In this document: positions 1 to 64,000 of the stretch, one piece after another
Position numbering within the stretch: the stretch's first letter is position 1
Layout of the letters: each line of letters starts with the position of its first letter
Assembly: GCF_038006045.1 (NCBI RefSeq)
Contig: NZ_JBBOUK010000001.1
Location: 2,459,001 to 2,523,000 of the forward strand
Length of the DNA: 64,000 nt
Direction of reading: 5' to 3'
From: Exiguobacterium sp. FSL W8-0210
GTDB taxonomy: Bacteria; Bacillota; Bacilli; Exiguobacteriales; Exiguobacteriaceae
Notes under the pieces: model-generated
What the model was told of the DNA's origin: nothing
Database searches by the model: none
Seen by the model: the letters and a program-made list of their open reading frames with translations, nothing else
Program-made: the position numbers and the translations under genes

Positions 1-1787
1 GTACTGATGACACCACGAACGTCTTTTTTGATCGTCTGCGGTGTGATGCCATGTTCTTCGTTGAACGCCATCTGGATCGCGCGACGACGTTCCGTCTCAT
101 CGATCGCCCGTTGCATCGAATCGGTGACTTTATCGGCAAACAAGATGACGTGTCCTTCCGAGTTTCGCGCCGCCCGACCAATCGTTTGAATCAGCGAACG
201 GTCCGACCGGAGGAACCCTTCCTTATCGGCATCAAGAATCGTCACGAGTGAGACTTCCGGAATATCCAGTCCTTCTCGTAACAAGTTGATCCCGACGAGG
301 ACATCGTATTTCCCGAGTCGTAAGTCACGGATGATTTCAATCCGTTCCAGCGTCTTGATCTCCGAGTGCATGTAGTTGACCTTGACACCATTCTCTTTCA
401 AGTAATCGGTCAAATCTTCTGCCATCTTCTTCGTCAGTGTCGTCACGAGAACACGTTCGTTCTTCGCGACCCGGTCACGGATGTTATCCATCAAGTAATC
501 GATTTGTCCTGTGATCGGATGGATCTCGATCGTTGGATCAACAAGACCGGTCGGACGGATGATTTGCTCGACCATCTCTTTTGAATGTTCGAGTTCATAC
601 GGTCCTGGTGTCGCCGAGATATAAATCGCCTGACTGACTTTTTCCTCAAACTCCTCGAACCGTAACGGACGGTTGTCTTTTGCCGACGGAAGACGGAAAC
701 CGTGATCGACGAGGACTTGTTTCCGTGCCTGGTCCCCGTTATACATCCCGCGAATTTGTGGCAATGTGACGTGTGACTCATCGGCAACGAGTAAAAAGTC
801 CTTCGGGAAGTAATCGAGCAATGTATACGGTGTTGCCCCTTCCGGCATCAAGTTCAAGTGACGCGAGTAGTTCTCGATTCCGGAACAATAGCCCATCTCC
901 CGCATCATCTCAAGATCGTAGTTCGTCCGTTGTTCGAGCCGTTGCGCTTCAAGCAACTGATTGTCTTCACGTAACTTCGCAAGCTGCTCTTCCAGTTCCT
1001 TCTCGATGTTCGCGATCGCTTTCTGTAGACGGGTATCCCCCGTCACGAAGTGGGACGCCGGGAAGATCGAGATGTGCTCGCGGTCCGCGACGATCTCACC
1101 TGTCAGCGGATCCATGTCACGGATCCGTTCAATCTCGTCACCGAAGAACTCGACCCGGACACACTGTTCGTCGCGTGACGCCGGGAAGATTTCGACGACG
1201 TCTCCGCGGACGCGGAACCGTCCGCGCTGGAAGTCGATGTCGTTACGCTCATACTGAATGTCGATTAGACGACGAAGCATCTCGTTTCGCCCCATCTCAT
1301 TGCCGACACGCAGTGACAAAACGTGGTTGTTGTACTCTTCCGGGTTACCGAGACCATAGATACACGAAACGGACGCGACGATCAAGACGTCTTCCCGTTC
1401 GAACAAGGCGGACGTTGCCGAGTGACGCAACTTATCGATCTCATCGTTGATCGAAGAGTCCTTCTCAATGAACGTATCCGTCGATGGGACGTACGCTTCC
1501 GGTTGATAATAATCATAAAAACTAACGAAGTATTCGACCGCATTGTTCGGGAAGAATTCCTTGAACTCCGAGTAGAGTTGTCCCGCTAGTGTTTTGTTGT
1601 GGGCAAGGACGAGCGTCGGTTTCTTGATTTCCTTGATGACGTTCGAGACCGTGAACGTCTTCCCGGTACCGGTCGCCCCAAGCAACGTCTGATGTCGTTC
1701 GCCTTGTTTTAGCCCAGTCACCAATTTTTCGATTGCCGTCGGTTGATCACCGCCTGGTTCAAATGGTGAAACGAGTTCAAAATCCAT
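1..1787 (-). CDS. uvrB: UvrABC system protein B, 3' end cut by window edge
   Basis: Excinuclease subunit B, the damage-verifying DNA helicase-like ATPase of nucleotide excision repair, acting in the cytoplasm with UvrA and UvrC. About 595 of the usual ~660 residues are present; the missing part is the C-terminal UvrC-binding motif. Visible landmarks are the N-terminal [11 protein letters not shown] start, the Walker A motif GATGTGKT at about residues 37-44, the [12 protein letters not shown] beta-hairpin region that clamps DNA, and the helicase motif TIGRAARN near the cut end. The ATG start at 1787 has a GAGGGGG ribosome binding site just upstream. It is transcribed from its own promoter with a LexA-like box, separated from minJ by a terminator. 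Identification is very secure. Confidence 0.97.
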
Positions 1788-1826
1788 CGTTTGCTTCCCC
1801 CTCATCACGTTAAAAAATCTATTTCT

Positions 1827-1854
1827 ATTGTATCACTTTACGAACAAACATTCG
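1827..1854 (-). promoter_or_regulatory. uvrB promoter -10 with LexA (DinR) box
   Basis: On the minus strand CGAATGTTTGTTCG (1841-1854) matches the Bacillus LexA/DinR consensus CGAAC-N4-GTTCG with one mismatch. It lies just upstream of a TACAAT -10 hexamer (1827-1832), where a repressor would block RNA polymerase. SOS control of uvrB is known in Bacillus; here it is inferred from the site. Confidence 0.65.
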
Positions 1855-1947
1855 ATTATGAAGTGCTCCTTTTAGGAAGTTACCCTTTTTTCGAAAATGC
1901 AAAAGTTTCTTTTTGCTTCGAGTGCTGATCTTCGATTTTTCTGCCGA

Positions 1948-1984
1948 CAAAAAAATCCCCGTCACGGCTGTTCCGTGACAGGGA
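1948..1984 (-). terminator. Intrinsic terminator after minJ
   Basis: On the minus strand a GTCACGG/CCGTGAC stem extended by CCC/GGG (one bulged base) is followed by a run of seven T. It ends minJ transcription just before the uvrB promoter region. Confidence 0.85.
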
Positions 1985-1993
1985 TGTACTAGT

Positions 1994-3157
1994 TTAATGC
2001 AAAGAGCGTACCTTCGTCCGACCGTGGACCGGTTCGTTGACGAAGAGGATACCGAGCTCATGATGATCTTGTTCATAAAAGGCACGTTGCGCAAACCGGA
2101 TGTCACCGTTATGGTTCATGACTTCAAGACGCAGATACGGTTTGTGTTTTTGGATGGCTTCGTAGAACGATGCTTCCGAATCGACCTTCTCACCATTGAC
2201 CTTATAGATCGCTTCACCTGGAATCAAGCCCATCTCAGCAGCCGGTTTATCGGGTAGCGTTCCAAGGATAACGGCACCACGCGTTCCATTGAGGAACAAC
2301 GGCGTTTGCGCCCGGTTCAAGCGTTTGACCCGCTGGTGCAACAAAATGTGCAGGACGAGCAACAAGACGATTCCGTAGAGCCATTCAGCTTGACCGGTGA
2401 CGTACGCAAGAACCGTCAATAAAACTGCAACAAGACTCGTGATCAAACGTCCTTGAACGAGCGGACGCATCAATTCTTTCGGCAGCTTACCCGTGAAGAG
2501 GAAACTGAAACCGATCGGTAACCAGAGAACGACCGGAACGAGTTCCGGGAAGCTGTAACGTGGCCACCACGTCTCGAGCACGTCGCCCGGAACAAAGACG
2601 AGCAAAGGCAATAGCCAAAGTTTATTCGCTGACAGCCCACCGATGAAGCGACCACGCTTCGAAACGACGAGTGACGGTGACAGGCGTCGCTTTCCGCGCC
2701 ACCAGACGAGGAGACATTCCGCGACGAGCGTTAACGTCGCAAGCAATAAAATCATTTTCGGCTCAACCGTTCGAACCGGATCAAGACGTGAATCCATTAG
2801 GAACCAGCCGGCAAGTCCAAGCAAGACGATCGGCCAGAGTGGCAGGTTCAAACGAACGACACCAATCAACAGCAAGACGCTCGAAAGTCCAAGCAACAGT
2901 AGAGAGTACTGCGGTGTCACTGTCAATCCGAGCCATCCGCTGACGATGGACAAGACGAGACCGACGAGTAGACCAGGTAAAAGTGTTTCGAGGACATCGC
3001 TTCGTTTACCGTGTGTCCGGGAGCGAAACAGTCCGCGTTCCCGTTTGACACGCCGGATGCCGATGACCCAACTGACAAGGAGTGCTAACCACAAGGTCGG
3101 ACTGGCGATGAGACTAATCGCGGTCCAACCAATTTCATCGAGTAATTCCACGCGCAT
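1994..3157 (-). CDS. minJ: MinJ-like polytopic membrane protein with C-terminal PDZ domain
   Basis: 387 residues, close to B. subtilis MinJ (YvjD), which links DivIVA to MinCD and restricts division to midcell. The N-terminal ~260 residues are very hydrophobic with several membrane spans (for example WLALLVSWVIGI near residue 25). The C-terminal ~100 residues form a PDZ-like domain containing GLIPGEAIYKVNGEKV, the usual PDZ hairpin. The ATG at 3157 has an AAAGAGG ribosome binding site. It lies directly downstream of ctpB, as in B. subtilis, except that swrA, which sits between them there, is absent. The name rests on domain layout plus synteny; a generic PDZ membrane protein is the fallback. 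Confidence 0.8.
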   Translation of the reverse strand: MRVELLDEIGWTAISLIASPTLWLALLVSWVIGIRRVKRERGLFRSRTHGKRSDVLETLLPGLLVGLVLSIVSGWLGLTVTPQYSLLLLGLSSVLLLIGVVRLNLPLWPIVLLGLAGWFLMDSRLDPVRTVEPKMILLLATLTLVAECLLVWWRGKRRLSPSLVVSKRGRFIGGLSANKLWLLPLLVFVPGDVLETWWPRYSFPELVPVVLWLPIGFSFLFTGKLPKELMRPLVQGRLITSLVAVLLTVLAYVTGQAEWLYGIVLLLVLHILLHQRVKRLNRAQTPLFLNGTRGAVILGTLPDKPAAEMGLIPGEAIYKVNGEKVDSEASFYEAIQKHKPYLRLEVMNHNGDIRFAQRAFYEQDHHELGILFVNEPVHGRTKVRSLH

Positions 3158-3179
3158 TCAGACCTCTTTCCATTCCTTA

Positions 3180-4604
3180 TTATTGTGCAGCGACCTCGAG
3201 TGCTTTTTTCCGCTGGACGTCATTTTTGTCGTCTTGGAGTTTCTTCAGGAGACGCGTCTCCATCTCACCCGCTGTCTGCTGATCGATTTTTCCAGTGACG
3301 TCAAGTTTCGCGTCCTTTTGCAAAGCCTCGACAGCTTGTTTCATCGTGTCACCGAAATAGCCGTCCTGTCCTTTTGGCTCATAACCGATCGCTTCGAGGA
3401 CAAGGTGGGCGTTCTCGACTGATTTTCCATAATCACCGACTGCAAGTGACTTCTGATCAGTCAGGATCTTCGTAACGTTGAAGTACGCCGGTTGTTTGAC
3501 TTCGATCGTTGGCTCGACCCCTTTTTTGTGGATCCAGTTGCCGTCCGGCGTCAGCCATTTGTTCGTCGTCAACTTCAAATCACTACCGTCCTTTAAATCA
3601 TACGCACTTTGGACGATGCCTTTACCGAACGACTTCGTACCGACGACTTCGGCGCCAGCTCCTTCCTTCAGTCCGGCTGCAAGGATCTCGGACGCAGAAG
3701 CGGATCCGCCGTCTTCGAGCACGACGATGTTATATGGTTTCTTCTCGTCTGCCTTCCCGAATTCCTGCTGGCGCTCGCCTTTATTGTTCTCGACTTGATA
3801 AATCGGCACGTCTTTCGGAATGAACGGAGCGATCATTTTCGAGACAGCCGTCAAAAGACCACCCGGATTTCCGCGCACATCGATGACGAGTCCATCAATG
3901 TTCTGACTCTCGAGTTTCGTCAACCCCTTCTCGAACTCTTCTGCTGTCGGTTCCGAGAACTGTGTTACTTGTAAGACACCAATCTTCTTGCCGTTGACAT
4001 TCTCCGTTGACGTATAGACCGTCTCGATTGGAATCGTATCGCGTTTAATCGTGATCTCCATCGCGTCTTGTCCGCTACGCTGAATCGTCAGGACGACATT
4101 CGTTCCTTTTTCACCACGAATTTTTTTAACGGCTTGATCCGTCTTTTGACCTTTTGTCGACTTACCATCGATTTCTAGGATGACGTCGCCTGGTTTGATA
4201 CCAGCTTTTTCAGCAGGTGATCCTTTGATCGGCGAGACGATGACGATCGACTCACCTTTTTGTTCAAGCGTCGCACCGATCCCTTCAAACGAAGACGACA
4301 GATTCGTATTAAACGATGCCGTTTCCGACTCATCCATATAAACGGAATATGGATCGTTAAGCACTTCTGTCATGCCAGATAACGCACCATCGAGTAACTC
4401 TTTATCTGTCACGTCTTTTAGATAATTTTGTTCGATCATCTGCCGGACCTGGTCGATTTTTTTCCAATCACCCGTCGCATTCGCCGACGACGATGACGTC
4501 GAGACAGAATCCGTTCCGCCAGCCGCTAGCATCCCGACGGCGCCTGCCCCTAAACCAAGCCCGAAGGTACTGACCGCGATGACTGCTGTTGTAGATTTTT
4601 TCAC
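3180..4604 (-). CDS. ctpB: C-terminal processing peptidase CtpB (S41)
   Basis: A secreted, membrane-anchored serine protease of the S41 family, 474 residues. It has an N-terminal signal anchor (AVIAVSTFGLGLGAGAVGML), a PDZ domain at about 110-190 with GIKPGDVILEIDGKS, then the S41 protease core. The catalytic serine lies in GGSASASEIL and the lysine in GTKSFGKG, both intact. The C-terminal ~75 residues look like a PG_binding_1 repeat (AIGYEPKGQDGYFG). The start is a GTG at 4604. In B. subtilis CtpB cleaves SpoIVFA in sporulation; here, beside ftsEX and a murein hydrolase, a role in wall-hydrolase turnover is an equally good guess. A terminator separates it from the upstream gene. Confidence 0.93.
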   Translation of the reverse strand: MKKSTTAVIAVSTFGLGLGAGAVGMLAAGGTDSVSTSSSSANATGDWKKIDQVRQMIEQNYLKDVTDKELLDGALSGMTEVLNDPYSVYMDESETASFNTNLSSSFEGIGATLEQKGESIVIVSPIKGSPAEKAGIKPGDVILEIDGKSTKGQKTDQAVKKIRGEKGTNVVLTIQRSGQDAMEITIKRDTIPIETVYTSTENVNGKKIGVLQVTQFSEPTAEEFEKGLTKLESQNIDGLVIDVRGNPGGLLTAVSKMIAPFIPKDVPIYQVENNKGERQQEFGKADEKKPYNIVVLEDGGSASASEILAAGLKEGAGAEVVGTKSFGKGIVQSAYDLKDGSDLKLTTNKWLTPDGNWIHKKGVEPTIEVKQPAYFNVTKILTDQKSLAVGDYGKSVENAHLVLEAIGYEPKGQDGYFGDTMKQAVEALQKDAKLDVTGKIDQQTAGEMETRLLKKLQDDKNDVQRKKALEVAAQ

Positions 4605-4653
4605 GCTTGATTCCCCACTTCCGTTAAAAAACGCAGTATTTTTTTCAGTATAG

Positions 4654-4682
4654 CAAAAAAAGATAGGTTACCCTATCTTTTC
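4654..4682 (-). terminator. Intrinsic terminator between the M23 gene and ctpB
   Basis: Minus-strand stem AAGATAGG/CCTATCTT with a GTAA loop followed by seven T. It ends the ftsE-ftsX-M23 transcript before ctpB, perhaps only partly. Confidence 0.8.
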
Positions 4683-4698
4683 GGTATTCTATGGGATG

Positions 4699-6102
4699 TC
4701 AAAAGATGTACGGTGCCGGGTCTACTGCATTCGGTTGTCCGACCGCCCACTCTCCCTTATGCAATTCGAAATGCAGATGCGGTCCTGTCGACCAGCCGGT
4801 TGAACCAAGCGTCCCGACCGTTTGACCGGGCATGACCGTTTGCCCCGCCGACACACTAATTGAGTCAAGATGCGCATAGACGGTCGTATAGACCTGTCCA
4901 TCGATCAAATGCGTCACCATGACGACATTCCCGTAACCTGTTGCACTACCAGCACGGAGGACGATCCCACCAGCTGCCGCATGAATCGGGGTTCCTTTCG
5001 CATTGACGAGATCGATGCCCGTATGCAACTCCGGTTTCCCTGTCAATGGATTGTTCCGCGGACCAAATGGTGACGACACATAACCTTTGACTGGTAAATG
5101 GAATGGTCGACTGACGTCGACATCAACACTCGTATCCGGTGTTGCACTTGGCGTCTCAGTCTCAGGAACCGACGTCTCTGTTTTGGGTGTCTCTGCTTTC
5201 GGTGCTTCTCCTTGTTTCTTTTCCTGCGCCGCTTCCTCTCGTGCAGCTTCAGCAGCTTCTGCCGCTTCCGCTTGACGTTTTGCTTCTGCTGCCCGCGCCA
5301 CTTCTTCCGCTTTCCGTTTCGCTTCTTCTTTTGCTTTCCGTTCGGCTTCTTGCAGGGCAATCAATTCGTTTTGAATCAGACGGCGCTGATCCGCGAGAAT
5401 TTCTGCTTCCTCGGCTTTAGAGAACTGCTCTTGTTGCAGTTCCTTGACCTTCGTGTTCAACTGGACGACGAGCTTTCGCTTGAGCTCAGATTCCGCAATG
5501 ATTCGTGTCTGGAGCACGAGCAACTTCCGTTGTTCCCGTTTCATGCTTTCAAGCAATAGTGCTTGTTCCGACCGTTGTTCGCTCAGTTGTTTGACGTTCC
5601 CCTTGTAAGCTTGTAAGACATGATCATCTTGTTTGATGATCTCACTGACCGTACTGAAGCGCGAAATCAAATCACCAAAGTCTTTTGCGTCGAGCAAGAC
5701 CTCGATGTATTTGACGTCTCCTTTTTGTTGGACGGCACGCAATCGGCTTCCAAGCAACTCTTCTTGTTGATGCAGTTCCTTGAGCGTCTCGGAAATCGCT
5801 GCTTCCGTCAGACGCAATTGTTCTTTAGATGCAGCAACAGCCGCTTGTTGATCGGCTATCTTAAGCGCTAAATCATCCAAACGGCTGTTGACTTCATTCA
5901 GTTGCGCACGGGCTTCCTTACGCTCCTGTTTCGTCAAGATCAACTTCTCTGATGTCTGATTCTGTGATCGTTCCGTCTCTTTCAGACGGCTTTCGACCTC
6001 CTGTTGTTCCTTCAGCAAATCTTCTTTCGACGTGGCATCAACGGACACACTAGTTCCAATCAAAGCTAAGCTCAGGACGGCAGAATAGAATCGGACTTTC
6101 AT
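4699..6102 (-). CDS. EnvC-like coiled-coil protein with M23 (LytM) endopeptidase domain
   Basis: Predicted secreted murein hydrolase or hydrolase activator working with FtsEX, 467 residues from the chosen start. It has a signal peptide ending near VDA, a long coiled coil (about residues 26-240, rich in E, K and Q heptads), an Ala/Glu/Thr-rich linker, and a C-terminal M23 domain. In that domain the zinc ligands are all present: H and D of HTGID, plus the HLHFEL motif and YAHL. It therefore looks catalytically competent, unlike the degenerate LytM domain of E. coli EnvC. Of two ATGs, the one at 6102 is preferred because GAGGAGAG lies nine bases upstream. It follows ftsX in the same direction, which supports functional coupling to FtsEX. 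Confidence 0.88.
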   Translation of the reverse strand: MKVRFYSAVLSLALIGTSVSVDATSKEDLLKEQQEVESRLKETERSQNQTSEKLILTKQERKEARAQLNEVNSRLDDLALKIADQQAAVAASKEQLRLTEAAISETLKELHQQEELLGSRLRAVQQKGDVKYIEVLLDAKDFGDLISRFSTVSEIIKQDDHVLQAYKGNVKQLSEQRSEQALLLESMKREQRKLLVLQTRIIAESELKRKLVVQLNTKVKELQQEQFSKAEEAEILADQRRLIQNELIALQEAERKAKEEAKRKAEEVARAAEAKRQAEAAEAAEAAREEAAQEKKQGEAPKAETPKTETSVPETETPSATPDTSVDVDVSRPFHLPVKGYVSSPFGPRNNPLTGKPELHTGIDLVNAKGTPIHAAAGGIVLRAGSATGYGNVVMVTHLIDGQVYTTVYAHLDSISVSAGQTVMPGQTVGTLGSTGWSTGPHLHFELHKGEWAVGQPNAVDPAPYIF

Positions 6103-6142
6103 GAGAAGCATCTCTCCTCTATTTTATTTTTGGGTAACTGAT

Positions 6143-7042
6143 TTAAATCTTCAAGAAACGACCGAGTGATGTCGTTGATCCCCATACACCGATGAATGCA
6201 CCGAGTCCGAGCAGGATCAAGACGACTTGTGCCGACAGTTCACCTGGCGGAATCAGCGAGAAGATTCCCGCATTCACAGTGGTCAGTTGAGGTTGGATCG
6301 CATTGTAGGAGACTTCGTAACCGAAGTAGACGACGACGATCGGGATGATGGCACCTAATATGCCCATCAATAATCCTTCGACGAAGAACGGTGCACGGAT
6401 GAATCCGTTTTTCGCTCCGACGAGGCGCATGATCTCGATTTCCCGGCGACGGGAGAAGATCGTGACTTTGATTGTGTTCGAAATGAGGAACATTGCCATG
6501 AATGTCAAGCCGACGATCAGGATGATTCCACCGATCCGAACTCCTTCAAGGAAGTTAAACATCTTTTTAACATAGTCCTTACCATATTCGACACTATCTA
6601 CATTTTCCATTTTTTTGATGGAATTTGCAAGTGTTTCTGTCTCTTTTGGTGAGGTAGCTTTGACGATATATCGGTCGTGAAGTGGATTATCCTTTTCAAC
6701 CGACTGATAGGCTTGTGAGCCTTCGCCAAGTTGCTCCTTGAAGCGGTCCAGTTCTTCTTCTTTCGAACTATAACGAACAGAGTTGACACCCGGCATCTGC
6801 TTGAGGGAGTCACCCACTGCATCAATCTTCGACTGGTCTGCTTCTCGTTCGACGAACACTTGAATTTCAACGTCTTTTTCGACGTTATCGGAAATCTTGT
6901 TGACGTTGAACATGAGCATTGCGAATATTCCTACGAGAAGTAAAGTGACGGTAACAGCACTGACAGAAGCGAATGTCATCCAGCCGTTCCGGACGAGACC
7001 TTTTGCCCCTTCCCGTAAATGACGGAATCCATTAAACTTCAT
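6143..7042 (-). CDS. ftsX: Cell division ABC-type permease FtsX
   Basis: Membrane subunit of the FtsEX complex, which passes conformational changes to extracellular wall hydrolases. 299 residues, with the family layout: a cytoplasmic N-terminus (MKFNGFRHLREG), one membrane span, an extracellular domain (about 50-165), then three spans containing RRREIEIMRLVGAKNGFIRAPFF, the cytoplasmic loop typical of FtsX. The start overlaps the end of ftsE by 11 bases, so translation is coupled. The downstream M23 coiled-coil gene is the likely extracellular partner. Confidence 0.96.
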   Translation of the reverse strand: MKFNGFRHLREGAKGLVRNGWMTFASVSAVTVTLLLVGIFAMLMFNVNKISDNVEKDVEIQVFVEREADQSKIDAVGDSLKQMPGVNSVRYSSKEEELDRFKEQLGEGSQAYQSVEKDNPLHDRYIVKATSPKETETLANSIKKMENVDSVEYGKDYVKKMFNFLEGVRIGGIILIVGLTFMAMFLISNTIKVTIFSRRREIEIMRLVGAKNGFIRAPFFVEGLLMGILGAIIPIVVVYFGYEVSYNAIQPQLTTVNAGIFSLIPPGELSAQVVLILLGLGAFIGVWGSTTSLGRFLKI

Positions 7043-7718
7043 AGCCGTACATTCCTTTCTCTTCGTCTCGGACGATTTTTCCTCCGTCGATCGCTAAGAC
7101 ACGATGACGCATCTTGTTAACGATGTCTCGGTTGTGTGTCGCCATTACGACCGTTGTCCCACGGCGATAAATTTCTTCGAATACTTCCATGATCTCCCAT
7201 GCTGTATCCGGGTCCAGGTTCCCAGTCGGCTCATCGGCGATGACGAGTGACGGACGATTGACGATGGCTCTCGCGATCGAGATCCGTTGTTGTTCGCCCC
7301 CAGATAATTCGTCCGGATAGTTACGCTCTTTATGTTTGAGCTTTACGAGATCGAGGACCTCGAGGACTTTCTTCCGAATTTGTGATTTGTCTTCTCCTAC
7401 GACTTCTAGCGCGAAGGCGACATTTTCATAAACCGTCAATGACGGGAGTAGTTTGAAATCTTGGAAGATGACGCCGATTTGGCGACGAAGTTCGGGGATT
7501 TGACGATTCTTCAGCTTACCGACTTCGATTCCTTTAAATAAAAATGAACCGCTCGTTGGTTTCTCTTCGCGGTACATCATTTTCATGAATGTTGATTTAC
7601 CCGCACCCGACGGACCGACGATATAGACGAATTCGCCTTGATTGATCGTCAAATCGACCTCACGGAGTGCCGTGACGCCGTTCGGATAAATCTTACTGAT
7701 TCGTTGCATCTTGATCAC
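7032..7718 (-). CDS. ftsE: Cell division ATP-binding protein FtsE
   Basis: ATPase of the FtsEX complex at the cytoplasmic face. It shows Walker A GPSGAGKST, the ABC signature LSGGEQQR, Walker B LVIADEPTGNLD and the H-loop MATHN. I place the start at the GTG at 7718 (giving MIKMQRISKIYPNG). An AAGGA motif lies ten bases upstream, and the resulting 228 residues equal the B. subtilis FtsE length; the next GTG upstream (7727) overlaps the ribosome binding site. It is first in the ftsE-ftsX-M23 operon. Confidence 0.96.
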   Translation of the reverse strand: MIKMQRISKIYPNGVTALREVDLTINQGEFVYIVGPSGAGKSTFMKMMYREEKPTSGSFLFKGIEVGKLKNRQIPELRRQIGVIFQDFKLLPSLTVYENVAFALEVVGEDKSQIRKKVLEVLDLVKLKHKERNYPDELSGGEQQRISIARAIVNRPSLVIADEPTGNLDPDTAWEIMEVFEEIYRRGTTVVMATHNRDIVNKMRHRVLAIDGGKIVRDEEKGMYGYEV

Positions 7719-7846
7719 GTACTTCACATCCTTACTTATTTACTGATGCTGAATGGATAGGTCCAAAAACCTACCGACCACCATTATAACAGGGACAAAA
7801 TTGAACGCACATTACAATCAAATGTCATTTCAGGCGATTATACCAC

Positions 7847-7896
7847 AAAAAAGAGGCACGAATGACGAACACATGTCGTGTGTGTCATCTCGTACC
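7847..7896 (-). terminator. Terminator after cccB
   Basis: Minus-strand imperfect long stem (GGTACGA..ATGAC paired with GTCAT..CGTGCC) followed by six T. It separates the cytochrome gene from ftsE. Confidence 0.7.
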
Positions 7897-7912
7897 CCAT
7901 CATATCCCATAA

Positions 7913-8284
7913 TTACTTTTTCTCCGCGAGCCAGTCAGCAACGGCAACGATTTCTTCATCCTCTTTGAGGATTCCAGCAGGCATTTGCCCTTTCCCGTTT
8001 TTGATGATTTCCTGGATTTCTTCTGAAGAATACTTCGAGCCGACCTTCGTCAGGTTCGGTCCGACATTTCCTTCAAGGTTGTTCCCGTGACACGATGCAC
8101 AGTTGTTCGCGAAAATTTTTTCCGCATCAACAGCTGTTTCCGTCTTCGACGAATCATCGTTCATCGTCGACTCTTCCTTCGTGCTTGACGAATCGCTAGA
8201 GCTTGAATCGTCACTACCACCACATGCTGCGAGCGCAAGTGTCGTCCCTAATCCTAACGCGAGTAACAAGTTTTTCAGCTTCAT
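7913..8284 (-). CDS. cccB: Lipoprotein c-type cytochrome (cytochrome c-551, CccB-like)
   Basis: Small membrane-anchored electron carrier, 123 residues, on the outer face of the membrane. A signal peptide ends in the lipobox LAAC (lipidated Cys near residue 20), followed by a Ser/Asp-rich linker. The single cytochrome domain carries the haem motif CASCH and a distal Met ligand in GQMPAG. The family passes electrons from the bc complex to terminal oxidases. The start at 8284 has a GAGGGGG ribosome binding site. Position next to ftsE is shared with B. subtilis cccB. Confidence 0.93.
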
Positions 8285-8398
8285 CCGGATATCCCCCTCT
8301 GTAAGTATCTAAGTAAACGCTTCTGACCTAGTTAGAGTATAACCGTTATCCGGAAGAGTTAAGCGTGATTTCACAAAAACTTCACGAGTACGGAACAA

Positions 8399-9268
8399 TT
8401 ACGGCACATTCCGGTAGCGTTTGTCGTCCGTAAAACCAAGTCCCAGTACTTCATGGGCTTCACTGACGACGAGAAACGCTGACGGGTCGATGTGTTTGAC
8501 GATCTCTTTGAGCGTCGTGATCTCCCCTTGACGGACGACGACCATCAGCATCGGTTTCCGTGTTCGTGTGAACGCACCTGCTGCCTCGATCTCCGTCGCC
8601 CCACGATCGAGCGTCTCGAAGATTTCCTTCACTAACGCCTCCCGCTGATCAGAGATGATATAGGCGAGCTTGTCGTTCGTGATCCCGAGCTGGACGACGT
8701 CGATCATCTTGATCGTGATGAACAAGGCGACGAGCGCATACAATCCGATCTCGAGCGAGAAGATCGTCGCCGCACTGATGACGATCGTTCCGTCGAGCAA
8801 GGCAATACAGAGATGGAGCGGCAACTTCGTGAAGCGATGCAAGATTTGCGCAATCAAATCCATTCCCCCGGTCGACGCTCGTCCCCTGAAGATCAGACCG
8901 AGTCCGATTCCGACCCCGGCACCACCGAAGATTGCAGCAAGCATCGGATTCATCGTCGCAGCCGGAACATCGAACCGCTCATATACGAGGATGACGACCG
9001 GTAAGAAGATCGACCCGACGAGTGATTTGACCCCAAAGCCCATCCCGAGGATCATCCAACCGATCGCAAGCAAGACGACGTTCGCGACGAGTTGGAACAA
9101 TCCTGGCGAGATTCCGAACAAATCGTTCAAGACGATCGATAAGCCACTGACCCCTCCCGAGGCGAGTTGGTTCGGTGCTAAAAATAAACTAAAGGCACTT
9201 GCGACGAACAAGGACCCGATTAACAAATACGCATAATCGCGCACGACTTCCTGACGTGTCGATGTCAT
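8399..9268 (-). CDS. yvjA: YitT family membrane protein (YvjA-like, DUF2179)
   Basis: 289 residues with five to six predicted membrane spans in the first ~200 residues, then a soluble C-terminal DUF2179 domain (about 215-285, containing RGATEIEAAGAFT). The biochemical function of the family is not established. Order between cccB and prfB is the same as yvjA in B. subtilis. A second YitT paralogue lies at 39855-40736. No obvious terminator separates it from its neighbours. Confidence 0.85.
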   Translation of the reverse strand: MTSTRQEVVRDYAYLLIGSLFVASAFSLFLAPNQLASGGVSGLSIVLNDLFGISPGLFQLVANVVLLAIGWMILGMGFGVKSLVGSIFLPVVILVYERFDVPAATMNPMLAAIFGGAGVGIGLGLIFRGRASTGGMDLIAQILHRFTKLPLHLCIALLDGTIVISAATIFSLEIGLYALVALFITIKMIDVVQLGITNDKLAYIISDQREALVKEIFETLDRGATEIEAAGAFTRTRKPMLMVVVRQGEITTLKEIVKHIDPSAFLVVSEAHEVLGLGFTDDKRYRNVP

Positions 9269-9365
9269 GACATTCCATTTCCCCTTATCAATTGATTCTC
9301 GTGTTTCATTTTAGCGGAAAAGTCAGACAACGACTAGACAGGCGGAACAACTCACAGTGTTCCCT

Positions 9366-9869
9366 TTATACCGCACTAAAGGCTGGACTGTAGCGAACGA
9401 TACCGCTAACGCCACGTAATCCATTCCGTTCGAGTGCAAGAACGAGAAAGACCTCCGGCGGAACGGGGAACGGCGGCTTGATACCGTAGTCAATCGCCCG
9501 TCCAAAGCCGAACTGTGGATAATAGCTGTCGTGACCGAGGACGACGATGTGTGATTCCCCGGCGTCACGCGCATCCTCGATCACTTGACGGATTAATTCA
9601 GAGCCGATACCCTTTCGCTGCCAAGCGGGCAGGACACCGACCGGCGCTAAGGCAAGCGATGGGATGTCATCGATATGGATCCGGCTCAACAGGACATGAC
9701 CAACGATTTCTCCTTTATCAGTCACGGCGACGCGACCGAAGACTGGTTGCGCGGCTTCCTCCTCGCGTAACGCATCAACGAGATTCGCTTCGTTTGGTTG
9801 TTCGAATGCCGCTTCATGGACGAGCCGGATTCCCGTTGCGTCCTTGAAGCCTTCTTTACGAATAATCAT
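9366..9869 (-). CDS. GNAT N-acetyltransferase (YhbS-like)
   Basis: 167-residue single-domain acetyltransferase of the GCN5 fold. The acetyl-CoA loop is visible as VLPAWQRKGIGSELI (R/Q-x-x-G-x-G/A pattern), and the C-terminal part YYPQFGFGRA is typical of the YhbS branch. The substrate is unknown. Its ATG overlaps the stop of the upstream methyltransferase (TAATG), with a GAAGGGAG ribosome binding site, so the two form a translationally coupled pair. The pair is inserted between yvjA and prfB relative to B. subtilis. Confidence 0.85.
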   Translation of the reverse strand: MIIRKEGFKDATGIRLVHEAAFEQPNEANLVDALREEEAAQPVFGRVAVTDKGEIVGHVLLSRIHIDDIPSLALAPVGVLPAWQRKGIGSELIRQVIEDARDAGESHIVVLGHDSYYPQFGFGRAIDYGIKPPFPVPPEVFLVLALERNGLRGVSGIVRYSPAFSAV

Positions 9870-10636
9870 TAGCTGTTGCTCCCTTCGAGTGGTTTCGTTG
9901 CGAAAAGCGTGAACTCGGACGGGATATTCTCACCGTTCCAGCCACGATGCTCGTCGAACCGTTCTAATGTGAAACGTGTCGCGATGACGCCGTTTAAGAT
10001 CTCGCTCAGCGTAAAATAACGGACGGAGACGTCCGGAAAATCGGTTTGTTCCGAGTCCGTAAAGTGCGTCTTGTACGCCAAATCACCCGCTTGTAACGCT
10101 TGATCGAAATAACACGGTCGATACGTCAAATCCGCATCAATCCAGCGTCCGACCGGGTGAAAATCACTGAGGATCAACTGTCCACCGGGTCGCAAGATTG
10201 TAAACAGAATCTGCAGAAAACGCTCGAGATCAGCAAAATAATGCAAAATGCCACCTTCTAAGTAAAGGAGATCAAACGTATCACGATATCGTTCAAGATC
10301 GATCGCATAAAGATCGCCGACGACATAGTGGATTGATGTCTCAGCATGGTGCGCCAGTTCAAGCGCATACTTGGCATTCTCCTCTGAGATATCAAACACC
10401 GTGACGTCCGCCCCGAGTAACGCTAACGGCACCGCCTTGCGTCCGTTCGAACCACAGATGTTCGCGATCGTCTTCCCGGCGACTTCTTCGAAATGATGAC
10501 GATGTTTCTTCAAACATGCGGCGGGATCTTGTTTGATGATCGCAGCATATTCCGCCGGTGTTCCGTCGCGTTTCTCCCAAAATTCATACGCCCGGTACTC
10601 CCACGCTTGTTTGTTGATCCGACTTTGCTCCTGCAT
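9869..10636 (-). CDS. Class I SAM-dependent methyltransferase
   Basis: 255 residues. The SAM-binding motif I appears as IANICGSNGRKAVPLALLGADVTVFD, a slightly unusual glycine motif (CGSNG), followed by motif-II-like DLLYLEGGILHYFADL and a post-motif LILSDFHP. The substrate is unknown. I start at 10636 because AAAGGGGG lies eight bases upstream. It is the first gene of a pair with the GNAT gene, and its ribosome binding site lies just past the prfB terminator. Confidence 0.85.
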   Translation of the reverse strand: MQEQSRINKQAWEYRAYEFWEKRDGTPAEYAAIIKQDPAACLKKHRHHFEEVAGKTIANICGSNGRKAVPLALLGADVTVFDISEENAKYALELAHHAETSIHYVVGDLYAIDLERYRDTFDLLYLEGGILHYFADLERFLQILFTILRPGGQLILSDFHPVGRWIDADLTYRPCYFDQALQAGDLAYKTHFTDSEQTDFPDVSVRYFTLSEILNGVIATRFTLERFDEHRGWNGENIPSEFTLFATKPLEGSNS

Positions 10637-10657
10637 GACTGTTCCCCCTTTGACGGT

Positions 10658-10690
10658 CAAAAAACCAGTCGAACATCGTCCGACTGGTTG
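10658..10690 (-). terminator. Terminator after prfB
   Basis: Perfect nine-base stem AACCAGTCG/CGACTGGTT followed by six T on the minus strand. Confidence 0.9.
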
Positions 10691-10696
10691 GTTGTC

Positions 10697-11797
10697 TTAC
10701 ATATTCATGAGACGGAGGTACGCATCGATGAAGCCCATGATGTCACCATCCATTGCTCCTTGCGTATTCCCGACTTCATAGTTCGTCCGGTGATCCTTGA
10801 CCATGCTGTATGGGTGGAAGACGTACGAACGGATTTGGCTACCCCATGCGATATCCGATTTTTCACCACGGATCTCGTCGAGTTTCTTTTGTTGCTCTTC
10901 GATTTCGCGTTGGTAGAGTTTCGCTTTCAACATCTTCATCGCCGCTTCACGGTTTTTGATCTGCGACCGTTCTTGTTGACAGGAGACGACGACGCCTGTC
11001 GGAACGTGGGTGATCCGGACAGCGGAGTCCGTCGTATTGATGTGCTGACCACCGGCACCAGAAGCACGGTACGTATCGATCCGCAAGTCTTCCGTGCGGA
11101 CTTCGATGTCGATGTCATCGTTGAATTCTGGCATGACGTCACACGAGACGAATGATGTATGACGACGGCCTGACGAGTCAAACGGTGAAATCCGGACAAG
11201 ACGATGGATCCCTTTTTCGGCTTTTAAGTATCCATAGGCATTGTGCCCTTGAATACGGAGCGTGACCGATTTGACACCTGCTTCATCACCCGGTTGGTAG
11301 TCCATCGTTTCGACTTTCCAACCCTGCTTGTCGCAGAAACGTTGGTACATACGCAGTAACATTGATGCCCAGTCTTGTGACTCGGTACCACCCGCACCTG
11401 GGTGTAACTCGAGGATTGCGTTGTTTGCGTCATACTCGCCGTTCAAGAGGATTTGTAGTTCGAAGTCTTCGAACTTCTTCTTAAGGTCGCCAAGTTCTGA
11501 CTCGAGCTCTTCTTGAAGATCCGCATCCGGCTCTTCCTTGATCAATTCGTACGTCAAAGCAACGTTTTCGTGACCTGCTTCGAGTTCTTTGTATTTGTCG
11601 ACCATCGCTTTTAAGCCGTTCGACTCATCGATGACTTTTTGTGCCGATTCCTGGTTGTTCCAGAAGTCTGGGTACGTCATCTCGTTTTCAAGTTCTTCGA
11701 TCCGGGCAATCTTCGACTCGAGGTCGAGTGATGCCTTATATTCGTCGAGTTTCTTTTCCATCCACTCGGCGGTGTTGCGAATTTCTGCTAATTCCAT
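10697..11797 (-). CDS. prfB: Peptide chain release factor 2
   Basis: RF2, which terminates translation at UAA and UGA. 366 residues, equal to the B. subtilis length. It shows the RF2 SPF codon-recognition motif ([15 protein letters not shown]) and the catalytic GGQ ([13 protein letters not shown]). In many bacteria the gene has an in-frame UGA near codon 25 read by +1 frameshifting. Here the region reads GCA TCA CTC GAC CTC GAG in a single frame, so no frameshift is needed. I start at the ATG at 11797 (AAGGTGG ribosome binding site). An upstream GTG in the same frame overlaps that site and is rejected. Confidence 0.97.
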
Positions 11798-11819
11798 GTG
11801 TTCCACCTTCTCTTTCCGT

Positions 11820-11846
11820 GAAAAGAGGCAGGAATCTCCTGCCTCT
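11820..11846 (-). terminator. Terminator between secA and prfB
   Basis: Ten-base stem AGAGGCAGGA/TCCTGCCTCT on the minus strand, followed by a short T-rich tract (TTTTC). The T run is weak, so read-through into prfB is possible. Confidence 0.7.
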
Positions 11847-11865
11847 CTTTCAGTCGATTCATCAC

Positions 11866-14385
11866 TTATGCCTGACGGCCGTGACAGTTCTTATATTTCT
11901 TACCAGATCCACACCAGCACGGATCATTGCGTCCGATTTGGTCGTTTGGATTTTTCCGGACCGGTTTTTTCTTGACCGCTTTGTCTTCCTTACCCGAAAC
12001 GGCGACTTCGTCTTGAACGACTTTTTCGCGTTTGAGGTTCGGGTCGAGATCCGCCCGAAGGACGAATTGTGTCACTTCTTCAGCGATCGCAGCGTTCATC
12101 GCATCAAACATCATCGAACCTTCCGATTGGTATTCACGGAGCGGGTCGTTTTGACCGTATGCCCGAAGGTGAATCCCTTCACGGAGTTGATCCATTTGAT
12201 CGATGTGGTTCATCCAGTGTTGGTCAACGGCACGCAGGACGATGACTTTTTCGAACTCATCGAATGCTTCTGCTGGGACTTCTGACCGTTTGTGCTCGTA
12301 GTGCGCGAATGTGCGCTCTTTGAGCAACTCGATGATCTCTTCGCGTTCTTTTCCGAAGAGGTCGCTTTCCGTGACCTTCTCTTCGATTGCAAGTGTCTGG
12401 TTTGCCCACTCCGCAAGTGCACCGATGCTCCATTCTTCCGGTACGAACTCGACCGGCGTGTACTGATGGACGCCTGCTTCGATCGTCTGCTCGATCATCG
12501 GACGGACGATATCTGAAACGGAACCGGCATCGAGAATCGCTGCCCGGTCCGCGTACATGACTTTCCGTTGATCTGCCATGACGTTATCGTAGCCGAGGAC
12601 TTGTTTCCGCGCATCAAAGTTATTTCCTTCGACGCGTTTTTGAGCCGATTCAACGGCACGAGACACCATCCGGCTCTCGATCGGTTGCGAATCATCCATT
12701 CCGAGACGATCCATCATCGACTGCAGCGAATCAGAACCAAAGCGACGCATCAATTCATCTTCAAGTGAGAGATAGAATTGTGATGCACCTGGATCCCCTT
12801 GACGACCGGCACGACCACGGAGCTGGTTATCGATACGGCGTGATTCGTGACGTTCTGTCCCAAGGATGTAGAGACCACCTTTTTCTAAGACACCTTGACC
12901 GAGCTTGATGTCGGTACCACGACCAGCCATGTTCGTTGCGATCGTGACCGAGTTCGCTTGACCCGCATTCTCGATGATTTCCGCTTCACGTGCGTGGTTC
13001 TTCGCGTTCAAGACTTCGTGACGGATGCCACGTTTTTTGAGGATGTTACTGAGCAACTCCGACGTCTCGACAGCAACCGTACCGACGAGGACTGGTTGTC
13101 CTTCACGGTGGGCACGTTCGATTTCGTCTGCGACAGCAGCAAACTTCCCGTTCATCGTCTTGAAGATCAAGTCCGGCATATCGTTTCGGACGACCGGCTT
13201 GTTCGTCGGAACCGGTACGACGTGCATGTTGTAGATGTTACGGAACTCTTCTTCCTCCGTCTTCGCTGTACCGGTCATTCCGGCAAGCTTCGTATACATC
13301 CGGAAGAAGTTTTGGTACGTGATCGTCGCAAGGGTCATGGATTCGCGTTGAATCTCGACGCCTTCCTTCGCTTCGATCGCTTGGTGCAGACCTTCCGAAT
13401 AACGACGACCTTCCATGACACGACCTGTGAATTGGTCGATGATCATGACTTCGTCTTCGCGAACCATATAGTCGACGTCGCGATGCATGACGGCGTTCGC
13501 CCGCAGTGCGAGGCTTAAGTGATGGTTGAGCGCGACGTGTTCGAGACCAAACAAGTTATCAATACCGAAGTATTTTTCAGCACGGTCGATTCCTTGCTCC
13601 GTCAACAGAACACTCTTCGTCTTGATGTCGACCGTGTAGTCTTCATCTGCCTTCATGATTTTCGCGAACGCATCGGCTTGCGAATAGAGCGCTGTCGATT
13701 TCTCGGCCGATCCTGAGATGATGAGCGGTGTCCGCGCTTCATCGACGAGAATCGAGTCGACTTCATCGACGACAGCGTAATGGAGCGGTCGTTGAACACG
13801 GTCTTCTTTATAAAGGACCATGTTGTCACGCAAGTAGTCGAAACCGAACTCGTTGTTCGTTCCGTACGTGATGTCACAGCTGTATGCTGCTTGTTTTTCC
13901 TGACGCGACATGCTAGAGAGGTTCAAGCCGACCGAGAGACCAAGTGCTGCATAAAGCGGCTCCATGATGTCACGGTCACGTTTTGCGAGATATTCGTTGA
14001 CGGTAACGACGTGGACGCCGTTGCCAGCGAGAGCATTCAAATAGACAGGGAGTGTTGCAACAAGCGTCTTACCTTCCCCGGTCTTCATTTCGGCGATGTC
14101 CCCATTGTGCAGGACATATCCACCAATCAACTGAACGCGGTAGTGGCGCATGCCGAGAACGCGTGTTGACACTTCGCGACAGACCGCGAAGGCTTCCGGT
14201 AAAATATCATCTAAGTCTTCTCCGTTAGCGAGACGCTCACGGAATTCAACGACTTTTCCTTCCAGTTCTTGATCCGATAACGCACCGATTTGTGTCTCGA
14301 GCGCTTCTACAGCGTCTGCTGCTTTTTCGGCTTTCTTCAGGACACGTTTCGTTGGTGCAAATAATTCTTTTAGAAAATTAGCCAT
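11866..14385 (-). CDS. secA: Protein translocase ATPase SecA (SecA1)
   Basis: Motor ATPase of the general Sec export pathway, 839 residues, full length. Visible: Walker [13 protein letters not shown]-like [11 protein letters not shown], helicase motif [11 protein letters not shown] and a C-terminal zinc-binding [13 protein letters not shown] tail that binds SecB-like partners or lipids. A second SecA-family gene (secA2) starts at 61771; it is more divergent, so this copy is the housekeeping one. Position between hpf and prfB is as in B. subtilis. Confidence 0.98.
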
Positions 14386-14559
14386 GCCTTACAGTCCCCT
14401 TACTTCGAACGATTCTTTGAACGAACAGAATTCCGAGATTTTTCCTTTATTCAGTGTACCGAATACGACGTCAAATTTCAACAAGCGGACCAAGTAGCGG
14501 TCTCGGTCTTTTGTCGTAGAGCAAACGTACCTTGTTTAGAAATAGTTTTCCATCATATC

Positions 14560-14591
14560 AAAAAGGGACTCGCCCGTAAGAGCGAGTCCCT
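14560..14591 (-). terminator. Terminator after hpf
   Basis: Nine-base stem GGGACTCGC/GCGAGTCCC followed by five T on the minus strand. Confidence 0.9.
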
Positions 14592-14601
14592 GTTGCATTC
14601 A

Positions 14602-15165
14602 TTATTCTGGTTCAATCAAACCGTAACGACCATCCTTACGACGGTAGACGACGTTCGTGTTGCCCGTTTCTGCGTCTGAGAAGACGAAGAATGCGTGTCC
14701 GAGCATGTCCATCTGAAGAATCGCTTCTTCCGTGTCCATTGGTTTGAGTGTGAAACGCTTCGTCCGAACGACTTCGAGTTCTGCCTCGTCCTCTTCATAG
14801 ACTGGCGCTTCCGCTTCCGGTCCTTCGAGCGTTTTGAAGTACTCTCCGATGCCGCCTTCTTTAGCGCGCCCTCTCCGGTTCAATTTCGTTTTGTGTTTCC
14901 GGATCTGACGTTCGAGCTTATCGACGACGAGGTCGATTGCTGCATACATATCGCCATTGACATCCTCAGCACGGAGCAAGAGGTTTGGCATTGGAATCGT
15001 TACTTCGACTTTTTGTTTCTCATTATTGACTTTGAGATTGACATAAGCCGTTTGCGCTTCCGTAGGAGTTGTAAAATAACGAGTTAACTTTTCAAGCTTT
15101 TTCTCGACGTAATCCTTGAGAGCATCTGTGACGTCCAAGTTTTCACCGCGAATGTTGTAGATCAT
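14602..15165 (-). CDS. hpf: Long-form ribosome hibernation promoting factor
   Basis: 187-residue ribosome-associated protein that dimerises 70S ribosomes into inactive 100S particles. The N-terminal ~100 residues are the YfiA/HPF fold (MIYNIRGENLDVTDALKDYVEKK) that sits in the decoding centre. A variable linker follows, then the C-terminal dimerisation domain (about 125-187, RFTLKPMDTEEAILQMD). An AAGGAGGAG ribosome binding site precedes the start. The upstream region holds sigma-B-like and sigma-H-like promoters, as known for B. subtilis yvyD, so stress and stationary-phase induction is likely. Confidence 0.96.
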   Translation of the reverse strand: MIYNIRGENLDVTDALKDYVEKKLEKLTRYFTTPTEAQTAYVNLKVNNEKQKVEVTIPMPNLLLRAEDVNGDMYAAIDLVVDKLERQIRKHKTKLNRRGRAKEGGIGEYFKTLEGPEAEAPVYEEDEAELEVVRTKRFTLKPMDTEEAILQMDMLGHAFFVFSDAETGNTNVVYRRKDGRYGLIEPE

Positions 15166-15201
15166 GTAAACTCCTCCTTAAGTAACCGGTTGAACCTATG
15201 A

Positions 15202-15228
15202 ATTCGAGATGCTCCAGTCGTTTCCTTC
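15202..15228 (-). promoter_or_regulatory. Candidate sigma-H promoter of hpf
   Basis: Minus-strand GAAGGAAAC, 11-base spacer, CTCGAAT. This fits the sigma-H consensus RNAGGAWWW-N11/12-RNNGAAT with two deviations. It is about 35 bases upstream of the hpf start codon. Sigma-H itself is not in this window. Confidence 0.45.
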
Positions 15229-15367
15229 TGAATATTCGAAATTCTTTGGTTCGTTTTTATTATAGCACGATAAGTGAAGGAAGACCATGAGAACAATGAC
15301 ATTCTCATGAACGTTCGCTACTGTTCTTAGCGTACGATAATATTGAAGCATGTTGATGTTAACGTAT

Positions 15368-15393
15368 ATACCCGTTTTGATCGAACTCAAAAC
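15368..15393 (-). promoter_or_regulatory. Candidate sigma-B promoter of hpf
   Basis: Minus-strand GTTTTG, 14-base spacer, GGGTAT. This is a close match to the general-stress consensus GTTTAA-N12/15-GGGTAT. It would give a leader of about 195 bases. It starts immediately beside the csp terminator. Activity is inferred. Confidence 0.6.
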
Positions 15394-15429
15394 AAAAAAC
15401 CGCTTTTAGGCGAATAGCCTAAAAACGGT
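15393..15429 (-). terminator. Terminator after the cold-shock gene
   Basis: Minus-strand stem ACCG-TTTTAGGC paired with GCCTAAAA-CGGT, followed by six T. Confidence 0.8.
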
Positions 15430-15445
15430 GGCGGCTGCTATTGGA

Positions 15446-15646
15446 TTAGATCTTTGAAACGTTCGCAGCTTGTGGACCACGATCGCCTTCAACGATTTCA
15501 AATTCCACTTCTTCGCCTTCTTCAAGTGATTTATAACCATCGACTTGAATCGCTGAGAAGTGTACGAATACGTCTTTCGCGTCAGACGTTTCGATGAATC
15601 CATAACCTTTTTCAGCATTAAACCATTTTACTTTACCTTGTTCCAT
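15446..15646 (-). CDS. CspA-family cold shock protein
   Basis: 66-residue OB-fold RNA chaperone. Both RNA-binding motifs are present: RNP1 KGYGFIE and RNP2 VFVHF. Start [14 protein letters not shown] is typical of the CspB/CspC/CspD group. A ~55-base leader containing a GAGAGC/GCTCTC hairpin separates the promoter from the start, as is common for cold-inducible csp mRNAs. The gene is divergent from comK. Confidence 0.95.
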
Positions 15647-15701
15647 TCGAATTCACGTTCCCTTCGCAAACCAGAGTTCGAGAGCAAGCTCTCTACGGCT
15701 T

Positions 15702-15730
15702 AGTCTATCAAAAGAAGGAATTATTGACAA
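15702..15730 (-). promoter_or_regulatory. Sigma-A-type promoter of the csp gene
   Basis: Minus-strand TTGTCA, 17-base spacer, TAGACT. Spacing is ideal and the hexamers match five of six and four of six consensus bases. The stretch from here to comK (to 15897) is very AT-rich; I found no clean AAAA-N5-TTTT ComK box there. Confidence 0.6.
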
Positions 15731-15897
15731 TTAAAAATTCTGATTACTTTGAATTCATTCTAAAAAATGAATAATATTCCCTACTTATTGCTCTATATTT
15801 TAAAAAATTACATTGTCATTACAGTTGTATTATTGTATTATATCGTTAGTAATTACCTATTTTATCCATTGTCCTATCTTAAGGAGGATGTAGTCGA

Positions 15898-16404
15898 ATG
15901 CGACCATTCCATAATGACGAAAAGTATCGAATCACGAAACGGACGGTGGCGATTCTCCCGTGCTACGATATGATGAAGCAATCCATCATCGTACTCGAGG
16001 ATGGCTCGACCATCATGACCCCGCTTCGACCGTATCAACTACTGCAGCTTTCCTGCAGGCAATACAACAGTTCCATTGAGGAACGCATCGTGACAGCAAA
16101 ACGTGTCGCATCTGTAAAAGGAAAAGTCCCAGTCGTCATTGAACCGACACTTGGCCTCGTGTTTTTCCCAACGAAATCACCGAAACGTGATGATTGCGAG
16201 TGGTATGCTTGGAGCCACATGTCTGAAGTCATCGAGGAAGACGGACAGACGAAGCTCAAGACTCGTAATGGCATGATCCTTCCCGTAAACGCCTCTCCTT
16301 ACATCGTCCGCAACCAAATGAAAGCAACTGGCGAGCTGATGGCTCGTTATCAACAATTGAACGCGATGACATTAGAGGAACGCTTTAATGCAATCAAATC
16401 TTAA
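15898..16404 (+). CDS. comK: ComK-like competence transcription factor
   Basis: 168 residues with the ComK pattern: an N-terminal strand KRTVAILP, the central SCRQYNSSIEERI, then VVIEPTLGLVFFPTKSPKRDDCEWYAWSHM. This aligns with the B. subtilis core SCRFFGSS...FLFPTLSS...CGWISHVHV. ComK binds paired AT-rich boxes and activates DNA-uptake genes; comFA and comFC in this window belong to its known regulon in Bacillus. The protein is shorter than B. subtilis ComK (192), lacking some of the C-terminus. The ribosome binding site is AAGGAGG. The gene stands alone, with a terminator right after it, and is divergent from the csp gene. Confidence 0.85.
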   Translation: MRPFHNDEKYRITKRTVAILPCYDMMKQSIIVLEDGSTIMTPLRPYQLLQLSCRQYNSSIEERIVTAKRVASVKGKVPVVIEPTLGLVFFPTKSPKRDDCEWYAWSHMSEVIEEDGQTKLKTRNGMILPVNASPYIVRNQMKATGELMARYQQLNAMTLEERFNAIKS

Positions 16405-16424
16405 AGAGTAACCGTAAAAAAATC

Positions 16425-16457
16425 AGGGTTGGGCGATGAATTCGCTCAATCCTTTTT
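16425..16457 (+). terminator. Terminator after comK
   Basis: Twelve-base stem AGGGTTGGGCGA/TCGCTCAATCCT (two G-T pairs) followed by five T. It overlaps the -35 side of the next promoter. Confidence 0.75.
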
Positions 16458-16472
16458 GGTTTCTGCCGATAT
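16446..16472 (+). promoter_or_regulatory. Sigma-D promoter of the second flagellin operon
   Basis: TCAA, 15-base spacer, GCCGATAT. The -10 is a perfect match and the -35 matches three of four bases of the TAAA-N15-GCCGATAT flagellar consensus. Confidence 0.8.
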
Positions 16473-16512
16473 ATAATGAGATGACAGTTTTAAAAAACAA
16501 GGAGGCTTCTCG

Positions 16513-18366
16513 ATGAACATCCAATTGAATCCGGCACGTCCGGCACAATCCCCTGGTCAGACGCCGCTTTTGGACACAAAGACCTATAAAGGAACGGTCC
16601 TTGAGCAGACTGGTCCGCATACGGCTCTCGTCCAGGTCGGTCGGGATAAGATCGAGATGACCTTCACAGGCGACGTTCCGACAGGTGATTTCCAGTTCAA
16701 GGTCAAAGGACAGACAGCAGAAGGTTACCTGATTGAACAACTAACACCAGCGACACCAGATGCGGAAACGCCACCTGTCCTGTCTGTTCCATCAAATGTC
16801 AATCCCGCTTTGCTTGAAGGTGTACCGGCTGAACTGAAGCAAGCCGTCGCGAAGTTACTCGCAAGCGGTCAATTGCCGCAGACACCGGAAATCGTCGCCC
16901 AGCTTGTGACGGCACTGCAAGGAACGTACAAGGACTTAGCACTCGAACTCGTATCGCGACCGGATACAGCACTGCCCGTTGACGCCGACGTCTTGATCGC
17001 AAGTCTCCTTGCGACGACGGAAGACTATCGAGACGTCCTACCGGAACGCGACGCCTTAACGGAGCAACCGACGTTCGAAAAAGCCGTCGCCCTTGACGTC
17101 GCCCGTGTGACGCTACCGACGCAACGCGATATCGAGACAGCGTCACCCCTACATATCCGGCAATACATTGAACACATACCAGCAGAGAAACGCCCGGTAC
17201 TCGTCGCAACGCTCGAACAAGGCGAGATCGAGACGGTCCGTAAACAACTGGCGCCCTATTTCCCGCAAACACCGCTTGAACCGAAGACGAGTGTCCGTGA
17301 GCAATTGATCGGTCTGACGGCACGGGCAAGTCAATCGGAACCAGTAACAGGGCAACCGGCACCGGTCCGCTCTGCCTTGACGCTCGTCCGCGAAGTGACG
17401 CCACGGCTTGCTGAGATCACGAATGATTTCAAGAGCCAACAGCGAACGATCGTCTCCCAACTTCGCCAGATCGAACCGCTCGTCGAGACACGTCCGGCCC
17501 AGATGGTCGCTGTCATCGAGAGTACGGCGCAACGCTTAAAACAAGTCTTCCAGCAAACGGATGCTTTGTTACATACCTCGATGAAGGATGAAAAACAGCT
17601 AGTCCACTTTTTATCGAAACTCGAACGGGGTGCGGAACTGGCGTTACTCGGGCGTGGAACGGAAGCAAAAGCCGTCTTACAAGAAGTCCGGGTTGCGTTC
17701 GAAGCCTTCCGCTATGCGCCAGCAAACGTTCGTCCGACTTACTTACCGGAGATGCAGGGACTGCCGCCGCAAGCACCAACAATACCAGCGCAAGTCACAA
17801 CAAAAGCCGTGCCATATGAGCCGCAACAGAACAGCCCCCGTCTTTTGCAAGAGACCGTCCAAAAGACGCTTCAGCTTCAGACGGCGGAACTGAAACTGAG
17901 TACGCTGGCAGCAAATCCGGAAGCTGCCAAATTGCAAACATTCCTTGCAGCACAACAGCAAGTTAATAAACCGGACAGTCAGCAACAGTTGAACCAAATT
18001 CTGCTCGCACTACCGGTCCAACTTATTGAAGCGACGGCAGGACTCCACGTTCACTTGCAAAATAAACGTCCGGACGAAGTAATCGACTGGGAAAACAACA
18101 CATTGTACGTTCAGCTCAATACTCCACGCCTCGGTGAAATCGGTGTCCGCGTTGAGACCGTCAACCGAAAGATGCAAATTACGATTGAAAATGATTTCCC
18201 AGTTCTTGAACAACTGGCGACCCCGTTCCTCGACCGAACGACGGACGCCTTACAAGCGACTGGTTACCAAGACGTCCGGATCCAGTTCCGTCCTTTCACG
18301 CGCGAGCAAGTGACGGAGACCGTCAAGCAAGACGAGACGCCACGTGGCTACGACTACCGTATCTAA
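16513..18366 (+). CDS. FliK/YlqG-like protein with C-terminal hook-length-control-like domain
   Basis: 617 residues, no signal peptide. The N-terminus (about 1-75) has a small beta-rich region (YKGTVLEQTGPHTALVQVG). The middle is long, Pro/Gln/Thr-rich and low in structure. The C-terminal ~100 residues (LNTPRLGEIGVRVETVNRK, then LDRTTDALQATGYQDVRIQF) resemble the FliK C-terminal fold. It precedes an FlhB-C-like gene, the same pairing as ylqG-ylqH in B. subtilis. FliK switches the flagellar export gate from hook to filament substrates by touching the FlhB C-terminal domain. A similar role here is inference. An AAGGAGG ribosome binding site and a sigma-D promoter precede it. Confidence 0.65.
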   Translation: MNIQLNPARPAQSPGQTPLLDTKTYKGTVLEQTGPHTALVQVGRDKIEMTFTGDVPTGDFQFKVKGQTAEGYLIEQLTPATPDAETPPVLSVPSNVNPALLEGVPAELKQAVAKLLASGQLPQTPEIVAQLVTALQGTYKDLALELVSRPDTALPVDADVLIASLLATTEDYRDVLPERDALTEQPTFEKAVALDVARVTLPTQRDIETASPLHIRQYIEHIPAEKRPVLVATLEQGEIETVRKQLAPYFPQTPLEPKTSVREQLIGLTARASQSEPVTGQPAPVRSALTLVREVTPRLAEITNDFKSQQRTIVSQLRQIEPLVETRPAQMVAVIESTAQRLKQVFQQTDALLHTSMKDEKQLVHFLSKLERGAELALLGRGTEAKAVLQEVRVAFEAFRYAPANVRPTYLPEMQGLPPQAPTIPAQVTTKAVPYEPQQNSPRLLQETVQKTLQLQTAELKLSTLAANPEAAKLQTFLAAQQQVNKPDSQQQLNQILLALPVQLIEATAGLHVHLQNKRPDEVIDWENNTLYVQLNTPRLGEIGVRVETVNRKMQITIENDFPVLEQLATPFLDRTTDALQATGYQDVRIQFRPFTREQVTETVKQDETPRGYDYRI

Positions 18367-18381
18367 AAAGGAGAGACCGTT

Positions 18382-18672
18382 ATGTATCAGAAAATCGATT
18401 TAACCGGACGCAAGACCGCTGCCGTCCTCCGCTATGATGAAGCATCCGGTCAAGCACCGGTCGTCGTCGCTCGTGCCAGCGGTCAAGCCGCTGATCGAAT
18501 CTTACAAGAAGCACGAGCAAACGGTGTCGCGATCGAACACGATACGTCTCTGCTCGGTCATTTACTTGATCTCGATCTCGGGACAGCGATTCCCCCGCAA
18601 CTGTACGACGTGATGGCAGAATTGCTCTTACTGATCGAAGAACTCGACAACGCGAAAGGACGACAAACATGA
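18382..18672 (+). CDS. FlhB C-terminal-domain-like protein (YlqH family)
   Basis: 96 residues equivalent to the cytoplasmic substrate-specificity domain of FlhB/YscU export-gate proteins, without membrane spans. The stretch KTAAVLRYDEASGQAPVVVA, then AADRILQEARANGVAIEHD and IPPQLYDVMAELL, matches the part that follows the autocleavage site in FlhB; the NPTH cleavage motif itself is not present. A strong AAGGAGAG site precedes the ATG. It is 15 bases after the FliK-like gene and overlaps the next gene by ATGA, so it is translationally coupled to the chaperone. Confidence 0.82.
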   Translation: MYQKIDLTGRKTAAVLRYDEASGQAPVVVARASGQAADRILQEARANGVAIEHDTSLLGHLLDLDLGTAIPPQLYDVMAELLLLIEELDNAKGRQT

Positions 18673-19061
18673 CAGAACAAGAACTTTACGCGATGACCCC
18701 ACAACAGCTGACGGAAGTCATGTTGACGGGACTCGTCCTGCAATACGATCGCGCCATTCTCGCGCGAGACGCGAACCGCTTTGACGAAGTCAACGAACGC
18801 TTACAAAAAGCCTATCAGTTACTCGACAAACTGCAGGCAGGACTGCATGACGACGGTGGCATCATCACCGCACAGCTCGATGCGCTCTACCACTACCTCG
18901 CCGAGCAGACGTTGCAGGTCTACAAAACACCAAAGGTCTTAGACGAACTGCTCGAACTGGCAGAAGACTTACGCGTCACTTGGCAAGCGGCACAGACCGT
19001 CGATCGGCCACTCGTGCTCGCCGCACATCATCAACGATACGAAGGGATGGAATACGAATGA
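18669..19061 (+). CDS. Second FliS-like flagellin chaperone (divergent)
   Basis: 130 residues, all-helical. The C-terminal part LYHYLAEQTLQVYKTPKVLDELLELAEDLRVTWQ parallels the FliS signature (LYDYM..RL..AN..ND....EV..F....R.TWKEA) seen in the canonical copy at 21951-22319. FliS binds the flagellin C-terminus and prevents premature polymerisation. The gene overlaps the second flagellin by ATGA, so chaperone and flagellin are made together. It is much more divergent than the canonical copy; specificity for the second flagellin is inferred from coupling. Confidence 0.75.
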   Translation: MTEQELYAMTPQQLTEVMLTGLVLQYDRAILARDANRFDEVNERLQKAYQLLDKLQAGLHDDGGIITAQLDALYHYLAEQTLQVYKTPKVLDELLELAEDLRVTWQAAQTVDRPLVLAAHHQRYEGMEYE

Positions 19062-19948
19062 GAATCACGAATAACGTCCAAGCGTTAAAGGCTTATCGCA
19101 ATCTCAGCATTAATCAGACGAACGTCAAGACGACGATGGATAAACTGTCGAGCGGTCAAAAAATCAATCGAGGTGCGGATGATGCCGCCGGTCTCGCGAT
19201 CTCGGAGAAGATGCGTAATCGCTTGAAGGCACTTGATAAAGCAGAACAGAACGTCCTTGACGGTGTCTCGATGATTCAAACGGCTGAAGGTGGTTTGAGT
19301 GAGACGCATAACCTGTTGCAACGGATGCGCGAACTCGCCGTCCAAGCTGGGAACGGAACACTCGCGACGGAAGACCGGACAGCGATTCAAGAAGAAATCA
19401 ACCAGCTGACGAACGAGGTCTCACGGATCGCGAAGACGACCCAGTTCAACGGCAAAGAATTGTTGAGCGGCAAGTTCAACGATGCCGACAGTGCGCTGTT
19501 CATCCAAACGAATGCTGGGGCAAACGAAGGGATTTCGATCACGATTAACGACATGCAAGCTCTTGCGATTGGTGTCAGTTCAACGACACAAACCGATTCC
19601 TTGATTCGTCCGCTTGATTTTCCGAGCGGTGACGCACCCGAATATGCTCTTAGCGTCATGACGGCAACGGACGCAAATGATGCGATCAGCCATTATACAA
19701 AAGCAATTGATACGATCTCTCAGCAACGGGCACAACTCGGGGCGATCCAGAACCGGTTCGAAGCGACGTCTTCCGTCCTCAGCGTCAGCGTCGAGAACTT
19801 GACGGCGTCGGAATCACGGATTCGCGACACCGATATGGCACGTGAGATGATGGAATATGCGAAATATAATATCCTCAACCAATCGGGGATGGCGATGATC
19901 GCTCAAGCGAACGCCTTGCCGCAAGGCGTCTTACAACTACTCAATTAA
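19058..19948 (+). CDS. Second flagellin
   Basis: 296 residues. The N-terminal D0/D1 signature (MRITNNVQALKAYRNL, then SSGQKINRGADDAAGLAISEKMR) and C-terminal D0 (ENLTASESRIRDTDMAREMMEYAK) are intact; the central variable region is short (about residues 150-215). The C-terminus ends LPQGVLQLLN rather than PQGVLQLLR. I start at the ATG overlapping the fliS-like stop; a longer upstream reading frame is rejected. In contrast to hag it has no intron, is on the opposite strand and is GC-richer. It likely forms a minor or alternative filament. Confidence 0.93.
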   Translation: MRITNNVQALKAYRNLSINQTNVKTTMDKLSSGQKINRGADDAAGLAISEKMRNRLKALDKAEQNVLDGVSMIQTAEGGLSETHNLLQRMRELAVQAGNGTLATEDRTAIQEEINQLTNEVSRIAKTTQFNGKELLSGKFNDADSALFIQTNAGANEGISITINDMQALAIGVSSTTQTDSLIRPLDFPSGDAPEYALSVMTATDANDAISHYTKAIDTISQQRAQLGAIQNRFEATSSVLSVSVENLTASESRIRDTDMAREMMEYAKYNILNQSGMAMIAQANALPQGVLQLLN

Positions 19949-19961
19949 GGAGGCAGACCCG

Positions 19962-20402
19962 ATGGATATCCGCCGCATCCAAGAAACGCAACGACTCCAG
20001 TCCTTAAAGGGCAGTCCGCGTGAAGTCGAGGCGTCGACGACCTTCTCTGCCTTGATGCAAGAGAAACGCGACCATAAAGGCTATGAGCGCTTGCAACAAA
20101 AGCTCGCGCTCGTCGAAGAACACGGGCAACTGCTCGCTGAAAGTCAGACGATCGAGCACCTCGAAAGCTATAAAGAAAAGATCAAGGACTTCCTAAAAGA
20201 TGCCCTCGACCAATCACAACAACTCGAAGAGAAGCGCGGCTTCAACCGCCGTGGTCGGACGAAGATCTATAAAGTCGTCGAGCAAGTCGATGCGAAGCTC
20301 CTTCAGTTGACGAATACGGTCATCTCTGGCGAATCGCGCCGGCTTGATATCCTCGATCAAGTTGGCGAGATCAAGGGAATGCTCGTCAACGTCTTCGTGT
20401 AA
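19962..20402 (+). CDS. YaaR family protein (DUF327)
   Basis: 146 residues, helical, charged, with no signal peptide. The pattern LESYKEKIKDFLKDALDQ, then RGRTKIYKVVEQVDAKLLQLT and a C-terminal GEIKGMLVNVFV, fits the YaaR family of Firmicutes, whose function is unknown. AAGGAGG precedes the start, 13 bases after the flagellin stop. Being in a sigma-D operon between a flagellin and another uncharacterised family suggests a flagellar role for YaaR, which is inference. Confidence 0.75.
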   Translation: MDIRRIQETQRLQSLKGSPREVEASTTFSALMQEKRDHKGYERLQQKLALVEEHGQLLAESQTIEHLESYKEKIKDFLKDALDQSQQLEEKRGFNRRGRTKIYKVVEQVDAKLLQLTNTVISGESRRLDILDQVGEIKGMLVNVFV

Positions 20403-20426
20403 TCTAGATTAGAGGAGTTCCCCCAC

Positions 20427-21089
20427 ATGCCAGACTTATATCTTAAAAAATGCACCTGCCCCTACTGCTTGAAGACGACGGAGACGAAACGTGTCCTGTC
20501 GCGACATATCCGTGTCGCCTCGACTGACTTTGATGGCTTCATCCGCCATCAAGGCGTCAACGTCTACCTCTATGAACCGGTTCAGTGCAGCCATTGTCGG
20601 TTCTTCTTCCACGAGTCGTTCGGAAAGTTGTCGTCGGACGTTCGGGCGACCTTGCAAAATCACATCCTGTCGACGCTTCCCGTATTGCCGTTCGCTAGCA
20701 CGGAGCGGACGATCGAGCAGGCAATTCAGCTTTATAAGCTTTGTCTCTACACGGCTCAAGTGACGGAGCAGAAGCCAGCGATCCAAGCAATGCTCGGCGT
20801 TCGTCTGTCCTGGTTGCATCGCTTAACTGGTCAACAGAACGAAGAACAACTCTGGGCGAGTCGAGCGATTGAAAAATATGTACTCTTATACGACAACTAC
20901 ACGTCCGTCAAGGAGAGTGGGATTCCGGAAGACGTCCTTCTATTGCGGATCGCAGACCTATATGCTGTGACGAAAGAGAAAGATACGGCTCGCCTCTGGT
21001 ACAGTCGTTTGTCCCAAAGTAAGACAGCGACCGATAAAATCAAAAAAGACGCACGGACCCACTGGGAATGGGTGCAAGAGCAGGACTGA
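20427..21089 (+). CDS. DUF2225 zinc-ribbon/TPR-like protein
   Basis: 220 residues. An N-terminal four-cysteine ribbon (CTCPYC near residue 9-14 and QCSHC near 54-58) is followed by helical repeats resembling TPRs (AIQLYKLCLYTAQV, then LLLRIADLYAVTKEKDTARLWYSRL). This fits the DUF2225 family, whose function is unknown. It is the last gene before a strong terminator, so it belongs to the second flagellin operon. Confidence 0.75.
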   Translation: MPDLYLKKCTCPYCLKTTETKRVLSRHIRVASTDFDGFIRHQGVNVYLYEPVQCSHCRFFFHESFGKLSSDVRATLQNHILSTLPVLPFASTERTIEQAIQLYKLCLYTAQVTEQKPAIQAMLGVRLSWLHRLTGQQNEEQLWASRAIEKYVLLYDNYTSVKESGIPEDVLLLRIADLYAVTKEKDTARLWYSRLSQSKTATDKIKKDARTHWEWVQEQD

Positions 21090-21125
21090 TCCTTGTTCGT
21101 CATCAGACGGAACAAGGATTTTTTT
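21089..21125 (+). terminator. Terminator of the second flagellin operon
   Basis: Stem ATCCTTGTTC/GAACAAGGAT with a loop of about eleven bases and seven T. Confidence 0.9.
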
Positions 21126-21126
21126 C

Positions 21127-21372
21127 ACTGCTCGCAGTCGCGCGGAGACGATTACCTACGCCGAGAACGTCCTCCTTCGCTTAAACGATCCGTTTTTCTT
21201 TGACTCGACCGCGATGCAGGTCACACCGTCGCTTGGCATCGCTCGTTACCCGGAGGATGGTCGAACGACGAGTCTATTATTGATTCGCGCCGATGAAGCG
21301 ATGTATACCGTTAAACAGGAAGAGAGAACGCCTACCGCTTTAAATGAACGGCAAAATGCCCCGTCCAAATAA
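21127..21372 (+). pseudogene. Relic of a GGDEF-domain (diguanylate cyclase) gene
   Basis: Reading the plus strand in the frame ending with the TAA at 21372 gives the last ~80 residues of a GGDEF domain. Visible pieces are RAETITYAENVLLRLNDPF, then VTPSLGIARYPEDGR and IRADEAMYTVKQEE. No start codon, no GGDEF motif and no upstream part remain; the operon terminator at 21089-21125 abuts it. The frame is still open, so the truncation looks fairly recent. The stop lies within the following terminator. Confidence 0.75.
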
Positions 21373-21389
21373 GTGGACAGGGCATTTTT
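21353..21389. terminator. Bidirectional terminator
   Basis: Stem AAAATGCCC..GTCCA paired with TGGAC..GGGCATTTTT, with T runs on both strands. It ends the fliT-side transcript on the minus strand. Confidence 0.85.
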
Positions 21390-21396
21390 CATGAGC

Positions 21397-21573
21397 TTAC
21401 GACTCACGACGATATTTTTCTTCTTCATAGGCATCCGGTGCATCGGAGACAGGGCGTTCGAACTCTTCCCATGATTCCGATTCGACGTCCGGTTCAATGA
21501 ACTGATCGTACGAGCCGTCCGATTGGAAATACGGCTGTGGTACAGGACGCTTCTTGTCTTCCCGCTTGGTCAC
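21397..21573 (-). CDS. Small acidic hypothetical protein at the end of the fliD operon
   Basis: 58 residues from a GTG start at 21573, chosen because GGGAGGG lies seven bases upstream. It is hydrophilic and rich in E, D, P and Y (for example WEEFERPVSDAPDAYEEEKY), without membrane segment or recognisable domain. It follows fliT closely and ends at a terminator, so it is the last gene of flaG-fliD-fliS-fliT. I do not recognise the family. Confidence 0.6.
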   Translation of the reverse strand: MTKREDKKRPVPQPYFQSDGSYDQFIEPDVESESWEEFERPVSDAPDAYEEEKYRRES

Positions 21574-21600
21574 GAAAGATCCCTCCCTCACACAAGAAAG

Positions 21601-21954
21601 TTACTGACGAGAATCAAAATACGGTGAAAAACTATGATCGACTTCTTCGTACGGATCAACGTACGATTTACGACTCGTTTGCGTCTGACGCAACTGACTG
21701 ATTTGTACCCCTAATTTAGCCGTTTCTGCTGATAATTTCAAGTCGATTTTCCGACTATCAGCGACGAGTTCCTGGATGACGGCTTGATTGGCACCAGCTA
21801 GCAAATTCGAGTGTGCCGCGATGAACGCTTCCCGTTCGTTCAGCAGACCTTGAATCTTCTCAATCCATTCGTCATACGTCTCTTCATTCGGCGTTTGATT
21901 AAGCAGTTCAATCAATCGTTTCGTTTTCAGGCGAAGCGGATCGAGCGGACTCAT
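21601..21954 (-). CDS. fliT: FliT-like export chaperone
   Basis: 117 residues, helical. The start ATG overlaps the fliS stop (ATGA). The position directly after fliS and the LxxKTKRLIELLNQ...EEWIEKIQGLLNEREAF helical pattern fit FliT, the chaperone of the filament cap FliD. Sequence conservation in this family is low, so the name leans on synteny. An uncharged, Ser/Tyr/Asp-rich tail ends the protein. Confidence 0.72.
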   Translation of the reverse strand: MSPLDPLRLKTKRLIELLNQTPNEETYDEWIEKIQGLLNEREAFIAAHSNLLAGANQAVIQELVADSRKIDLKLSAETAKLGVQISQLRQTQTSRKSYVDPYEEVDHSFSPYFDSRQ

Positions 21955-22319
21955 CGTTGCCGTGCGAGTTTCATCGCTTCTTTCCATGTCTCGCGGAATT
22001 CTTCCGCGAAACCGATCACTTCTTCAATTGCAACCAAATCATTTTTTACGTTGGCATCAATCAGCCGTGTTTGCATGTAGTCATACAGACTGTTCAAATC
22101 CTTTGATAAGGCGATCGATTGATTCAACGTCAATTGCAATTCGGTAATGATCGCTTGTGCTTTTTGAATGTTCGTATTTTTTTGTTCAATCATCTTCTGT
22201 TCGATCGCTCGTTTCGCAAGCATCGAGAATTTGATCAAACCTTCGTATAGCATCAGTGTTAAATCTTGAGGTAACGCTGTCGTTACCGAGTTCGTTTGAT
22301 ACGTCGCATAAGGGTTCAT
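21951..22319 (-). CDS. fliS: Flagellin chaperone FliS
   Basis: 122 residues. It has the canonical start (MNPYATYQTNSVTTALPQDLTLMLYEG) and C-terminal signature (LYDYMQTRLIDANVKND, FRETWKEA). FliS keeps flagellin unpolymerised in the cytoplasm and, in B. subtilis, works with FliW and CsrA in the flagellin homeostasis loop. AAAAGGAGG precedes the start. It lies between fliD and fliT. Confidence 0.96.
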   Translation of the reverse strand: MNPYATYQTNSVTTALPQDLTLMLYEGLIKFSMLAKRAIEQKMIEQKNTNIQKAQAIITELQLTLNQSIALSKDLNSLYDYMQTRLIDANVKNDLVAIEEVIGFAEEFRETWKEAMKLARQR

Positions 22320-22334
22320 CGCGTTTCCTCCTTT

Positions 22335-23906
22335 TTATTGTCCTTGTCCGAGATAGCCGGCGAGAGTCGAAGACTGACTATTTGCTTGGTTCATCGCTTG
22401 TTCCATCGCCGCGAATCGGCGATAGTAACTGTCTTCTTTTCGTTTCAACTTGTCTTCCCATGACAGCATGCTCTTATCGAGATCAGCGAGTGATTTCCCG
22501 AGTCGATACGTCGTCGCAACCGCTCCATCCCGTCCGGCAACACCGGAAATCTTATCACGGAGTGTCGTCGCAAATCCTTGAATCTGACGGACAAAACCAT
22601 CAAGTCCATTCGGATTTGGAATCGTGTTCCCTTGCGCATCCTTCGCCGGTTCAGGGGCATCAGCTGTAAACAGTTTATAGACACCTTCCGGTTGTTCTTC
22701 GAGCATCTTCTTCAATTTCGTTTCATCGATTTTCAGCTTCCCACCATCCCGGAAGTCACTCGTTGAAGTGATCCCGATTTGCGACATGTACTGGAGTTGA
22801 ATCGTATCTGTTCCTGACGTGTACGAATAACCGGTATCGATTTTCGACGAGATCGCACTCCGGAACTGATTCAGCCCGTCCTGTAAGTAGCTATCGTTCT
22901 TCAGCACACCACTCATTGCTTTTTCTTCCCACTTCTTGACTTCATCCTCGCTCAGTTCCTTACGTTGAGCATCCGTCAATGGTTGGTAGTCACGATATTT
23001 TTCTTCACGAACCTTTTTGTTCATTTTATCGATGACTTCATTGTATTTATCGACGAAGTTCTTGATCGAATCAAAGTTTTTCTGTGTATCGAGCGTCGTA
23101 TTAATCGTCATCGCTGTCGTTGAGACGTTGTTCAACGTGATCGTCAAACCGTTCTGCGTAAACGTATTCGTCGTCTGTTCGAGTTGTTGTCCACCAATCG
23201 TATACTTGGCGTTCTGTCCTTCCCGACCGAATGTTAAGTCCTGCGAACTGACCTTTGCGGTGTTATTCGAAGCATCAACGATGGAAATGTCTGCTCCTGC
23301 GGGATTTAAATTCCCGGTACTTGTTTTCGTTAAGACGAGTTTTCCTGTTAAATCGTTGAAGACCGCGTTCATACCAAGACTAGTTTTACCGTTGATCGCC
23401 GCTGTCAAATCTGAGATTTTTTGTGTTGCATCCAGCTGCAAAGTTTCCGTCACTGCAACACCTGTTGCATCGAATGTATTGATTTGGACGTTAATTTTGC
23501 CATTCGCATCCTTCGTGAACAATCCACTCTCTTCAAGTGTGGCGTCACTCTTTTTCCCACTTGCTGCGACCATGGTTACCGAAGCGGTACTCGCGAGCTG
23601 ATCGATACTATCAATCGTCACACTGCCAGCTGACGCCCCCGGACTTGCTGTTACCGTCAACGCCGTTGGATTGGAACTGGTGACAGTTTTTGATTGATAG
23701 TTCTTCGATAACAACATATCGCTTGCCGCTGTCCGGAAGTCAAGTAACGCCCGGTTCATCTCCCGGTAAGCATCGCGTTGCCATGTCAGCGTCTGTTTCT
23801 TTTGTGATAAACGATCGACCGGTGCCCGTTCCGCCTGCATCAATTGTTTAATCATCGTTTCTGTATCAATTCCACTTGCTAAACCGCTCAGTCGAATACC
23901 TGCCAT
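22335..23906 (-). CDS. fliD: Flagellar filament cap protein FliD
   Basis: 523 residues. The N-terminus MAGIRLSGLASGIDTETMI and the ISSKIDTGYSYTSGTD...LSQIGI-type region are characteristic of hook-associated protein 2. The termini are coiled-coil-like and the centre forms the plate domain. FliD caps the growing filament and promotes flagellin insertion. It is second in the flaG operon, 16 bases upstream of fliS. Confidence 0.96.
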   Translation of the reverse strand: MAGIRLSGLASGIDTETMIKQLMQAERAPVDRLSQKKQTLTWQRDAYREMNRALLDFRTAASDMLLSKNYQSKTVTSSNPTALTVTASPGASAGSVTIDSIDQLASTASVTMVAASGKKSDATLEESGLFTKDANGKINVQINTFDATGVAVTETLQLDATQKISDLTAAINGKTSLGMNAVFNDLTGKLVLTKTSTGNLNPAGADISIVDASNNTAKVSSQDLTFGREGQNAKYTIGGQQLEQTTNTFTQNGLTITLNNVSTTAMTINTTLDTQKNFDSIKNFVDKYNEVIDKMNKKVREEKYRDYQPLTDAQRKELSEDEVKKWEEKAMSGVLKNDSYLQDGLNQFRSAISSKIDTGYSYTSGTDTIQLQYMSQIGITSTSDFRDGGKLKIDETKLKKMLEEQPEGVYKLFTADAPEPAKDAQGNTIPNPNGLDGFVRQIQGFATTLRDKISGVAGRDGAVATTYRLGKSLADLDKSMLSWEDKLKRKEDSYYRRFAAMEQAMNQANSQSSTLAGYLGQGQ

Positions 23907-23923
23907 CCAATCAGTCCTTTCTG

Positions 23924-24280
23924 TTAAATCCGTTTATCGATTAATTGATTAAATTCCATGAATGCCGCAAAGAAATCGAGTTCTTTTTTACTCGGAATTT
24001 CCTGGACGACGTTATTATTCGTATCAACAACTTGAATGTAATATTCGTTTAATTTTTCATGCTTGACGAATTTAAGTCCTGTCCGTTGCAGTTCTAGCTT
24101 GATATTCGCTTGTTCCATCGCTGTCTCAAGTTTCGTAATGTGTTGCGGTGTCGGTAGGACAACGACTCCTTCTTCTGCTAGCGCTTCCTGATTCGCTTCC
24201 ACAAACACATTCCGTGTCGCTTCGTACGGTAGGACGTTCGAAGGTAGATGAAGGCGAATTTCCGTATTGATGGAATTCAT
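23924..24280 (-). CDS. flaG: FlaG family protein
   Basis: 118 residues of the FlaG/YvyC family. The C-terminal signature is visible as LKFVKHEKLNEYYIQVVDTNNNVVQEIPSKKELDFFAAF. The family affects filament length in several bacteria. It is the first gene of flaG-fliD-fliS-fliT, with AAAAAGGAG before the start and a sigma-D promoter upstream. Confidence 0.92.
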   Translation of the reverse strand: MNSINTEIRLHLPSNVLPYEATRNVFVEANQEALAEEGVVVLPTPQHITKLETAMEQANIKLELQRTGLKFVKHEKLNEYYIQVVDTNNNVVQEIPSKKELDFFAAFMEFNQLIDKRI

Positions 24281-24312
24281 AGTCGGTCACTCCTTTTTCT
24301 TCTCTATGTAGT

Positions 24313-24338
24313 ATATCGGCTAAATCAGCTATTTTATA
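24313..24338 (-). promoter_or_regulatory. Sigma-D promoter of flaG-fliD-fliS-fliT
   Basis: Minus-strand perfect -10 GCCGATAT (24313-24320). The -35 is weaker: TATA at a 14-base spacer is the best match to TAAA. Confidence 0.7.
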
Positions 24339-24407
24339 AGTATTAATTTAAGGAACTTGATTTTCGGGTATAAGGAACATATGTTTCTATAAAAAGGAGG
24401 AACATTA

Positions 24408-25241
24408 ATGCTATTGCTAAACAAGCTATCAGCTTCACAACAAGCTATTTTATTAGCTAGTATTCTCGGAGATGGAGAAATAACAAAGTGTTATCCAGGT
24501 TCTAGGCGAAAGAACAACAGCTATCGTGAACACTTTGGAGAGTCACAGCGTTTTTATCGGGAATGGAAGAGACAGCAACTTCCTGGTTTGTTATATATTC
24601 GTCAAAACAACTTAGTGTCACGCTCACTTCCTTTATTTACGGAACTTTATCCTTACTTTTATCCATTTGATCAAAAAGATGTTCCTATCGCCTTACTTCC
24701 CTCGTGTAATCACCCACTTTTCTTATTGACTCTCTATCTTGACGACGGTTCACTTATTGTCTCAAAGCGCTTTACATCCAAACAACAACTGATCGTTTCT
24801 CCTACAATCGCACTTTATCTTCAGTCCTTCTCGAAACAGTCACTAACACTTTTTTGTGAATGGTTAAATCATAATTTCCGACTCCATTTTAGAGTAGCGA
24901 AAACGTCGAATGGTTCCGGATATTTCTTGCGAACAACCCTTTTTGAAGATACGATGCAGTTTCTTGATTATTTGACACCCTATATAAATGAGTTACCTGA
25001 CTTTTCGTATAAACTCAATTGGGATATTCGAATGAAGCAAATACAACAGAATTACCCACATGTCCATGTCTTAAGTACAAAGCCGAATCGGTACTTCAGT
25101 GCATCAGAAATGGAACAATTGATGAATGATGTATCTAATCAAGTTCCTGTATCAGAAATCGCAAAACGCTTAAATCGGTCGACGTGGTCAATTTACGCCA
25201 AACTTAATGCCATCAAAAAAGGTCACGGAACGAGTCCGTGA
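24408..25241 (+). CDS. Free-standing LAGLIDADG-type homing endonuclease
   Basis: 277 residues. Two LAGLIDADG-like helices are visible, ILLASILGDGEI near residue 13-24 and LTLYLDDGSL near 105-115, so one chain could form a monomeric endonuclease. Each helix keeps the acidic residue at its end. A C-terminal helix-turn-helix-like stretch (VSEIAKRLNRSTWSIYAKLNAI) may aid DNA binding. The gene is clearly AT-richer than its flagellar neighbours, suggesting transfer. An AAAGGAGG ribosome binding site precedes it. It runs convergent to hag and lies outside the group I intron; its last codons and stop are within the hag terminator stem. Confidence 0.85.
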   Translation: MLLLNKLSASQQAILLASILGDGEITKCYPGSRRKNNSYREHFGESQRFYREWKRQQLPGLLYIRQNNLVSRSLPLFTELYPYFYPFDQKDVPIALLPSCNHPLFLLTLYLDDGSLIVSKRFTSKQQLIVSPTIALYLQSFSKQSLTLFCEWLNHNFRLHFRVAKTSNGSGYFLRTTLFEDTMQFLDYLTPYINELPDFSYKLNWDIRMKQIQQNYPHVHVLSTKPNRYFSASEMEQLMNDVSNQVPVSEIAKRLNRSTWSIYAKLNAIKKGHGTSP

Positions 25242-25243
25242 CC
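25214..25243 (-). terminator. hag terminator overlapping the end of the endonuclease gene
   Basis: Minus-strand stem GGTCACGG/CCGTGACC followed by six T, about 28 bases after the downstream flagellin stop (25271). The same bases encode the last residues and stop of the LAGLIDADG gene on the other strand. Confidence 0.88.
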
Positions 25244-25270
25244 TGAACAATCGATATGTGCCAATTACGA

Positions 25271-25315
25271 TTAACGGAGTAATTGGAGAACGCCTTGCGG
25301 CTGTTGGTTCGCTTG
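25271..25315 (-). other. Second copy of the flagellin C-terminal codons (putative hag exon 2)
   Basis: Reads Q A N Q Q P Q G V L Q L L R stop. It matches the C-terminus encoded at the end of the uninterrupted hag frame in 12 of 14 residues and 34 of 45 bases, mostly with synonymous changes. It has no start codon. It lies directly after the intron 3' end and just before the hag terminator. Joined to 25685 in hag it would give an in-frame, full-length flagellin. Confidence 0.75.
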
Positions 25316-25684
25316 CTACGCGCATTAGCTTTCGCTAATGATAAGACTATATCTTCATCCTAGATTTACTAGGAGCTGGGCACTTCCCCCGCCGTTTACG
25401 GAGTACGGATTTCATAACCATCGGACAAGTCCATTAGGTCGTCTATCCTAGTCGTTGAACCTTCACCAAGGTTTCCCTACAGGTGCTTGGCTGCTGATTG
25501 TCCAATCCTTAATGTTTTTCAGAACGATCACGCTCACCGTTTCCAGCCACGTTGTCGTACATCAAGGCTCTCAGGAGTTCCAGCAATTCACCCAGTCATG
25601 ATCTAATCCGTTACCAGATTAGACGCCCGGTAGTATCAATCATCGGAGGAGTTGAAGAACGCCCTGCGGTGTTTGATTCGATTG
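25316..25684 (-). ncRNA. Group I self-splicing intron in hag (boundaries provisional)
   Basis: Minus-strand RNA with a T4 td-like group I core. P2 is UCUAAUC/GAUUAGA (25617-25623 with 25602-25608). P3 is CUGGGUG/UGCCCAG (25589-25595 with 25376-25382). The P4 elements AUUGCUGG and AAUCAGCAGCC are present. P7 is GACUA in GUUCAACGACUA (25449-25453) with UAGUC in AAGAUAUAGUC (25345-25349). P8 is CCUAG/CUAGG, and P9 is CAUUAGC-GAAA-GCUAAUG (25323-25340). The simplest in-frame model splices after the U of a GCU codon (25685) and ends with G at 25316, giving 369 nt with no open reading frame in the core. I could not find a convincing six-base P1 for this site, so the 5' boundary may differ. The first 45 nt repeat the flagellin C-terminus plus stop. 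Confidence 0.88.
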
Positions 25685-27031
25685 AGCCAACATTGCTTGT
25701 GCAGCTTGTGCAAGAATCGAGTTCTTTGTTTGGTTCATCATTTCTTTTGCCATATCAACGTCACGAACGCGAGATTCAGCCGCTGTTAGGTTTTCAGAAG
25801 ATGTTTTGAGGTTGTTGATTGTATGCTCTAGACGGTTTTGGAATCCACCTAGTTTTGAACGTTCTGCTGAAACGTTTTTAATAGCATTATCAATAACTTC
25901 GATTGCTTTCGTTGCTTTATCGTGAGTAGATACATCTAGTGCCGCCTCACTTAACGAATCTGTAGTACCGTTCGAAACACTATTAGCTGTTGTAAAGCTA
26001 GCACCGACTGTTGCATTTGTGCTGTTCTCCACATCGCTAACACCGTTTGCAACTGCACCAGCAGTACCTGATAATCCTAATGAAGCTGCTCGCATATCAT
26101 TAACTGAAATAACAAATGCTTGTCCATTATTAGCTCCAATTTGCAAACGCGCTGCTCCACCAGTTCCGCTAGAACCTTCAACAACATCACTAATTGTGGC
26201 TGCGCGACCCGACTTAAATTCGATGCTATCTTTACCAGAAGTTCCCGCGAAAGCACCTGTAGAGTTAGCAGTTATTTTTAATTTATTTGCATCGTTAGTG
26301 AAAGTAAAGTCTTTAGTTGACAAAGTAGGATCTGATCCTCGCATGTCGTTAAAAGCCTTAACTAAGTCATTTGTAAGTTGCGTAGCTGTTGGTGCAATCC
26401 CTGCTCCAGTACCATTACCAGTTTTAACGGTAATTGTTTTTGCTCCCGCATTAAAAGTAGTTGAGTTTGCAGTGTAGTTTGCGTCAGCCTCAAAGTTAAT
26501 TGTATAGTCAGAACCACCAATTGTTAATGTAGTAGATCCAGTGTTGTTAGCTGAAATTCCAAAATCAAATGTAGCTGAAGCATTTGCTGCACCTACTCCA
26601 CTATTTCCTTTAACATCTCCGTTTAATAATTTTTTTGTATTAAACTCTGTAGTGTTACCAATGCGGTTGATTTCAGAAGTCAACTGATTGATTTCTTTTT
26701 GAATTTCAGAACGGTCAGTAGTTGTATTTGTATCGTTTGCTGACTGTGTTCCTAATTCGCGCATCCGTTGAAGAATGTCATGTGTCTCGTTCAACGCACC
26801 CTCAGCTGTTTGAATCAATGAGATACCGTCTTGTGAATTTCGTGAAGCTTGATCCAGTCCACGAACTTGAGCACGCATTTTTTCAGAGATCGCAAGACCA
26901 GCTGCATCGTCTCCTGCTTTGTTGATACGAAGACCTGAAGCCAGTTTCTCCATTGACTTACTTTGTGCTGCAGTAGCTGCAGACAATTTGTTGTGCGTGT
27001 TGAGTGCTGTTACGTTGTGATTGATAATCAT
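25640..27031 (-). CDS. hag: Major flagellin Hag (uninterrupted reading frame)
   Basis: 463 residues. The conserved D0/D1 ends (MIINHNVTALNTHNKL, SGLRINKAGDDAAGLAISEKMRAQ; SSENLTAAESRVRDVDMAKEMM) flank a large Thr/Ser/Asn/Ala-rich variable domain (about residues 140-370) that is AT-richer than the ends. The last 14 codons and the TGA are, in the intron model, intron sequence; spliced mRNA would instead use the copy at 25271-25315. Both products end in PQGVLQLLR. Translation starts at an ATG with GGAGGG upstream. A sigma-D promoter and a structured leader with GGA sites lie upstream; csrA and fliW, the known post-transcriptional regulators of hag in Bacillus, are in the same window. Confidence 0.96.
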   Translation of the reverse strand: MIINHNVTALNTHNKLSAATAAQSKSMEKLASGLRINKAGDDAAGLAISEKMRAQVRGLDQASRNSQDGISLIQTAEGALNETHDILQRMRELGTQSANDTNTTTDRSEIQKEINQLTSEINRIGNTTEFNTKKLLNGDVKGNSGVGAANASATFDFGISANNTGSTTLTIGGSDYTINFEADANYTANSTTFNAGAKTITVKTGNGTGAGIAPTATQLTNDLVKAFNDMRGSDPTLSTKDFTFTNDANKLKITANSTGAFAGTSGKDSIEFKSGRAATISDVVEGSSGTGGAARLQIGANNGQAFVISVNDMRAASLGLSGTAGAVANGVSDVENSTNATVGASFTTANSVSNGTTDSLSEAALDVSTHDKATKAIEVIDNAIKNVSAERSKLGGFQNRLEHTINNLKTSSENLTAAESRVRDVDMAKEMMNQTKNSILAQAAQAMLAQSNQTPQGVLQLLR

Positions 27032-27039
27032 TGTAATTT

Positions 27040-27083
27040 CCCTCCATAGGATAAGTTTTTTGTCTCTTCGAAGATCCGTCTTC
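27040..27083 (-). promoter_or_regulatory. Candidate CsrA-binding sites in the hag leader
   Basis: Two GGA sites in the ~115-base leader. One is in the loop of a GAAGA-CGGA-TCTTC hairpin (27070-27083) and the other is in the ribosome binding site GGAGGG (27040-27045). This is the two-site arrangement known for CsrA repression of hag in B. subtilis; binding here is inferred. Confidence 0.5.
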
Positions 27084-27153
27084 TCCGAGATGTGCCCCCT
27101 GGCCGGCCCAAGGGTGACACGGTAGAATTAGTCGATGACTGCTTCCACCCTAT

Positions 27154-27179
27154 ATATCGTCGTCCACTCGAAATGTTTA
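27154..27179 (-). promoter_or_regulatory. Sigma-D promoter of hag
   Basis: Minus-strand TAAA, 14-base spacer, GACGATAT; seven of eight -10 bases match GCCGATAT. Transcription would start near 27147. Confidence 0.82.
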
Positions 27180-27201
27180 ACAACTTTCTTCAAAAAAATG
27201 C

Positions 27202-27238
27202 AAAAAAAAATCGTATATCCATGTCGGACGTACGATTT
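27202..27238 (-). terminator. Terminator after the chemoreceptor gene
   Basis: Minus-strand stem AAATCGTA/TACGATTT followed by nine T, directly upstream of the hag promoter. Confidence 0.85.
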
Positions 27239-27247
27239 CCTCATAGT

Positions 27248-28531
27248 TTAAAGACGCGTCGCACCCGTCTCTTCCTGTAATTGTTCTGCTACGGCTACAA
27301 GCTCTTCCATTGCTCCATTGACTTCACCAAGCGATGCCGCTTGATGACTAGACGCTTGTAAAACTTGCTCAGCGTGCTTCGATGCTTCCTCGACCATTGC
27401 GAGGATATTCGCTGTCGTTAAACCGACCTGATCAATCTCTTGATCTGATTTAACGACGAGCTGGTCAACCGATTTCACGCGTGAATAAACATTCTCTGTC
27501 GAATGGTGAATCTCTTCGAATGACGAACCTGCCTGCTCAACGAGTCCGACACCTGTCGCGACTTCACTCTGAACATCGGTCATCGCATTCGCTGTATCGT
27601 TGACGAGACGCTTGACGCCAGAAATCAAATCGGTGATTTCTTTCGCGGATGTCGCCGTCTGTTCCGCGAGTTTTTTAACTTCTGCTGCGACGACCGCAAA
27701 GCCACGACCTGCCTCTCCTGCGCGTGCCGCTTCAATCGATGCATTCAAACTAAGCAAGTTCGTCTGTGCTGAAATATCACTGATGACATCGGTGATCCGC
27801 GAGATTTCGCCTGTCATATCCGTCAGACGACCATTGAGTGTCGCCGACTGTTCCATCTTCTTCGAAATCATATGCATTGCTTCAACAGAATCGGTTGCGA
27901 GTGTCTTCCCGTTCTGGGCTTCCGTCTGCATGACCGTCGCCGATTTCAACGCTTCATTCATTTCTTTCGCGACTTCATCCATCGTCCGTTTGACGGCACC
28001 GAGGGCATCCATCGATAGGTACGCTTGATCGACGTTCTCGTTCATCTTCGCTGATAGCTCTGCCATCGCTGAACGGATACTTTCACCCGACGCATTGCCT
28101 TCTTGGACTGCTGCTGCGATTTCTTGCGCGGACGCTGTCAGCTTATCGCTTGAGCTTCCCATCTGTGTCGCCTGTTTGCGGATATGTAAGACCATGACTT
28201 CGAGTTCGTGCATCAATTGGTCGACTTCATCCCCGCGCTTCGCTTCCTCAAAATCGACGTTGAAGTTGCCGTTTGCGACTTCGCGTGCCGTTTCTGTTGC
28301 TTTTTCGATCGCTTTGATCGGTTGACGTAGAATCAACTGCGTCAACGACGTTCCAATCAACGATAACAATAAGCCAATCCCTGCTCCAATCCAGATTGCG
28401 TTCGTATCCGTGACATCAAGTCCACGATGGAGATAGAGCACGAGCTGAGCTGAGATACCACTCGTGATGACTGAGATGGCTAAGACCCAAAAGAATAACC
28501 GTACCTTCAAGTTGCTTCGTAATTTACGCAT
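27248..28531 (-). CDS. Methyl-accepting chemotaxis protein without a large sensor domain
   Basis: 427 residues from the ATG at 28531 (AAGGGAG ribosome binding site); a longer upstream frame is rejected. Two membrane spans ([16 protein letters not shown] and [16 protein letters not shown]) are separated by only ~20 residues, so there is almost no external ligand domain. A HAMP segment and the full signalling domain follow, including the highly conserved tip [41 protein letters not shown] region (cited in part). It likely senses membrane, cytoplasmic or partner-protein cues. A sigma-D promoter precedes it. Confidence 0.93.
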
Positions 28532-28572
28532 AACCGAAACTCCCTTTCCTGTATCTTCTTTCACCGTCCTCT

Positions 28573-28599
28573 CTATCGGTTTCTTTTGTAACCGTTTTA
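28573..28599 (-). promoter_or_regulatory. Sigma-D promoter of the chemoreceptor gene
   Basis: Minus-strand TAAA, 15-base spacer, ACCGATAG. The -35 and spacing are perfect; six of eight -10 bases match. Confidence 0.68.
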
Positions 28600-28653
28600 A
28601 GTCAGTTGACCCGATTTTCAAAAACGATTCCCAGCGATATGACAAAATACATC

Positions 28654-28687
28654 AAAAAGAGTGATAGACCAAATCGTCCATCACTCT
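28654..28687 (-). terminator. Terminator after the peptide-binding protein gene
   Basis: Minus-strand stem AGAGTGATgGAC paired with GTCtATCACTCT, followed by five T. Confidence 0.85.
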
Positions 28688-28692
28688 CTTTC

Positions 28693-30201
28693 TTATTTCC
28701 GCTCGATCTCTACATACTTATATGAGATATCCGTTCCGACATTATGACGGGCGAGGTTCTTGACTTCCGTGTTTTGCAGGAAAGCATTCTTCCGTTGGTA
28801 GACCGGTGAGATCGCTTGATCGTCGAGCAACAGGCTTTCTGCTTTACTGAGTAAGGCAAGGCGTTTGTCTTGATCGAGTTCACTTTCAGCCTGTTTCAAG
28901 AGACGGTCATACTTTTTGTTCGAGTAGTCCATCATGTTGAACGGGTTACCCGTCGTGAACAAGTTCAGGTATGTCGTTGCATCCTGATAGTCCGGAGCCC
29001 AGCTCGCGAGTGACAGGTCGTAGTCCCCTCGTCCTTCACGGGCGAGACGTTCTTTCTTCGGAAGTGATAACAGTTTCACGTCGACGTTTTGTTTCTTCAA
29101 TGCGCCTTGGATATACTCCCCGATTTTTTTCGAGACGTCGTCATCTTCGATCAACATCGTCAGCTCAAGGTTTTGCTTGGCCAACACTTTGTTTGCCGCT
29201 GTTGCATCGTACGACGATTCGATTTGACGCGCACTATCGTACTTCGGATCAAGTTCTTTCGGTACGATGTAATCCGCAGGGAGTGATCCGTTTCCGAGCA
29301 ACGTTTCCGTCATCGCTTTTTTATCATATGCTGCATCAATCGCTTGGCGTGTTTCTTTATCTTTCAAGGCATCTGTTTTTTCGTTCATCCGTATGAAGAA
29401 CATCCGCGAATCGCTGAACGTGTTGTAGTCTTTTTGATCCTTGTACGTCACGACGTTCTCCGAGTTGAGTGGTGCGACATCGAGTTCACCGGACTCGAAT
29501 AGGTTGATCGCAAGCATCGGATCCTTGATGATTTTGACGTCGACTTCGTCGATCTTGACGTTTTTTCGGTCTGCGTACTCAGCGTTTTTCGCGAGTGTAT
29601 AGCCTTGTTCGGCTTGATATTTCTTGAATGTGAACGGTCCGTTGTAAACGTTCGTCTTTGGATCCGTTCCGAACTGGTCGCCTTCAGCTTTGACGATATC
29701 TTCCCGGACTGGCATATACGTGCCGAACGTCGTCATGCTGAGGAAGTATGGCGTCGGACGTTTCAATTCGATCCGGAGCGTCTCATCGTCGACCGCTGTC
29801 GTTTTTTCGACTGGCTCGAGCAAATAAGCGAATGGTGAGTTCGTTTTGATGACGCGCTCGAATGCATAACGGAAGTTCTCTGCTGTGACGGGCTTTCCGT
29901 CAGACCATTTCGCATTCGGATCAAGCTTGAACGTATAGACTTTTCCGTCTTCTGAGACGCTATGTGATTTCGCTGCCGCCGGAACGAGTTCGTTGTTCGC
30001 GTCGAAGCGATAGAGTCCTTCGTAGATTTGATTGAAGATGTTTGACGTGATGGCATCTGCTGGGTCAACCGACAGAAGGTCGTAACTCTCCATCGTATGC
30101 AAGACCTTCTTATCTGCTTTTTTATCCTCTGCTGGTTCTGTCGTTGCACATCCTACGAGTAAAACTGCCGTGCTCGCCGCTGCGATCAATGTCTTTTTCA
30201 T
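28693..30201 (-). CDS. Oligopeptide ABC transporter substrate-binding lipoprotein (OppA-like)
   Basis: 502 residues, SBP family 5. A signal peptide ends in the lipobox LLVGC (Cys near residue 18). The mature domain shows DPADAITSNIFNQIYEGLYRFD and DGKPVTAENFRYAFERV, hallmarks of peptide-binding proteins. It captures extracellular peptides for an Opp-type importer. No permease or ATPase genes are beside it, so it must share a transporter encoded elsewhere. The mRNA leader is a T-box, so expression responds to an uncharged tRNA. CAGGAGG precedes the ATG. Confidence 0.93.
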   Translation of the reverse strand: MKKTLIAAASTAVLLVGCATTEPAEDKKADKKVLHTMESYDLLSVDPADAITSNIFNQIYEGLYRFDANNELVPAAAKSHSVSEDGKVYTFKLDPNAKWSDGKPVTAENFRYAFERVIKTNSPFAYLLEPVEKTTAVDDETLRIELKRPTPYFLSMTTFGTYMPVREDIVKAEGDQFGTDPKTNVYNGPFTFKKYQAEQGYTLAKNAEYADRKNVKIDEVDVKIIKDPMLAINLFESGELDVAPLNSENVVTYKDQKDYNTFSDSRMFFIRMNEKTDALKDKETRQAIDAAYDKKAMTETLLGNGSLPADYIVPKELDPKYDSARQIESSYDATAANKVLAKQNLELTMLIEDDDVSKKIGEYIQGALKKQNVDVKLLSLPKKERLAREGRGDYDLSLASWAPDYQDATTYLNLFTTGNPFNMMDYSNKKYDRLLKQAESELDQDKRLALLSKAESLLLDDQAISPVYQRKNAFLQNTEVKNLARHNVGTDISYKYVEIERK

Positions 30202-30260
30202 GTGTAGTGCCTCCTGAGAAATGTGATGAGCGTTGGATGATTCGGCATTTGACGTACAAC

Positions 30261-30551
30261 AAAAGGCGCCCTCTACGCATAGCTAACAGCTAATGCATAG
30301 AGGACGCCTTTATCCGCGCGGTGCCACCTCTGATTGAGACGAAAAATCGTCTCCACTTGTCGCTGGTCCAACAACCAGCTAGCCCGGTAACGGGGGCAAC
30401 CGTCCTGTCTACTCGAAGGTTCAACAGGCTCTCAGCGGTCCATTCTCGTTCAGCTTACCGTGTCAGACTCTCACCATTCCTGACTCGCTTGGTCGGCAGT
30501 GTTGACGTTACTTACTCCGCGTCGTCGATGTAATTGATATGGCTTAACTTG
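30261..30551 (-). ncRNA. T-box riboswitch controlling the peptide-binding protein gene
   Basis: Minus-strand leader of ~290 nt with Stem I elements (GACGACGCGGAGTAAGTAA and an AG-rich distal loop). The antiterminator T-box AGAGGUGGCACCGCG lies at 30317-30331, followed by a strong terminator (AAAGGCGTCCTCTATGC paired with GCGTAGAGGGCGCCTTTT, 30261-30311). The T-box sequence pairs with the free NCCA end of uncharged tRNA. The specifier codon is not certain: in GAACGAGAAUGGACC, UGG (Trp) or GAG (Glu) are both possible. Confidence 0.93.
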
Positions 30552-30557
30552 TTGTTT

Positions 30558-30586
30558 ACTTTACACGGCTTGTTTTTCGCTGTCAA
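30558..30586 (-). promoter_or_regulatory. Sigma-A promoter of the T-box transcript
   Basis: Minus-strand TTGACA, 17-base spacer, TAAAGT: perfect -35 and spacing, four of six -10 bases. Confidence 0.8.
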
Positions 30587-30596
30587 CGAAAAAAAC

Positions 30597-30989
30597 TCAG
30601 AACGGATGGTCTTCTTGTTTTTCTTGTTCCCGACGGACCGGTCGTGGTTGAATCGGTTCGACGTGCTTGACATGTGTTCGTGTAACGATTCGATTGCTGA
30701 ATGCTGCGTCAAGTAAGATTGTGATCGCTGCTGCCATGTGCAAGAACATCCCGACGACGGGAATGACACCGACTGTTGATGCGACAATCCCGACGATGTT
30801 CCCTTTTGAGACATTCCCGGCACGTGCCGTCAATACAACGACAACGATGTGAAACGCGAGCATTAACCACAGGGCATTGTAACCTGAGAAAATGACGATT
30901 GAACCACCTAAAAGCGGAATCCCGAGCACCGCTTCCATTCCACCTGATACCCACTTCAACGTCCGCAATGAATCCTGTCGACTCTCCAT
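30597..30989 (-). CDS. Small multi-spanning membrane protein, unknown function
   Basis: 130 residues from the ATG at 30989, chosen for the GAGGAGG site seven bases upstream. After a short cytoplasmic start (MESRQDSLRTLKWVSG) come about four hydrophobic helices (including LWLMLAFHIVVVVLTA and IVGIVASTVGVIPVVGMFLHMAAAITIL). A basic, Pro/Glu-rich C-terminal tail follows (about residues 98-130). I do not recognise the family. Its 3' end lies just upstream of the T-box promoter. Confidence 0.75.
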   Translation of the reverse strand: MESRQDSLRTLKWVSGGMEAVLGIPLLGGSIVIFSGYNALWLMLAFHIVVVVLTARAGNVSKGNIVGIVASTVGVIPVVGMFLHMAAAITILLDAAFSNRIVTRTHVKHVEPIQPRPVRREQEKQEDHPF

Positions 30990-31102
30990 GACGTCGCCTC
31001 CTCTTTTTTTCCATATGTCTAGTATACGACGGATTGCAGAAAAGGTTCCAACGTTTTTGTTTAGTTTGTAAAATAACAAATAAAAAACGATCGGCGAATG
31101 TA

Positions 31103-31231
31103 CTCAAGTCTTGCTCCCTTTCCTCAGGCGAGACACAAGCCGCGACTCTTTCGCTTCAAGCGAAGAGCCGGATCTTGTTTGTCTCTGACAGCGCAACTGC
31201 GCTTTTTCCTGTAGGAGTGGAGCACCTTGAG
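31103..31231 (-). repeat. Structured intergenic repeat, copy A
   Basis: About 130 bases on the minus strand. The shared core is ACTCCTACAGGAAAA, a small hairpin (GCGC/GCGC), TCAG-GAC..AAGA-CCGGC, a second hairpin, CGCGGCTT and CGCCTG-GGAAAG. Outer stems CTCAAG/CTTGAG, TGCTCC/GGAGCA and CAGG/CCTG close the element. Copy B at 33372-33520 keeps the core but has different, still paired outer stems. It resembles the dispersed structured repeats of ~100-150 bases common between genes in Bacillaceae (family name not certain). Confidence 0.75.
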
Positions 31232-31272
31232 CATCCAGCATGCACTGGAATATCCGTCAATCGCTCATTATT

Positions 31273-32103
31273 TTAAACCGCCAACACGTGGAACTGATAG
31301 CCACGATGGACGACGAATCCTGCCTCTTTATAAAGATCAAGTGCCCGGTCGTTATCCGTCTCGACGTCGAGCTCAAGTTGTGTCCGACCTGTCCGGAACA
31401 ATGCTTGAACCATCAGCTTCAGCATCTTCTTCCCGTAACCATTACCTTGGGCTTCCGGACGAACCGCGAACGCATGGATGCTCGCTTGTGTATCGGAAGC
31501 GAGATAGGCACGGATGACACCGACCGGTTTGCCGCTTGCGACACCGATGAACGTAATCCGGTCATCGGATTCGATCGCTTGATAGATCGACTCTGCTTCT
31601 TCGTCCGTGTTCCCGAACGATTTGCCGAGCGTCTCAACGATGAACGGACGGTCGTCTGCTGTCGCTTCGCGTAATTCAAAATCCGGATCGGCTTTCAAGA
31701 ATAACTGCGCCTTTTTCAAGATCATGTTGTACTCGGTCATCCGGTACTCAGCACCTAACCCTTCGAGGACAGCTTGACCGGACTCACTCGCATCGTCAAT
31801 AACGAACGTGAATGCTTCAACGCCTGCTTCCGTTGCCCGCGCCCGTGCTGCTTCAACGAGTGCCGTGAAAACACCTTGTTTCCGGTAATCCGGATCAACG
31901 AAGACGTTCAATTCCCACTCCGTCGGTAAGTACGCGAAGGCTTGTAAATATCCAATTAATTGCTCGCCATCATAGATTGCGAAATCGTTCTCGCCGACCC
32001 AATCGGCTGCGACTTTTAATTCAATGCCATCGTGATCGTTGACACATTTTTCGAGTTGTAATACATCTGTTGTTTGTTTGACGTCTGTGACGTTCCATTC
32101 CAT
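31273..32103 (-). CDS. Tandem GNAT acetyltransferase
   Basis: 276 residues from the ATG at 32103 (GAGGTG nine bases upstream). Two GNAT domains: the N-terminal half (about 1-130) has VFVDPDYRKQGVFTALV, and the C-terminal half (about 140-276) has AVRPEAQGNGYGKKMLKL followed by LELDVETDNDRALDLYKEAGF, the complete acetyl-CoA-binding signature. The C-terminal domain looks canonical and the N-terminal one slightly degenerate. The substrate is unknown. It is monocistronic between repeat copy A and a terminator-bounded neighbour. Confidence 0.88.
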   Translation of the reverse strand: MEWNVTDVKQTTDVLQLEKCVNDHDGIELKVAADWVGENDFAIYDGEQLIGYLQAFAYLPTEWELNVFVDPDYRKQGVFTALVEAARARATEAGVEAFTFVIDDASESGQAVLEGLGAEYRMTEYNMILKKAQLFLKADPDFELREATADDRPFIVETLGKSFGNTDEEAESIYQAIESDDRITFIGVASGKPVGVIRAYLASDTQASIHAFAVRPEAQGNGYGKKMLKLMVQALFRTGRTQLELDVETDNDRALDLYKEAGFVVHRGYQFHVLAV

Positions 32104-32138
32104 ATTCATTCACCTCATTTTCAACTATACCGAACGAA

Positions 32139-32167
32139 CAAAAGAAGCACTAGCAAAAGCTAGTGCT
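32139..32167 (-). terminator. Terminator after the 160-residue secreted protein gene
   Basis: Minus-strand nine-base stem AGCACTAGC/GCTAGTGCT with a TTTT-containing loop and a short T-rich tail. Confidence 0.7.
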
Positions 32168-32649
32168 CATTGCAGTTTGAATGTCTTCATCATCTGCGGG
32201 ACGTCCTTGACGATCAAGTTCTCGATCGCTTTTTTGCCGACAGCACCTTTGACGGCTTCCGTCGGTAAGACGTAGTAATACGTTTTACTACCTTTCGTCC
32301 CGAGATATGTACCATATCCGATTTCACGGTCGAACTGTTTTTTCGAGAGCTTCTTCGGCTCGTAGTTCAAGTTAACGAGCAGCTGATCCGCTCCCTTAAC
32401 TTTATAGTACAACGCGAACGTGCCGCTCCGCGTGACGACACCGTATTTCGATTTAACCGTCTTGTTCTTAACGAGCTCGACTTTATCTTGTTGGATCGCC
32501 TTTTTTAACACGTCCGTCGTCTTGACGGTATAGCCGAACGTCTTATTTTCGACGACCCCTTTACTATACGTCACGTTGCTTGCAGCAAAACCCGTCACCG
32601 GAGTCAGACATGCTCCGAGTAAGACTCCTGTCATTGCGATTCGTTTCAT
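32167..32649 (-). CDS. Secreted hypothetical protein
   Basis: 160 residues from the ATG at 32649 (AGGGGGAG upstream). A signal peptide with a likely cleavage after FAA (MKRIAMTGVLLGACLTPVTG core) is followed by a basic, Lys/Tyr/Val-rich mature part of ~135 residues (for example KTTDVLKKAIQQDKVELVKNK). It has no cysteine pair, no recognised domain and no cell-wall anchor. Function unknown. The reading frame upstream of this start has no ribosome binding site and is rejected. Confidence 0.8.
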   Translation of the reverse strand: MKRIAMTGVLLGACLTPVTGFAASNVTYSKGVVENKTFGYTVKTTDVLKKAIQQDKVELVKNKTVKSKYGVVTRSGTFALYYKVKGADQLLVNLNYEPKKLSKKQFDREIGYGTYLGTKGSKTYYYVLPTEAVKGAVGKKAIENLIVKDVPQMMKTFKLQ

Positions 32650-32725
32650 GCTGACTCCCCCTAAAATGATTGATAGTAATGGATTCCCTTTTGTGAAATA
32701 GGTAAACTCTATTCTCGAAAAAGAT

Positions 32726-32754
32726 TTGACGGAATTGTCTAAATTTCTTACGAT
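32726..32754 (+). promoter_or_regulatory. Sigma-A-type promoter of the 167-residue hypothetical gene
   Basis: TTGACG, 17-base spacer, TACGAT, about 30 bases upstream of the ATG at 32786. Confidence 0.65.
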
Positions 32755-32785
32755 AGGGATAACGAAACGAAATGGGGTTAAAGCG

Positions 32786-33289
32786 ATGACTGAACAAGAA
32801 CAATTAACGCAAGAACAGCTCGATAACTTGCTCAAGAATGCGTTTGCAATGCAGGTTCCGATCCTCGAGAAGTTCATGAAGGATACACACGATCGTTACG
32901 CACTCGCAACGACGTCATTCAAGCGTGACATGGAAGCGATGAAAGAGACGGAATGGCATCAGTTCTTCGCAAGTAAACTATTACCGCACTTCTTCCTCGA
33001 GCACCTTGGATTTGGTGCCTCGTTCCGCTTCAACGGACACGATAAGGAAGTCGATCTTCCAGAAAACGTCGTGCCGGTCCGTAATGATGCTGATGAGCAA
33101 ATCGACAAGGTCGTCCTCGGGGTTAAAAAGGCGATGCAAGATGAGCACATCAAGAATCACGATCTCGTCGCGAACTTCTATAAGGAAACACTCGAACTCG
33201 CTTGCCAGATGGGCAGCCGTGTCGGGATGAGCGATGAGTTCTATACTCTCGTCAAACCAAGTCTCGTTCATGCGAACGAAGGCGAATGA
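32786..33289 (+). CDS. Cytoplasmic hypothetical protein
   Basis: 167 residues, start with a GGGG site upstream. Mostly helical and charged, with no signal peptide or membrane segment (KNAFAMQVPILEKFMKDTHDRYALATTSF at the N-terminus, cited in part; FYKETLELACQMGSRVGM near the C-terminus). I do not recognise the family. It stands alone with its own promoter and terminator. It is divergent from the secreted protein gene. Confidence 0.8.
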   Translation: MTEQEQLTQEQLDNLLKNAFAMQVPILEKFMKDTHDRYALATTSFKRDMEAMKETEWHQFFASKLLPHFFLEHLGFGASFRFNGHDKEVDLPENVVPVRNDADEQIDKVVLGVKKAMQDEHIKNHDLVANFYKETLELACQMGSRVGMSDEFYTLVKPSLVHANEGE

Positions 33290-33313
33290 TCTTTAACTTC
33301 TACCAACATTAAT

Positions 33314-33356
33314 AGGAGAACAGTTTCTGTGTGATACGGAAACTGTTCTCCTTTTT
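33314..33356 (+). terminator. Terminator after the 167-residue hypothetical gene
   Basis: Stem AGGAGAACAGTTTC/GAAACTGTTCTCC followed by five T. Confidence 0.92.
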
Positions 33357-33371
33357 CGTGTCCCTATTTCA

Positions 33372-33520
33372 GAACGAAGTAGCTCATCCGCGACTCCTAC
33401 AGGAAAAGAAAGTGCCAATAGCACTTTCGTCAGGGACTAGTAAGACCCGGCAGATGGTACGGAGTGCAAGATGCCGCGGCTTACTCCCGCCTGTGGAAAG
33501 CAAGGATGACGGAATCGTTC
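33372..33520 (+). repeat. Structured intergenic repeat, copy B
   Basis: About 150 bases on the plus strand. It shares the core of copy A: ACTCCTACAGGAAAA, hairpin GAAAGTGC/GCACTTTC, TCAGGGACTAGTAAGACCCGGC, then CCGCGGCTTACTCCCGCCTG and GGAAAGC. Outer stems GAACGA/TCGTTC, TCATCC/GGATGA and ACAGG/CCTGT pair perfectly although their bases differ from those of copy A. Confidence 0.75.
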
Positions 33521-33547
33521 GTCAGAATCCCCTACCATTCTATCCCA

Positions 33548-34813
33548 TCAAAATCGAACGTAGAACACCGCTCCCCCACCACTTCGGTCGCGAACACCAT
33601 AGTCGAATTGATGACTATCGAGAATCATCCGACTGATCGCAAGACCGAGTCCATGCCCGGCACTGCCTTCTTGTTTGACGTAGACGTCCCAGATCGTCGC
33701 CCGGTCTTCTGTTCGGACACCCATTCCTTCATCCTCGACCGTCAATTCGTCATGCGTTAAACGAACGGTGACCGTTCCACCGACGGGTGAGGCAAAGCGG
33801 GCGTTCATCAAGAAATTGATCAGGACACGTTCGAACATCCGTGGATCAAGGGATTGCCTCACCGGTTGCAGCTCCATCGCCAGCGTCAGTCCTGCCTGTA
33901 TGAACGTTCCACGCAGACGTTCAACTGTCCCAAGCACGAGTTCATCGAGTGCCACATCCGTCTTTTCAAGCGGCATCCGTCCACCGGCAAGCTTCGAATA
34001 AAGTAACGTCTCGTCAATCAGATGACCGAGTCGATCCGTCTCCTCGATGATGCTCGTCGTCACGTCGGGCAGTTCGGCGACGGGAATGACACCTGCCGCG
34101 AGCGCCTCGGTCTCGTTTCGAATGATTGCGAGCGGCGTCCGCAAGTCATGGGTGATACCGGCGATGAACGTCTTTTGCAGATGATCCTTTTGTTTGAGTT
34201 GTGTCTGCATCTCATCGACGGCGTCAATCAACTCCCCGACTTCATCCTTCGGTCGGGCTGGCAGGACGACGTCCGTTTCGCCAGCACCAATCTTTTGGGC
34301 AACGGAACGAAGCGTGACGATCGGTCGTGTCAAGTGTCGTCCCATATAGTAAGCAAGTAATGATGCGAGTAACAGCGTCACGAGTAACGCAAGTCCGATC
34401 GCGAGATAAACACCACTCAGCGCACTACTCGCCAGTGGTGCTTGTCGGACCGTCGTGATGCGCGTTCCATCAACGGTCAGCTGATATGTCAGCAACCGTT
34501 CGTCTTGCACTTCGATGACGTCTTTTTTCTTCAGCCCATCTAAAAGTGGTAACCGTCCCGCTGGTCCACGCGCACCGATCCGTTGCGTTAATCCATCCGT
34601 CGTCAAAAAACCTTGAATGTCACGTGGAATCGGCGTGTCAGCTTCAAGCGCTTGTTTGATGATGTTCGCTTCCCGCGCGAGTTGATCGTACCGTTCGCCT
34701 TCCGCGAACCGATTGACGAGGAACGCCGTCAAGACGAAACTGAGGACGCCCATCACGAACAGCGGACCGACGACAGCGTATAAGAACTTACGCATCAAGG
34801 GACGTCGTTTCAT
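33548..34813 (-). CDS. Sensor histidine kinase (OmpR-system type)
   Basis: 421 residues. Two membrane spans (near 8-30 and 135-160) flank an extracytoplasmic sensor of ~100 residues, followed by HAMP and a dimerisation domain with the H-box AGITHDLRTPL. In the HATPase domain the ring elements DEGMGV and GHGLGLAIS are visible. The N-box region (INFLMNARFA) has an Asn. It overlaps the response regulator gene by four bases. The divergent gene encodes a repeat-rich secreted protein, a likely target. Confidence 0.92.
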   Translation of the reverse strand: MKRRPLMRKFLYAVVGPLFVMGVLSFVLTAFLVNRFAEGERYDQLAREANIIKQALEADTPIPRDIQGFLTTDGLTQRIGARGPAGRLPLLDGLKKKDVIEVQDERLLTYQLTVDGTRITTVRQAPLASSALSGVYLAIGLALLVTLLLASLLAYYMGRHLTRPIVTLRSVAQKIGAGETDVVLPARPKDEVGELIDAVDEMQTQLKQKDHLQKTFIAGITHDLRTPLAIIRNETEALAAGVIPVAELPDVTTSIIEETDRLGHLIDETLLYSKLAGGRMPLEKTDVALDELVLGTVERLRGTFIQAGLTLAMELQPVRQSLDPRMFERVLINFLMNARFASPVGGTVTVRLTHDELTVEDEGMGVRTEDRATIWDVYVKQEGSAGHGLGLAISRMILDSHQFDYGVRDRSGGGAVFYVRF

Positions 34814-35466
34814 TCAATCGCCTCCAATCGATAGCCGACCCGGTGCACCGTCTTCAATTGTTGTTTAATGACGGGTAGCTTATCCCGCAATTGTTTGACG
34901 TGCGTGTCAACCGTCCGGGTATCGCCACCGAATGCGTAACCCCAAACGTCGTCAAGAATCTGATCCCGGCTCAGTGCCTCATCGAGATGTCCGATGAAGT
35001 AGAGCAACAGTTCGAATTCCATCTTTGCGAGACTGACTGCCTGTTCTCCCAACTTGACTTGGCGTCCCTTCTCATCGATCGTCAAGTCACCGAACGCATG
35101 GCGTGCGACCGGACGGACTTTTAGTGCCCGTTCAAGCCGGATCGTCAACTCCTTCAGGACGACTGGTTTGACGAGATAGTCATCGGCACCGAGTTCGAGT
35201 CCGAAGACACGGTCATCGGCTTCCCCACGCGACGTCATCATGAAGACGACCGGTGGCTGGACTTGTGATTTGATACTTGGCACGAGTGACCAACCGTCAC
35301 CATCCGGTAAGCGGACGTCGATCAAAACGGCATCAAACGCCCTCGTCAGGCACTGCTTCGCCTCCGCTAATGAACCGGCAATCGTCACCTCATACGCATG
35401 ATGCCGGAGGAAGCGTGCCGTCACCTGCGCTAATTTTTGTTCATCTTCAATCAATAGTACGTTCAT
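34810..35466 (-). CDS. OmpR/PhoB-family response regulator
   Basis: 218 residues. Receiver domain with acidic pocket ED (near residue 8-9), phosphoacceptor Asp in VLIDVRLPDGDGW and Lys in DYLVKP; then a winged-helix DNA-binding domain with DEALSRDQILDDVWGYAF and RTVDTHVKQLRDKL. Of two adjacent ATGs I choose the one at 35466, which is six bases from GGAGGG. It is first in a two-gene unit with the kinase. Tandem 11-base repeats in the divergent promoter region are a plausible binding site. Confidence 0.94.
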   Translation of the reverse strand: MNVLLIEDEQKLAQVTARFLRHHAYEVTIAGSLAEAKQCLTRAFDAVLIDVRLPDGDGWSLVPSIKSQVQPPVVFMMTSRGEADDRVFGLELGADDYLVKPVVLKELTIRLERALKVRPVARHAFGDLTIDEKGRQVKLGEQAVSLAKMEFELLLYFIGHLDEALSRDQILDDVWGYAFGGDTRTVDTHVKQLRDKLPVIKQQLKTVHRVGYRLEAIE

Positions 35467-35519
35467 GGTCATCCCTCCACTCTTAGTGTAGCGCCTTTTT
35501 GCCTACATTTGCCTTTCTT

Positions 35520-35552
35520 CGCAGTTTCTTTGCAACTTCCTCACAACTTCTC
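35520..35552. promoter_or_regulatory. Three tandem 11-base repeats, candidate response-regulator operator
   Basis: CGCAGTTTCTT, TGCAACTTCCT and CACAACTTCTC follow one another head to tail with 11-base periodicity, as in PhoB/OmpR operators. They lie between the divergent regulator gene and the repeat-rich secreted protein gene. A second short repeat (TTTGCCT twice) lies just upstream. Confidence 0.5.
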
Positions 35553-35596
35553 TTTCGTCACCCTCTACCATAAAAGGTGAAAGGAGTGATCATCCC

Positions 35597-36745
35597 ATGA
35601 CATTCAAAAAACAATGGATCACTGCATTGACAATTAGCGCATTAACCGTCGGAGGCGCATCAGCATACGCTGCGACGAACGACGACTCGAGCACAACAAA
35701 ACAAGCGAAACACGGGCACCACTTCGAAGGTATGAAAAAGCACGACATGACGTTACTCTTGAAAAAATTGAACCTGACACAAGCCGAGGCAGATGCTGCC
35801 CGTGAGAAAGGACAATCGATCGCTGATCTCGCAAAAGCAAAAGGCATCTCGTTCGCTGATTACAAGAAGGCAGAACTCGCAGCAGCGAAAGAACAACTCG
35901 CAAGTCTCGTCAAATCAGGCGACTTAACGCAAACGCAAGCAGACGACATGTTGAAGCGTCAAACGGAACGCTTCAGTGGCGTCAAGAGCTACGATGAACT
36001 CAAAGACAAGATGCCGATCGGTCGCCACGGTGGACCTGGTTTCTTCAACGAATCGTTGATTGCTGACGTCCTGAAAGCACTCGGACTGAGTCAGTCGAAA
36101 TTCGATGCAGCGAATCAATCGCTCGCTGCTTATGCGAAGGCACAATCGATTAAGTTCGCTGACTACAAAAAAGCGTTGCTTGCAGCTCAGACGAGTGAAC
36201 TCAATCAACTCGTCAAAGACGGGAAGATGACGAAAAAACAAGCAACAGAAATCAAGTCTCGTCTGACAGAGGAATACAAGGACGCGAAGAGCTATGATGA
36301 TCTTCCGGATCGCGAACACGATAAGCGCGGTGACCATGGACCAGGTGGTGTCTTCGGTGACGCGACATCAGCGATTCTAAAAGCACTTGGACTCGATGAA
36401 GCGAAATTCAAAGCAGCGGATCAATCATTGCCTGAATTTGCGGAAGCGAACAAGATTGCTTACGCGGATTTCGAGAAAGCTGTCCTAACAGCGCAAAACG
36501 CTGCGATTGATCAACAAGTCAAAGATGGCAAGCTGACAGAAAAACAAGCGAAACAGATCAAGGAACACATCCAGTCACGAGCGGATGCGGTTTCAAGCTA
36601 CGCTGATTTGAAAAAAGGACCAGAGCGCGATGGTCATGGTCGAGAACACGGACCTGGTCCGGATGGTGACATGCCGGGCGCACCGGATCAAGGACCGGAT
36701 GCGGATCCGAATGCGAGTGCTACATCCGTCGATTTAGCGATTTAA
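35597..36745 (+). CDS. Secreted protein with three internal repeats
   Basis: 382 residues. Signal peptide (WITALTISALTVGGASAYA). Three homologous blocks of ~95-100 residues each start with a helix LLKKLNLTQAEADAA / VLKALGLSQSKFDAA / ILKALGLDEAKFKAA. Each block continues with a FADYKKAxLAA-type helix and LTEKQAxxIK, and ends in a Tyr-containing SYDELKDK / SYDDLPDR / SYADLKK motif. A His-rich GHHFEGMKKHD stretch and an Asp/Pro/Gly-rich acidic tail flank them. The function is unknown; the His/Asp content hints at metal binding. It faces a two-component system, which may control it. Confidence 0.82.
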   Translation: MTFKKQWITALTISALTVGGASAYAATNDDSSTTKQAKHGHHFEGMKKHDMTLLLKKLNLTQAEADAAREKGQSIADLAKAKGISFADYKKAELAAAKEQLASLVKSGDLTQTQADDMLKRQTERFSGVKSYDELKDKMPIGRHGGPGFFNESLIADVLKALGLSQSKFDAANQSLAAYAKAQSIKFADYKKALLAAQTSELNQLVKDGKMTKKQATEIKSRLTEEYKDAKSYDDLPDREHDKRGDHGPGGVFGDATSAILKALGLDEAKFKAADQSLPEFAEANKIAYADFEKAVLTAQNAAIDQQVKDGKLTEKQAKQIKEHIQSRADAVSSYADLKKGPERDGHGREHGPGPDGDMPGAPDQGPDADPNASATSVDLAI

Positions 36746-36753
36746 AGATTAGA

Positions 36754-36787
36754 CCGAGGCTCTTTCATCAGAGCTTCGGCTTTTTTT
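36754..36787 (+). terminator. Terminator after the repeat-rich secreted protein gene
   Basis: Stem CCGAGGCTCT/AGAGCTTCGG followed by seven T. Confidence 0.88.
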
Positions 36788-36942
36788 GTTCACGTTAGGA
36801 CAATTGTCTTTTAATCATGAATTTCATATACTGGTTCACTTTTTTGAAAAATAAGTCTATTCCTTGAACGAATGTTGCAATTTCCATTTCCTACACCCGA
36901 TACTAGTAGAGAGAACGTTAGTATCGTAAAGAGGTGACGTGG

Positions 36943-39768
36943 ATGGCTTTTCATGAAGCGATGAATCAGATTCGTCAATCCGACACAGCCCCACTCTATA
37001 TCGGTGGACTTGAAGTATCCCGTCCGGAAACGGCGGAAGCCTTCTTTCAACAACAAACAGATGCAATTTTTTTATTTGATTCCTCTGGAACAATCATTTA
37101 TTTCAACGAACAGTTACAGGACATGCTCGGCTATTCCGCTGAGACGCTCTATGAGCACTTTGCTGTCTTCAATCCACCTGATCAAGTCGAAGCGGTGACA
37201 TCCTTTTTCAATCGTGCGCTACATGGTGAGACCGTTCATTATACGGCACAAGGACTCCATGCCGATCAACACCGGGTTACGTTAAAAATTACGAACATGC
37301 CGATCGAACAAGACGGACAAGTCATCGGCGTTTACGGGATCGCCCGCGATATCACACATGAGAAACAACTCGAAGAAGATGTCTCGTCGATTCGCTCTCA
37401 ACTTGAACTGACGGAACAGATTCCAGAACTCGTCGTTTTCCACTTCGACGTCAACACGCAAACGATCGAGTTTTCTCCCGCTTTGTTTCATTTTTTAGGT
37501 CTTTCAGAAGTCGACGCGACGACGCTTGATCAAGAACAGTTATTCAGTCGGATTCATCCACGTGACTTCGATCCGCTCCGGTTCGAGATGGAACGTTTGA
37601 TTGCGGGTGAAAAAGAACGTTTTGAAATGGAAGTCTCCCTGCTGACGGCTGACGATAACTATCAACTGTTACGCTTGAAGGCCTTTCACCGTCCGCATCA
37701 TCCGGATCATCTGTCGGTCGTCCTCTATGACTTATCAGAAGTCGACGAGGCGCGGCGTCAACTCGTCACGGAACGGGCACAGGCACGTGAAATCTACGAA
37801 GCCGTCAATGCCGCGATCTCACAAATCGACTTGTTCTCGGGACGAATCCTGTTTCATTCGCAAGGATTTCTGCATATCTTCGAAGAATTGCCAGAGAATT
37901 TAATCCTTAGTCGCGAGTGGTTGTACGAACGACTAGACGCGCGCGATCATGCTGCAATGAAACAATTCATCGGACGATTGGTGGACGGTCAGGCTGATAT
38001 GATCCAGTACCGCCTTCACTTCCCGGATGGTCGCGTCAAATGGATTGAGGACCAACAGATCCCCGTCTTCCAACTGGACGGTACGATTGCCTATACGAAT
38101 AGCATCATGCATGATATCACGCTTCAAAAAGCATACGAGGAACAATTGCGGCAGCTCGCTTTACGTGACGCCGTGACACATCTGCCGAATCGGCAAGCAC
38201 TCATCGAGACGATTGACGCGTGGCAAGAAAAGAATCAATCGTTCTTCGTCCTCACTGTCTCCTTCAACCGGATCGCTGAGATCAACAACGCCTTCGGACA
38301 CGGTTCCGGTGATCAGTGGCTACAAGGAACGGCTGCCTTATTACAACAAACAAAGTCAGATGGGACGTTTCTCGGACATCTTGGTGGTGATGAGTATGCC
38401 CTGCTCGTACCGACAAGCGATAAACAGGACGTGACGGCATGCGCCGAGGCACTACTCGATCTATCGGAAACACCGATTTCGATTGAACCATACGCCTTGT
38501 TCGCTCGTATTTCCGTCGGGGTCAGTCGCTATCCGGAAGACAGTACAGACGCCGTCGAATTGTTAAAGCATTCCTATACCGCCTTACGACGATCGCGTCG
38601 TGAAAATCACAGTACGATACACCACTACGCATCGAATCTCGATATCGATTATTACCGGCGCTACCGGCTCGAGCAGGACTTACATTACGCGATCGAACGT
38701 AATCAACTGTTTCTCGAATATCAGCCAAAGGTCGACAGCTGGACGGGAAAGATTGTCGGTTTAGAAGCACTGATTCGCTGGAAACATCCGGAATGGGGAC
38801 GGATTCCACCGAACGACTTCATTCCGCTTGCCGAAGAGAGTGCCTTACATGTCGCGATCGGGGACTGGGTCGTCGAGACAGCGTGTCGTTCGATGCGACA
38901 TTGGAAGACGACCGGGGCACAGCTTGTTCCGATTTCCGTCAATGTCTCACCAAAACGGTTCTTGATCCCCGGTTTCGAACACCATATCGAGCGAATGCTG
39001 TCGACGTATCAGTTAGCGCCCGAATTACTTGAACTCGAAATCACGGAAGCCGCCTTGATCATGGATGACCCGATGACGAGTCGGACGCTCGAATATGTCA
39101 GTCGGATTGGTGTTCGGATTGCGCTCGACGACTTCGGGAAAGGCTACTCCTCGATGGTCTATCTGCAACGGTATCCGATCGATGTCATCAAGATCGATCG
39201 GCAGTTCGCGACCCACATCACGGATGACGCCAAAGCCCAAGCGATCGTCAAAAGTATCCTCTACATTGCAGGTGAGTTCAATCTGACCGTCGTCGCAGAA
39301 GGCATCGAGACACTCCGTCAGCTCGATACGTTCCGGACGCTCAATTGTCCGAGTATCCAAGGCTACTTGTTCAGTCGCCCGGTCCCAGCGGACGTCATGG
39401 AATCGTTCCTCCTGCGCGAGATCTTGTATCCAATCGAAGCCTGTTCCTTGTCGAGCGATACCGTTCCCCGCTTCTCCGTCTTCGGGAAAATTCGCATGCT
39501 GACACATCATACCCAGTCGTTCGAACTGCCCTTTTCAGACATCGAAGCCCATCAGACGAGCACACGGGCACTCTATTTTTCAACGAAGACACCGTTACCG
39601 TTGTCAGATGCAACGTTTGAGATTCGCTTGAGTGAAGGCGTTCAACTCGTCTCCTGCACAGTGACGATCACCGGACAACAAGATCATCAATACATCGGTG
39701 AATATACGAATCCGATAGAAGCAGAACAGATCATGCGTTTCTTCCAGTCGTTACGTTATCGCCCTTGA
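36943..39768 (+). CDS. PAS-GGDEF-EAL cyclic-di-GMP turnover protein
   Basis: 941 residues from the ATG at 36943 (AAAGAGG eight bases upstream). No membrane span. Up to three PAS domains come first (about 40-155, 160-275, 290-400). The GGDEF domain (about 405-570) has LGGDEYALL, an F-to-Y variant of the active motif. In the EAL domain (about 585-830) LEALIRW, IALDDFGKGYSS, VIKIDRQF and VVAEGIET are all present, so phosphodiesterase activity is likely. A C-terminal ~110-residue beta-rich extension (VFGKIRMLTHH..RALYFSTKTPLPL) could be a degenerate PilZ-like domain. It is flanked by terminators, so it is monocistronic. It may set motile versus sessile state through c-di-GMP. Confidence 0.93.
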   Translation: MAFHEAMNQIRQSDTAPLYIGGLEVSRPETAEAFFQQQTDAIFLFDSSGTIIYFNEQLQDMLGYSAETLYEHFAVFNPPDQVEAVTSFFNRALHGETVHYTAQGLHADQHRVTLKITNMPIEQDGQVIGVYGIARDITHEKQLEEDVSSIRSQLELTEQIPELVVFHFDVNTQTIEFSPALFHFLGLSEVDATTLDQEQLFSRIHPRDFDPLRFEMERLIAGEKERFEMEVSLLTADDNYQLLRLKAFHRPHHPDHLSVVLYDLSEVDEARRQLVTERAQAREIYEAVNAAISQIDLFSGRILFHSQGFLHIFEELPENLILSREWLYERLDARDHAAMKQFIGRLVDGQADMIQYRLHFPDGRVKWIEDQQIPVFQLDGTIAYTNSIMHDITLQKAYEEQLRQLALRDAVTHLPNRQALIETIDAWQEKNQSFFVLTVSFNRIAEINNAFGHGSGDQWLQGTAALLQQTKSDGTFLGHLGGDEYALLVPTSDKQDVTACAEALLDLSETPISIEPYALFARISVGVSRYPEDSTDAVELLKHSYTALRRSRRENHSTIHHYASNLDIDYYRRYRLEQDLHYAIERNQLFLEYQPKVDSWTGKIVGLEALIRWKHPEWGRIPPNDFIPLAEESALHVAIGDWVVETACRSMRHWKTTGAQLVPISVNVSPKRFLIPGFEHHIERMLSTYQLAPELLELEITEAALIMDDPMTSRTLEYVSRIGVRIALDDFGKGYSSMVYLQRYPIDVIKIDRQFATHITDDAKAQAIVKSILYIAGEFNLTVVAEGIETLRQLDTFRTLNCPSIQGYLFSRPVPADVMESFLLREILYPIEACSLSSDTVPRFSVFGKIRMLTHHTQSFELPFSDIEAHQTSTRALYFSTKTPLPLSDATFEIRLSEGVQLVSCTVTITGQQDHQYIGEYTNPIEAEQIMRFFQSLRYRP

Positions 39769-39774
39769 CCTCTC

Positions 39775-39809
39775 CACGAAGACGTTCACACACGTCTTCG
39801 TGCTTTTTT
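39775..39809 (+). terminator. Terminator after the GGDEF-EAL gene
   Basis: Stem CACGAAGACG/CGTCTTCGTG followed by C and six T. Confidence 0.9.
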
Positions 39810-39854
39810 GTTATAGTAATCCTAAAGCGTTTTACTATAGAAAGGAGGAATGGC

Positions 39855-40736
39855 ATGCAATCACCACTACCTACGAAACATCATCGTCGCTCTACGAAAG
39901 GTCAGCTTTTTCGACGATTGTTGATGCTGACGATCGGTGCCATCATCTTCGCACTTGGACTGAAAGGATTCCTTGTTCCCAATAACATCATCGATGGCGG
40001 GATCGTCGGAATCTCGATTATCGGCTCAAAGGTGACGGATACGACGCTCGCTTTGTGGCTGTTCTTCTTGAACACCCCGTTCATCTTTTTCGGCTATAAG
40101 CAGATTGGAAAGACGTTTGCCCTGTCGACGTTATATGCGATCTTCGTCATGGCAATCGCAACGAAACTCCTCGAACACATCGGTCCATTGACGAGTGTTG
40201 ATCTGCTCGCGACCGTTTTCGGTGGCTTAATTCTCGGAATCGGCGTCGGGATCGTCATCCGTTCGAGTGGATCACTCGACGGAACTGAGATTCTTGCTGT
40301 CTCTTTCAGCCGCTCGACACCGTTTTCAGTCGGTGAGATCGTCATGTTCTTCAACGTCTTCATTCTCGGTGCTGCTGGATTCGTTTTCGGTTGGGACCGA
40401 GCGATGTACTCGTTGATCACCTATTTCGTCGCCTTCAAGACGATTGACGTCGTCATCGACGGACTCGATCAATCGAAGAGTGTCTGGATCATTTCGGAGA
40501 ATTACGAAGAGATCGGTCTTGCGATCATGGACCGACTTGGTCGAAGCATGACGTACTTAAACGGGGAAGGTGCCTTTACCGGTGACGGCAAAAAAGTCAT
40601 TTTTTGTGTCATCAGCCGGCTCGAAGAATCTAAACTGAAGGACATCGTTCGTGACTTCGATGAACAAGCCTTTATCGCGATCGGCAACATCCATGATGTC
40701 CATGGCGGTCGCTTCAAGAAAAAAGATATCCATTAA
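39855..40736 (+). CDS. YitT family membrane protein, second copy
   Basis: 293 residues from the ATG at 39855 (AAAGGAGG ribosome binding site). Five to six membrane spans (MLTIGAIIFALGLKGFLVP first), with the family motif VPNNIIDGGIVGISI and a C-terminal DUF2179 domain (LNGEGAFTGDGKKVIFCVI). It is paralogous to the YitT protein at 8399-9268; function unknown. It starts a three-gene plus-strand set with the hydrolase and a small membrane protein. Confidence 0.88.
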   Translation: MQSPLPTKHHRRSTKGQLFRRLLMLTIGAIIFALGLKGFLVPNNIIDGGIVGISIIGSKVTDTTLALWLFFLNTPFIFFGYKQIGKTFALSTLYAIFVMAIATKLLEHIGPLTSVDLLATVFGGLILGIGVGIVIRSSGSLDGTEILAVSFSRSTPFSVGEIVMFFNVFILGAAGFVFGWDRAMYSLITYFVAFKTIDVVIDGLDQSKSVWIISENYEEIGLAIMDRLGRSMTYLNGEGAFTGDGKKVIFCVISRLEESKLKDIVRDFDEQAFIAIGNIHDVHGGRFKKKDIH

Positions 40737-40759
40737 CCGAACGAAAGGAAGGAACGCGG

Positions 40760-41656
40760 GTGTGGAAAAAACATCGTAAGAAAATCATCGGCGGCGTAAT
40801 CGTCATCGTGACGCTCGCTGTCATCGTCGTCATCGGGATCTCCGGTTATGTCGGATCATCGTTGACGCAACCGGAACGCGAAGGCTTGACGACGACACCC
40901 AAAAAAGCAGAAGGACTTGACTATGAAGATGTCACCTTCCGTTCTTATAAAGACCGGACACGTTTGTCTGGCTGGTGGATGCCAAGCGAAGATGCGAAGT
41001 TGACGATCGTCTTCGCCCACGGCTATGGCAAGAACCGGGAACAAGATGATGTTCCTGTCTTCCCGCTATTTAAGAAGTTTCACGATGCCGGATACAACGT
41101 CTTGACGTTCGATTTCCGAGGATCGGGTGAATCGGACGGGAAACGCGTTACGGTTGGTGCCAAGGAACAAGATGATCTACTGACAGCTGTTCGTTACGCG
41201 AAGTCACGTTCTTCAAAACCGGTCGTCCTCTATGGTATCTCGATGGGCGCAGCAACATCACTCGTAACGGCACCGAAAGCGGATGTCGTCGCTGTCATCG
41301 CCGACAGCCCGTTCAGCGACTTAGAGAATTATCTCGCAACGAACCTGCCCGTCTGGAGCGGGTTACCGAACTTCCCGTTCACACCGATCATCCTTGAGAT
41401 CACGCCACCGTTGACAGGTCTTAATCCAGAACGAGTCAAACCAGTCGAAGCGGTCCGGCGCATCGAGTACCCGATTCTGTTGATTCACGGGAAGGATGAT
41501 GATGCGATTCCCGTCACGGAAAGCATGAAAATCCAAAAAGCTGCTCCGCGCTCCGAACTCTACGTGACGGAAAACGGCGGACACGTCCAGTCATACGCGC
41601 ATGACCGGAAGGCGTATGAAGATAAAGTGTTGACCTATCTGTCTGACTTGCATTGA
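40760..41656 (+). CDS. Membrane-anchored alpha/beta hydrolase
   Basis: 298 residues, GTG start. An N-terminal anchor (IIGGVIVIVTLAVIVVIG) precedes an alpha/beta-hydrolase domain. The oxyanion-hole HGYGKN, nucleophile elbow GISMGAA (Ser), acid in LIHGKDDDAIP and the catalytic His in GGHVQSY are all visible. It resembles the YqkD/FrsA-like group of Bacillota hydrolases; substrate unknown. It follows the YitT gene by 23 bases and precedes a 55-residue membrane protein by 15 bases, so an operon is likely. Confidence 0.88.
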   Translation: MWKKHRKKIIGGVIVIVTLAVIVVIGISGYVGSSLTQPEREGLTTTPKKAEGLDYEDVTFRSYKDRTRLSGWWMPSEDAKLTIVFAHGYGKNREQDDVPVFPLFKKFHDAGYNVLTFDFRGSGESDGKRVTVGAKEQDDLLTAVRYAKSRSSKPVVLYGISMGAATSLVTAPKADVVAVIADSPFSDLENYLATNLPVWSGLPNFPFTPIILEITPPLTGLNPERVKPVEAVRRIEYPILLIHGKDDDAIPVTESMKIQKAAPRSELYVTENGGHVQSYAHDRKAYEDKVLTYLSDLH

Positions 41657-41671
41657 TGGAAGGAGAGACAC

Positions 41672-41839
41672 ATGCAACAGCTATCTGTGTTCTTGACCTG
41701 GTTCGTCGCGTTGACGGTGATGACGATCGGACTACTCGTCTCCCGTCGCGCTGGCTATCGTTTGTCCTATGGACGGACGAACGCTTTGATTTGGACGGGT
41801 TCTGCCTTGATTGGACTCGCATTTTATCTATTACGTTAA
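41672..41839 (+). CDS. Small two-span membrane protein (55 residues)
   Basis: A short open frame starting MQQLSVFLTWFVALTVMTIG, with an AAGGAGAG site eight bases upstream. Two hydrophobic helices (about 5-22 and 38-54) are joined by a basic loop RRAGYRLSYGR. It is directly downstream of the hydrolase gene and ends at the bidirectional terminator, so it is a plausible operon member. Family not recognised. Confidence 0.68.
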   Translation: MQQLSVFLTWFVALTVMTIGLLVSRRAGYRLSYGRTNALIWTGSALIGLAFYLLR

Positions 41840-41880
41840 AAACAGCCGCCCGCTTCCTTGACGGAAACGGGCGGCTGTTC
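41836..41880. terminator. Bidirectional terminator
   Basis: Stem AACAGCCGCCCG-TTCC paired with GGAA-CGGGCGGCTGTT. The minus-strand side has five T; the plus side is TTCGTTTG. Confidence 0.88.
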
Positions 41881-41888
41881 GTTTGTGC

Positions 41889-42713
41889 TTATCGTTTTAG
41901 TACGGCGGCGCCGACGATCTTCAAGACTTCCGGACGACTCAGTTTTTCTTTCCCTTTTGCAAGGGCATCCAGCGTTCCATGTGCGAGTGCAAGTGGAATG
42001 TGACAGAATTCATAAATCGTCGTCTCCTTCGGAATGGACGCAAGGTACGCATCGGCTTCTGCAAGGTTCTCACGCGCATAGGCGAACATCGTATCCGTCG
42101 TCCAACCAGGTGGGAAGTAGCCGACACCACGCTCCGCATCTTCCTGTTGGTTACGAAGGATGTTGACGGCTTGCAAACCACGACCGAATCCGATCGCTTG
42201 CTGTTTATCGGTGACGATACCAGCCTTCCAGTACCAGATATCGGATAGCATGACACCGACAAGTCCCGCGACATAGTATGTGTACTCATCAAGATCCGCT
42301 TCCGTCTCGACCGTCCAGTCACGCTCAGCCCAGACCGCCATGCCCTCTGCCATCTCAGCCGTCGAATCGAGCACTTTCGGACGAATCGCAGCCGGACAAT
42401 AGGCGATCCACTCCGGTAGACGAAGGGTCACTTCTGGTAGGTGTGCCGTATACGGCGCAATCAACTCAAGATAGGCGGTAGCGGAAAATGTGCCCCGCAT
42501 CAACAATGCCGTCTCCCGAAGCAACATCGTCTTGACGTCCGTCGCCAAGTCCTCATGATCTTCAATCTCATCGATGGCGCGCATGCATAAATAAGCAGCA
42601 CCGACCGCTTCCTGTAAGTCTTGCGATAGTCGACTAATCGGGATATAGAAGGTGCGACTCGTCGCTTTCAATACTCGGTTCGCGTCTTTTTTCAGCTGCT
42701 TCGTCTCATTCAT
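41889..42713 (-). CDS. Squalene/phytoene synthase-family protein (YisP/CrtM-like)
   Basis: 274 residues from the ATG at 42713 (GAGGGAG nine bases upstream). The all-helical trans-isoprenyl synthase fold is indicated by TSRTFYIPI, the first Asp-rich motif DEIEDHED and the second, NILRNQQED. In the second motif the first Asp of the usual DxxED is Asn. In B. subtilis YisP a defect in this second motif goes with farnesyl-diphosphate phosphatase activity rather than head-to-head condensation. In CrtM-type enzymes both are intact and make C30 carotenoid precursors. Which applies here cannot be settled from sequence alone. The gene is monocistronic. Confidence 0.85.
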   Translation of the reverse strand: MNETKQLKKDANRVLKATSRTFYIPISRLSQDLQEAVGAAYLCMRAIDEIEDHEDLATDVKTMLLRETALLMRGTFSATAYLELIAPYTAHLPEVTLRLPEWIAYCPAAIRPKVLDSTAEMAEGMAVWAERDWTVETEADLDEYTYYVAGLVGVMLSDIWYWKAGIVTDKQQAIGFGRGLQAVNILRNQQEDAERGVGYFPPGWTTDTMFAYARENLAEADAYLASIPKETTIYEFCHIPLALAHGTLDALAKGKEKLSRPEVLKIVGAAVLKR

Positions 42714-42803
42714 TCCTGACAACTCCCTCTTTGGCTCAAAAGGTTTCTTTTCTCTCCATTACTATACACGATTCAACGCGTTTCAGCATTTGTTTCATGA
42801 TAA

Positions 42804-42846
42804 GAAAGACTCCCTTTGCGCTAGATTCAGGCAAAGGGAGTCTTTT
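42804..42846. terminator. Terminator after csrA
   Basis: Fourteen-base stem AAGACTCCCTTTGC/GCAAAGGGAGTCTT; the T-rich flank is short on both strands. It closes the flgM-csrA operon on the minus strand. The interval up to csrA (42847-42907) holds nothing else I can see. Confidence 0.75.
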
Positions 42847-42907
42847 CATCCTCGTTTGAAGCGTATCGTTCACAAGAAAAATACGTTCCGATGACATTCA
42901 AATGGAA

Positions 42908-43132
42908 TCATTTTTCCTGTTGTTTCAAGAGTTGTCCGATCAACCCTGTGCTACGGGAGGCTTCCGTGTTCTCTTCTTGGATCGACAAGTAGACTTCCTT
43001 CCGGTGGATGTCGACCTGTCGCGGTGCCTTGATACCGAGCTTGATTTGATCGCCTTCAATCGCAAGAATTGTCAGTTCAATGTCGTCACCAATTTGAATC
43101 GCTTCTCCCGTCTTTCGTTTGAGTACGAGCAT
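42908..43132 (-). CDS. csrA: Carbon storage regulator CsrA
   Basis: 74-residue RNA-binding dimer that blocks ribosome binding at GGA sites. [18 protein letters not shown] and the C-terminal strand of the core ([13 protein letters not shown]) are typical. In B. subtilis CsrA represses hag translation and is antagonised by FliW. The start overlaps the fliW stop (TGATG). The hag leader in this window carries suitable GGA sites. Confidence 0.97.
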
Positions 43133-43572
43133 CAGCGACCACCTACTTCCGTCAGGCTGCCGATCAGATGACGATTCGTATAGGTATCGTCTAAGATGAT
43201 TTGTTTCGCAAGTCGTTGTTTCGTCTCCATGACGAAGGGTGCCCGTAAGTTCGTCGTCGACGTCGTGAACGGATCCCGTAATGTGACCGTCGTGTAGACA
43301 GCGACTTGCGCCGTATCCTCGATTCCGAGTTGCTCTTTTGCTGCCTCCGGTAACTCGAAGACATATTCCGGATCAATCCAGAACGGGTTCGTCACGACGA
43401 AGGCACACTCCGGCTGATCAATCGATTGAAACGACCAGAACGGAACGCCTTCTCCGAACGGGAGTAAGATGAAGCGTTTTGCTTCCGGAAAACCTGGTAA
43501 TTCAGACGCGAAGGTGATGATTTCCGTCTCGTCAATCTTAATGGTTCCAAAAAAATCCGTTTCGATCTGCAT
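43132..43572 (-). CDS. fliW: Flagellar assembly factor FliW
   Basis: 146 residues from the ATG at 43572 (AAGGA seven bases upstream). The family pattern [17 protein letters not shown], then [14 protein letters not shown], and YTVVTLR-type strand TTVTLRDP are visible. FliW binds flagellin and CsrA, releasing CsrA repression of hag when flagellin is low. It is coupled to csrA by overlap. Confidence 0.96.
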
Positions 43573-43576
43573 GTCG

Positions 43577-44155
43577 TTATCCTTCCCCATCGAATATGCC
43601 GCCAACCGGCCACATATTCAGTTGATTTTGTTCTTGTAAGTAAATCTCGACCTGACCTTCTTTTACGGTCAGTTCCGGTCGATGCGTTTCGACATCGATC
43701 TTCGGACGATTCGCGGTATAACTTAATCGTACCTCAGCCGGTGTATAAGTCGTCTTGACTCGATCGAGGCTCCGCGGAATGAATCCGAGAGTCGTCACTT
43801 CAGCAGGTGGTGTATCATTGGCTTTCGCAATCCGCGCGACAGTTCCACCGCCCTGCTCGATCCGCATCAGTTGATCGCCTTCAGAGGCTCGTTTCGCGAC
43901 AGCTTCCTGCCCTTTTTGTCGTCCATAAGTAGCATACTGCCGAACGGATTCGAGCGCAGGAACACGCCCCATCTCGATCCAGGCTTGCGTCGAATCGATC
44001 TCAAGACGCGCTGCGACGGTTTCAATCGATAGTTCCCCACGTGGTTGTTCGATCGACAGGGAGGCAGGTGTCTGCTTCTGCTCGATTTGCGGACGCGTGA
44101 TGTTCATCCCGATTCGTGCTGCCGTCTGACGCATTTCAAGATGCGGAAGATTCAT
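43577..44155 (-). CDS. yviE: YviE-like protein (DUF6470)
   Basis: 192 residues, no signal peptide. It is rich in short beta-like repeats of the type QTPASLSIEQPRGELSIETVAARLEID. These are reminiscent of flagellar-operon proteins annotated YviE/DUF6470, whose function is unknown. Position between flgL and fliW is the same as yviE in B. subtilis, with tight spacing (4 bases to fliW). Confidence 0.85.
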   Translation of the reverse strand: MNLPHLEMRQTAARIGMNITRPQIEQKQTPASLSIEQPRGELSIETVAARLEIDSTQAWIEMGRVPALESVRQYATYGRQKGQEAVAKRASEGDQLMRIEQGGGTVARIAKANDTPPAEVTTLGFIPRSLDRVKTTYTPAEVRLSYTANRPKIDVETHRPELTVKEGQVEIYLQEQNQLNMWPVGGIFDGEG

Positions 44156-44168
44156 CTGCCTTCACCCC

Positions 44169-45107
44169 TTATCGTAGGAAATCGAGTAATGTCGGCTGAA
44201 TGATTCGTGCCCCGGCGCTGAGTGCTGCGCGGTGTAACGTCTCGTATGACTTCAGCTCCATGATGACTTTTTCTGCCTCGATGTCTTCGTTATCCGACAT
44301 GACCGTCTTCGCGATGATTTCTTGGTCCTCGAGCCGTGATGTGTTCAAATCCATCCGGTTGACCCGTGCTCCGAGATCTGCACGTGTCTCGACCGTTCCA
44401 TTGACCATCTCATCGATATCTTTCAACATCCCGGATAAGGTAGCCCCGTTGTTATCAGCGTTCGTACCGAGTGCATCATAGACTTTTTTCAACGTTTGGA
44501 ACGTTTCCGGTCCAAAGACGCTGAGTGGTGAAATGTTAACTTGGACTTCGATACCAGAAGAAACTTCATAATTGATGGATTCCGTCTCCTTACCTGTCGG
44601 ATCCCCATCCGTGAAGACACCGTCAACAGGACCAGTTGTACTCGCTAAGTAATCACGCAATCCGTCCATCGAGACGAATGCCGTATCCGTCTTCGTTCCG
44701 TTGAAGATGCCTTTTTCATTGTATTTCGTATTCGCGAGCGTTCCGATGTGTTCAATCAATTGACCGACTTCGCTTTGGATCGCTTTACGTTGTGTTGCAT
44801 CATACGTATCTGTCGCCGCTTGTGTCGTCAACTCACGAATCCGACTCATCGCTGATGTGACTTCGTTAAGGGCAGAATCCGTCAAGTCCATCCAGCCCGT
44901 TGCTTCGCTGGCATTTTTCTTGAACTGTTCGACTTCTCGTACTTCCGTCCGGTAACGCACGCCTTGCATCGCAACGACTGGATCCTCAGACGGACGTTGA
45001 ATCTTCTTCCCACTGATCAATTGTTCCTGAAGCGTGCTCAAGCGCTGATAGCTTGAGGATAAGTGCCCGATATTCGTTTTCGTCAACATCGTTTGTGTTA
45101 CTCTCAT
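44169..45107 (-). CDS. flgL: Hook-filament junction protein FlgL
   Basis: 312 residues, hook-associated protein 3. The flagellin-like N-terminus (MRVTQTMLTKTNIGHLSSSYQRLSTLQEQL in part, GKKIQRPSEDPVVAMQG) and helical C-terminus (LKSYETLHRAALSAGARIIQPTLLDFL in part) are intact. It links the FlgK zone to the filament. It follows flgK by seven bases. Confidence 0.96.
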   Translation of the reverse strand: MRVTQTMLTKTNIGHLSSSYQRLSTLQEQLISGKKIQRPSEDPVVAMQGVRYRTEVREVEQFKKNASEATGWMDLTDSALNEVTSAMSRIRELTTQAATDTYDATQRKAIQSEVGQLIEHIGTLANTKYNEKGIFNGTKTDTAFVSMDGLRDYLASTTGPVDGVFTDGDPTGKETESINYEVSSGIEVQVNISPLSVFGPETFQTLKKVYDALGTNADNNGATLSGMLKDIDEMVNGTVETRADLGARVNRMDLNTSRLEDQEIIAKTVMSDNEDIEAEKVIMELKSYETLHRAALSAGARIIQPTLLDFLR

Positions 45108-45114
45108 CTATTCA

Positions 45115-46641
45115 TCACCGTCCTACGAGTCCCATACCGTTGATGATTTTATCAAGCATCTCATCGACGGTCGTAATATTTCGTGCTGCTGCATTATAAG
45201 CGTGTTGATACTGAATCATCATCGTCATCTCTTCATCGATCGAGACGGCAGACATCGACATGCGGCGCTGATCCGCACTTTCCATCAAGACAGCAGCACT
45301 CTTACCCAGGCGTCCGACCTGATCGGTCGAGACTGCCATGTCGCCGATGACGTTCTGATAGAACGAACCGATTGTCGTCGTCGTGTTTGACTTCACGAAC
45401 GTGATGCTCGCTGTCTTCATCTTCGCTAGATTCAACGCCCCTTGGCTATCCCCGATGTTGCCGTCCGTTGACGTCGCAATGTTATCAAGACTCGCCTTGA
45501 TCTCCGAACCGACGGAAATCGTTGCTGCCGTGATTTCTACACTCGTTGACGTGAAGAAAGCATTTGTGCCATTTGTGCCGTCTTTTTTCGAGTTCTTTGC
45601 GTGGACAGCATTAAATGCATCAGCGAATGTTTTTGCCATCTCATCGAGTTGACTTTCCATCTTGACGTATTCCCCGACGGCTTTTCCGTCTCGCTCTTGC
45701 CCGTACATCTCGATTAGTCCTGATAAACGTCCTGTTGAGAAGCCACCAAGCTGATCAAACGTATAGGTTTGTGTCTCAGACTTAAAGCCGGTGTACAGTC
45801 CCTGTTCGTTCGTCGTGAACGTCAGTGTGCCCGCTTTCGGTAAATCGGAGTCGACAGCAAGCAGCTTGTCCCCGTTCGGAAACTTGATGTTGACGTCAAT
45901 GCGCCCTTCCGCATTACGCAACGCATTCCCCATTTGTCCTGTTTCGATCGCCTGAGCATCTACTGTCACTTTTTCGAAATCGACATATTGAGCAAGCTCA
46001 TCGAAGTAACGATCTCGCTCATCGTAGAGTGCGTTTGGTAAAGCACCAAGCGGCTCGACAACGTGGATTTCCGTATTGATGTTATGAATTTTTTGTAAGA
46101 GGTCGTTGACTTTTTTCGTCGAGACCTCAATTTCACTTTTTAAGTCTGTTTTGACTTGATTGATCGCTTTTGCCATGTAATTGAAGGTCTGCGTGAGAGT
46201 CTCCGCCTTTTGTCGAACGACACTGCGTGCACCTGAATCTTGCGGATTCGTCGACAAGGTCTGGAGTGATTCCCAGAATCCATCGAATGCTTTTGCAAGA
46301 CCGGTGTCAGACGGTTCGTTGATGATATCTTCCATCCGCCCGAATGCCGCTTGTTTCGTACCGTAATAAGAGACCTTCGTCACTTCATCCCGGTACTGCT
46401 TATCAAGCATGACGTCTCGAATTCGCTCGAGCATTTCTCCGCGGACCCCAGTTCCGACTTGTCCATTTCGTCCAGATCCAAGTGAAATCGAAAGTTGTTC
46501 CGTCGTTCCCATGACGAGACGCTGGCGAGAGAATCCTTCCGTTCCGGCGTTCGCAATATTATTTCCAGTCGATTGCAGAGCCCACTGGTTCGTCGTTAAT
46601 GCCCGACGTCCTGTCTCAAGCCCCATGAAAGTCGATCCCAT
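45115..46641 (-). CDS. flgK: Hook-filament junction protein FlgK
   Basis: 508 residues, hook-associated protein 1. The N-terminal rod/hook signature (ALTTNQWALQSTGNNIANAGTEGFSRQ) and the C-terminal signature (VSIDEEMTMMIQYQHAYNAAARNITTVDEMLDKIINGMG) are clear. It forms the first junction ring on the hook and uses FlgN as export chaperone, encoded just upstream. Confidence 0.97.
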   Translation of the reverse strand: MGSTFMGLETGRRALTTNQWALQSTGNNIANAGTEGFSRQRLVMGTTEQLSISLGSGRNGQVGTGVRGEMLERIRDVMLDKQYRDEVTKVSYYGTKQAAFGRMEDIINEPSDTGLAKAFDGFWESLQTLSTNPQDSGARSVVRQKAETLTQTFNYMAKAINQVKTDLKSEIEVSTKKVNDLLQKIHNINTEIHVVEPLGALPNALYDERDRYFDELAQYVDFEKVTVDAQAIETGQMGNALRNAEGRIDVNIKFPNGDKLLAVDSDLPKAGTLTFTTNEQGLYTGFKSETQTYTFDQLGGFSTGRLSGLIEMYGQERDGKAVGEYVKMESQLDEMAKTFADAFNAVHAKNSKKDGTNGTNAFFTSTSVEITAATISVGSEIKASLDNIATSTDGNIGDSQGALNLAKMKTASITFVKSNTTTTIGSFYQNVIGDMAVSTDQVGRLGKSAAVLMESADQRRMSMSAVSIDEEMTMMIQYQHAYNAAARNITTVDEMLDKIINGMGLVGR

Positions 46642-46653
46642 CCGTATTCCTCC

Positions 46654-47061
46654 TTACGCGTTTCGATTGAAGTGTGTCTGGTTCAGTGCGGACTGTCCGT
46701 ATGTGAAGTCGTCCGCTTCTGGAATCAATAGTTGGAGATGCCAATCCAAATAGTGCAACGATTGCTCGAGCAGCTCTGCGTTCTGTGCATTCAGCTGCCG
46801 CAACTGACCGATCGTCTGCAACAACGTTCGGAGTGAGTCGACATCTTCCGGATGCGTCGCGATCCATTCCGTCATCGTCACGCTCCCCATCAGTGCGAGC
46901 CGCTCTTGTTCTAGTCCTTCGATCCGTTTGATATGTACGGGTTCTTCTTTAACGATTTCAGACAAACGACGCATGTCATTTGCAATCAAGACTTGCTTCT
47001 TTTCTTCTGCGAGCGCAAGTAAATGAGCATGCGCTTCGTTAAGCTGATTGATGAGTTGCAT
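46654..47061 (-). CDS. flgN: FlgN-like export chaperone
   Basis: 135 residues from the ATG at 47061 (GGAAGGAG upstream). It is a helical coiled-coil-type protein (HAHLLALAEEKKQVLIANDMRRLSEIVKEE in part) fitting FlgN/YvyG, chaperone of FlgK and FlgL. Placement between flgM and flgK is diagnostic. A terminator-like hairpin lies between flgM and this gene. Confidence 0.88.
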   Translation of the reverse strand: MQLINQLNEAHAHLLALAEEKKQVLIANDMRRLSEIVKEEPVHIKRIEGLEQERLALMGSVTMTEWIATHPEDVDSLRTLLQTIGQLRQLNAQNAELLEQSLHYLDWHLQLLIPEADDFTYGQSALNQTHFNRNA

Positions 47062-47100
47062 TCGGTTTCTCCTTCCGAATTGAAAAGGTTCCATTCATAT

Positions 47101-47133
47101 AAAAAACGACCCGCGCATCCGTGCCCCGAGTCG
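47101..47133 (-). terminator. Possible intra-operon terminator between flgM and flgN
   Basis: Minus-strand seven-base stem CGACTCG/CGGGTCG (one G-T pair) followed by six T. In an otherwise continuous operon it would act as an attenuator, lowering flgN-flgK-flgL relative to flgM. Confidence 0.5.
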
Positions 47134-47157
47134 CCTCCATTTTCTACGATGTTCCGC

Positions 47158-47406
47158 TTACAGGTTCAAGAAACGTTCCGCGATTTTTTTCGCGTCCGGT
47201 TTATAGGTTCCATCCTGGATCGCCTGCTTGAGGGATTCAATCTTTTCAGTCCGTGACGTCTGTGTCTCATTAAAACGCGCGCGCGCTTCTGTTGAGATAC
47301 TGACTTCGTCCGGACGGTTCGTGCGTTGGTTTTTTGTTCCTTCTACTGATTGAGTTCTTTCGTACGTTTTGGGCATGTTCACCCATTTCGTAGAATCAAT
47401 TCGCAT
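47158..47406 (-). CDS. flgM: Anti-sigma-D factor FlgM
   Basis: 82 residues. The conserved C-terminal sigma-binding helices (EKIESLKQAIQDGTYKPDAKKIAERFL) are clear; the N-terminus (MRIDSTKW, then RTNRPDEVSIS) is typical of the secretable, disordered half. FlgM holds sigma-D inactive until the hook is complete and then is exported. Five sigma-D-like promoters in the window would be its indirect targets. Confidence 0.95.
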   Translation of the reverse strand: MRIDSTKWVNMPKTYERTQSVEGTKNQRTNRPDEVSISTEARARFNETQTSRTEKIESLKQAIQDGTYKPDAKKIAERFLNL

Positions 47407-47442
47407 GTGAACACCTGCTTTCTAGACTACAAGATTCTTAGT

Positions 47443-47823
47443 TCAAGTCCGATACGTCCTTGGTTTCGAAGAGTCAGAAGAGTCAAGCATCGCCTGGGCG
47501 AGGTCACGTCGTAAACGATCACGACATGCGGCACAAATCGTGCCTTCACGGGAGGGCTTCCCGCAATTCTCACACATGATTTCCATCTGGGAAATCTCGG
47601 AGATCAATAAGCGCCCTTCCTTGATGTAACGGAAGACGGTATCTCGACTGACACCCGTTCCGATCTCGACATCTTTAGGTGAAGTCCGGATTTTTCGTCG
47701 TTCTCGCAGAAATTCGCGCACCTTCTCAAAATCCGTATGATCCTTTCGTATGCAATCAATACACAGTTCTGAAGATTGACGCACGACTAACTTTCCGCAA
47801 GATTTACAATTGATGACATCCAT
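47443..47823 (-). CDS. yvyF: YvyF-like zinc-ribbon flagellar operon protein
   Basis: 126 residues from the ATG at 47823 (GAGGTG upstream). Two treble-clef-like Cys clusters, CKSCG...CIDCI at the N-terminus and CENCG...CAACR near residue 95, flank a helix-turn-helix-like centre (VEIGTGVSRDTVFRYIKEGRLLI). The family occurs at the start of flgM operons; function not established. The chosen start fits a sigma-D transcription start about 13 bases upstream. Confidence 0.88.
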   Translation of the reverse strand: MDVINCKSCGKLVVRQSSELCIDCIRKDHTDFEKVREFLRERRKIRTSPKDVEIGTGVSRDTVFRYIKEGRLLISEISQMEIMCENCGKPSREGTICAACRDRLRRDLAQAMLDSSDSSKPRTYRT

Positions 47824-47842
47824 TTCTTTCACCTCATACAAA

Positions 47843-47869
47843 GTATCGGCAGGATTGTCGCTTTCTTAA
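47843..47869 (-). promoter_or_regulatory. Sigma-D promoter of yvyF-flgM-flgN-flgK-flgL-yviE-fliW-csrA
   Basis: Minus-strand TTAA, 15-base spacer, GCCGATAC; seven of eight -10 bases match. It overlaps the end of comFC, so the operon can be read from here or from the comF promoter. Confidence 0.75.
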
Positions 47870-48507
47870 ACACTTCGAAATAAAGTTACAGCAGAAATTT
47901 CTTTTGCGCCTGCCTCCTTCAGTCGAAACATCGCTTGCCGAAGAGTCACACCTGTCGTGTAGACGTCATCGACGAGCACAATGTTCTTCCCTTTGACGTC
48001 ATTTGTCACGCAAAACGGATTACTTCGCGCAAGCCGAGCTTGTCGTCCTGCCTTACTTTGGGCAGGACCCTCCAAACGACTTAAATACGGCGCGATTTTC
48101 CCACGCATCTGGCGTGCGATCAACTCCGCTTGATTGAAACGACGGTCTGCGAGACGCTCGGTGCTTAACGGTATCGGAACAAGAACAGCTTGTTTGATTC
48201 TTACCTTTTTCAAGTCATCGGTAAACATCTCAAGCAACGCAGTATCTCCGAGAAACTTGAACCGACGCATGAATTCCTTGGCTGCATCATTGTATAAATA
48301 AAGAGGTGTCGTCTGGAGCGTCAGCCCTTGTTGCCGCCACGCCGTACAATCTGAACAGCATGGCGAGCCCGGCTTTCCACAATCGACGCATTCCCCTCTT
48401 TTTACAAACTTTATTTTACAGGTCGGACAGGTCACTTGCCTAGTCCAGAGATTTCCGAGTTCCCAACTAGGTAGATAGACCTCTTGACAGAATAAACATC
48501 GATTCAT
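47866..48507 (-). CDS. comFC: Competence protein ComFC
   Basis: 213 residues, phosphoribosyltransferase-like. N-terminal Cys pairs (CLFCQ, CPTC, CVDC, CCSDC) form zinc ribbons; the PRPP loop IVLVDDVYTTGVTLRQA is intact. ComFC is needed for DNA uptake with ComFA. The start overlaps the comFA stop by four bases. In B. subtilis a small comFB lies between; it is absent here. Confidence 0.95.
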   Translation of the reverse strand: MNRCLFCQEVYLPSWELGNLWTRQVTCPTCKIKFVKRGECVDCGKPGSPCCSDCTAWRQQGLTLQTTPLYLYNDAAKEFMRRFKFLGDTALLEMFTDDLKKVRIKQAVLVPIPLSTERLADRRFNQAELIARQMRGKIAPYLSRLEGPAQSKAGRQARLARSNPFCVTNDVKGKNIVLVDDVYTTGVTLRQAMFRLKEAGAKEISAVTLFRSV

Positions 48508-49718
48508 GGTTGCACGGCATTCGCTTTTTTAATGTGATGGATCGCTTCATACATCGCATCACTTCGGTCATTGGCGCAAAATAAAATGTCACCATCCGGG
48601 TATGCCGACGATCGTCCGACTCGTCCGCTGATTTGAATCAGGGCTGCCGTACTGAACCCTTGATCAGCATCAAGAATCGCGACTTGAACGTTTTCGATCG
48701 TCACACCCCGCTCAAGAATCGTTGTCGTCAGTAAGATTCCTGTCGACTGTCGAAAACGCTGGACCTTCTCGACTCGTTCCGAGTCTGCGGCATGGACGGT
48801 CTCGACGTCATAGCCTGCTGTCGCGAATCGGTTTTGCCATCGCTCGAGCTCCGCGATTCGTGAGACGAAGACGAGCCGTGGTACAGCGCTATGACGCGCC
48901 AACCAATCGAACACGATTTGTTCGCTATACGGTACGACAAGCTTTGGGACCGGTAACGGATAGCCATGATAGCGTCGCATCAGCCGAATCGTCGGAAACC
49001 GTCGATGCCAAAACGAAGGGGTTGCACTTAATAAAATCAGCGCGGCATCTTTCGTCATCGCGCGCTTGACGTATCGATGTAACGTCCGGTCGAGCCGGTA
49101 CGGAAACGCATCGACCTCATCCAAAAAGACGACGTCGAAACAATCCCGGTAATGAATCAATTGATGTGTCGTACTGACCGTGATGTCCCCCAGTTCAAGA
49201 CGATCCGATGAACCACCATACAAGGAGACGATGGAAGCGTTGGCGAATGCCCGCTTCAAATGTCCCGTCAATTCCCGGACGACGTCTGCCCGTGGTGCCG
49301 CGACAAGCACACGGCGTCCGCTAGCGAGAGCGTCTGCGATCCCCGGGAAAAGCATCGGTGTCTTCCCGGCACCACACACGGCATGAACGAGAAGCCGTTT
49401 GTTAGTTAGAACCGTTCGTTGGATTGCTTGAGCAACGCGTAGTTGCGCCGGCGTCAACGTCAATGGTCCATGTTGTGCCGGTGTCACCGGATCAAGTGCC
49501 CGCTGATCCGTCACGAGTCGTCCACAGCTTCTCAGTTTGCCGTAAGCAAGACATTTCCGACAATAATAACAGGCTTTACCACATGTACAGTCCCCTCGCA
49601 CTGGAAGCGCGCCACATCGTTGGCAACGCCATGTCACGGCTGGTCTGAATCGGTATGTCACTTGTGGTGTGTCTATCCATTCAACAGGCACGAGTCGTCC
49701 TCGAAGATCCATCGTCAT
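48504..49718 (-). CDS. comFA: Competence ATP-dependent helicase ComFA
   Basis: 404 residues, a DEAD-box motor thought to help pull single-stranded DNA into the cytoplasm. A four-Cys zinc finger (CQRCGALPVRGDC..CYYCRKC) precedes Walker A VCGAGKT, the DEAD-equivalent DEVD, ATPS motif III (LLSATPS) and motif VI QISGRVGRS. The N-terminal segment before the zinc finger is shorter than in B. subtilis. AAAGGAGAG precedes the ATG. I saw no clear paired AAAA-N5-TTTT ComK box upstream. Confidence 0.95.
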   Translation of the reverse strand: MTMDLRGRLVPVEWIDTPQVTYRFRPAVTWRCQRCGALPVRGDCTCGKACYYCRKCLAYGKLRSCGRLVTDQRALDPVTPAQHGPLTLTPAQLRVAQAIQRTVLTNKRLLVHAVCGAGKTPMLFPGIADALASGRRVLVAAPRADVVRELTGHLKRAFANASIVSLYGGSSDRLELGDITVSTTHQLIHYRDCFDVVFLDEVDAFPYRLDRTLHRYVKRAMTKDAALILLSATPSFWHRRFPTIRLMRRYHGYPLPVPKLVVPYSEQIVFDWLARHSAVPRLVFVSRIAELERWQNRFATAGYDVETVHAADSERVEKVQRFRQSTGILLTTTILERGVTIENVQVAILDADQGFSTAALIQISGRVGRSSAYPDGDILFCANDRSDAMYEAIHHIKKANAVQP

Positions 49719-49883
49719 CTCTCCTTTTCTGTTTCGTCTCTTTCTCGCGGACGTCCGTCATCTCCTTGTGAGCGTTCCACTACTCAACTTGAGCTTTTGA
49801 CTCGCAGAATTCGAGGTAACGTCATACGTTACGGTTTCAACAGGCGTTTCCATATAGTCATCCATGATTTTTGAGGATTTTGA

Positions 49884-49929
49884 CAAAACAAAAGCAGCAG
49901 GTATCCTCATGAAGAGAATTCCTACTGCT
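49884..49929 (-). terminator. Terminator after degV
   Basis: Minus-strand nine-base stem AGCAGTAGG/CCTGCTGCT (one G-T pair) followed by TTTTGTTTTG. The rest of the interval to comFA (49719-49883) is leader and promoter region. Confidence 0.8.
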
Positions 49930-49941
49930 TCCGCTCTTATC

Positions 49942-50790
49942 TTATTCTGCTGCGTGATACCATGTGACACCAATTGCTCCTGGTCCGAGGTGTGTACCGA
50001 TGACGGGTCCAAAAACACTCATCTCGATGCGTGCCTGCGGGAAAAGTGCCTTCAGTTCAGCAATCTCTGCTTCTGCTTTCGCAGAATCCTCGGCATGGAT
50101 GACACCGATGACATAACCGGTACCGTCACCGCGAATATCTTCCTTCATCATTTCCTCAATCCGATTGACTGCCCGCTTAAACGTTCGAATCTTTTCAAAC
50201 GGAACGATTTTTCCATCAACGAAATGAAGGACCGGCTTGATTTTCAGGAACGAGCCGACGAATGCTTGCGCGACACTCAAACGTCCTCCACGCTGGAGGT
50301 GTTCGAGATCGTCGACGACGAAATAAGCTCGAATCTGTTCCTTTAATGTCTCAAGACGCTGGACGATCGTCTCTGCCGTCGCTCCTGCATCTCGCAAACG
50401 AACGGCTTCTTGGACGAGAAACGCTTGCGGCATACAGGAAATACGTGAATCGACTGGATGGACGTTGACATGATCCACCATCATATTGATCGTATGTAAC
50501 GCTTGGTACGTTCCGCTGATCCCACTTGATAGTGTAATACCAATGATTTCCGTTCCTTCTGGCAACTGCTCGAACGACGACACGAGATCACCGATGTTTG
50601 GTTGTGAGGTCGTCGGGAGACTGCCCGTCTGGATGCGTTCATAAAATTCCGCTACCGAGATATCGAACCCTTCCCGGTAGGCGTCACCGTCGAAGATGAC
50701 ACTAAGTGGTGCGACGTGCACTTGATGTTCTTCACAATAGGTAGTTGGCAGATAGGCTGTGCTATCCGTTAAGATCACAATCTGGCTCAT
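49942..50790 (-). CDS. degV: DegV family fatty-acid-binding protein
   Basis: 282 residues. The DegV signature is clear: VILTDSTAYLPTTYCE at the N-terminus, then TSQPN, ISSGISGTYQ (LSSGISGTYQA), VDSRISCMPQAFLV and VIGTHLGPGAIG at the C-terminus. The fold binds fatty acids, and some members serve fatty-acid kinase as FakB. Which role this copy has is unknown. It lies between comFA and degU as in B. subtilis. Confidence 0.93.
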   Translation of the reverse strand: MSQIVILTDSTAYLPTTYCEEHQVHVAPLSVIFDGDAYREGFDISVAEFYERIQTGSLPTTSQPNIGDLVSSFEQLPEGTEIIGITLSSGISGTYQALHTINMMVDHVNVHPVDSRISCMPQAFLVQEAVRLRDAGATAETIVQRLETLKEQIRAYFVVDDLEHLQRGGRLSVAQAFVGSFLKIKPVLHFVDGKIVPFEKIRTFKRAVNRIEEMMKEDIRGDGTGYVIGVIHAEDSAKAEAEIAELKALFPQARIEMSVFGPVIGTHLGPGAIGVTWYHAAE

Positions 50791-50881
50791 CCGTGAATTT
50801 CCTCGCTTTTATAGTTCCGTCGTGACGCTGCCAAATGTGACACGCCACAATCGCTTTTAAGTGTAGCATTTTTTATTGGAT

Positions 50882-50918
50882 AAAAAAAGAAAGACGGAAG
50901 CGGGAGCTCCTGTCTTTC
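50882..50918 (-). terminator. Terminator after degU
   Basis: Minus-strand stem GAAAGACAGGAGC paired with GCTTCCGTCTTTC, followed by seven T. Confidence 0.88.
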
Positions 50919-50924
50919 GAGATA

Positions 50925-51617
50925 TTAAACGACGACCCATCCACGACGGATTGATTCGACGACAGCACCGGTCCGGTCCGGCACATTCATCTTCCGGAGG
51001 ATCGATGAAACGTGGTTCTTGACCGTCTTTTCACTGATGTATAACGTATCACTGATCGCACGGTTCGAGAAACCGTCCGCTAACAATTGCAAGACTTCGC
51101 ATTCGCGACGCGTCAAGACGTGGAGTGGTGCTTCCGCGACTCGTTTTTCAACAGGTTGTGACGCCATCGTTTGTTTCATCTTCATCAAACGACGGTATTC
51201 CTGCAATAAGTTCGGTGTGACTTTCGGGTGGACGTATCCGCCTTCGCGGTACACGGAACGAATCGCATTGACGAGTTCATCCGTCGCCATTTCCTTTAAG
51301 AGGTAACCGACTGCACCGGCACCTAGGGCGTGCATGACATACGTCTCATCATCATGAATCGATAAGATGATGACACGCACGTCCGGATAGACTTCCATCA
51401 GACGTTTTGTTGCTTCAACACCGTTGACTTGCGGCATGTTGATATCCATTAAGACGATATCCGGTTGATGGGTTTCGACGAGCGAGATGACTTCTGCTCC
51501 GCTTTCCCCTTCCGCTACGACGACGAATTCTTCTTCGAAATCAAGAATTCGTTTAACGCCTTCGCGGAATAACTGATGATCGTCGACGATGACTACTTTC
51601 ACTTGCTCGTTGTTCAC
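50925..51617 (-). CDS. degU: Response regulator DegU
   Basis: 230 residues. NarL/FixJ type: receiver with [10 protein letters not shown], phosphoacceptor in [12 protein letters not shown] and Lys of LLKEMATDE, then a LuxR-type helix-turn-helix ([35 protein letters not shown]). DegU controls exoenzymes, competence (as comK co-activator) and motility in B. subtilis. GTG start overlapping the degS stop (GTGA). Confidence 0.97.
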
Positions 51618-52786
51618 AGTGTTTCCCCTCTCGCTTCGGATTCCTCGATTGGAATCTTGACCTTGATGACCGTACCTTTTCCGGGCTGCGTCTCGATATC
51701 GAATTCACCATCGATCAATTCGATCCGTTCACGCATACCAACGAGTCCGAATGACTCGTCGCACGATGCGACGATGGAATCGAAATCAAATCCAACGCCA
51801 TTATCATTCACATGGATTCGTACGGAATGTTGATATTGTTCTATGATAATACGAATGTCACTCGCTTTGGAATGCTTAACTGCATTTTGGACGGCTTCTT
51901 GGACGATTCGGAAGACGGCAACTTCATACGTCGAATCGATCCGTTCACCGCCTCCTAGATAATTGAAGTGGACCGGAATATTCGAAATTTCTTGAATATG
52001 ACGAAGATAGCGTTCAAGCGTCGGAACGAATCCGAGATCGTCAAGCGTCATCGGGCGTAAATCGTATATGATGCGACGAATATCGGCAAGTCCATCCCGA
52101 ATCAACGTCCGCAAACGGTGAATCTCTTCAAAAGCTGCCTCTGCCCCATTGTGCTGGTGAATCTTTTCAATCAAATCCGCCCGGATCAAGACGTGGGCAA
52201 GCGTCTGCGCCGGACCATCATGCATGTCGCGCGACAAGCGGCGCCGTTCATTTTCGGCGGACTGGAAGACTTTTAGACCCATCTCCTGTTTTTGCATCGC
52301 CTTTTCATATTTTTCATTCATCATCTGCATATCGTCCGTCAAGAAGTTCAAGACGACCGAGACGCGTCCAATCAATTGATCTGCTCGTTCAATCGTCTCA
52401 TCGAGCTGAATCAGTCGGCGTTCGAGCTCATCGCGACGCTTTCGGCAATTCATCTCGTCTCGTTGATTGATGAACGATTCGAGTTGCAACGCGTTCGCTG
52501 TCTCATAGGCCGACCGGACATCCTGTTCCGAGTAGCTGTCGAAGTTCTTACTGACGACGACGAGTCGCGCCTTCGCATCCTTGATATGGCGTTCGAGTCG
52601 TTCTGCTTCTTTTATATAGTCGTGCACCCGAATCTTCAGGTCGCGCAGTTCTTGCTGGATTTCGGCATATTGTTCGCGAGAACTTTCCGTGATCCGGACG
52701 ATTTCTTCCCGACTCTCTTCTACGACGCCGATGATGTTCTGTACGATATCATTCAAGGATAGCCGCTCCCTCATCTCATTCGTCAT
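51614..52786 (-). CDS. degS: Cytoplasmic sensor histidine kinase DegS
   Basis: 390 residues, no membrane span. The N-terminal ~190 residues are coiled coil ([23 protein letters not shown] in part), followed by a HisKA_3 domain with [16 protein letters not shown] (phospho-His) and a HATPase with NAVKHSKAS and DNGVGFD. It phosphorylates DegU, with which it overlaps. GGAGGG precedes the ATG. Confidence 0.97.
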
Positions 52787-52879
52787 GGTACTCCCTCCAT
52801 TCCTTGCCAGTCGTCTACGGTTGTCTCTCTCTTGGAACGTCGTTATGCTAGAAAGAACTAGTTAACGAGGAGGACATTT

Positions 52880-53527
52880 TTGATTATGACATTATCTAAT
52901 TATTATACAGTAAAAGAAAACGGTTTCCACGAAATCATTATCCAAAAGTCACGATTCATCACTTATTTAGCTCGCGCAACGACGGAAGAACAAGCCCAGG
53001 CGTTCATTTCCGAGTTGAAAAAAAAACATCACGATGCGAACCATAACTGCTCTGCCTACGTCATCGGTGAGCGTAATGAGATTCAAAAAGCGAATGATGA
53101 CGGTGAACCAAGTGGAACGGCTGGTGTTCCGATGCTTGAAGTATTGAAGAAGCGTGACTTGCGCGATACGGTCGTCGTCGTGACACGGTATTTCGGCGGC
53201 ATCAAGCTCGGTGGTGGTGGATTGATTCGCGCGTATGGTTCGAGTGTCTCTGAAGCACTGAACGCAGTCGGTGTCGTCGAACGGATCGAACATACCGTTG
53301 TTTCCGTCAACGTCGACTATACATGGCTTGGAAAGCTCGAGAACGAACTACGGGCAAGCGTCCATCCGATTGATCAGATTCATTACCTCGATCAAGTCCA
53401 GATCGACGTCCTCGTCAAGACAGCCGATGTTCCCGATTTTCTCGACTGGATGACGAACATGACGAACGGTCAAGCCAATTTGTCAAGCGGCTCTACTCGT
53501 TACCTCGAACGTGACATTATTTTCTGA
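52880..53527 (+). CDS. yvyE: YvyE/YigZ (IMPACT) family protein
   Basis: 215 residues if the TTG at 52880 is used (AGGAGG seven bases upstream); the ATG two codons later is the alternative. The UPF0029 domain shows SRFITYLAR, DANHNCSAYVIG and the strongly conserved DDGEPSGTAGVPMLEVLKK in part, then VVTRYFGGIKLGGGGLIRAYG in part. A C-terminal ferredoxin-like DUF1949 domain follows. The family is linked to translation control; its exact reaction is unclear. Divergent from degS, as in B. subtilis. Confidence 0.94.
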   Translation: MIMTLSNYYTVKENGFHEIIIQKSRFITYLARATTEEQAQAFISELKKKHHDANHNCSAYVIGERNEIQKANDDGEPSGTAGVPMLEVLKKRDLRDTVVVVTRYFGGIKLGGGGLIRAYGSSVSEALNAVGVVERIEHTVVSVNVDYTWLGKLENELRASVHPIDQIHYLDQVQIDVLVKTADVPDFLDWMTNMTNGQANLSSGSTRYLERDIIF

Positions 53528-53590
53528 ACTGATATACTGATTGTAAAGAATTTTAAAGTTTTTTAAAAATTCAGTTAAAGTTAGGAGTTA

Positions 53591-54628
53591 ATGAACGTGG
53601 AAGAGCGAACCCGCAGTAATAAAAAAAAGATAAAGAAAAAACGTTCTTGGTTCAAGGTGTTCGTGATCAGTTTTCTGGTCGTGCTCGTGGGTGGAGGTGC
53701 TACCTTCGCTTACGTCGCGTATAAGACGTTCCAGACTGCAAACGATGCAAACGTCGATTTAGCGCGCGGTGACAAGTCCGAGAAACGAGAAGCAGCCATT
53801 GATTTGACGAAAGATCACTTTTCCGTTCTGCTCGTCGGAACGGATGAACGACCTGGTGATACCTCATCCCGTGCTGATACGATGATCGTCGCAACATTCA
53901 ACAAGGACGATCAGACCGTTGATATGGTCAGCATTCCCCGTGATTCACTCGTCGAGATTCCTTCTGTCGGTTACGAGGATAAAATCAACCACTCTTATGC
54001 CTTTGGGGGCATCGATTCAACGATTGAAACGGTCGAGACGTTGCTCGATATTCCAATCGATTATTATGCATCGATCAACTTCAATGGTGTCGTCGCGATC
54101 GTCGACGCATTGGGCGGCATCGATGTCGACGTCAAGTTACCAATCGATACACTCGACTCATCCGATAAGCGCAATGGCGTTAAATTGGAACCGGGTCAAC
54201 AGACGTTGAACGGAGAGGAAGCACTCGCCTATGCCCGAATGCGTTATCAAGATCCTGAAGGAGATATTGGTCGGACAAAACGTCAACAACAGATCGTCGA
54301 AGCCATCGTTGATCAGTCGACATCGTTCGGTTCAATCACCAAATTAAATACCCTGATGGACGCGATGGGAGACAATTTCCGGACGAACATGTCGTTGACG
54401 GAAGCGTTCCAACTGCAACCGTTCATCAAAAAAATCGGTTCCATCAACCGGATCGATCTTAAAGGAACGGACACGAAAATTAACGGGGTCTATTACTACC
54501 AGCTTGATCAAACTTCATTGGCTGACGCGAAGACGACATTGAAGGAACAACTCAATTTGCCAATCGATGAGACGACAGACAGCATCACGTCGGAGGCTGC
54601 AGATGATTCGTTCACTCCAAGCAACTGA
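53591..54628 (+). CDS. LytR-CpsA-Psr (LCP) family wall-polymer ligase (TagU/LytR-like)
   Basis: 345 residues, type II membrane protein: a Lys-rich start, one span (FVISFLVVLVGGGATFAYVA), then an extracellular LCP domain (about 80-240). Key residues are visible: DERPGDTSSRADTM, SIPRDSLVEIP, INHSYAFGG and YARMRYQDPEGDIGRTKRQQ in part, the phosphate- and metal-binding Arg/Asp set. LCP enzymes attach wall teichoic acids or similar polymers to peptidoglycan. tagO lies nearby, matching a wall-teichoic-acid context. TTAGGAG precedes the ATG. Its 3' end overlaps the next gene. Confidence 0.94.
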   Translation: MNVEERTRSNKKKIKKKRSWFKVFVISFLVVLVGGGATFAYVAYKTFQTANDANVDLARGDKSEKREAAIDLTKDHFSVLLVGTDERPGDTSSRADTMIVATFNKDDQTVDMVSIPRDSLVEIPSVGYEDKINHSYAFGGIDSTIETVETLLDIPIDYYASINFNGVVAIVDALGGIDVDVKLPIDTLDSSDKRNGVKLEPGQQTLNGEEALAYARMRYQDPEGDIGRTKRQQQIVEAIVDQSTSFGSITKLNTLMDAMGDNFRTNMSLTEAFQLQPFIKKIGSINRIDLKGTDTKINGVYYYQLDQTSLADAKTTLKEQLNLPIDETTDSITSEAADDSFTPSN

Positions 54629-55019
54629 TCATGCGTCACTGCTGGAAGTACAACGTCGCGCTTATCAGATAGAAGCCGCATTACTCAATGCGACTGATTT
54701 CCCGCCCTTACGCGAAACGATCGATGAGATCGACGTTGAAGCGCCGATCGGTTTCGTTTACGTCATTGATGACGACATTGTTGGTGCTGTCACGATTGCT
54801 GATGGAACGATCACTCGACTCGTCGTTGATCCGGCATACTTCCGTCAAGGAATTGCACAGTCCTTACTGCATCACGTGATAAAGCGACATCAGTCCAGAC
54901 ATGTCATGACCGGTGCACGTAATCTGCCAGCGCTTTCGCTCTATACTCGTTTCGGCTTTTCAGAAGTCCAGCGCGAGTGGCGTAGTGGGATCGAACTTGT
55001 CTTTTTGATGCGCACCTGA
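54603..55019 (+). CDS. GNAT N-acetyltransferase
   Basis: 138 residues from the ATG at 54603 (GGAGG upstream), overlapping the end of the LCP gene by 26 bases, so translation is probably coupled. The acetyl-CoA motif VDPAYFRQGIAQSLL and C-terminal ARNLPALSLYTRFGF are intact. The target is unknown. It is followed by a strong bidirectional terminator. Confidence 0.87.
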   Translation: MIRSLQATDHASLLEVQRRAYQIEAALLNATDFPPLRETIDEIDVEAPIGFVYVIDDDIVGAVTIADGTITRLVVDPAYFRQGIAQSLLHHVIKRHQSRHVMTGARNLPALSLYTRFGFSEVQREWRSGIELVFLMRT

Positions 55020-55027
55020 CTTTTAGG

Positions 55028-55074
55028 AACAACAAAGAAGCAGTAGACACCGAGTCTACTGCTTCTTTGTTGTT
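55028..55074. terminator. Bidirectional terminator between the GNAT gene and chrA
   Basis: Perfect 21-base inverted repeat beginning AACAACAAAGAAGCAG, five-base loop. It serves both convergent genes. Confidence 0.88.
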
Positions 55075-56225
55075 TAGAAGAAAAGGAATCCGAGAGCGGC
55101 TCCGATTAACACGATTCGTAACGGCGACTGTTTATAAAAACGAAGTAAACAGAACAAACCGAAGGCAATCAAGAAATCAAGACCACTCTTGATGCTTGAC
55201 GTAAAGATTGGATCATAAAGAGCGGCAAGCAAGATACCGACGACGGCAGCATTGACGCCGATCAACATGCGTCCGACTGCTTGATTCTTCCGAATACGAT
55301 CCCAGTACGGTAAAACACCGATGACGAGTAGGAATCCTGGCAGGAAGATCGCGAGCGTCGCAAGAAGACCGCTGGATACACCAGAGACGATCGTACCGAG
55401 ATACGTTGCGAACGTAAAGAGTGGTCCCGGTACCGCCTGTGCAGCGGCGTAACCAGCAAGGAACGTATCCGTGTTCATCAGCCCAGGTACGAGTGTCTGC
55501 TCAAGGAAAGGCAAGACGACATGTCCGCCACCAAAAACGAGGGCACCAGCACTGTACATGATACTCGTCAGTTGGACGGTTCCCGTCGCAGATTGCGCGA
55601 GAAACGGTGTGACGGCAAGTAAGACGAAGAATAAGACGAGTGCTGTGATGCTAAGTAGGCGTGGTACGCGAATCGACAAGGATCCACCCGTCTCCGTCTC
55701 TTCTTTGAACCAGAAGAACGCAAGAAGACCTGCGAGCAACAAGACACCGACTTGCGCTAATGGATGTGCGATCAAGAGTACGCCTGCTAGCGCTAGTAGC
55801 ATCAACGTCATCCGTTTGACTCCTGTCGCAAGTTTCATTCCCATGCCAAGGACAGCGTCAGCAACGATTGCGACCGCGACGAGTTTCAAACCATGAATGA
55901 ATCCGGCTTCCGCAACATCGAATTGTGTCGCAAGAATCGCGAATAGAATCAAAGCGATACTCGACGGCAACGTGAAGCCGACGAAGGAAATGATCGCCCC
56001 TGCTACGCCTCCACGGATCAGACCGATTCCCATTCCGACCTGACTCGAAGCGGGACCCGGTAGGAATTGACAGAGTGCAACTAAGTCAGCATAGGCTTTC
56101 TCATCAATCCATTTTTTCCGTTTGACATATTCTTCATAAAAATATCCGAGATGGGCGACCGGACCGCCGAATGATGTCAATCCGAGCTTAAATGATACAA
56201 GAAAGATTTCAATTAAACGATGCAT
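55074..56225 (-). CDS. chrA: Chromate transporter family protein (long, two-domain)
   Basis: 383 residues, about ten to twelve membrane spans in two homologous halves. The first half has FKLGLTSFGGPVAHLGYF and LCQFLPGPASSQVGM; the second has SAGALVFGGGHVVLPFLEQ and GYAAAQAVPGPLFTFATYLG. These are the FGGP/PGP motifs of the CHR family, which exports chromate and related oxyanions. Resistance in this strain is inference. AGGTGAAAC precedes the ATG. Stands alone, inserted relative to B. subtilis synteny. Confidence 0.94.
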   Translation of the reverse strand: MHRLIEIFLVSFKLGLTSFGGPVAHLGYFYEEYVKRKKWIDEKAYADLVALCQFLPGPASSQVGMGIGLIRGGVAGAIISFVGFTLPSSIALILFAILATQFDVAEAGFIHGLKLVAVAIVADAVLGMGMKLATGVKRMTLMLLALAGVLLIAHPLAQVGVLLLAGLLAFFWFKEETETGGSLSIRVPRLLSITALVLFFVLLAVTPFLAQSATGTVQLTSIMYSAGALVFGGGHVVLPFLEQTLVPGLMNTDTFLAGYAAAQAVPGPLFTFATYLGTIVSGVSSGLLATLAIFLPGFLLVIGVLPYWDRIRKNQAVGRMLIGVNAAVVGILLAALYDPIFTSSIKSGLDFLIAFGLFCLLRFYKQSPLRIVLIGAALGFLFF

Positions 56226-56277
56226 GTTTCACCTCCATCCTTCATTCTACACAAAAGATGTTAAGTTCTTGTGAACT

Positions 56278-57381
56278 TCAACGTTTTTTCTTTCCATAAG
56301 TCCCTTTTCGCCACAATTTCTCCATGGGACCTTGTGGATGAGACTGGAGATATCTGTTTGAAGCAACACCTTGTGCGATCAAAAGCAGGAAAACGAGTAA
56401 CAGTCCTTGCCATAACGGTGTTGTTCCATGTTGTCCACTGAAGAAGACGAACACGGTAAAGACGACTGTATGCATCAAATAATTCGTCAATGCCATCCGT
56501 CCCAGTCCAGCAAACCATTGCATACGCCCAGCACGAACGAGTAACGCAACGGCACAAGCATAGGTGATCGCAAGCGTGCGTCCTGAGAGCCAAACGTAAA
56601 ATAGATTGATTGATCCGTCTGGTACATCAGCATGCGCCTGCATGATTCCAGCGAATGACGGAAGTGTCAGTAGTAAACTAATTCCAAGTGTCCACCACAG
56701 GAAACGATTCGTTGGGGGCGCTACGCTGAAGCGTTCCATCAAATAGGCTCCGATCAAGAACAGGGATAGAATTTCTGGCCAAATGACACCGGAATTCATG
56801 AGGGCTTCCGGTAATTGAACTGTCGCGTGATGCGATAAAAATCCGAGAAGATCGCGCGATGCGACGAACGACTGAAGTGTCTTATCCAGCTCGACGACGG
56901 GAGCGTCGCCAAATTGACGAGCCCCAAAGAAAATAAGTAGATAGAGCAGAATGGCATAGATTTGAAATGCTATCGCAAACAAGAGTTTCGTGACCGGCTT
57001 TGTCTTGGCGAACAATAACAAAATAAAGCCCGTCAACGCATACGTATGTAAGATATCTCCCTGCCAGACAAGCAGGTGCAAAAGACCAATGATGAGCAGA
57101 ATTCCAAGTCGCCTTGCGAAGATCGTCATCGGTAGACCACGTTGTCGCAACCGATTGATGAACAGATAAAAACCGGCTCCGAACAAGACACTAAACAGGG
57201 TATAGAATTTCGTCTGGATGAAGAGATCAAAAATGAGACGAATCGATTGATCCACCTCCCCCATCATCGCATTCGGTCGATCACCGAGAAAACTCGGCAT
57301 GTTGACGAATAAAATCCCGCATAGTGCAAAACCACGTAACACATCTAAATAGACGATGCGTTGATTCAATGATTGATTCAT
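56278..57381 (-). CDS. DUF418 (YeiB-like) polytopic membrane protein
   Basis: 367 residues, around nine to ten membrane spans. The N-terminus RIVYLDVLRGFALCGILFVN and the C-terminal DUF418 signature (GRMALTNYLMHTVVF) are typical of the YeiB family, whose function is not established. It is bounded by terminators or convergent genes, so it is monocistronic. Confidence 0.9.
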   Translation of the reverse strand: MNQSLNQRIVYLDVLRGFALCGILFVNMPSFLGDRPNAMMGEVDQSIRLIFDLFIQTKFYTLFSVLFGAGFYLFINRLRQRGLPMTIFARRLGILLIIGLLHLLVWQGDILHTYALTGFILLLFAKTKPVTKLLFAIAFQIYAILLYLLIFFGARQFGDAPVVELDKTLQSFVASRDLLGFLSHHATVQLPEALMNSGVIWPEILSLFLIGAYLMERFSVAPPTNRFLWWTLGISLLLTLPSFAGIMQAHADVPDGSINLFYVWLSGRTLAITYACAVALLVRAGRMQWFAGLGRMALTNYLMHTVVFTVFVFFSGQHGTTPLWQGLLLVFLLLIAQGVASNRYLQSHPQGPMEKLWRKGTYGKKKR

Positions 57382-57399
57382 TCCAACACTCCCTTTCTG

Positions 57400-57435
57400 A
57401 AAAAAGACCGCTCACACGGATGAGCGGTCTTTTTT
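57400..57435. terminator. Bidirectional terminator after tagO
   Basis: Perfect stem AAAAAAGACCGCTCA/TGAGCGGTCTTTTTT with a six-base loop. Confidence 0.92.
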
Positions 57436-57443
57436 GATATACG

Positions 57444-58487
57444 TTATTTCGATGTAAAACGTTCCAACAAATTCAACAATGGTCGATAACGTTCGCCAAG
57501 CAAACCGAGCGACTCGACGAGAATGTCAAGAACGAGCAATAACATGACGAGTGAGACGAAGGCACCGATCGAATTCGTCTGCGAGAATAGAATCGCCGTC
57601 ATTCCGAAGATGGCACAGAGTCCATAGATGACGAGCACGGCTTGGCGCATCGTAAAGCCGAGATCAAGCAATCGGTGATGCAGATGGGCCTTATCCGGCG
57701 CAAATGGTGGTTTTCCTTGCAATACCCGTCGAACGATCGCAAACAACGTGTCGGAAATCGGGATCCCAAGCAAAATGACCGGAACGGCAAGCGAGAACAA
57801 CGTCACGTTCTTGAATCCAAGGAGTGATAACACACCAAGCATATAGCCAAGGAACAAGGCACCGGTATCACCCATGAAAATCTTCGCTGGGTAGAAGTTA
57901 TGAAACAGAAAACCGAACGTACTCATCAATAAGAGAATCGCGACGATCGTCACGTAGACGTTTCCTTGAATGACGGCAAGACTGATCAATGTCAACAAGA
58001 CGATACTCGAGACACCCGCTGCTAATCCGTCTAATCCATCAATCAAGTTGACGGCATTCGTGATCCCGATGACCCAAAGGAACGTCAGCGGAACACTCCA
58101 CCATCCGAGATATAACTGCTGGTCAAACGGTAGATTGATGAACTCGATCCGGATCCCACCGTTTAGGACGATGACGGCAGCAACGATTTGCCCCATCAGC
58201 TTCAAACGGGCATTGAGTTGGAATCGATCATCCAGTGCACCGGTCAAAATGATAACGAATCCACCGACTAAAATGTGCGTCGCGTACGGACTCGAAGGTT
58301 GTAAGATGAAATAACCGATCATGAAGGCGATATAGATCGCTAATCCGCCAAGTCGCGGCATGATTCGGACGTGTACTTTTCGCGCGTCCGGACTGTCAAC
58401 GGCACCGACTGCAATCGCAAAGCGTTTCACGACGGGTGTGATCAGTAAGGCGGCGATAAAACAGACGATGGACGCAGTCCATAACAT
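57444..58487 (-). CDS. tagO: Undecaprenyl-phosphate GlcNAc-1-phosphate transferase TagO
   Basis: 347 residues, about eleven membrane spans, MraY/WecA superfamily. Active-site motifs: LTGALDDRF, the NLIDGLDGLA loop, MGDTGALFLGYMLG and HLHHRLLDLGF. It starts wall-teichoic-acid synthesis by loading GlcNAc-1-P on the lipid carrier. The LCP gene upstream in the window would finish that pathway at the wall. The ATG lies about 20 bases from an AT-rich promoter region. Confidence 0.95.
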   Translation of the reverse strand: MLWTASIVCFIAALLITPVVKRFAIAVGAVDSPDARKVHVRIMPRLGGLAIYIAFMIGYFILQPSSPYATHILVGGFVIILTGALDDRFQLNARLKLMGQIVAAVIVLNGGIRIEFINLPFDQQLYLGWWSVPLTFLWVIGITNAVNLIDGLDGLAAGVSSIVLLTLISLAVIQGNVYVTIVAILLLMSTFGFLFHNFYPAKIFMGDTGALFLGYMLGVLSLLGFKNVTLFSLAVPVILLGIPISDTLFAIVRRVLQGKPPFAPDKAHLHHRLLDLGFTMRQAVLVIYGLCAIFGMTAILFSQTNSIGAFVSLVMLLLVLDILVESLGLLGERYRPLLNLLERFTSK

Positions 58488-58520
58488 AGTAACATCACGC
58501 TCCTGCGCGAATTATATCAT

Positions 58521-58548
58521 AAAAAAAAAGAGCCGACGAGCGGCTCTT
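58521..58548 (-). terminator. Terminator after the Rok-like gene
   Basis: Minus-strand stem AAGAGCCG/CGGCTCTT followed by a long T run; the stop codon is within the stem. Confidence 0.82.
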
Positions 58549-58948
58549 ACATGAAGATCGGTACTTCAGCAGCTGGATCATATGTATAGATACCGCGTCC
58601 GACTTTTTTGATGGCAGGGTTTGCCTGTTCGACTTTCGCCATCAATTGGTAGATGTTACTAATTTGGTGACGGTAACGCAATTCAAGCTCCATTTGGATG
58701 TCACGTGCTGTCATCGATTCACGCTCGCGCATCAAATCGCTGATTTGGTGCACATAGACTTCTAGTGGATAACGCTGATTGACGCGACGTTGCTTTAACG
58801 GACGCTCATGTGTGACGGCGACTTCTTGCGAATGTTCTCCCGTTCCACGGCTTAATTCCGAGATCAAATACTCGGCACGCCGCTGTAAACGACGGTATTC
58901 CTCTTCGATTTCCATTAGTTCGCGGTAAATGTGTTCACTGTTACCCAT
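58547..58948 (-). CDS. Rok-like small DNA-binding protein (candidate)
   Basis: 133 residues. An N-terminal coiled coil (about 1-35, YRELMEIEEEYRRLQRRAEYL) is followed by a basic linker and a C-terminal winged-helix-like segment. The segment ARDIQMELELRYRHQISNIYQ, then NPAIKKVGRGIYTY, resembles the B. subtilis Rok C-terminus (ELQKEIEKESGLEIPNMTTF, then PEVKKPYRGQYIL). Rok is a nucleoid-associated silencer of AT-rich and foreign genes, including comK. Similarity is by pattern only and the protein is shorter than Rok (191). It lies beside a strongly AT-rich interval. A generic winged-helix protein is the alternative. Confidence 0.5.
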   Translation of the reverse strand: MGNSEHIYRELMEIEEEYRRLQRRAEYLISELSRGTGEHSQEVAVTHERPLKQRRVNQRYPLEVYVHQISDLMRERESMTARDIQMELELRYRHQISNIYQLMAKVEQANPAIKKVGRGIYTYDPAAEVPIFM

Positions 58949-59241
58949 TCCTTGCCCCTCTTTCCTTTTTTATACATTAATGTTTCAATCGTGTTTCATT
59001 TGTATGTATTTTGAAATATCTTAAACTATAATTTGTCTTGATAATATATAATTTCTTTAATTATTTAATTATCCTGTAATATTTTCATATCCTTACCGAT
59101 AAATTAGCTACACCTCATATTAACAGAAAGGAATGAAAACGGAACATATAATTTCGACATTTAACTATTTTAATAATACTTAAGTTCTACTAATTCAATA
59201 TATATCTTTCTTATTTTACCGAAAAGGAGACTGGAAATTTA
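58949..59241. other. AT-rich divergent promoter region
   Basis: 293 bases with very few G or C, between the Rok-like gene (minus) and the amidase gene (plus). It contains many A/T tracts but no reading frame. An AAAAGGAG ribosome binding site for the amidase lies at its right end. Such DNA suits AT-binding nucleoid proteins; no specific site is claimed. Confidence 0.5.
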
Positions 59242-60726
59242 ATGGGCAAATTACCTAAAACACTTCGGACCGCTCTAGTACTTTCGTTGGTATCCGGTTG
59301 CTTCGCCTCTACTTCTACTGTATCGGCTGCTTCTGGTACAACCTTTACGAAAACTTCGTATCAGACGACGGATGCTTTGAATCTACGTAGTTCGAACTCG
59401 ACGTCTTCTAAAAAATTGCTGACGATCCCGAAGACGACGAAAGTCACGTCGAGCTATCGAAAAGGCTCTTGGTATAAGTTGTCATATAAAGGAAAGACGG
59501 GATATGTGACCGGATCTTATCTGAAAAAAATCGAGAGTGGCACTTCTTTTTCAAAGACGTCTTATAAGACGACGGATGCGCTATCCTTGCGCAGTGCGGC
59601 AACGACCTCTTCTACTCGATTACTGACAATCCCTAAAGGAGCCGATGTACAATCGAGTTTCAAAAGCGGGAATTGGTACAAAGTGACCTATGCAAATAAG
59701 ACGGGTTATGTTTCTGGTTCTTATTTAAAGAAAGTGACTACACCAGCCAAAACGACGGTCTATACGACGACGGATCGCTTGAATTTCCGTTCGTCTCCTT
59801 CGACATCCGGAAAAGTCCTGACGACGATTCCGAGCGGGACTGCCGTCAATTCCCTCGCCGTTAAAGCAAACTGGCACACGGTCCAGTACCAAGGGAAAAC
59901 GGGGTATGTCATGGGAACGTACCTGAAAAAAGGGACTTCCGTTCCTGCCTCGACGACTGGAAACGTTGATTATAGTGGATCAAAGATGTATGTGTTGATC
60001 CCGTCAGGCAATAGTGTCGCGCTTCGTGCGAGCGCGTCGACGCTCAGTGGTCAAATCGCTCGTCTTGGACGCGGTACTCCTGTCGTCGTCACGAATTCAC
60101 GTCATCAAACGAAAGGGTTCGTCGCCGTTCGGACGGCAAGTGGTCAAAGCGGTTATGTCGATGCGACGTATCTGACGTTGTTCCAACCAGCACCATCGAA
60201 TCGCCCACTTCTCGTCCTTGACCCGGGTCACGGCGGACACGACGCAGGTGCGGTTCGTTACGGTGTGACAGAGCGTGACATCGTCCTTGCTGTCACGAAA
60301 CAAGTCGCCGAGCGTCTTGCCGGAAAAGTCGATGTGACGATGTCACGCTATACGAACGACTACTATCCGTCACTTGGAGAGCGAAGTGCCCTTGCGAACA
60401 GTCATGCGACGACTGCTTTCGTCAGTGTCCATATCAATGCTTCAACGAGTACGCAAGCATACGGAGCAGAGACCTTCTACTATAAAGGCGCCTCTTCGAT
60501 CAACCTCGCTCGTAACGTCCAGCAACGCCTCGTCTCATACGCTGGCATGCGCGACCGAAGCGTCCACTATGCGAACTATGCCGTCATTCGTGGTACGAAA
60601 GCACCGTCGATTCTAGCGGAACTCGGTTTCCTCTCGAACAGCGCGGATCGGGCGAAACTGACGAACGCATCGTATCAGTCACGTTACGCGCAAGCAATCG
60701 CGGACGGCATTCTTGCCTCACTTTAA
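59242..60726 (+). CDS. Secreted N-acetylmuramoyl-L-alanine amidase with SH3b repeats
   Basis: 494 residues. A signal peptide (ALVLSLVSGCFASTSTVSAAS) is followed by four SH3b-type repeats (about 35-97, 105-165, 172-232, 245-315; the first three close with TGYVxGSYLKK-type ends) and an Amidase_3 domain (about 322-494). The zinc and catalytic residues are visible: His in LDPGHGGHDAG, Glu in VTERDIVL, His in SVHINAS and Glu in ILAELGFLSN. It cuts the sugar-peptide bond of peptidoglycan, with the SH3b repeats holding the wall. secA2 begins 1 kb downstream, raising the possibility that it is a SecA2 client, as SH3-domain hydrolases are in Listeria. Confidence 0.94.
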   Translation: MGKLPKTLRTALVLSLVSGCFASTSTVSAASGTTFTKTSYQTTDALNLRSSNSTSSKKLLTIPKTTKVTSSYRKGSWYKLSYKGKTGYVTGSYLKKIESGTSFSKTSYKTTDALSLRSAATTSSTRLLTIPKGADVQSSFKSGNWYKVTYANKTGYVSGSYLKKVTTPAKTTVYTTTDRLNFRSSPSTSGKVLTTIPSGTAVNSLAVKANWHTVQYQGKTGYVMGTYLKKGTSVPASTTGNVDYSGSKMYVLIPSGNSVALRASASTLSGQIARLGRGTPVVVTNSRHQTKGFVAVRTASGQSGYVDATYLTLFQPAPSNRPLLVLDPGHGGHDAGAVRYGVTERDIVLAVTKQVAERLAGKVDVTMSRYTNDYYPSLGERSALANSHATTAFVSVHINASTSTQAYGAETFYYKGASSINLARNVQQRLVSYAGMRDRSVHYANYAVIRGTKAPSILAELGFLSNSADRAKLTNASYQSRYAQAIADGILASL

Positions 60727-60740
60727 ATCAACGCCATATC

Positions 60741-60772
60741 AAAAAGGATCGCTCAGGGAAGCGATCCTTTTT
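60741..60772. terminator. Bidirectional terminator between the amidase gene and pgmB
   Basis: Stem AAAAAGGATCGC/GCGATCCTTTTT with an eight-base loop. Confidence 0.9.
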
Positions 60773-60819
60773 GCATACACATAACTTTCAAGGAATGTCC
60801 TTCACCATCAGGGAATGGT

Positions 60820-61491
60820 TCAGACAAGGGAGCGACTAGCGAGGATTTGCTCAAGGGATAGCAAATCTGTCGAATCGACACGATAGTCTGCCTCATGGAG
60901 CGCCGACTCCGGTCCAACTCCGACGGCATACATGCCGGCAGCGTGGATGGCAGTGATGCCAGCTGTCGCATCTTCTACACCGATGCAACGACTCGGTTCG
61001 ACGTCGAGTGCTTCTGCAGCACGGAGAAACACTTCAGGGTGTGGTTTCGATTGTGCAACGGTCGCAGCGTCTACGATGTCATCGAAATAGTGTCGGACCT
61101 TTAGTGCCTCGACGACCATCAGCGCATTTTTAGAAGCGGACGCCATTCCGATCTTCAGCCCAGCGTTTCGGATTTCATCGAGGAATGCAGTGATTCCAGG
61201 AAGAAGATCCTGTTCAGAAATATGTTGGATCAATGTGACGTAGTGTTCATTTTTCTTCGCAGCAAGTGCTAGCTTCTCTTCCTCCGAAAAAGCGTTCTGT
61301 TTTCCGCCGAGCGCAAGGATACGCTCGAGTGAATCCATCCGGCTGACACCTTTTAATGTCTCATTGAATTCCCGGTCGAACGGGATATCCAAATCCTCTC
61401 CAAGTTGTTTCCACGCTAAGTAGTGATACTCTGCTGTATCGGTAATTACGCCGTCTAAATCAAAAATGACCGCTTCGATCGTTGGTGCCAT
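60820..61491 (-). CDS. pgmB: Beta-phosphoglucomutase
   Basis: 223 residues from the ATG at 61491 (AAAGGATGG upstream; a longer frame is rejected). HAD superfamily: nucleophile and acid/base in VIFDLDGVITDTAEYHY, Thr/Ser motif GMASASKNA, Lys in AQSKPHPEVFL and the Glu-Asp pair in CIGVEDATAGI. These and the cap motif KGVSRMDSL fit beta-PGM, which interconverts beta-glucose-1-phosphate and glucose-6-phosphate in maltose/trehalose use. No maltose genes are adjacent. cre-like sites lie upstream. Confidence 0.92.
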   Translation of the reverse strand: MAPTIEAVIFDLDGVITDTAEYHYLAWKQLGEDLDIPFDREFNETLKGVSRMDSLERILALGGKQNAFSEEEKLALAAKKNEHYVTLIQHISEQDLLPGITAFLDEIRNAGLKIGMASASKNALMVVEALKVRHYFDDIVDAATVAQSKPHPEVFLRAAEALDVEPSRCIGVEDATAGITAIHAAGMYAVGVGPESALHEADYRVDSTDLLSLEQILASRSLV

Positions 61492-61600
61492 CCGACATCC
61501 ATCCTTTCTTCCATCGTCCATGAAAGGCAAGAAATCGAATGACTTTGCGCAAACGATTGCACTTGCCTTATGAATAATTTTACTGGTTCTTCCGAATCTT

Positions 61601-61672
61601 TGCAAGCGTTATCAAATATTTCTGATTTTCTATTTTTAAGCGTGAAACATGTTTATTTTGATAACGCTTTCA
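61601..61672. promoter_or_regulatory. cre (CcpA) sites between pgmB and secA2
   Basis: TGATAACGCTTTCA at 61659-61672 fits the cre consensus TGWNANCGNTNWCA at every fixed base. TGCAAGCGTTATCA at 61601-61614 misses one position. They suggest carbon catabolite control, most sensibly of pgmB. Confidence 0.6.
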
Positions 61673-61730
61673 ATTTTAAGGGAATGTTTTACTTATTTCG
61701 TTCTTTACTATTCGTTTTACATTTTTTAAC

Positions 61731-61739
61731 TGCTATAAT
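61731..61739 (+). promoter_or_regulatory. Extended -10 promoter of secA2
   Basis: TGCTATAAT: a TGn extension plus a perfect TATAAT hexamer about 30 bases before the start codon. No good -35 is visible, as allowed for extended -10 promoters. Confidence 0.7.
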
Positions 61740-61770
61740 GAATCTCATAGCATATGAGGGAGTGACGAAG

Positions 61771-64000
61771 ATGTTTCAACGTGTTAAACAGTTGTTGAAT
61801 GATCAAAGTCGAAGAATTCATCGTTATGAGAAAATCGTAACGACGATCAATAGCCTAGAACGAGAAATGGAACAAACATCCGATCAAGCGTTACGTGAAT
61901 TGACCGCCTCATTACGTGAGCGGCTACAAGCCGGGGAACGAATCGATGCGATCACACCAATGGCATTCGCCCTTGTCCGAGAAGCGAGTAAACGAACGAT
62001 TGGCTTACGGCATTACGACGTGCAGCTCATGGGCGGTCTGGCATTACTTGAAGGACAAATCGCCGAGATGGCGACCGGTGAAGGAAAGACGCTCGTTGCT
62101 TCACTCGCGAGCTTCACTCAGGCGCTTCATGGAAAAGGTGTTCACGTCATTACCGTCAATGAGTATCTGGCACAGCGCGATGCTGAGCAAATCGGTCAGA
62201 TTCACCGCTTTTTAGGGTTGCAGGTCGGAATCAATTCAGCTGAAGCTACGTTTGAGGAAAAACGGATTGCCTACGCAGCGGATATTACATACGGTGTCGG
62301 GACTGAATTCGGATTCGATTACCTGCGTGATCATCTGATCATAGAGCCGACGGAACGTCTGCAACGTCCGCTTCATTTCGCCTTGATCGACGAAGTCGAT
62401 AGCATTTTAATCGATGAAGCGAAAACGCCACTCATTATGGCGGAACGAGACAGTGTCCACGAAGGGTTACAGCAACTCGTCCGTCATGTCGTCCAGACCT
62501 TCGAAGACGAGCGGGATTATACGTTCGACGAAGAGATTAAAGCGGTCGCCTTGACTGACCAGGGAATCGAGACGATCGAGGAGGCGTTTGCGATTGATCA
62601 TCTGTTTGCTGCTGAGCACTCCGTCCTTTTCCATTACGTCATTCAAGCCTTACGTGCTCATGTCGTCCTCAAACGGGATGTCGACTATATCGTCAAGGAT
62701 CAAAAAATCGCGCTCGTCGACCTCTTCACGGGTCGTCTGATGGAAGGACGCAGTCTATCCGACGGGTTACATCAGGCACTTGAAGCAAAAGAAGGTGTTC
62801 CCGTCACGGAAGAGAACCGGACGACGGCACAAATCACGATTCAGCATTATTTCCGTCTTTATCATCAGGTAGCAGGAATGACGGGTACAGCGGCGACGTC
62901 ACGGGAGGAGTTCCAAAAGACGTACGGGATGGATGTCGTGACGATTCCATCGAATCGTCCGAAAATCCGGATCGATGCGGAGGACGTCATCTTTGCGACG
63001 CGTGACGAAAAATTAGAGGCAATCGCGCTGGCGACGAAATCGGCACACGTCACGGGACGACCGGTTCTGATCGGTACTTCGTCGATTGAACAGTCTTTAC
63101 GCGTCGCGAAGACACTTGATACACATGAACTCACCTACGAGATCCTGAACGCAAAAACCGTCGATCAGGAAGTCCGGATCATCGCTTCAGCCGGACAAGC
63201 CGGTCGAATCACGATCGCCACGAACATGGCTGGTCGCGGAACGGATATCTTACTTGATGAAACGGCACAACAACAAGGCGGTTTGTTCGTCATCGGAACG
63301 GAACGCCATGAATCGATCCGGATCGATAACCAACTCCGTGGTCGGGCAGGTCGCCAAGGCGATCCCGGATTGACGCAATTTTATCTCTCACTCGAAGATG
63401 AACTGCCTCGTCGTTTCGCGCGCGACCGTCTCGCACGCGTGCAACAAAAAGTACGGGATGCTTCCGGTCCATTGGCTTCACGTGACGTTCGGGATCTATT
63501 GCAGTTCGCTCAGTCGACGTGTGAATCCGTCAATCGGAGTGTTCGAGATGAACTCGTCCAGCTCGAAGAAGTCATCAGTGAACAACGGCAAGCGATCTAT
63601 CATCTCCGGAACAGAATCGTTGATGCGACGTCACTCGAGGACATCGTTCAGCCATTTGCAGGACGTGTCTTGCCGTCGATCCTCGACCAAACACTCTCTG
63701 ACGATCTCGTTCCAGAAGAATGGCCACTGGCTCTCGTCATGACAGAACTCGAGCAACTGTTACATCAACCAGTCACGTTAGAACGACTGGAGACGATCGA
63801 CGAGATGAAACGACAACTCGAGCCGCTGATTGCTGAAACCGAAGCCCTACTCGTTGCCCATGTTGCGGCTGAAAAAGAGACCGTCAAACGCTTCATCCTC
63901 CTTGCACTCGATGAGCAATGGACGCGCCACTTAACAGCCATGAACAGCTTAAAAGAAGGAATCCACCTCCGGAGTTACGGACAAGAGCAACCGGTCCGCA
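61771..64000 (+). CDS. secA2: Accessory Sec ATPase SecA2, 3' end cut by window edge
   Basis: About 743 residues are present and the frame is open to the edge. SecA landmarks: GLRHYDVQLMGG, Walker A MATGEGKT, DEVDSILIDEA, MAGMTGTAATS-type helicase hinge (VAGMTGTA), [10 protein letters not shown] and [12 protein letters not shown]. It differs clearly from the housekeeping copy at 11866-14385 (for example KTPLIM versus RTPLII) and lies outside the usual secA context. SecA2 exports a restricted client set through SecYEG in several Gram-positives. The SH3b-amidase next door is a candidate client. GAGGGAG precedes the ATG. Confidence 0.93.
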   Translation, partial: MFQRVKQLLNDQSRRIHRYEKIVTTINSLEREMEQTSDQALRELTASLRERLQAGERIDAITPMAFALVREASKRTIGLRHYDVQLMGGLALLEGQIAEMATGEGKTLVASLASFTQALHGKGVHVITVNEYLAQRDAEQIGQIHRFLGLQVGINSAEATFEEKRIAYAADITYGVGTEFGFDYLRDHLIIEPTERLQRPLHFALIDEVDSILIDEAKTPLIMAERDSVHEGLQQLVRHVVQTFEDERDYTFDEEIKAVALTDQGIETIEEAFAIDHLFAAEHSVLFHYVIQALRAHVVLKRDVDYIVKDQKIALVDLFTGRLMEGRSLSDGLHQALEAKEGVPVTEENRTTAQITIQHYFRLYHQVAGMTGTAATSREEFQKTYGMDVVTIPSNRPKIRIDAEDVIFATRDEKLEAIALATKSAHVTGRPVLIGTSSIEQSLRVAKTLDTHELTYEILNAKTVDQEVRIIASAGQAGRITIATNMAGRGTDILLDETAQQQGGLFVIGTERHESIRIDNQLRGRAGRQGDPGLTQFYLSLEDELPRRFARDRLARVQQKVRDASGPLASRDVRDLLQFAQSTCESVNRSVRDELVQLEEVISEQRQAIYHLRNRIVDATSLEDIVQPFAGRVLPSILDQTLSDDLVPEEWPLALVMTELEQLLHQPVTLERLETIDEMKRQLEPLIAETEALLVAHVAAEKETVKRFILLALDEQWTRHLTAMNSLKEGIHLRSYGQEQPVR

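Follow-up and report, generated by a model that had tools for sequence, protein, structure and literature searches.

A standing question is how self-splicing introns survive in bacterial genes that are heavily translated, in which ribosomes contend with ribozyme folding. Group I introns are known in the flagellin genes of thermophilic Bacillus and Geobacillus (Hayakawa & Ishizuka 2009, 2012, as cited in PMC3984707), and the same review presents in-frame stop codons near the 5′ ends of group I introns as stalling ribosomes and aiding intron folding. It also describes ORF-less introns that are paired with a separate endonuclease gene near the insertion site. The nearest known idea to the one developed here comes from mitochondrial mobile ORFs, which bring a foreign gene tail to Allomyces atp6 and to Glomus atp6, atp9, cox2, and nad3 (PMC3630166). 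As described there, an endonuclease element carries an in-frame duplicate of the host C-terminus, the native tail lies downstream, and the two copies are diverged in DNA but similar in protein. In that account, however, the insert stays in the transcript, and the native tails of atp6 and cox2 were not found in mRNA. In Clostridium tetani, the intron C.te.I1 of a surface-layer gene is likewise a bacterial ribozyme whose spliced and unspliced mRNAs give distinct isoforms; it differs in being a group II intron with four alternative splicing reactions, and its abstract mentions no re-encoding of the same tail (PMC3919590).

The flagellin gene hag of Exiguobacterium offers an answer that can be read from the sequence: the intron brings along the missing protein end. 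Within the window, by which we mean the whole 64,000-nucleotide stretch of DNA that was analysed, the intron in hag opens with a second coding copy of the flagellin tail, which we call the mimic. We consider it very probable, as one joint reading, that the hag intron is a site-specific group I intron inserted in phase 0 between the codons for ...MLA and QANQQPQGVLQLLR, and that the mimic serves as a splicing fail-safe, so that leaving the intron in the mRNA of a very highly translated gene would do no harm. The introns of Hayakawa & Ishizuka are likewise group I introns in a flagellin gene of Bacilli; relative to them, and as far as the review PMC3984707 allows the comparison, the present analysis shows the mimic, the selection acting on it, and its position within the P1 loop. 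Unlike the mitochondrial ORFs, the hag element could be removed by a ribozyme, and both of its tails are conserved as protein. The early in-frame stops described for other group I introns have counterparts in two mimic-less relatives (G059 and G070), whereas in hag the codons ahead of the stop supply the end of the host protein. Among the matches listed in a literature search covering titles and the starts of abstracts, with most subscription journals outside it, no group I intron re-encoded the tail of its host. The features of the locus are as follows, with a caret marking a splice site.

24408..25241, plus strand: free-standing putative LAGLIDADG_2 homing endonuclease gene (PF03161), convergent with hag, its 3′ end overlapping the hag terminator
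25215..25244, minus strand: hag terminator hairpin and T run, 10-bp stem
25271..25315, minus strand: putative hag exon 2, native C-terminus QANQQPQGVLQLLR and TAA (G009; pN/pS 0.08, 50 distinct copies)
25316..25684, minus strand: putative group I intron, 369 nt, omega-G = 25316 (RF00028; G009; T and omega-G in 75/75)
25323..25601, minus strand: ribozyme core P3-P9 (RF00028 alignment)
25602..25623, minus strand: P2 hairpin TCTAATC/GATTAGA (by eye)
25625..25628, minus strand: P1 3′ strand, internal guide GGGC (GGGC with GCT in 72, GGGA with TCT in 3)
25635..25639, minus strand: P1 extension 3′ strand UUGAU, right after the mimic stop (cognate versus permuted pairing)
25640..25684, minus strand: coding mimic in the P1 loop, QSNQTPQGVLQLLR and TGA (14 codons and stop in 72/75; pN/pS 0.224)
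25673..25677, minus strand: P1 extension 5′ strand AUCAA, in mimic codons 3-4 (cognate versus permuted pairing)
25684..25687, minus strand: P1 5′ strand GCU^C, three exon bases and the first intron base (GCT^C in 72, TCT^C in 3 of 75)
25685..27031, minus strand: hag exon 1, flagellin to ...QAMLA (ORF 25640-27031; Flagellin_N and Flagellin_C)

In the ORF list, the flagellin frame of hag (27031-25640, minus strand) runs through exon 1 into the intron. A group I core had been predicted on the minus strand from its helices, and an Infernal search bears this out: RF00028 matches 25648-25323 (minus strand) over the whole model (1-253 of 253) with 80 bits and an E value of 1e-18, the gathering score being 50, and the conserved catalytic core P3-P9 is present. 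At E ≤0.001 this is the sole match in the window's genome. With the mimic as its C-terminus, the hag ORF covers the Flagellin_C profile from 1 to 86 of 86, and gene callers guided by the open frame would annotate the end of flagellin in such genomes from the unspliced tail. A PDB sequence search gave 65 matches, the best 60 of them named flagellin or alike, and none of the five alignments examined ends in a mimic-type tail. Beyond the gene, a 46-nt piece across the hag terminator (25255-25210) folds at −18.3 kcal/mol (z −3.5).

The upstream copy of the tail reads QSNQTPQGVLQLLR-TGA and the downstream copy QANQQPQGVLQLLR-TAA. A recount agrees with the original prediction that the two 45-base copies have 34 bases in common, and 12 of their 14 codons specify the same residue. 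Unspliced hag would end ...MLA-QSNQTPQGVLQLLR-stop, and the sequence after the intron is QANQQPQGVLQLLR-stop. The comparison with an intronless allele that had been suggested at the outset separates the two copies: in G009, a genome of the same genus, hag has a single tail copy, one base off the window's downstream copy, followed by a 3′ flank that starts TAATCGTAATTGG, as in the window. The downstream copy is therefore native and the upstream one intron-borne. The better-supported boundaries put the 5′ splice site after GCT (25685) and the 3′ splice site after G25316, for a predicted intron of 369 nt. They are backed by the G009 allele, by the T that precedes the intron and the terminal omega-G that ends it in 75 of 75 introns at this insertion point, which we call site B, and by a compensated P1.

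A convincing P1 at the in-frame site was missing from the original prediction, and one can now be put forward. In 72 of the 75 site-B introns, the last three exon bases and the first intron base, GCU^C, pair with GGGC, a short helix of three exon pairs and one intron pair in which the 5′ splice site follows a U paired with G, as expected of a group I intron. The other three introns, from related genomes, have UCU^C with GGGA, so that both sides of one pair are changed. This TCT/GGGA exchange is why we accept GCU^C:GGGC over other registers; the three genomes share one genus code, and the exchange may be a single event. A brute-force scan of 20 sequences, in which other registers ranked above it, recovered the GCU/GGC register with its U.G pair in 20 of 20 but with only 3 of the 6 exon pairs. 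Placements of P1 at GGCGU^ inside the mimic, at ACUYCU^, and at the stop-codon U with the P2 strand were dropped, since the frame, the omega-G, or the wider family disagrees with them. P10, between exon 2 and the guide sequence, amounts by eye to a single clear pair and is weak, as it is in many group I introns.

The mimic sits in the loop of P1, since its codons 2-5 pair with the stretch that separates its stop from the guide. In 54 distinct combinations, this P1 extension duplex averages −6.75 kcal/mol for cognate strands and −4.00 kcal/mol (sd 0.26) for permuted ones, with 0 of 10,000 permutations as low; our permutation tests, of pairing and of coding alike, ignore the relatedness of the sequences. 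Control pairings with the stretch after the stop gave −3.17 for the start of the native tail and −2.80 for mimic codons 8-14. The window's own extension is among the weaker ones (5 bp, −3.2). In the mimic-less G059 and G070, the same place is taken, by eye, by hairpins of 8 bp and 9 bp (one G.U) whose loop holds a stop in frame.

Tail mimicry is not private to the window's genome. The hag intron is present in 14 of 19 genomes of the genus, counting the window's, and absent from 5, and the same 5′ end recurs in eight stretches of named records, among them Exiguobacterium antarcticum, E. undae, E. flavidum, and E. sibiricum 255-15. In the sister genus, 6 of 19 genomes have the intron in a flagellin gene, with a more diverged mimic. 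Together with 55 introns from the wider Bacilli, these give the 75 introns of site B (MLA^Q), which are a non-random sample. Our RF00028 searches took in 398 genomes of Bacilli class-wide, plus two family searches of 250 and 41 genomes; filters were stricter above 40 genomes, and for the 250-genome search the results are those among the matches listed. The 120 regions that we hand-picked, mostly high scoring, comprise 55 with a site-B intron, 25 with site A only, and 40 with neither. Presence at site B was called from the native tail after the intron, independent of the mimic, and the two copies of the same locus in the G022 assembly were counted once.

Of the 75 introns, 72 start with a re-encoded flagellin tail of exactly 14 codons and a stop, and mimic-bearing introns occur in eight family codes (f1, f2, f3, f8, f15, f33, f37, and f58). 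Past the intron, all 75 loci preserve a native tail of 14 codons followed by a stop. With the intron in 14 of 19 genus genomes and the mimic kept at this rate, the likeness is far beyond chance. G059 and G070 have site-B introns without a mimic, and G603 (L190) holds the sole frameshifted mimic of 73, altered by one base, either a natural knock-out or a sequencing error. To judge from these three genomes, the mimic is dispensable in some hosts. In a midpoint-rooted tree of intron cores, G059 and G070 fall at two places among mimic-bearing introns, G070 on a long branch, a pattern compatible with two losses but no proof of them.

Related introns occupy a second insertion point in the flagellin gene, site A (...ESRIRDVD^MAKEMM), and the 23 of them placed in the same tree form one group. 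In the loci inspected, their 5′ frame ends after a few codons and the mimic is absent; the missing tail would be much longer there than at site B. Cost, translation, and splicing can be compared across the family, since site B has introns with an intact mimic, with a frameshifted one, and with none, and the second site in the gene is free of mimics. Many of the hand-picked Bacilli loci (L119-L242, e.g., L123, L139, and L145) have site-A and site-B introns in one flagellin gene, with an exon of ∼70 nt between them. The core of the G151 intron (L167) groups with those of G377 (L119) and G556 (L214), and its mimic is of the QAQQTP type of other cores; this mismatch suggests recombination between the P1-mimic module and the core. 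Some sister-genus mimics (L072-L077) are, by eye, nearer to the intronless hag tails GCGGTTCTTCAACTTCTTCG (L247-L252) than to their own native tail, a hint that the mimic derived from a resident hag tail that was left upstream as the intron arrived with a donor tail.

Both tails bear the marks of coding constraint. The 63 distinct mimics have a pN of 0.162 and a pS of 0.726, a ratio of 0.224, and in codons 6-14, outside the pairing part, pN is 0.108, pS 0.755, and the ratio 0.143. When mimic bases are read in the other two frames the ratios are 1.1 and 4.2 (1.1-6.5 over both copies). The 50 distinct native tails have a pN/pS of 0.08. G059, G070, and G603 were excluded from the coding and pairing tests, in which identical sequences were counted once. 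Residues 9-13, V-L-Q-L-L, are invariant in the 63 distinct mimics, and every synonymous codon of each occurs; the final position holds arginine in 61 (CGG, CGA, CGT, AGA, and AGG), with lysine and glycine in one mimic each. A within-codon permutation of mimic codons 6-14 gave p 2e-4, relatedness being ignored. These patterns indicate protein-level purifying selection on the intron-borne C-terminus. Because the mimic is conserved as protein and its synonymous sites are near saturation, it is likely that ribosomes translate the unspliced mRNA and that selection acts on it; the conservation of the native copy suggests that the spliced mRNA matters too. The proposal that flagellin can be completed from either mRNA is therefore judged to be supported, since both copies are conserved as protein and splice sites that restore the frame are backed.

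Several other readings of the locus have to be weighed against these observations. The original prediction itself raised the alternative that the intron lies after the first stop, which would make the first copy the real C-terminus and the second a non-coding remnant. The Rfam alignment agrees with this insofar as it sets P1 over the stop-codon region (25648 on), starting inside the mimic tail. We dropped that register because the U required just past the stop is lost in relatives such as G013 (by eye); GCU^C:GGGC, by contrast, persists and shows compensation. The supposed remnant and the start of its 3′ flank match G009, its pN/pS of 0.08 is that of a constrained coding sequence, and the omega-G stands directly before it in 75 of 75 loci; an intron after the stop is thus disfavoured and, in our judgment, very unlikely. 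Gene conversion might instead keep the tails alike, with no protein selection on the mimic. At residue 8, native and mimic agree in 58 of 72 loci (G/G 49, A/A 9) and differ in 14 (Q/S 10, G/A 4), the only host ending LLG has a mimic that ends LLG too, and third-base identity of mimic and native tail over codons 9-13 is slightly higher within genomes (0.42) than between them (0.36). Yet frequent conversion would erase synonymous differences, and with these identities, and a whole-copy identity within genomes that averages 0.70, conversion is not the main cause of the likeness. It should also leave disabled mimics at neutral frequency, whereas one frameshift in 73 was found, and mimic pS is near saturation while pN is low. 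We regard conversion without protein selection as quite unlikely, the effect of conversion seeming weak rather than absent.

It could also be that the intron no longer splices, leaving the mimic as the sole tail produced, given that the unspliced frame already yields a complete flagellin. A native tail that is intact in 75 of 75 loci at a pN/pS of 0.08, behind a core that scores 80 bits, makes this extremely unlikely. Nor does the mimic look like a DNA decoy or immunity element against the flanking homing endonuclease, a scarcely conceivable role even with a LAGLIDADG gene or remnant beside 37 of 75 loci: 36 of the 72 mimic-bearing loci have no such gene in the flank examined, and synonymous sites near saturation indicate that the DNA sequence of the mimic is not what is kept. 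A regulated isoform switch, in which splicing efficiency responding to temperature or GTP would pick between two functionally different tails, is doubtful but less so. Mimic and native tail differ mainly at residues 2-5, and a 2012 paper cited in PMC3984707 names temperature-dependent self-splicing flagellin introns in its title; the same residues pair in the P1 extension, however, and RNA pairing alone may explain the differences. In a broader and speculative version, to which we give a modest chance, the re-encoding of a tail in the P1 loop would be an old adaptation (at least eight Bacilli families, perhaps lost twice) that turned a selfish ribozyme into an isoform switch set by splicing, for example with temperature.

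Under the fail-safe reading, which we prefer, splicing at GCU^C with GGGC and at omega-G 25316 would join exon 2 to exon 1 and give the native tail. Without splicing, or before it, a ribosome leaving exon 1 would read the mimic and release a full-length flagellin ending SNQTPQGVLQLLR. The mimic stop precedes P2 and the core and would keep ribosomes off the ribozyme, and the first mimic codons would double as the P1 extension, with a role in RNA and one in protein. Comparison of sequences shows the core, the boundaries, the compensation in P1, the covariation of the P1 extension, and both tails under coding constraint; from it we infer that the intron splices in vivo, that ribosomes translate the unspliced mRNA, and that there is a benefit to fitness. 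An intron that is nearly cost-free to its host and closed to ribosomes in its core, as originally proposed, would follow. A tryptic peptide would separate the two flagellin forms (endings SNQTPQGVLQLLR versus ANQQPQGVLQLLR), and existing proteomes could be re-read for it.

The neighbouring gene at 24408-25241 (plus strand) encodes a product that matches PF03161 with 43.6 bits (cut-off 25), with GDG and DDG motifs by eye. It shares with the ORF-less introns of PMC3984707 the arrangement of an intron and a separate endonuclease gene near the insertion site; it differs in that the LAGLIDADG gene is convergent, lies beyond the host terminator, and occurs in bacterial chromosomes with and without the intron. 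Downstream and on the opposite strand, 37 of 75 site-B introns are followed by a LAGLIDADG relative or remnant, versus 4 of 25 site-A-only loci (p 0.004), counted in flanks of 0.5-2.5 kb, mostly 0.5-0.8, with some hits short remnants or cut by the sequence end and relatedness uncorrected. As evidence for a collaborative homing pair, the observed link is this proximity. In flanks of this size, none of the five intronless hag genes of the genus has a downstream LAGLIDADG relative or remnant. In the sister genus, one stands beside intronless hag in G020, G024, G028, and G029 and, broken, in G037, and G034 has a short LAGLIDADG fragment match near its flagellin genes; this comparison covered six of the 13 intron-free genomes there. 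The five genes show that the endonuclease gene is not limited to intron-bearing alleles; intronless alleles that have it are allowed by the collaborative homing model itself. At the hag 3′ end, LAGLIDADG relatives are on the opposite strand in every match, with or without the intron. The gene is a free-standing flanker of hag rather than a fixed part of the intron, and it may help the intron to spread.

Elsewhere in the window, a T-box leader (RF00230, 98 bits) at 30297-30534 (minus strand) lies just upstream of an ORF at 28693-30282 (minus strand) whose start, MKKTLIAAASTAVLLVGCATTE, resembles that of a secreted lipoprotein, which is not known as a common T-box target. In the sister genus, L078, L079, L081, and L085 hold another, weaker group I intron that lies, by eye, apparently inside a tRNA gene, and L080, L082, L083, L086, and L087 give similar weak group I intron matches.
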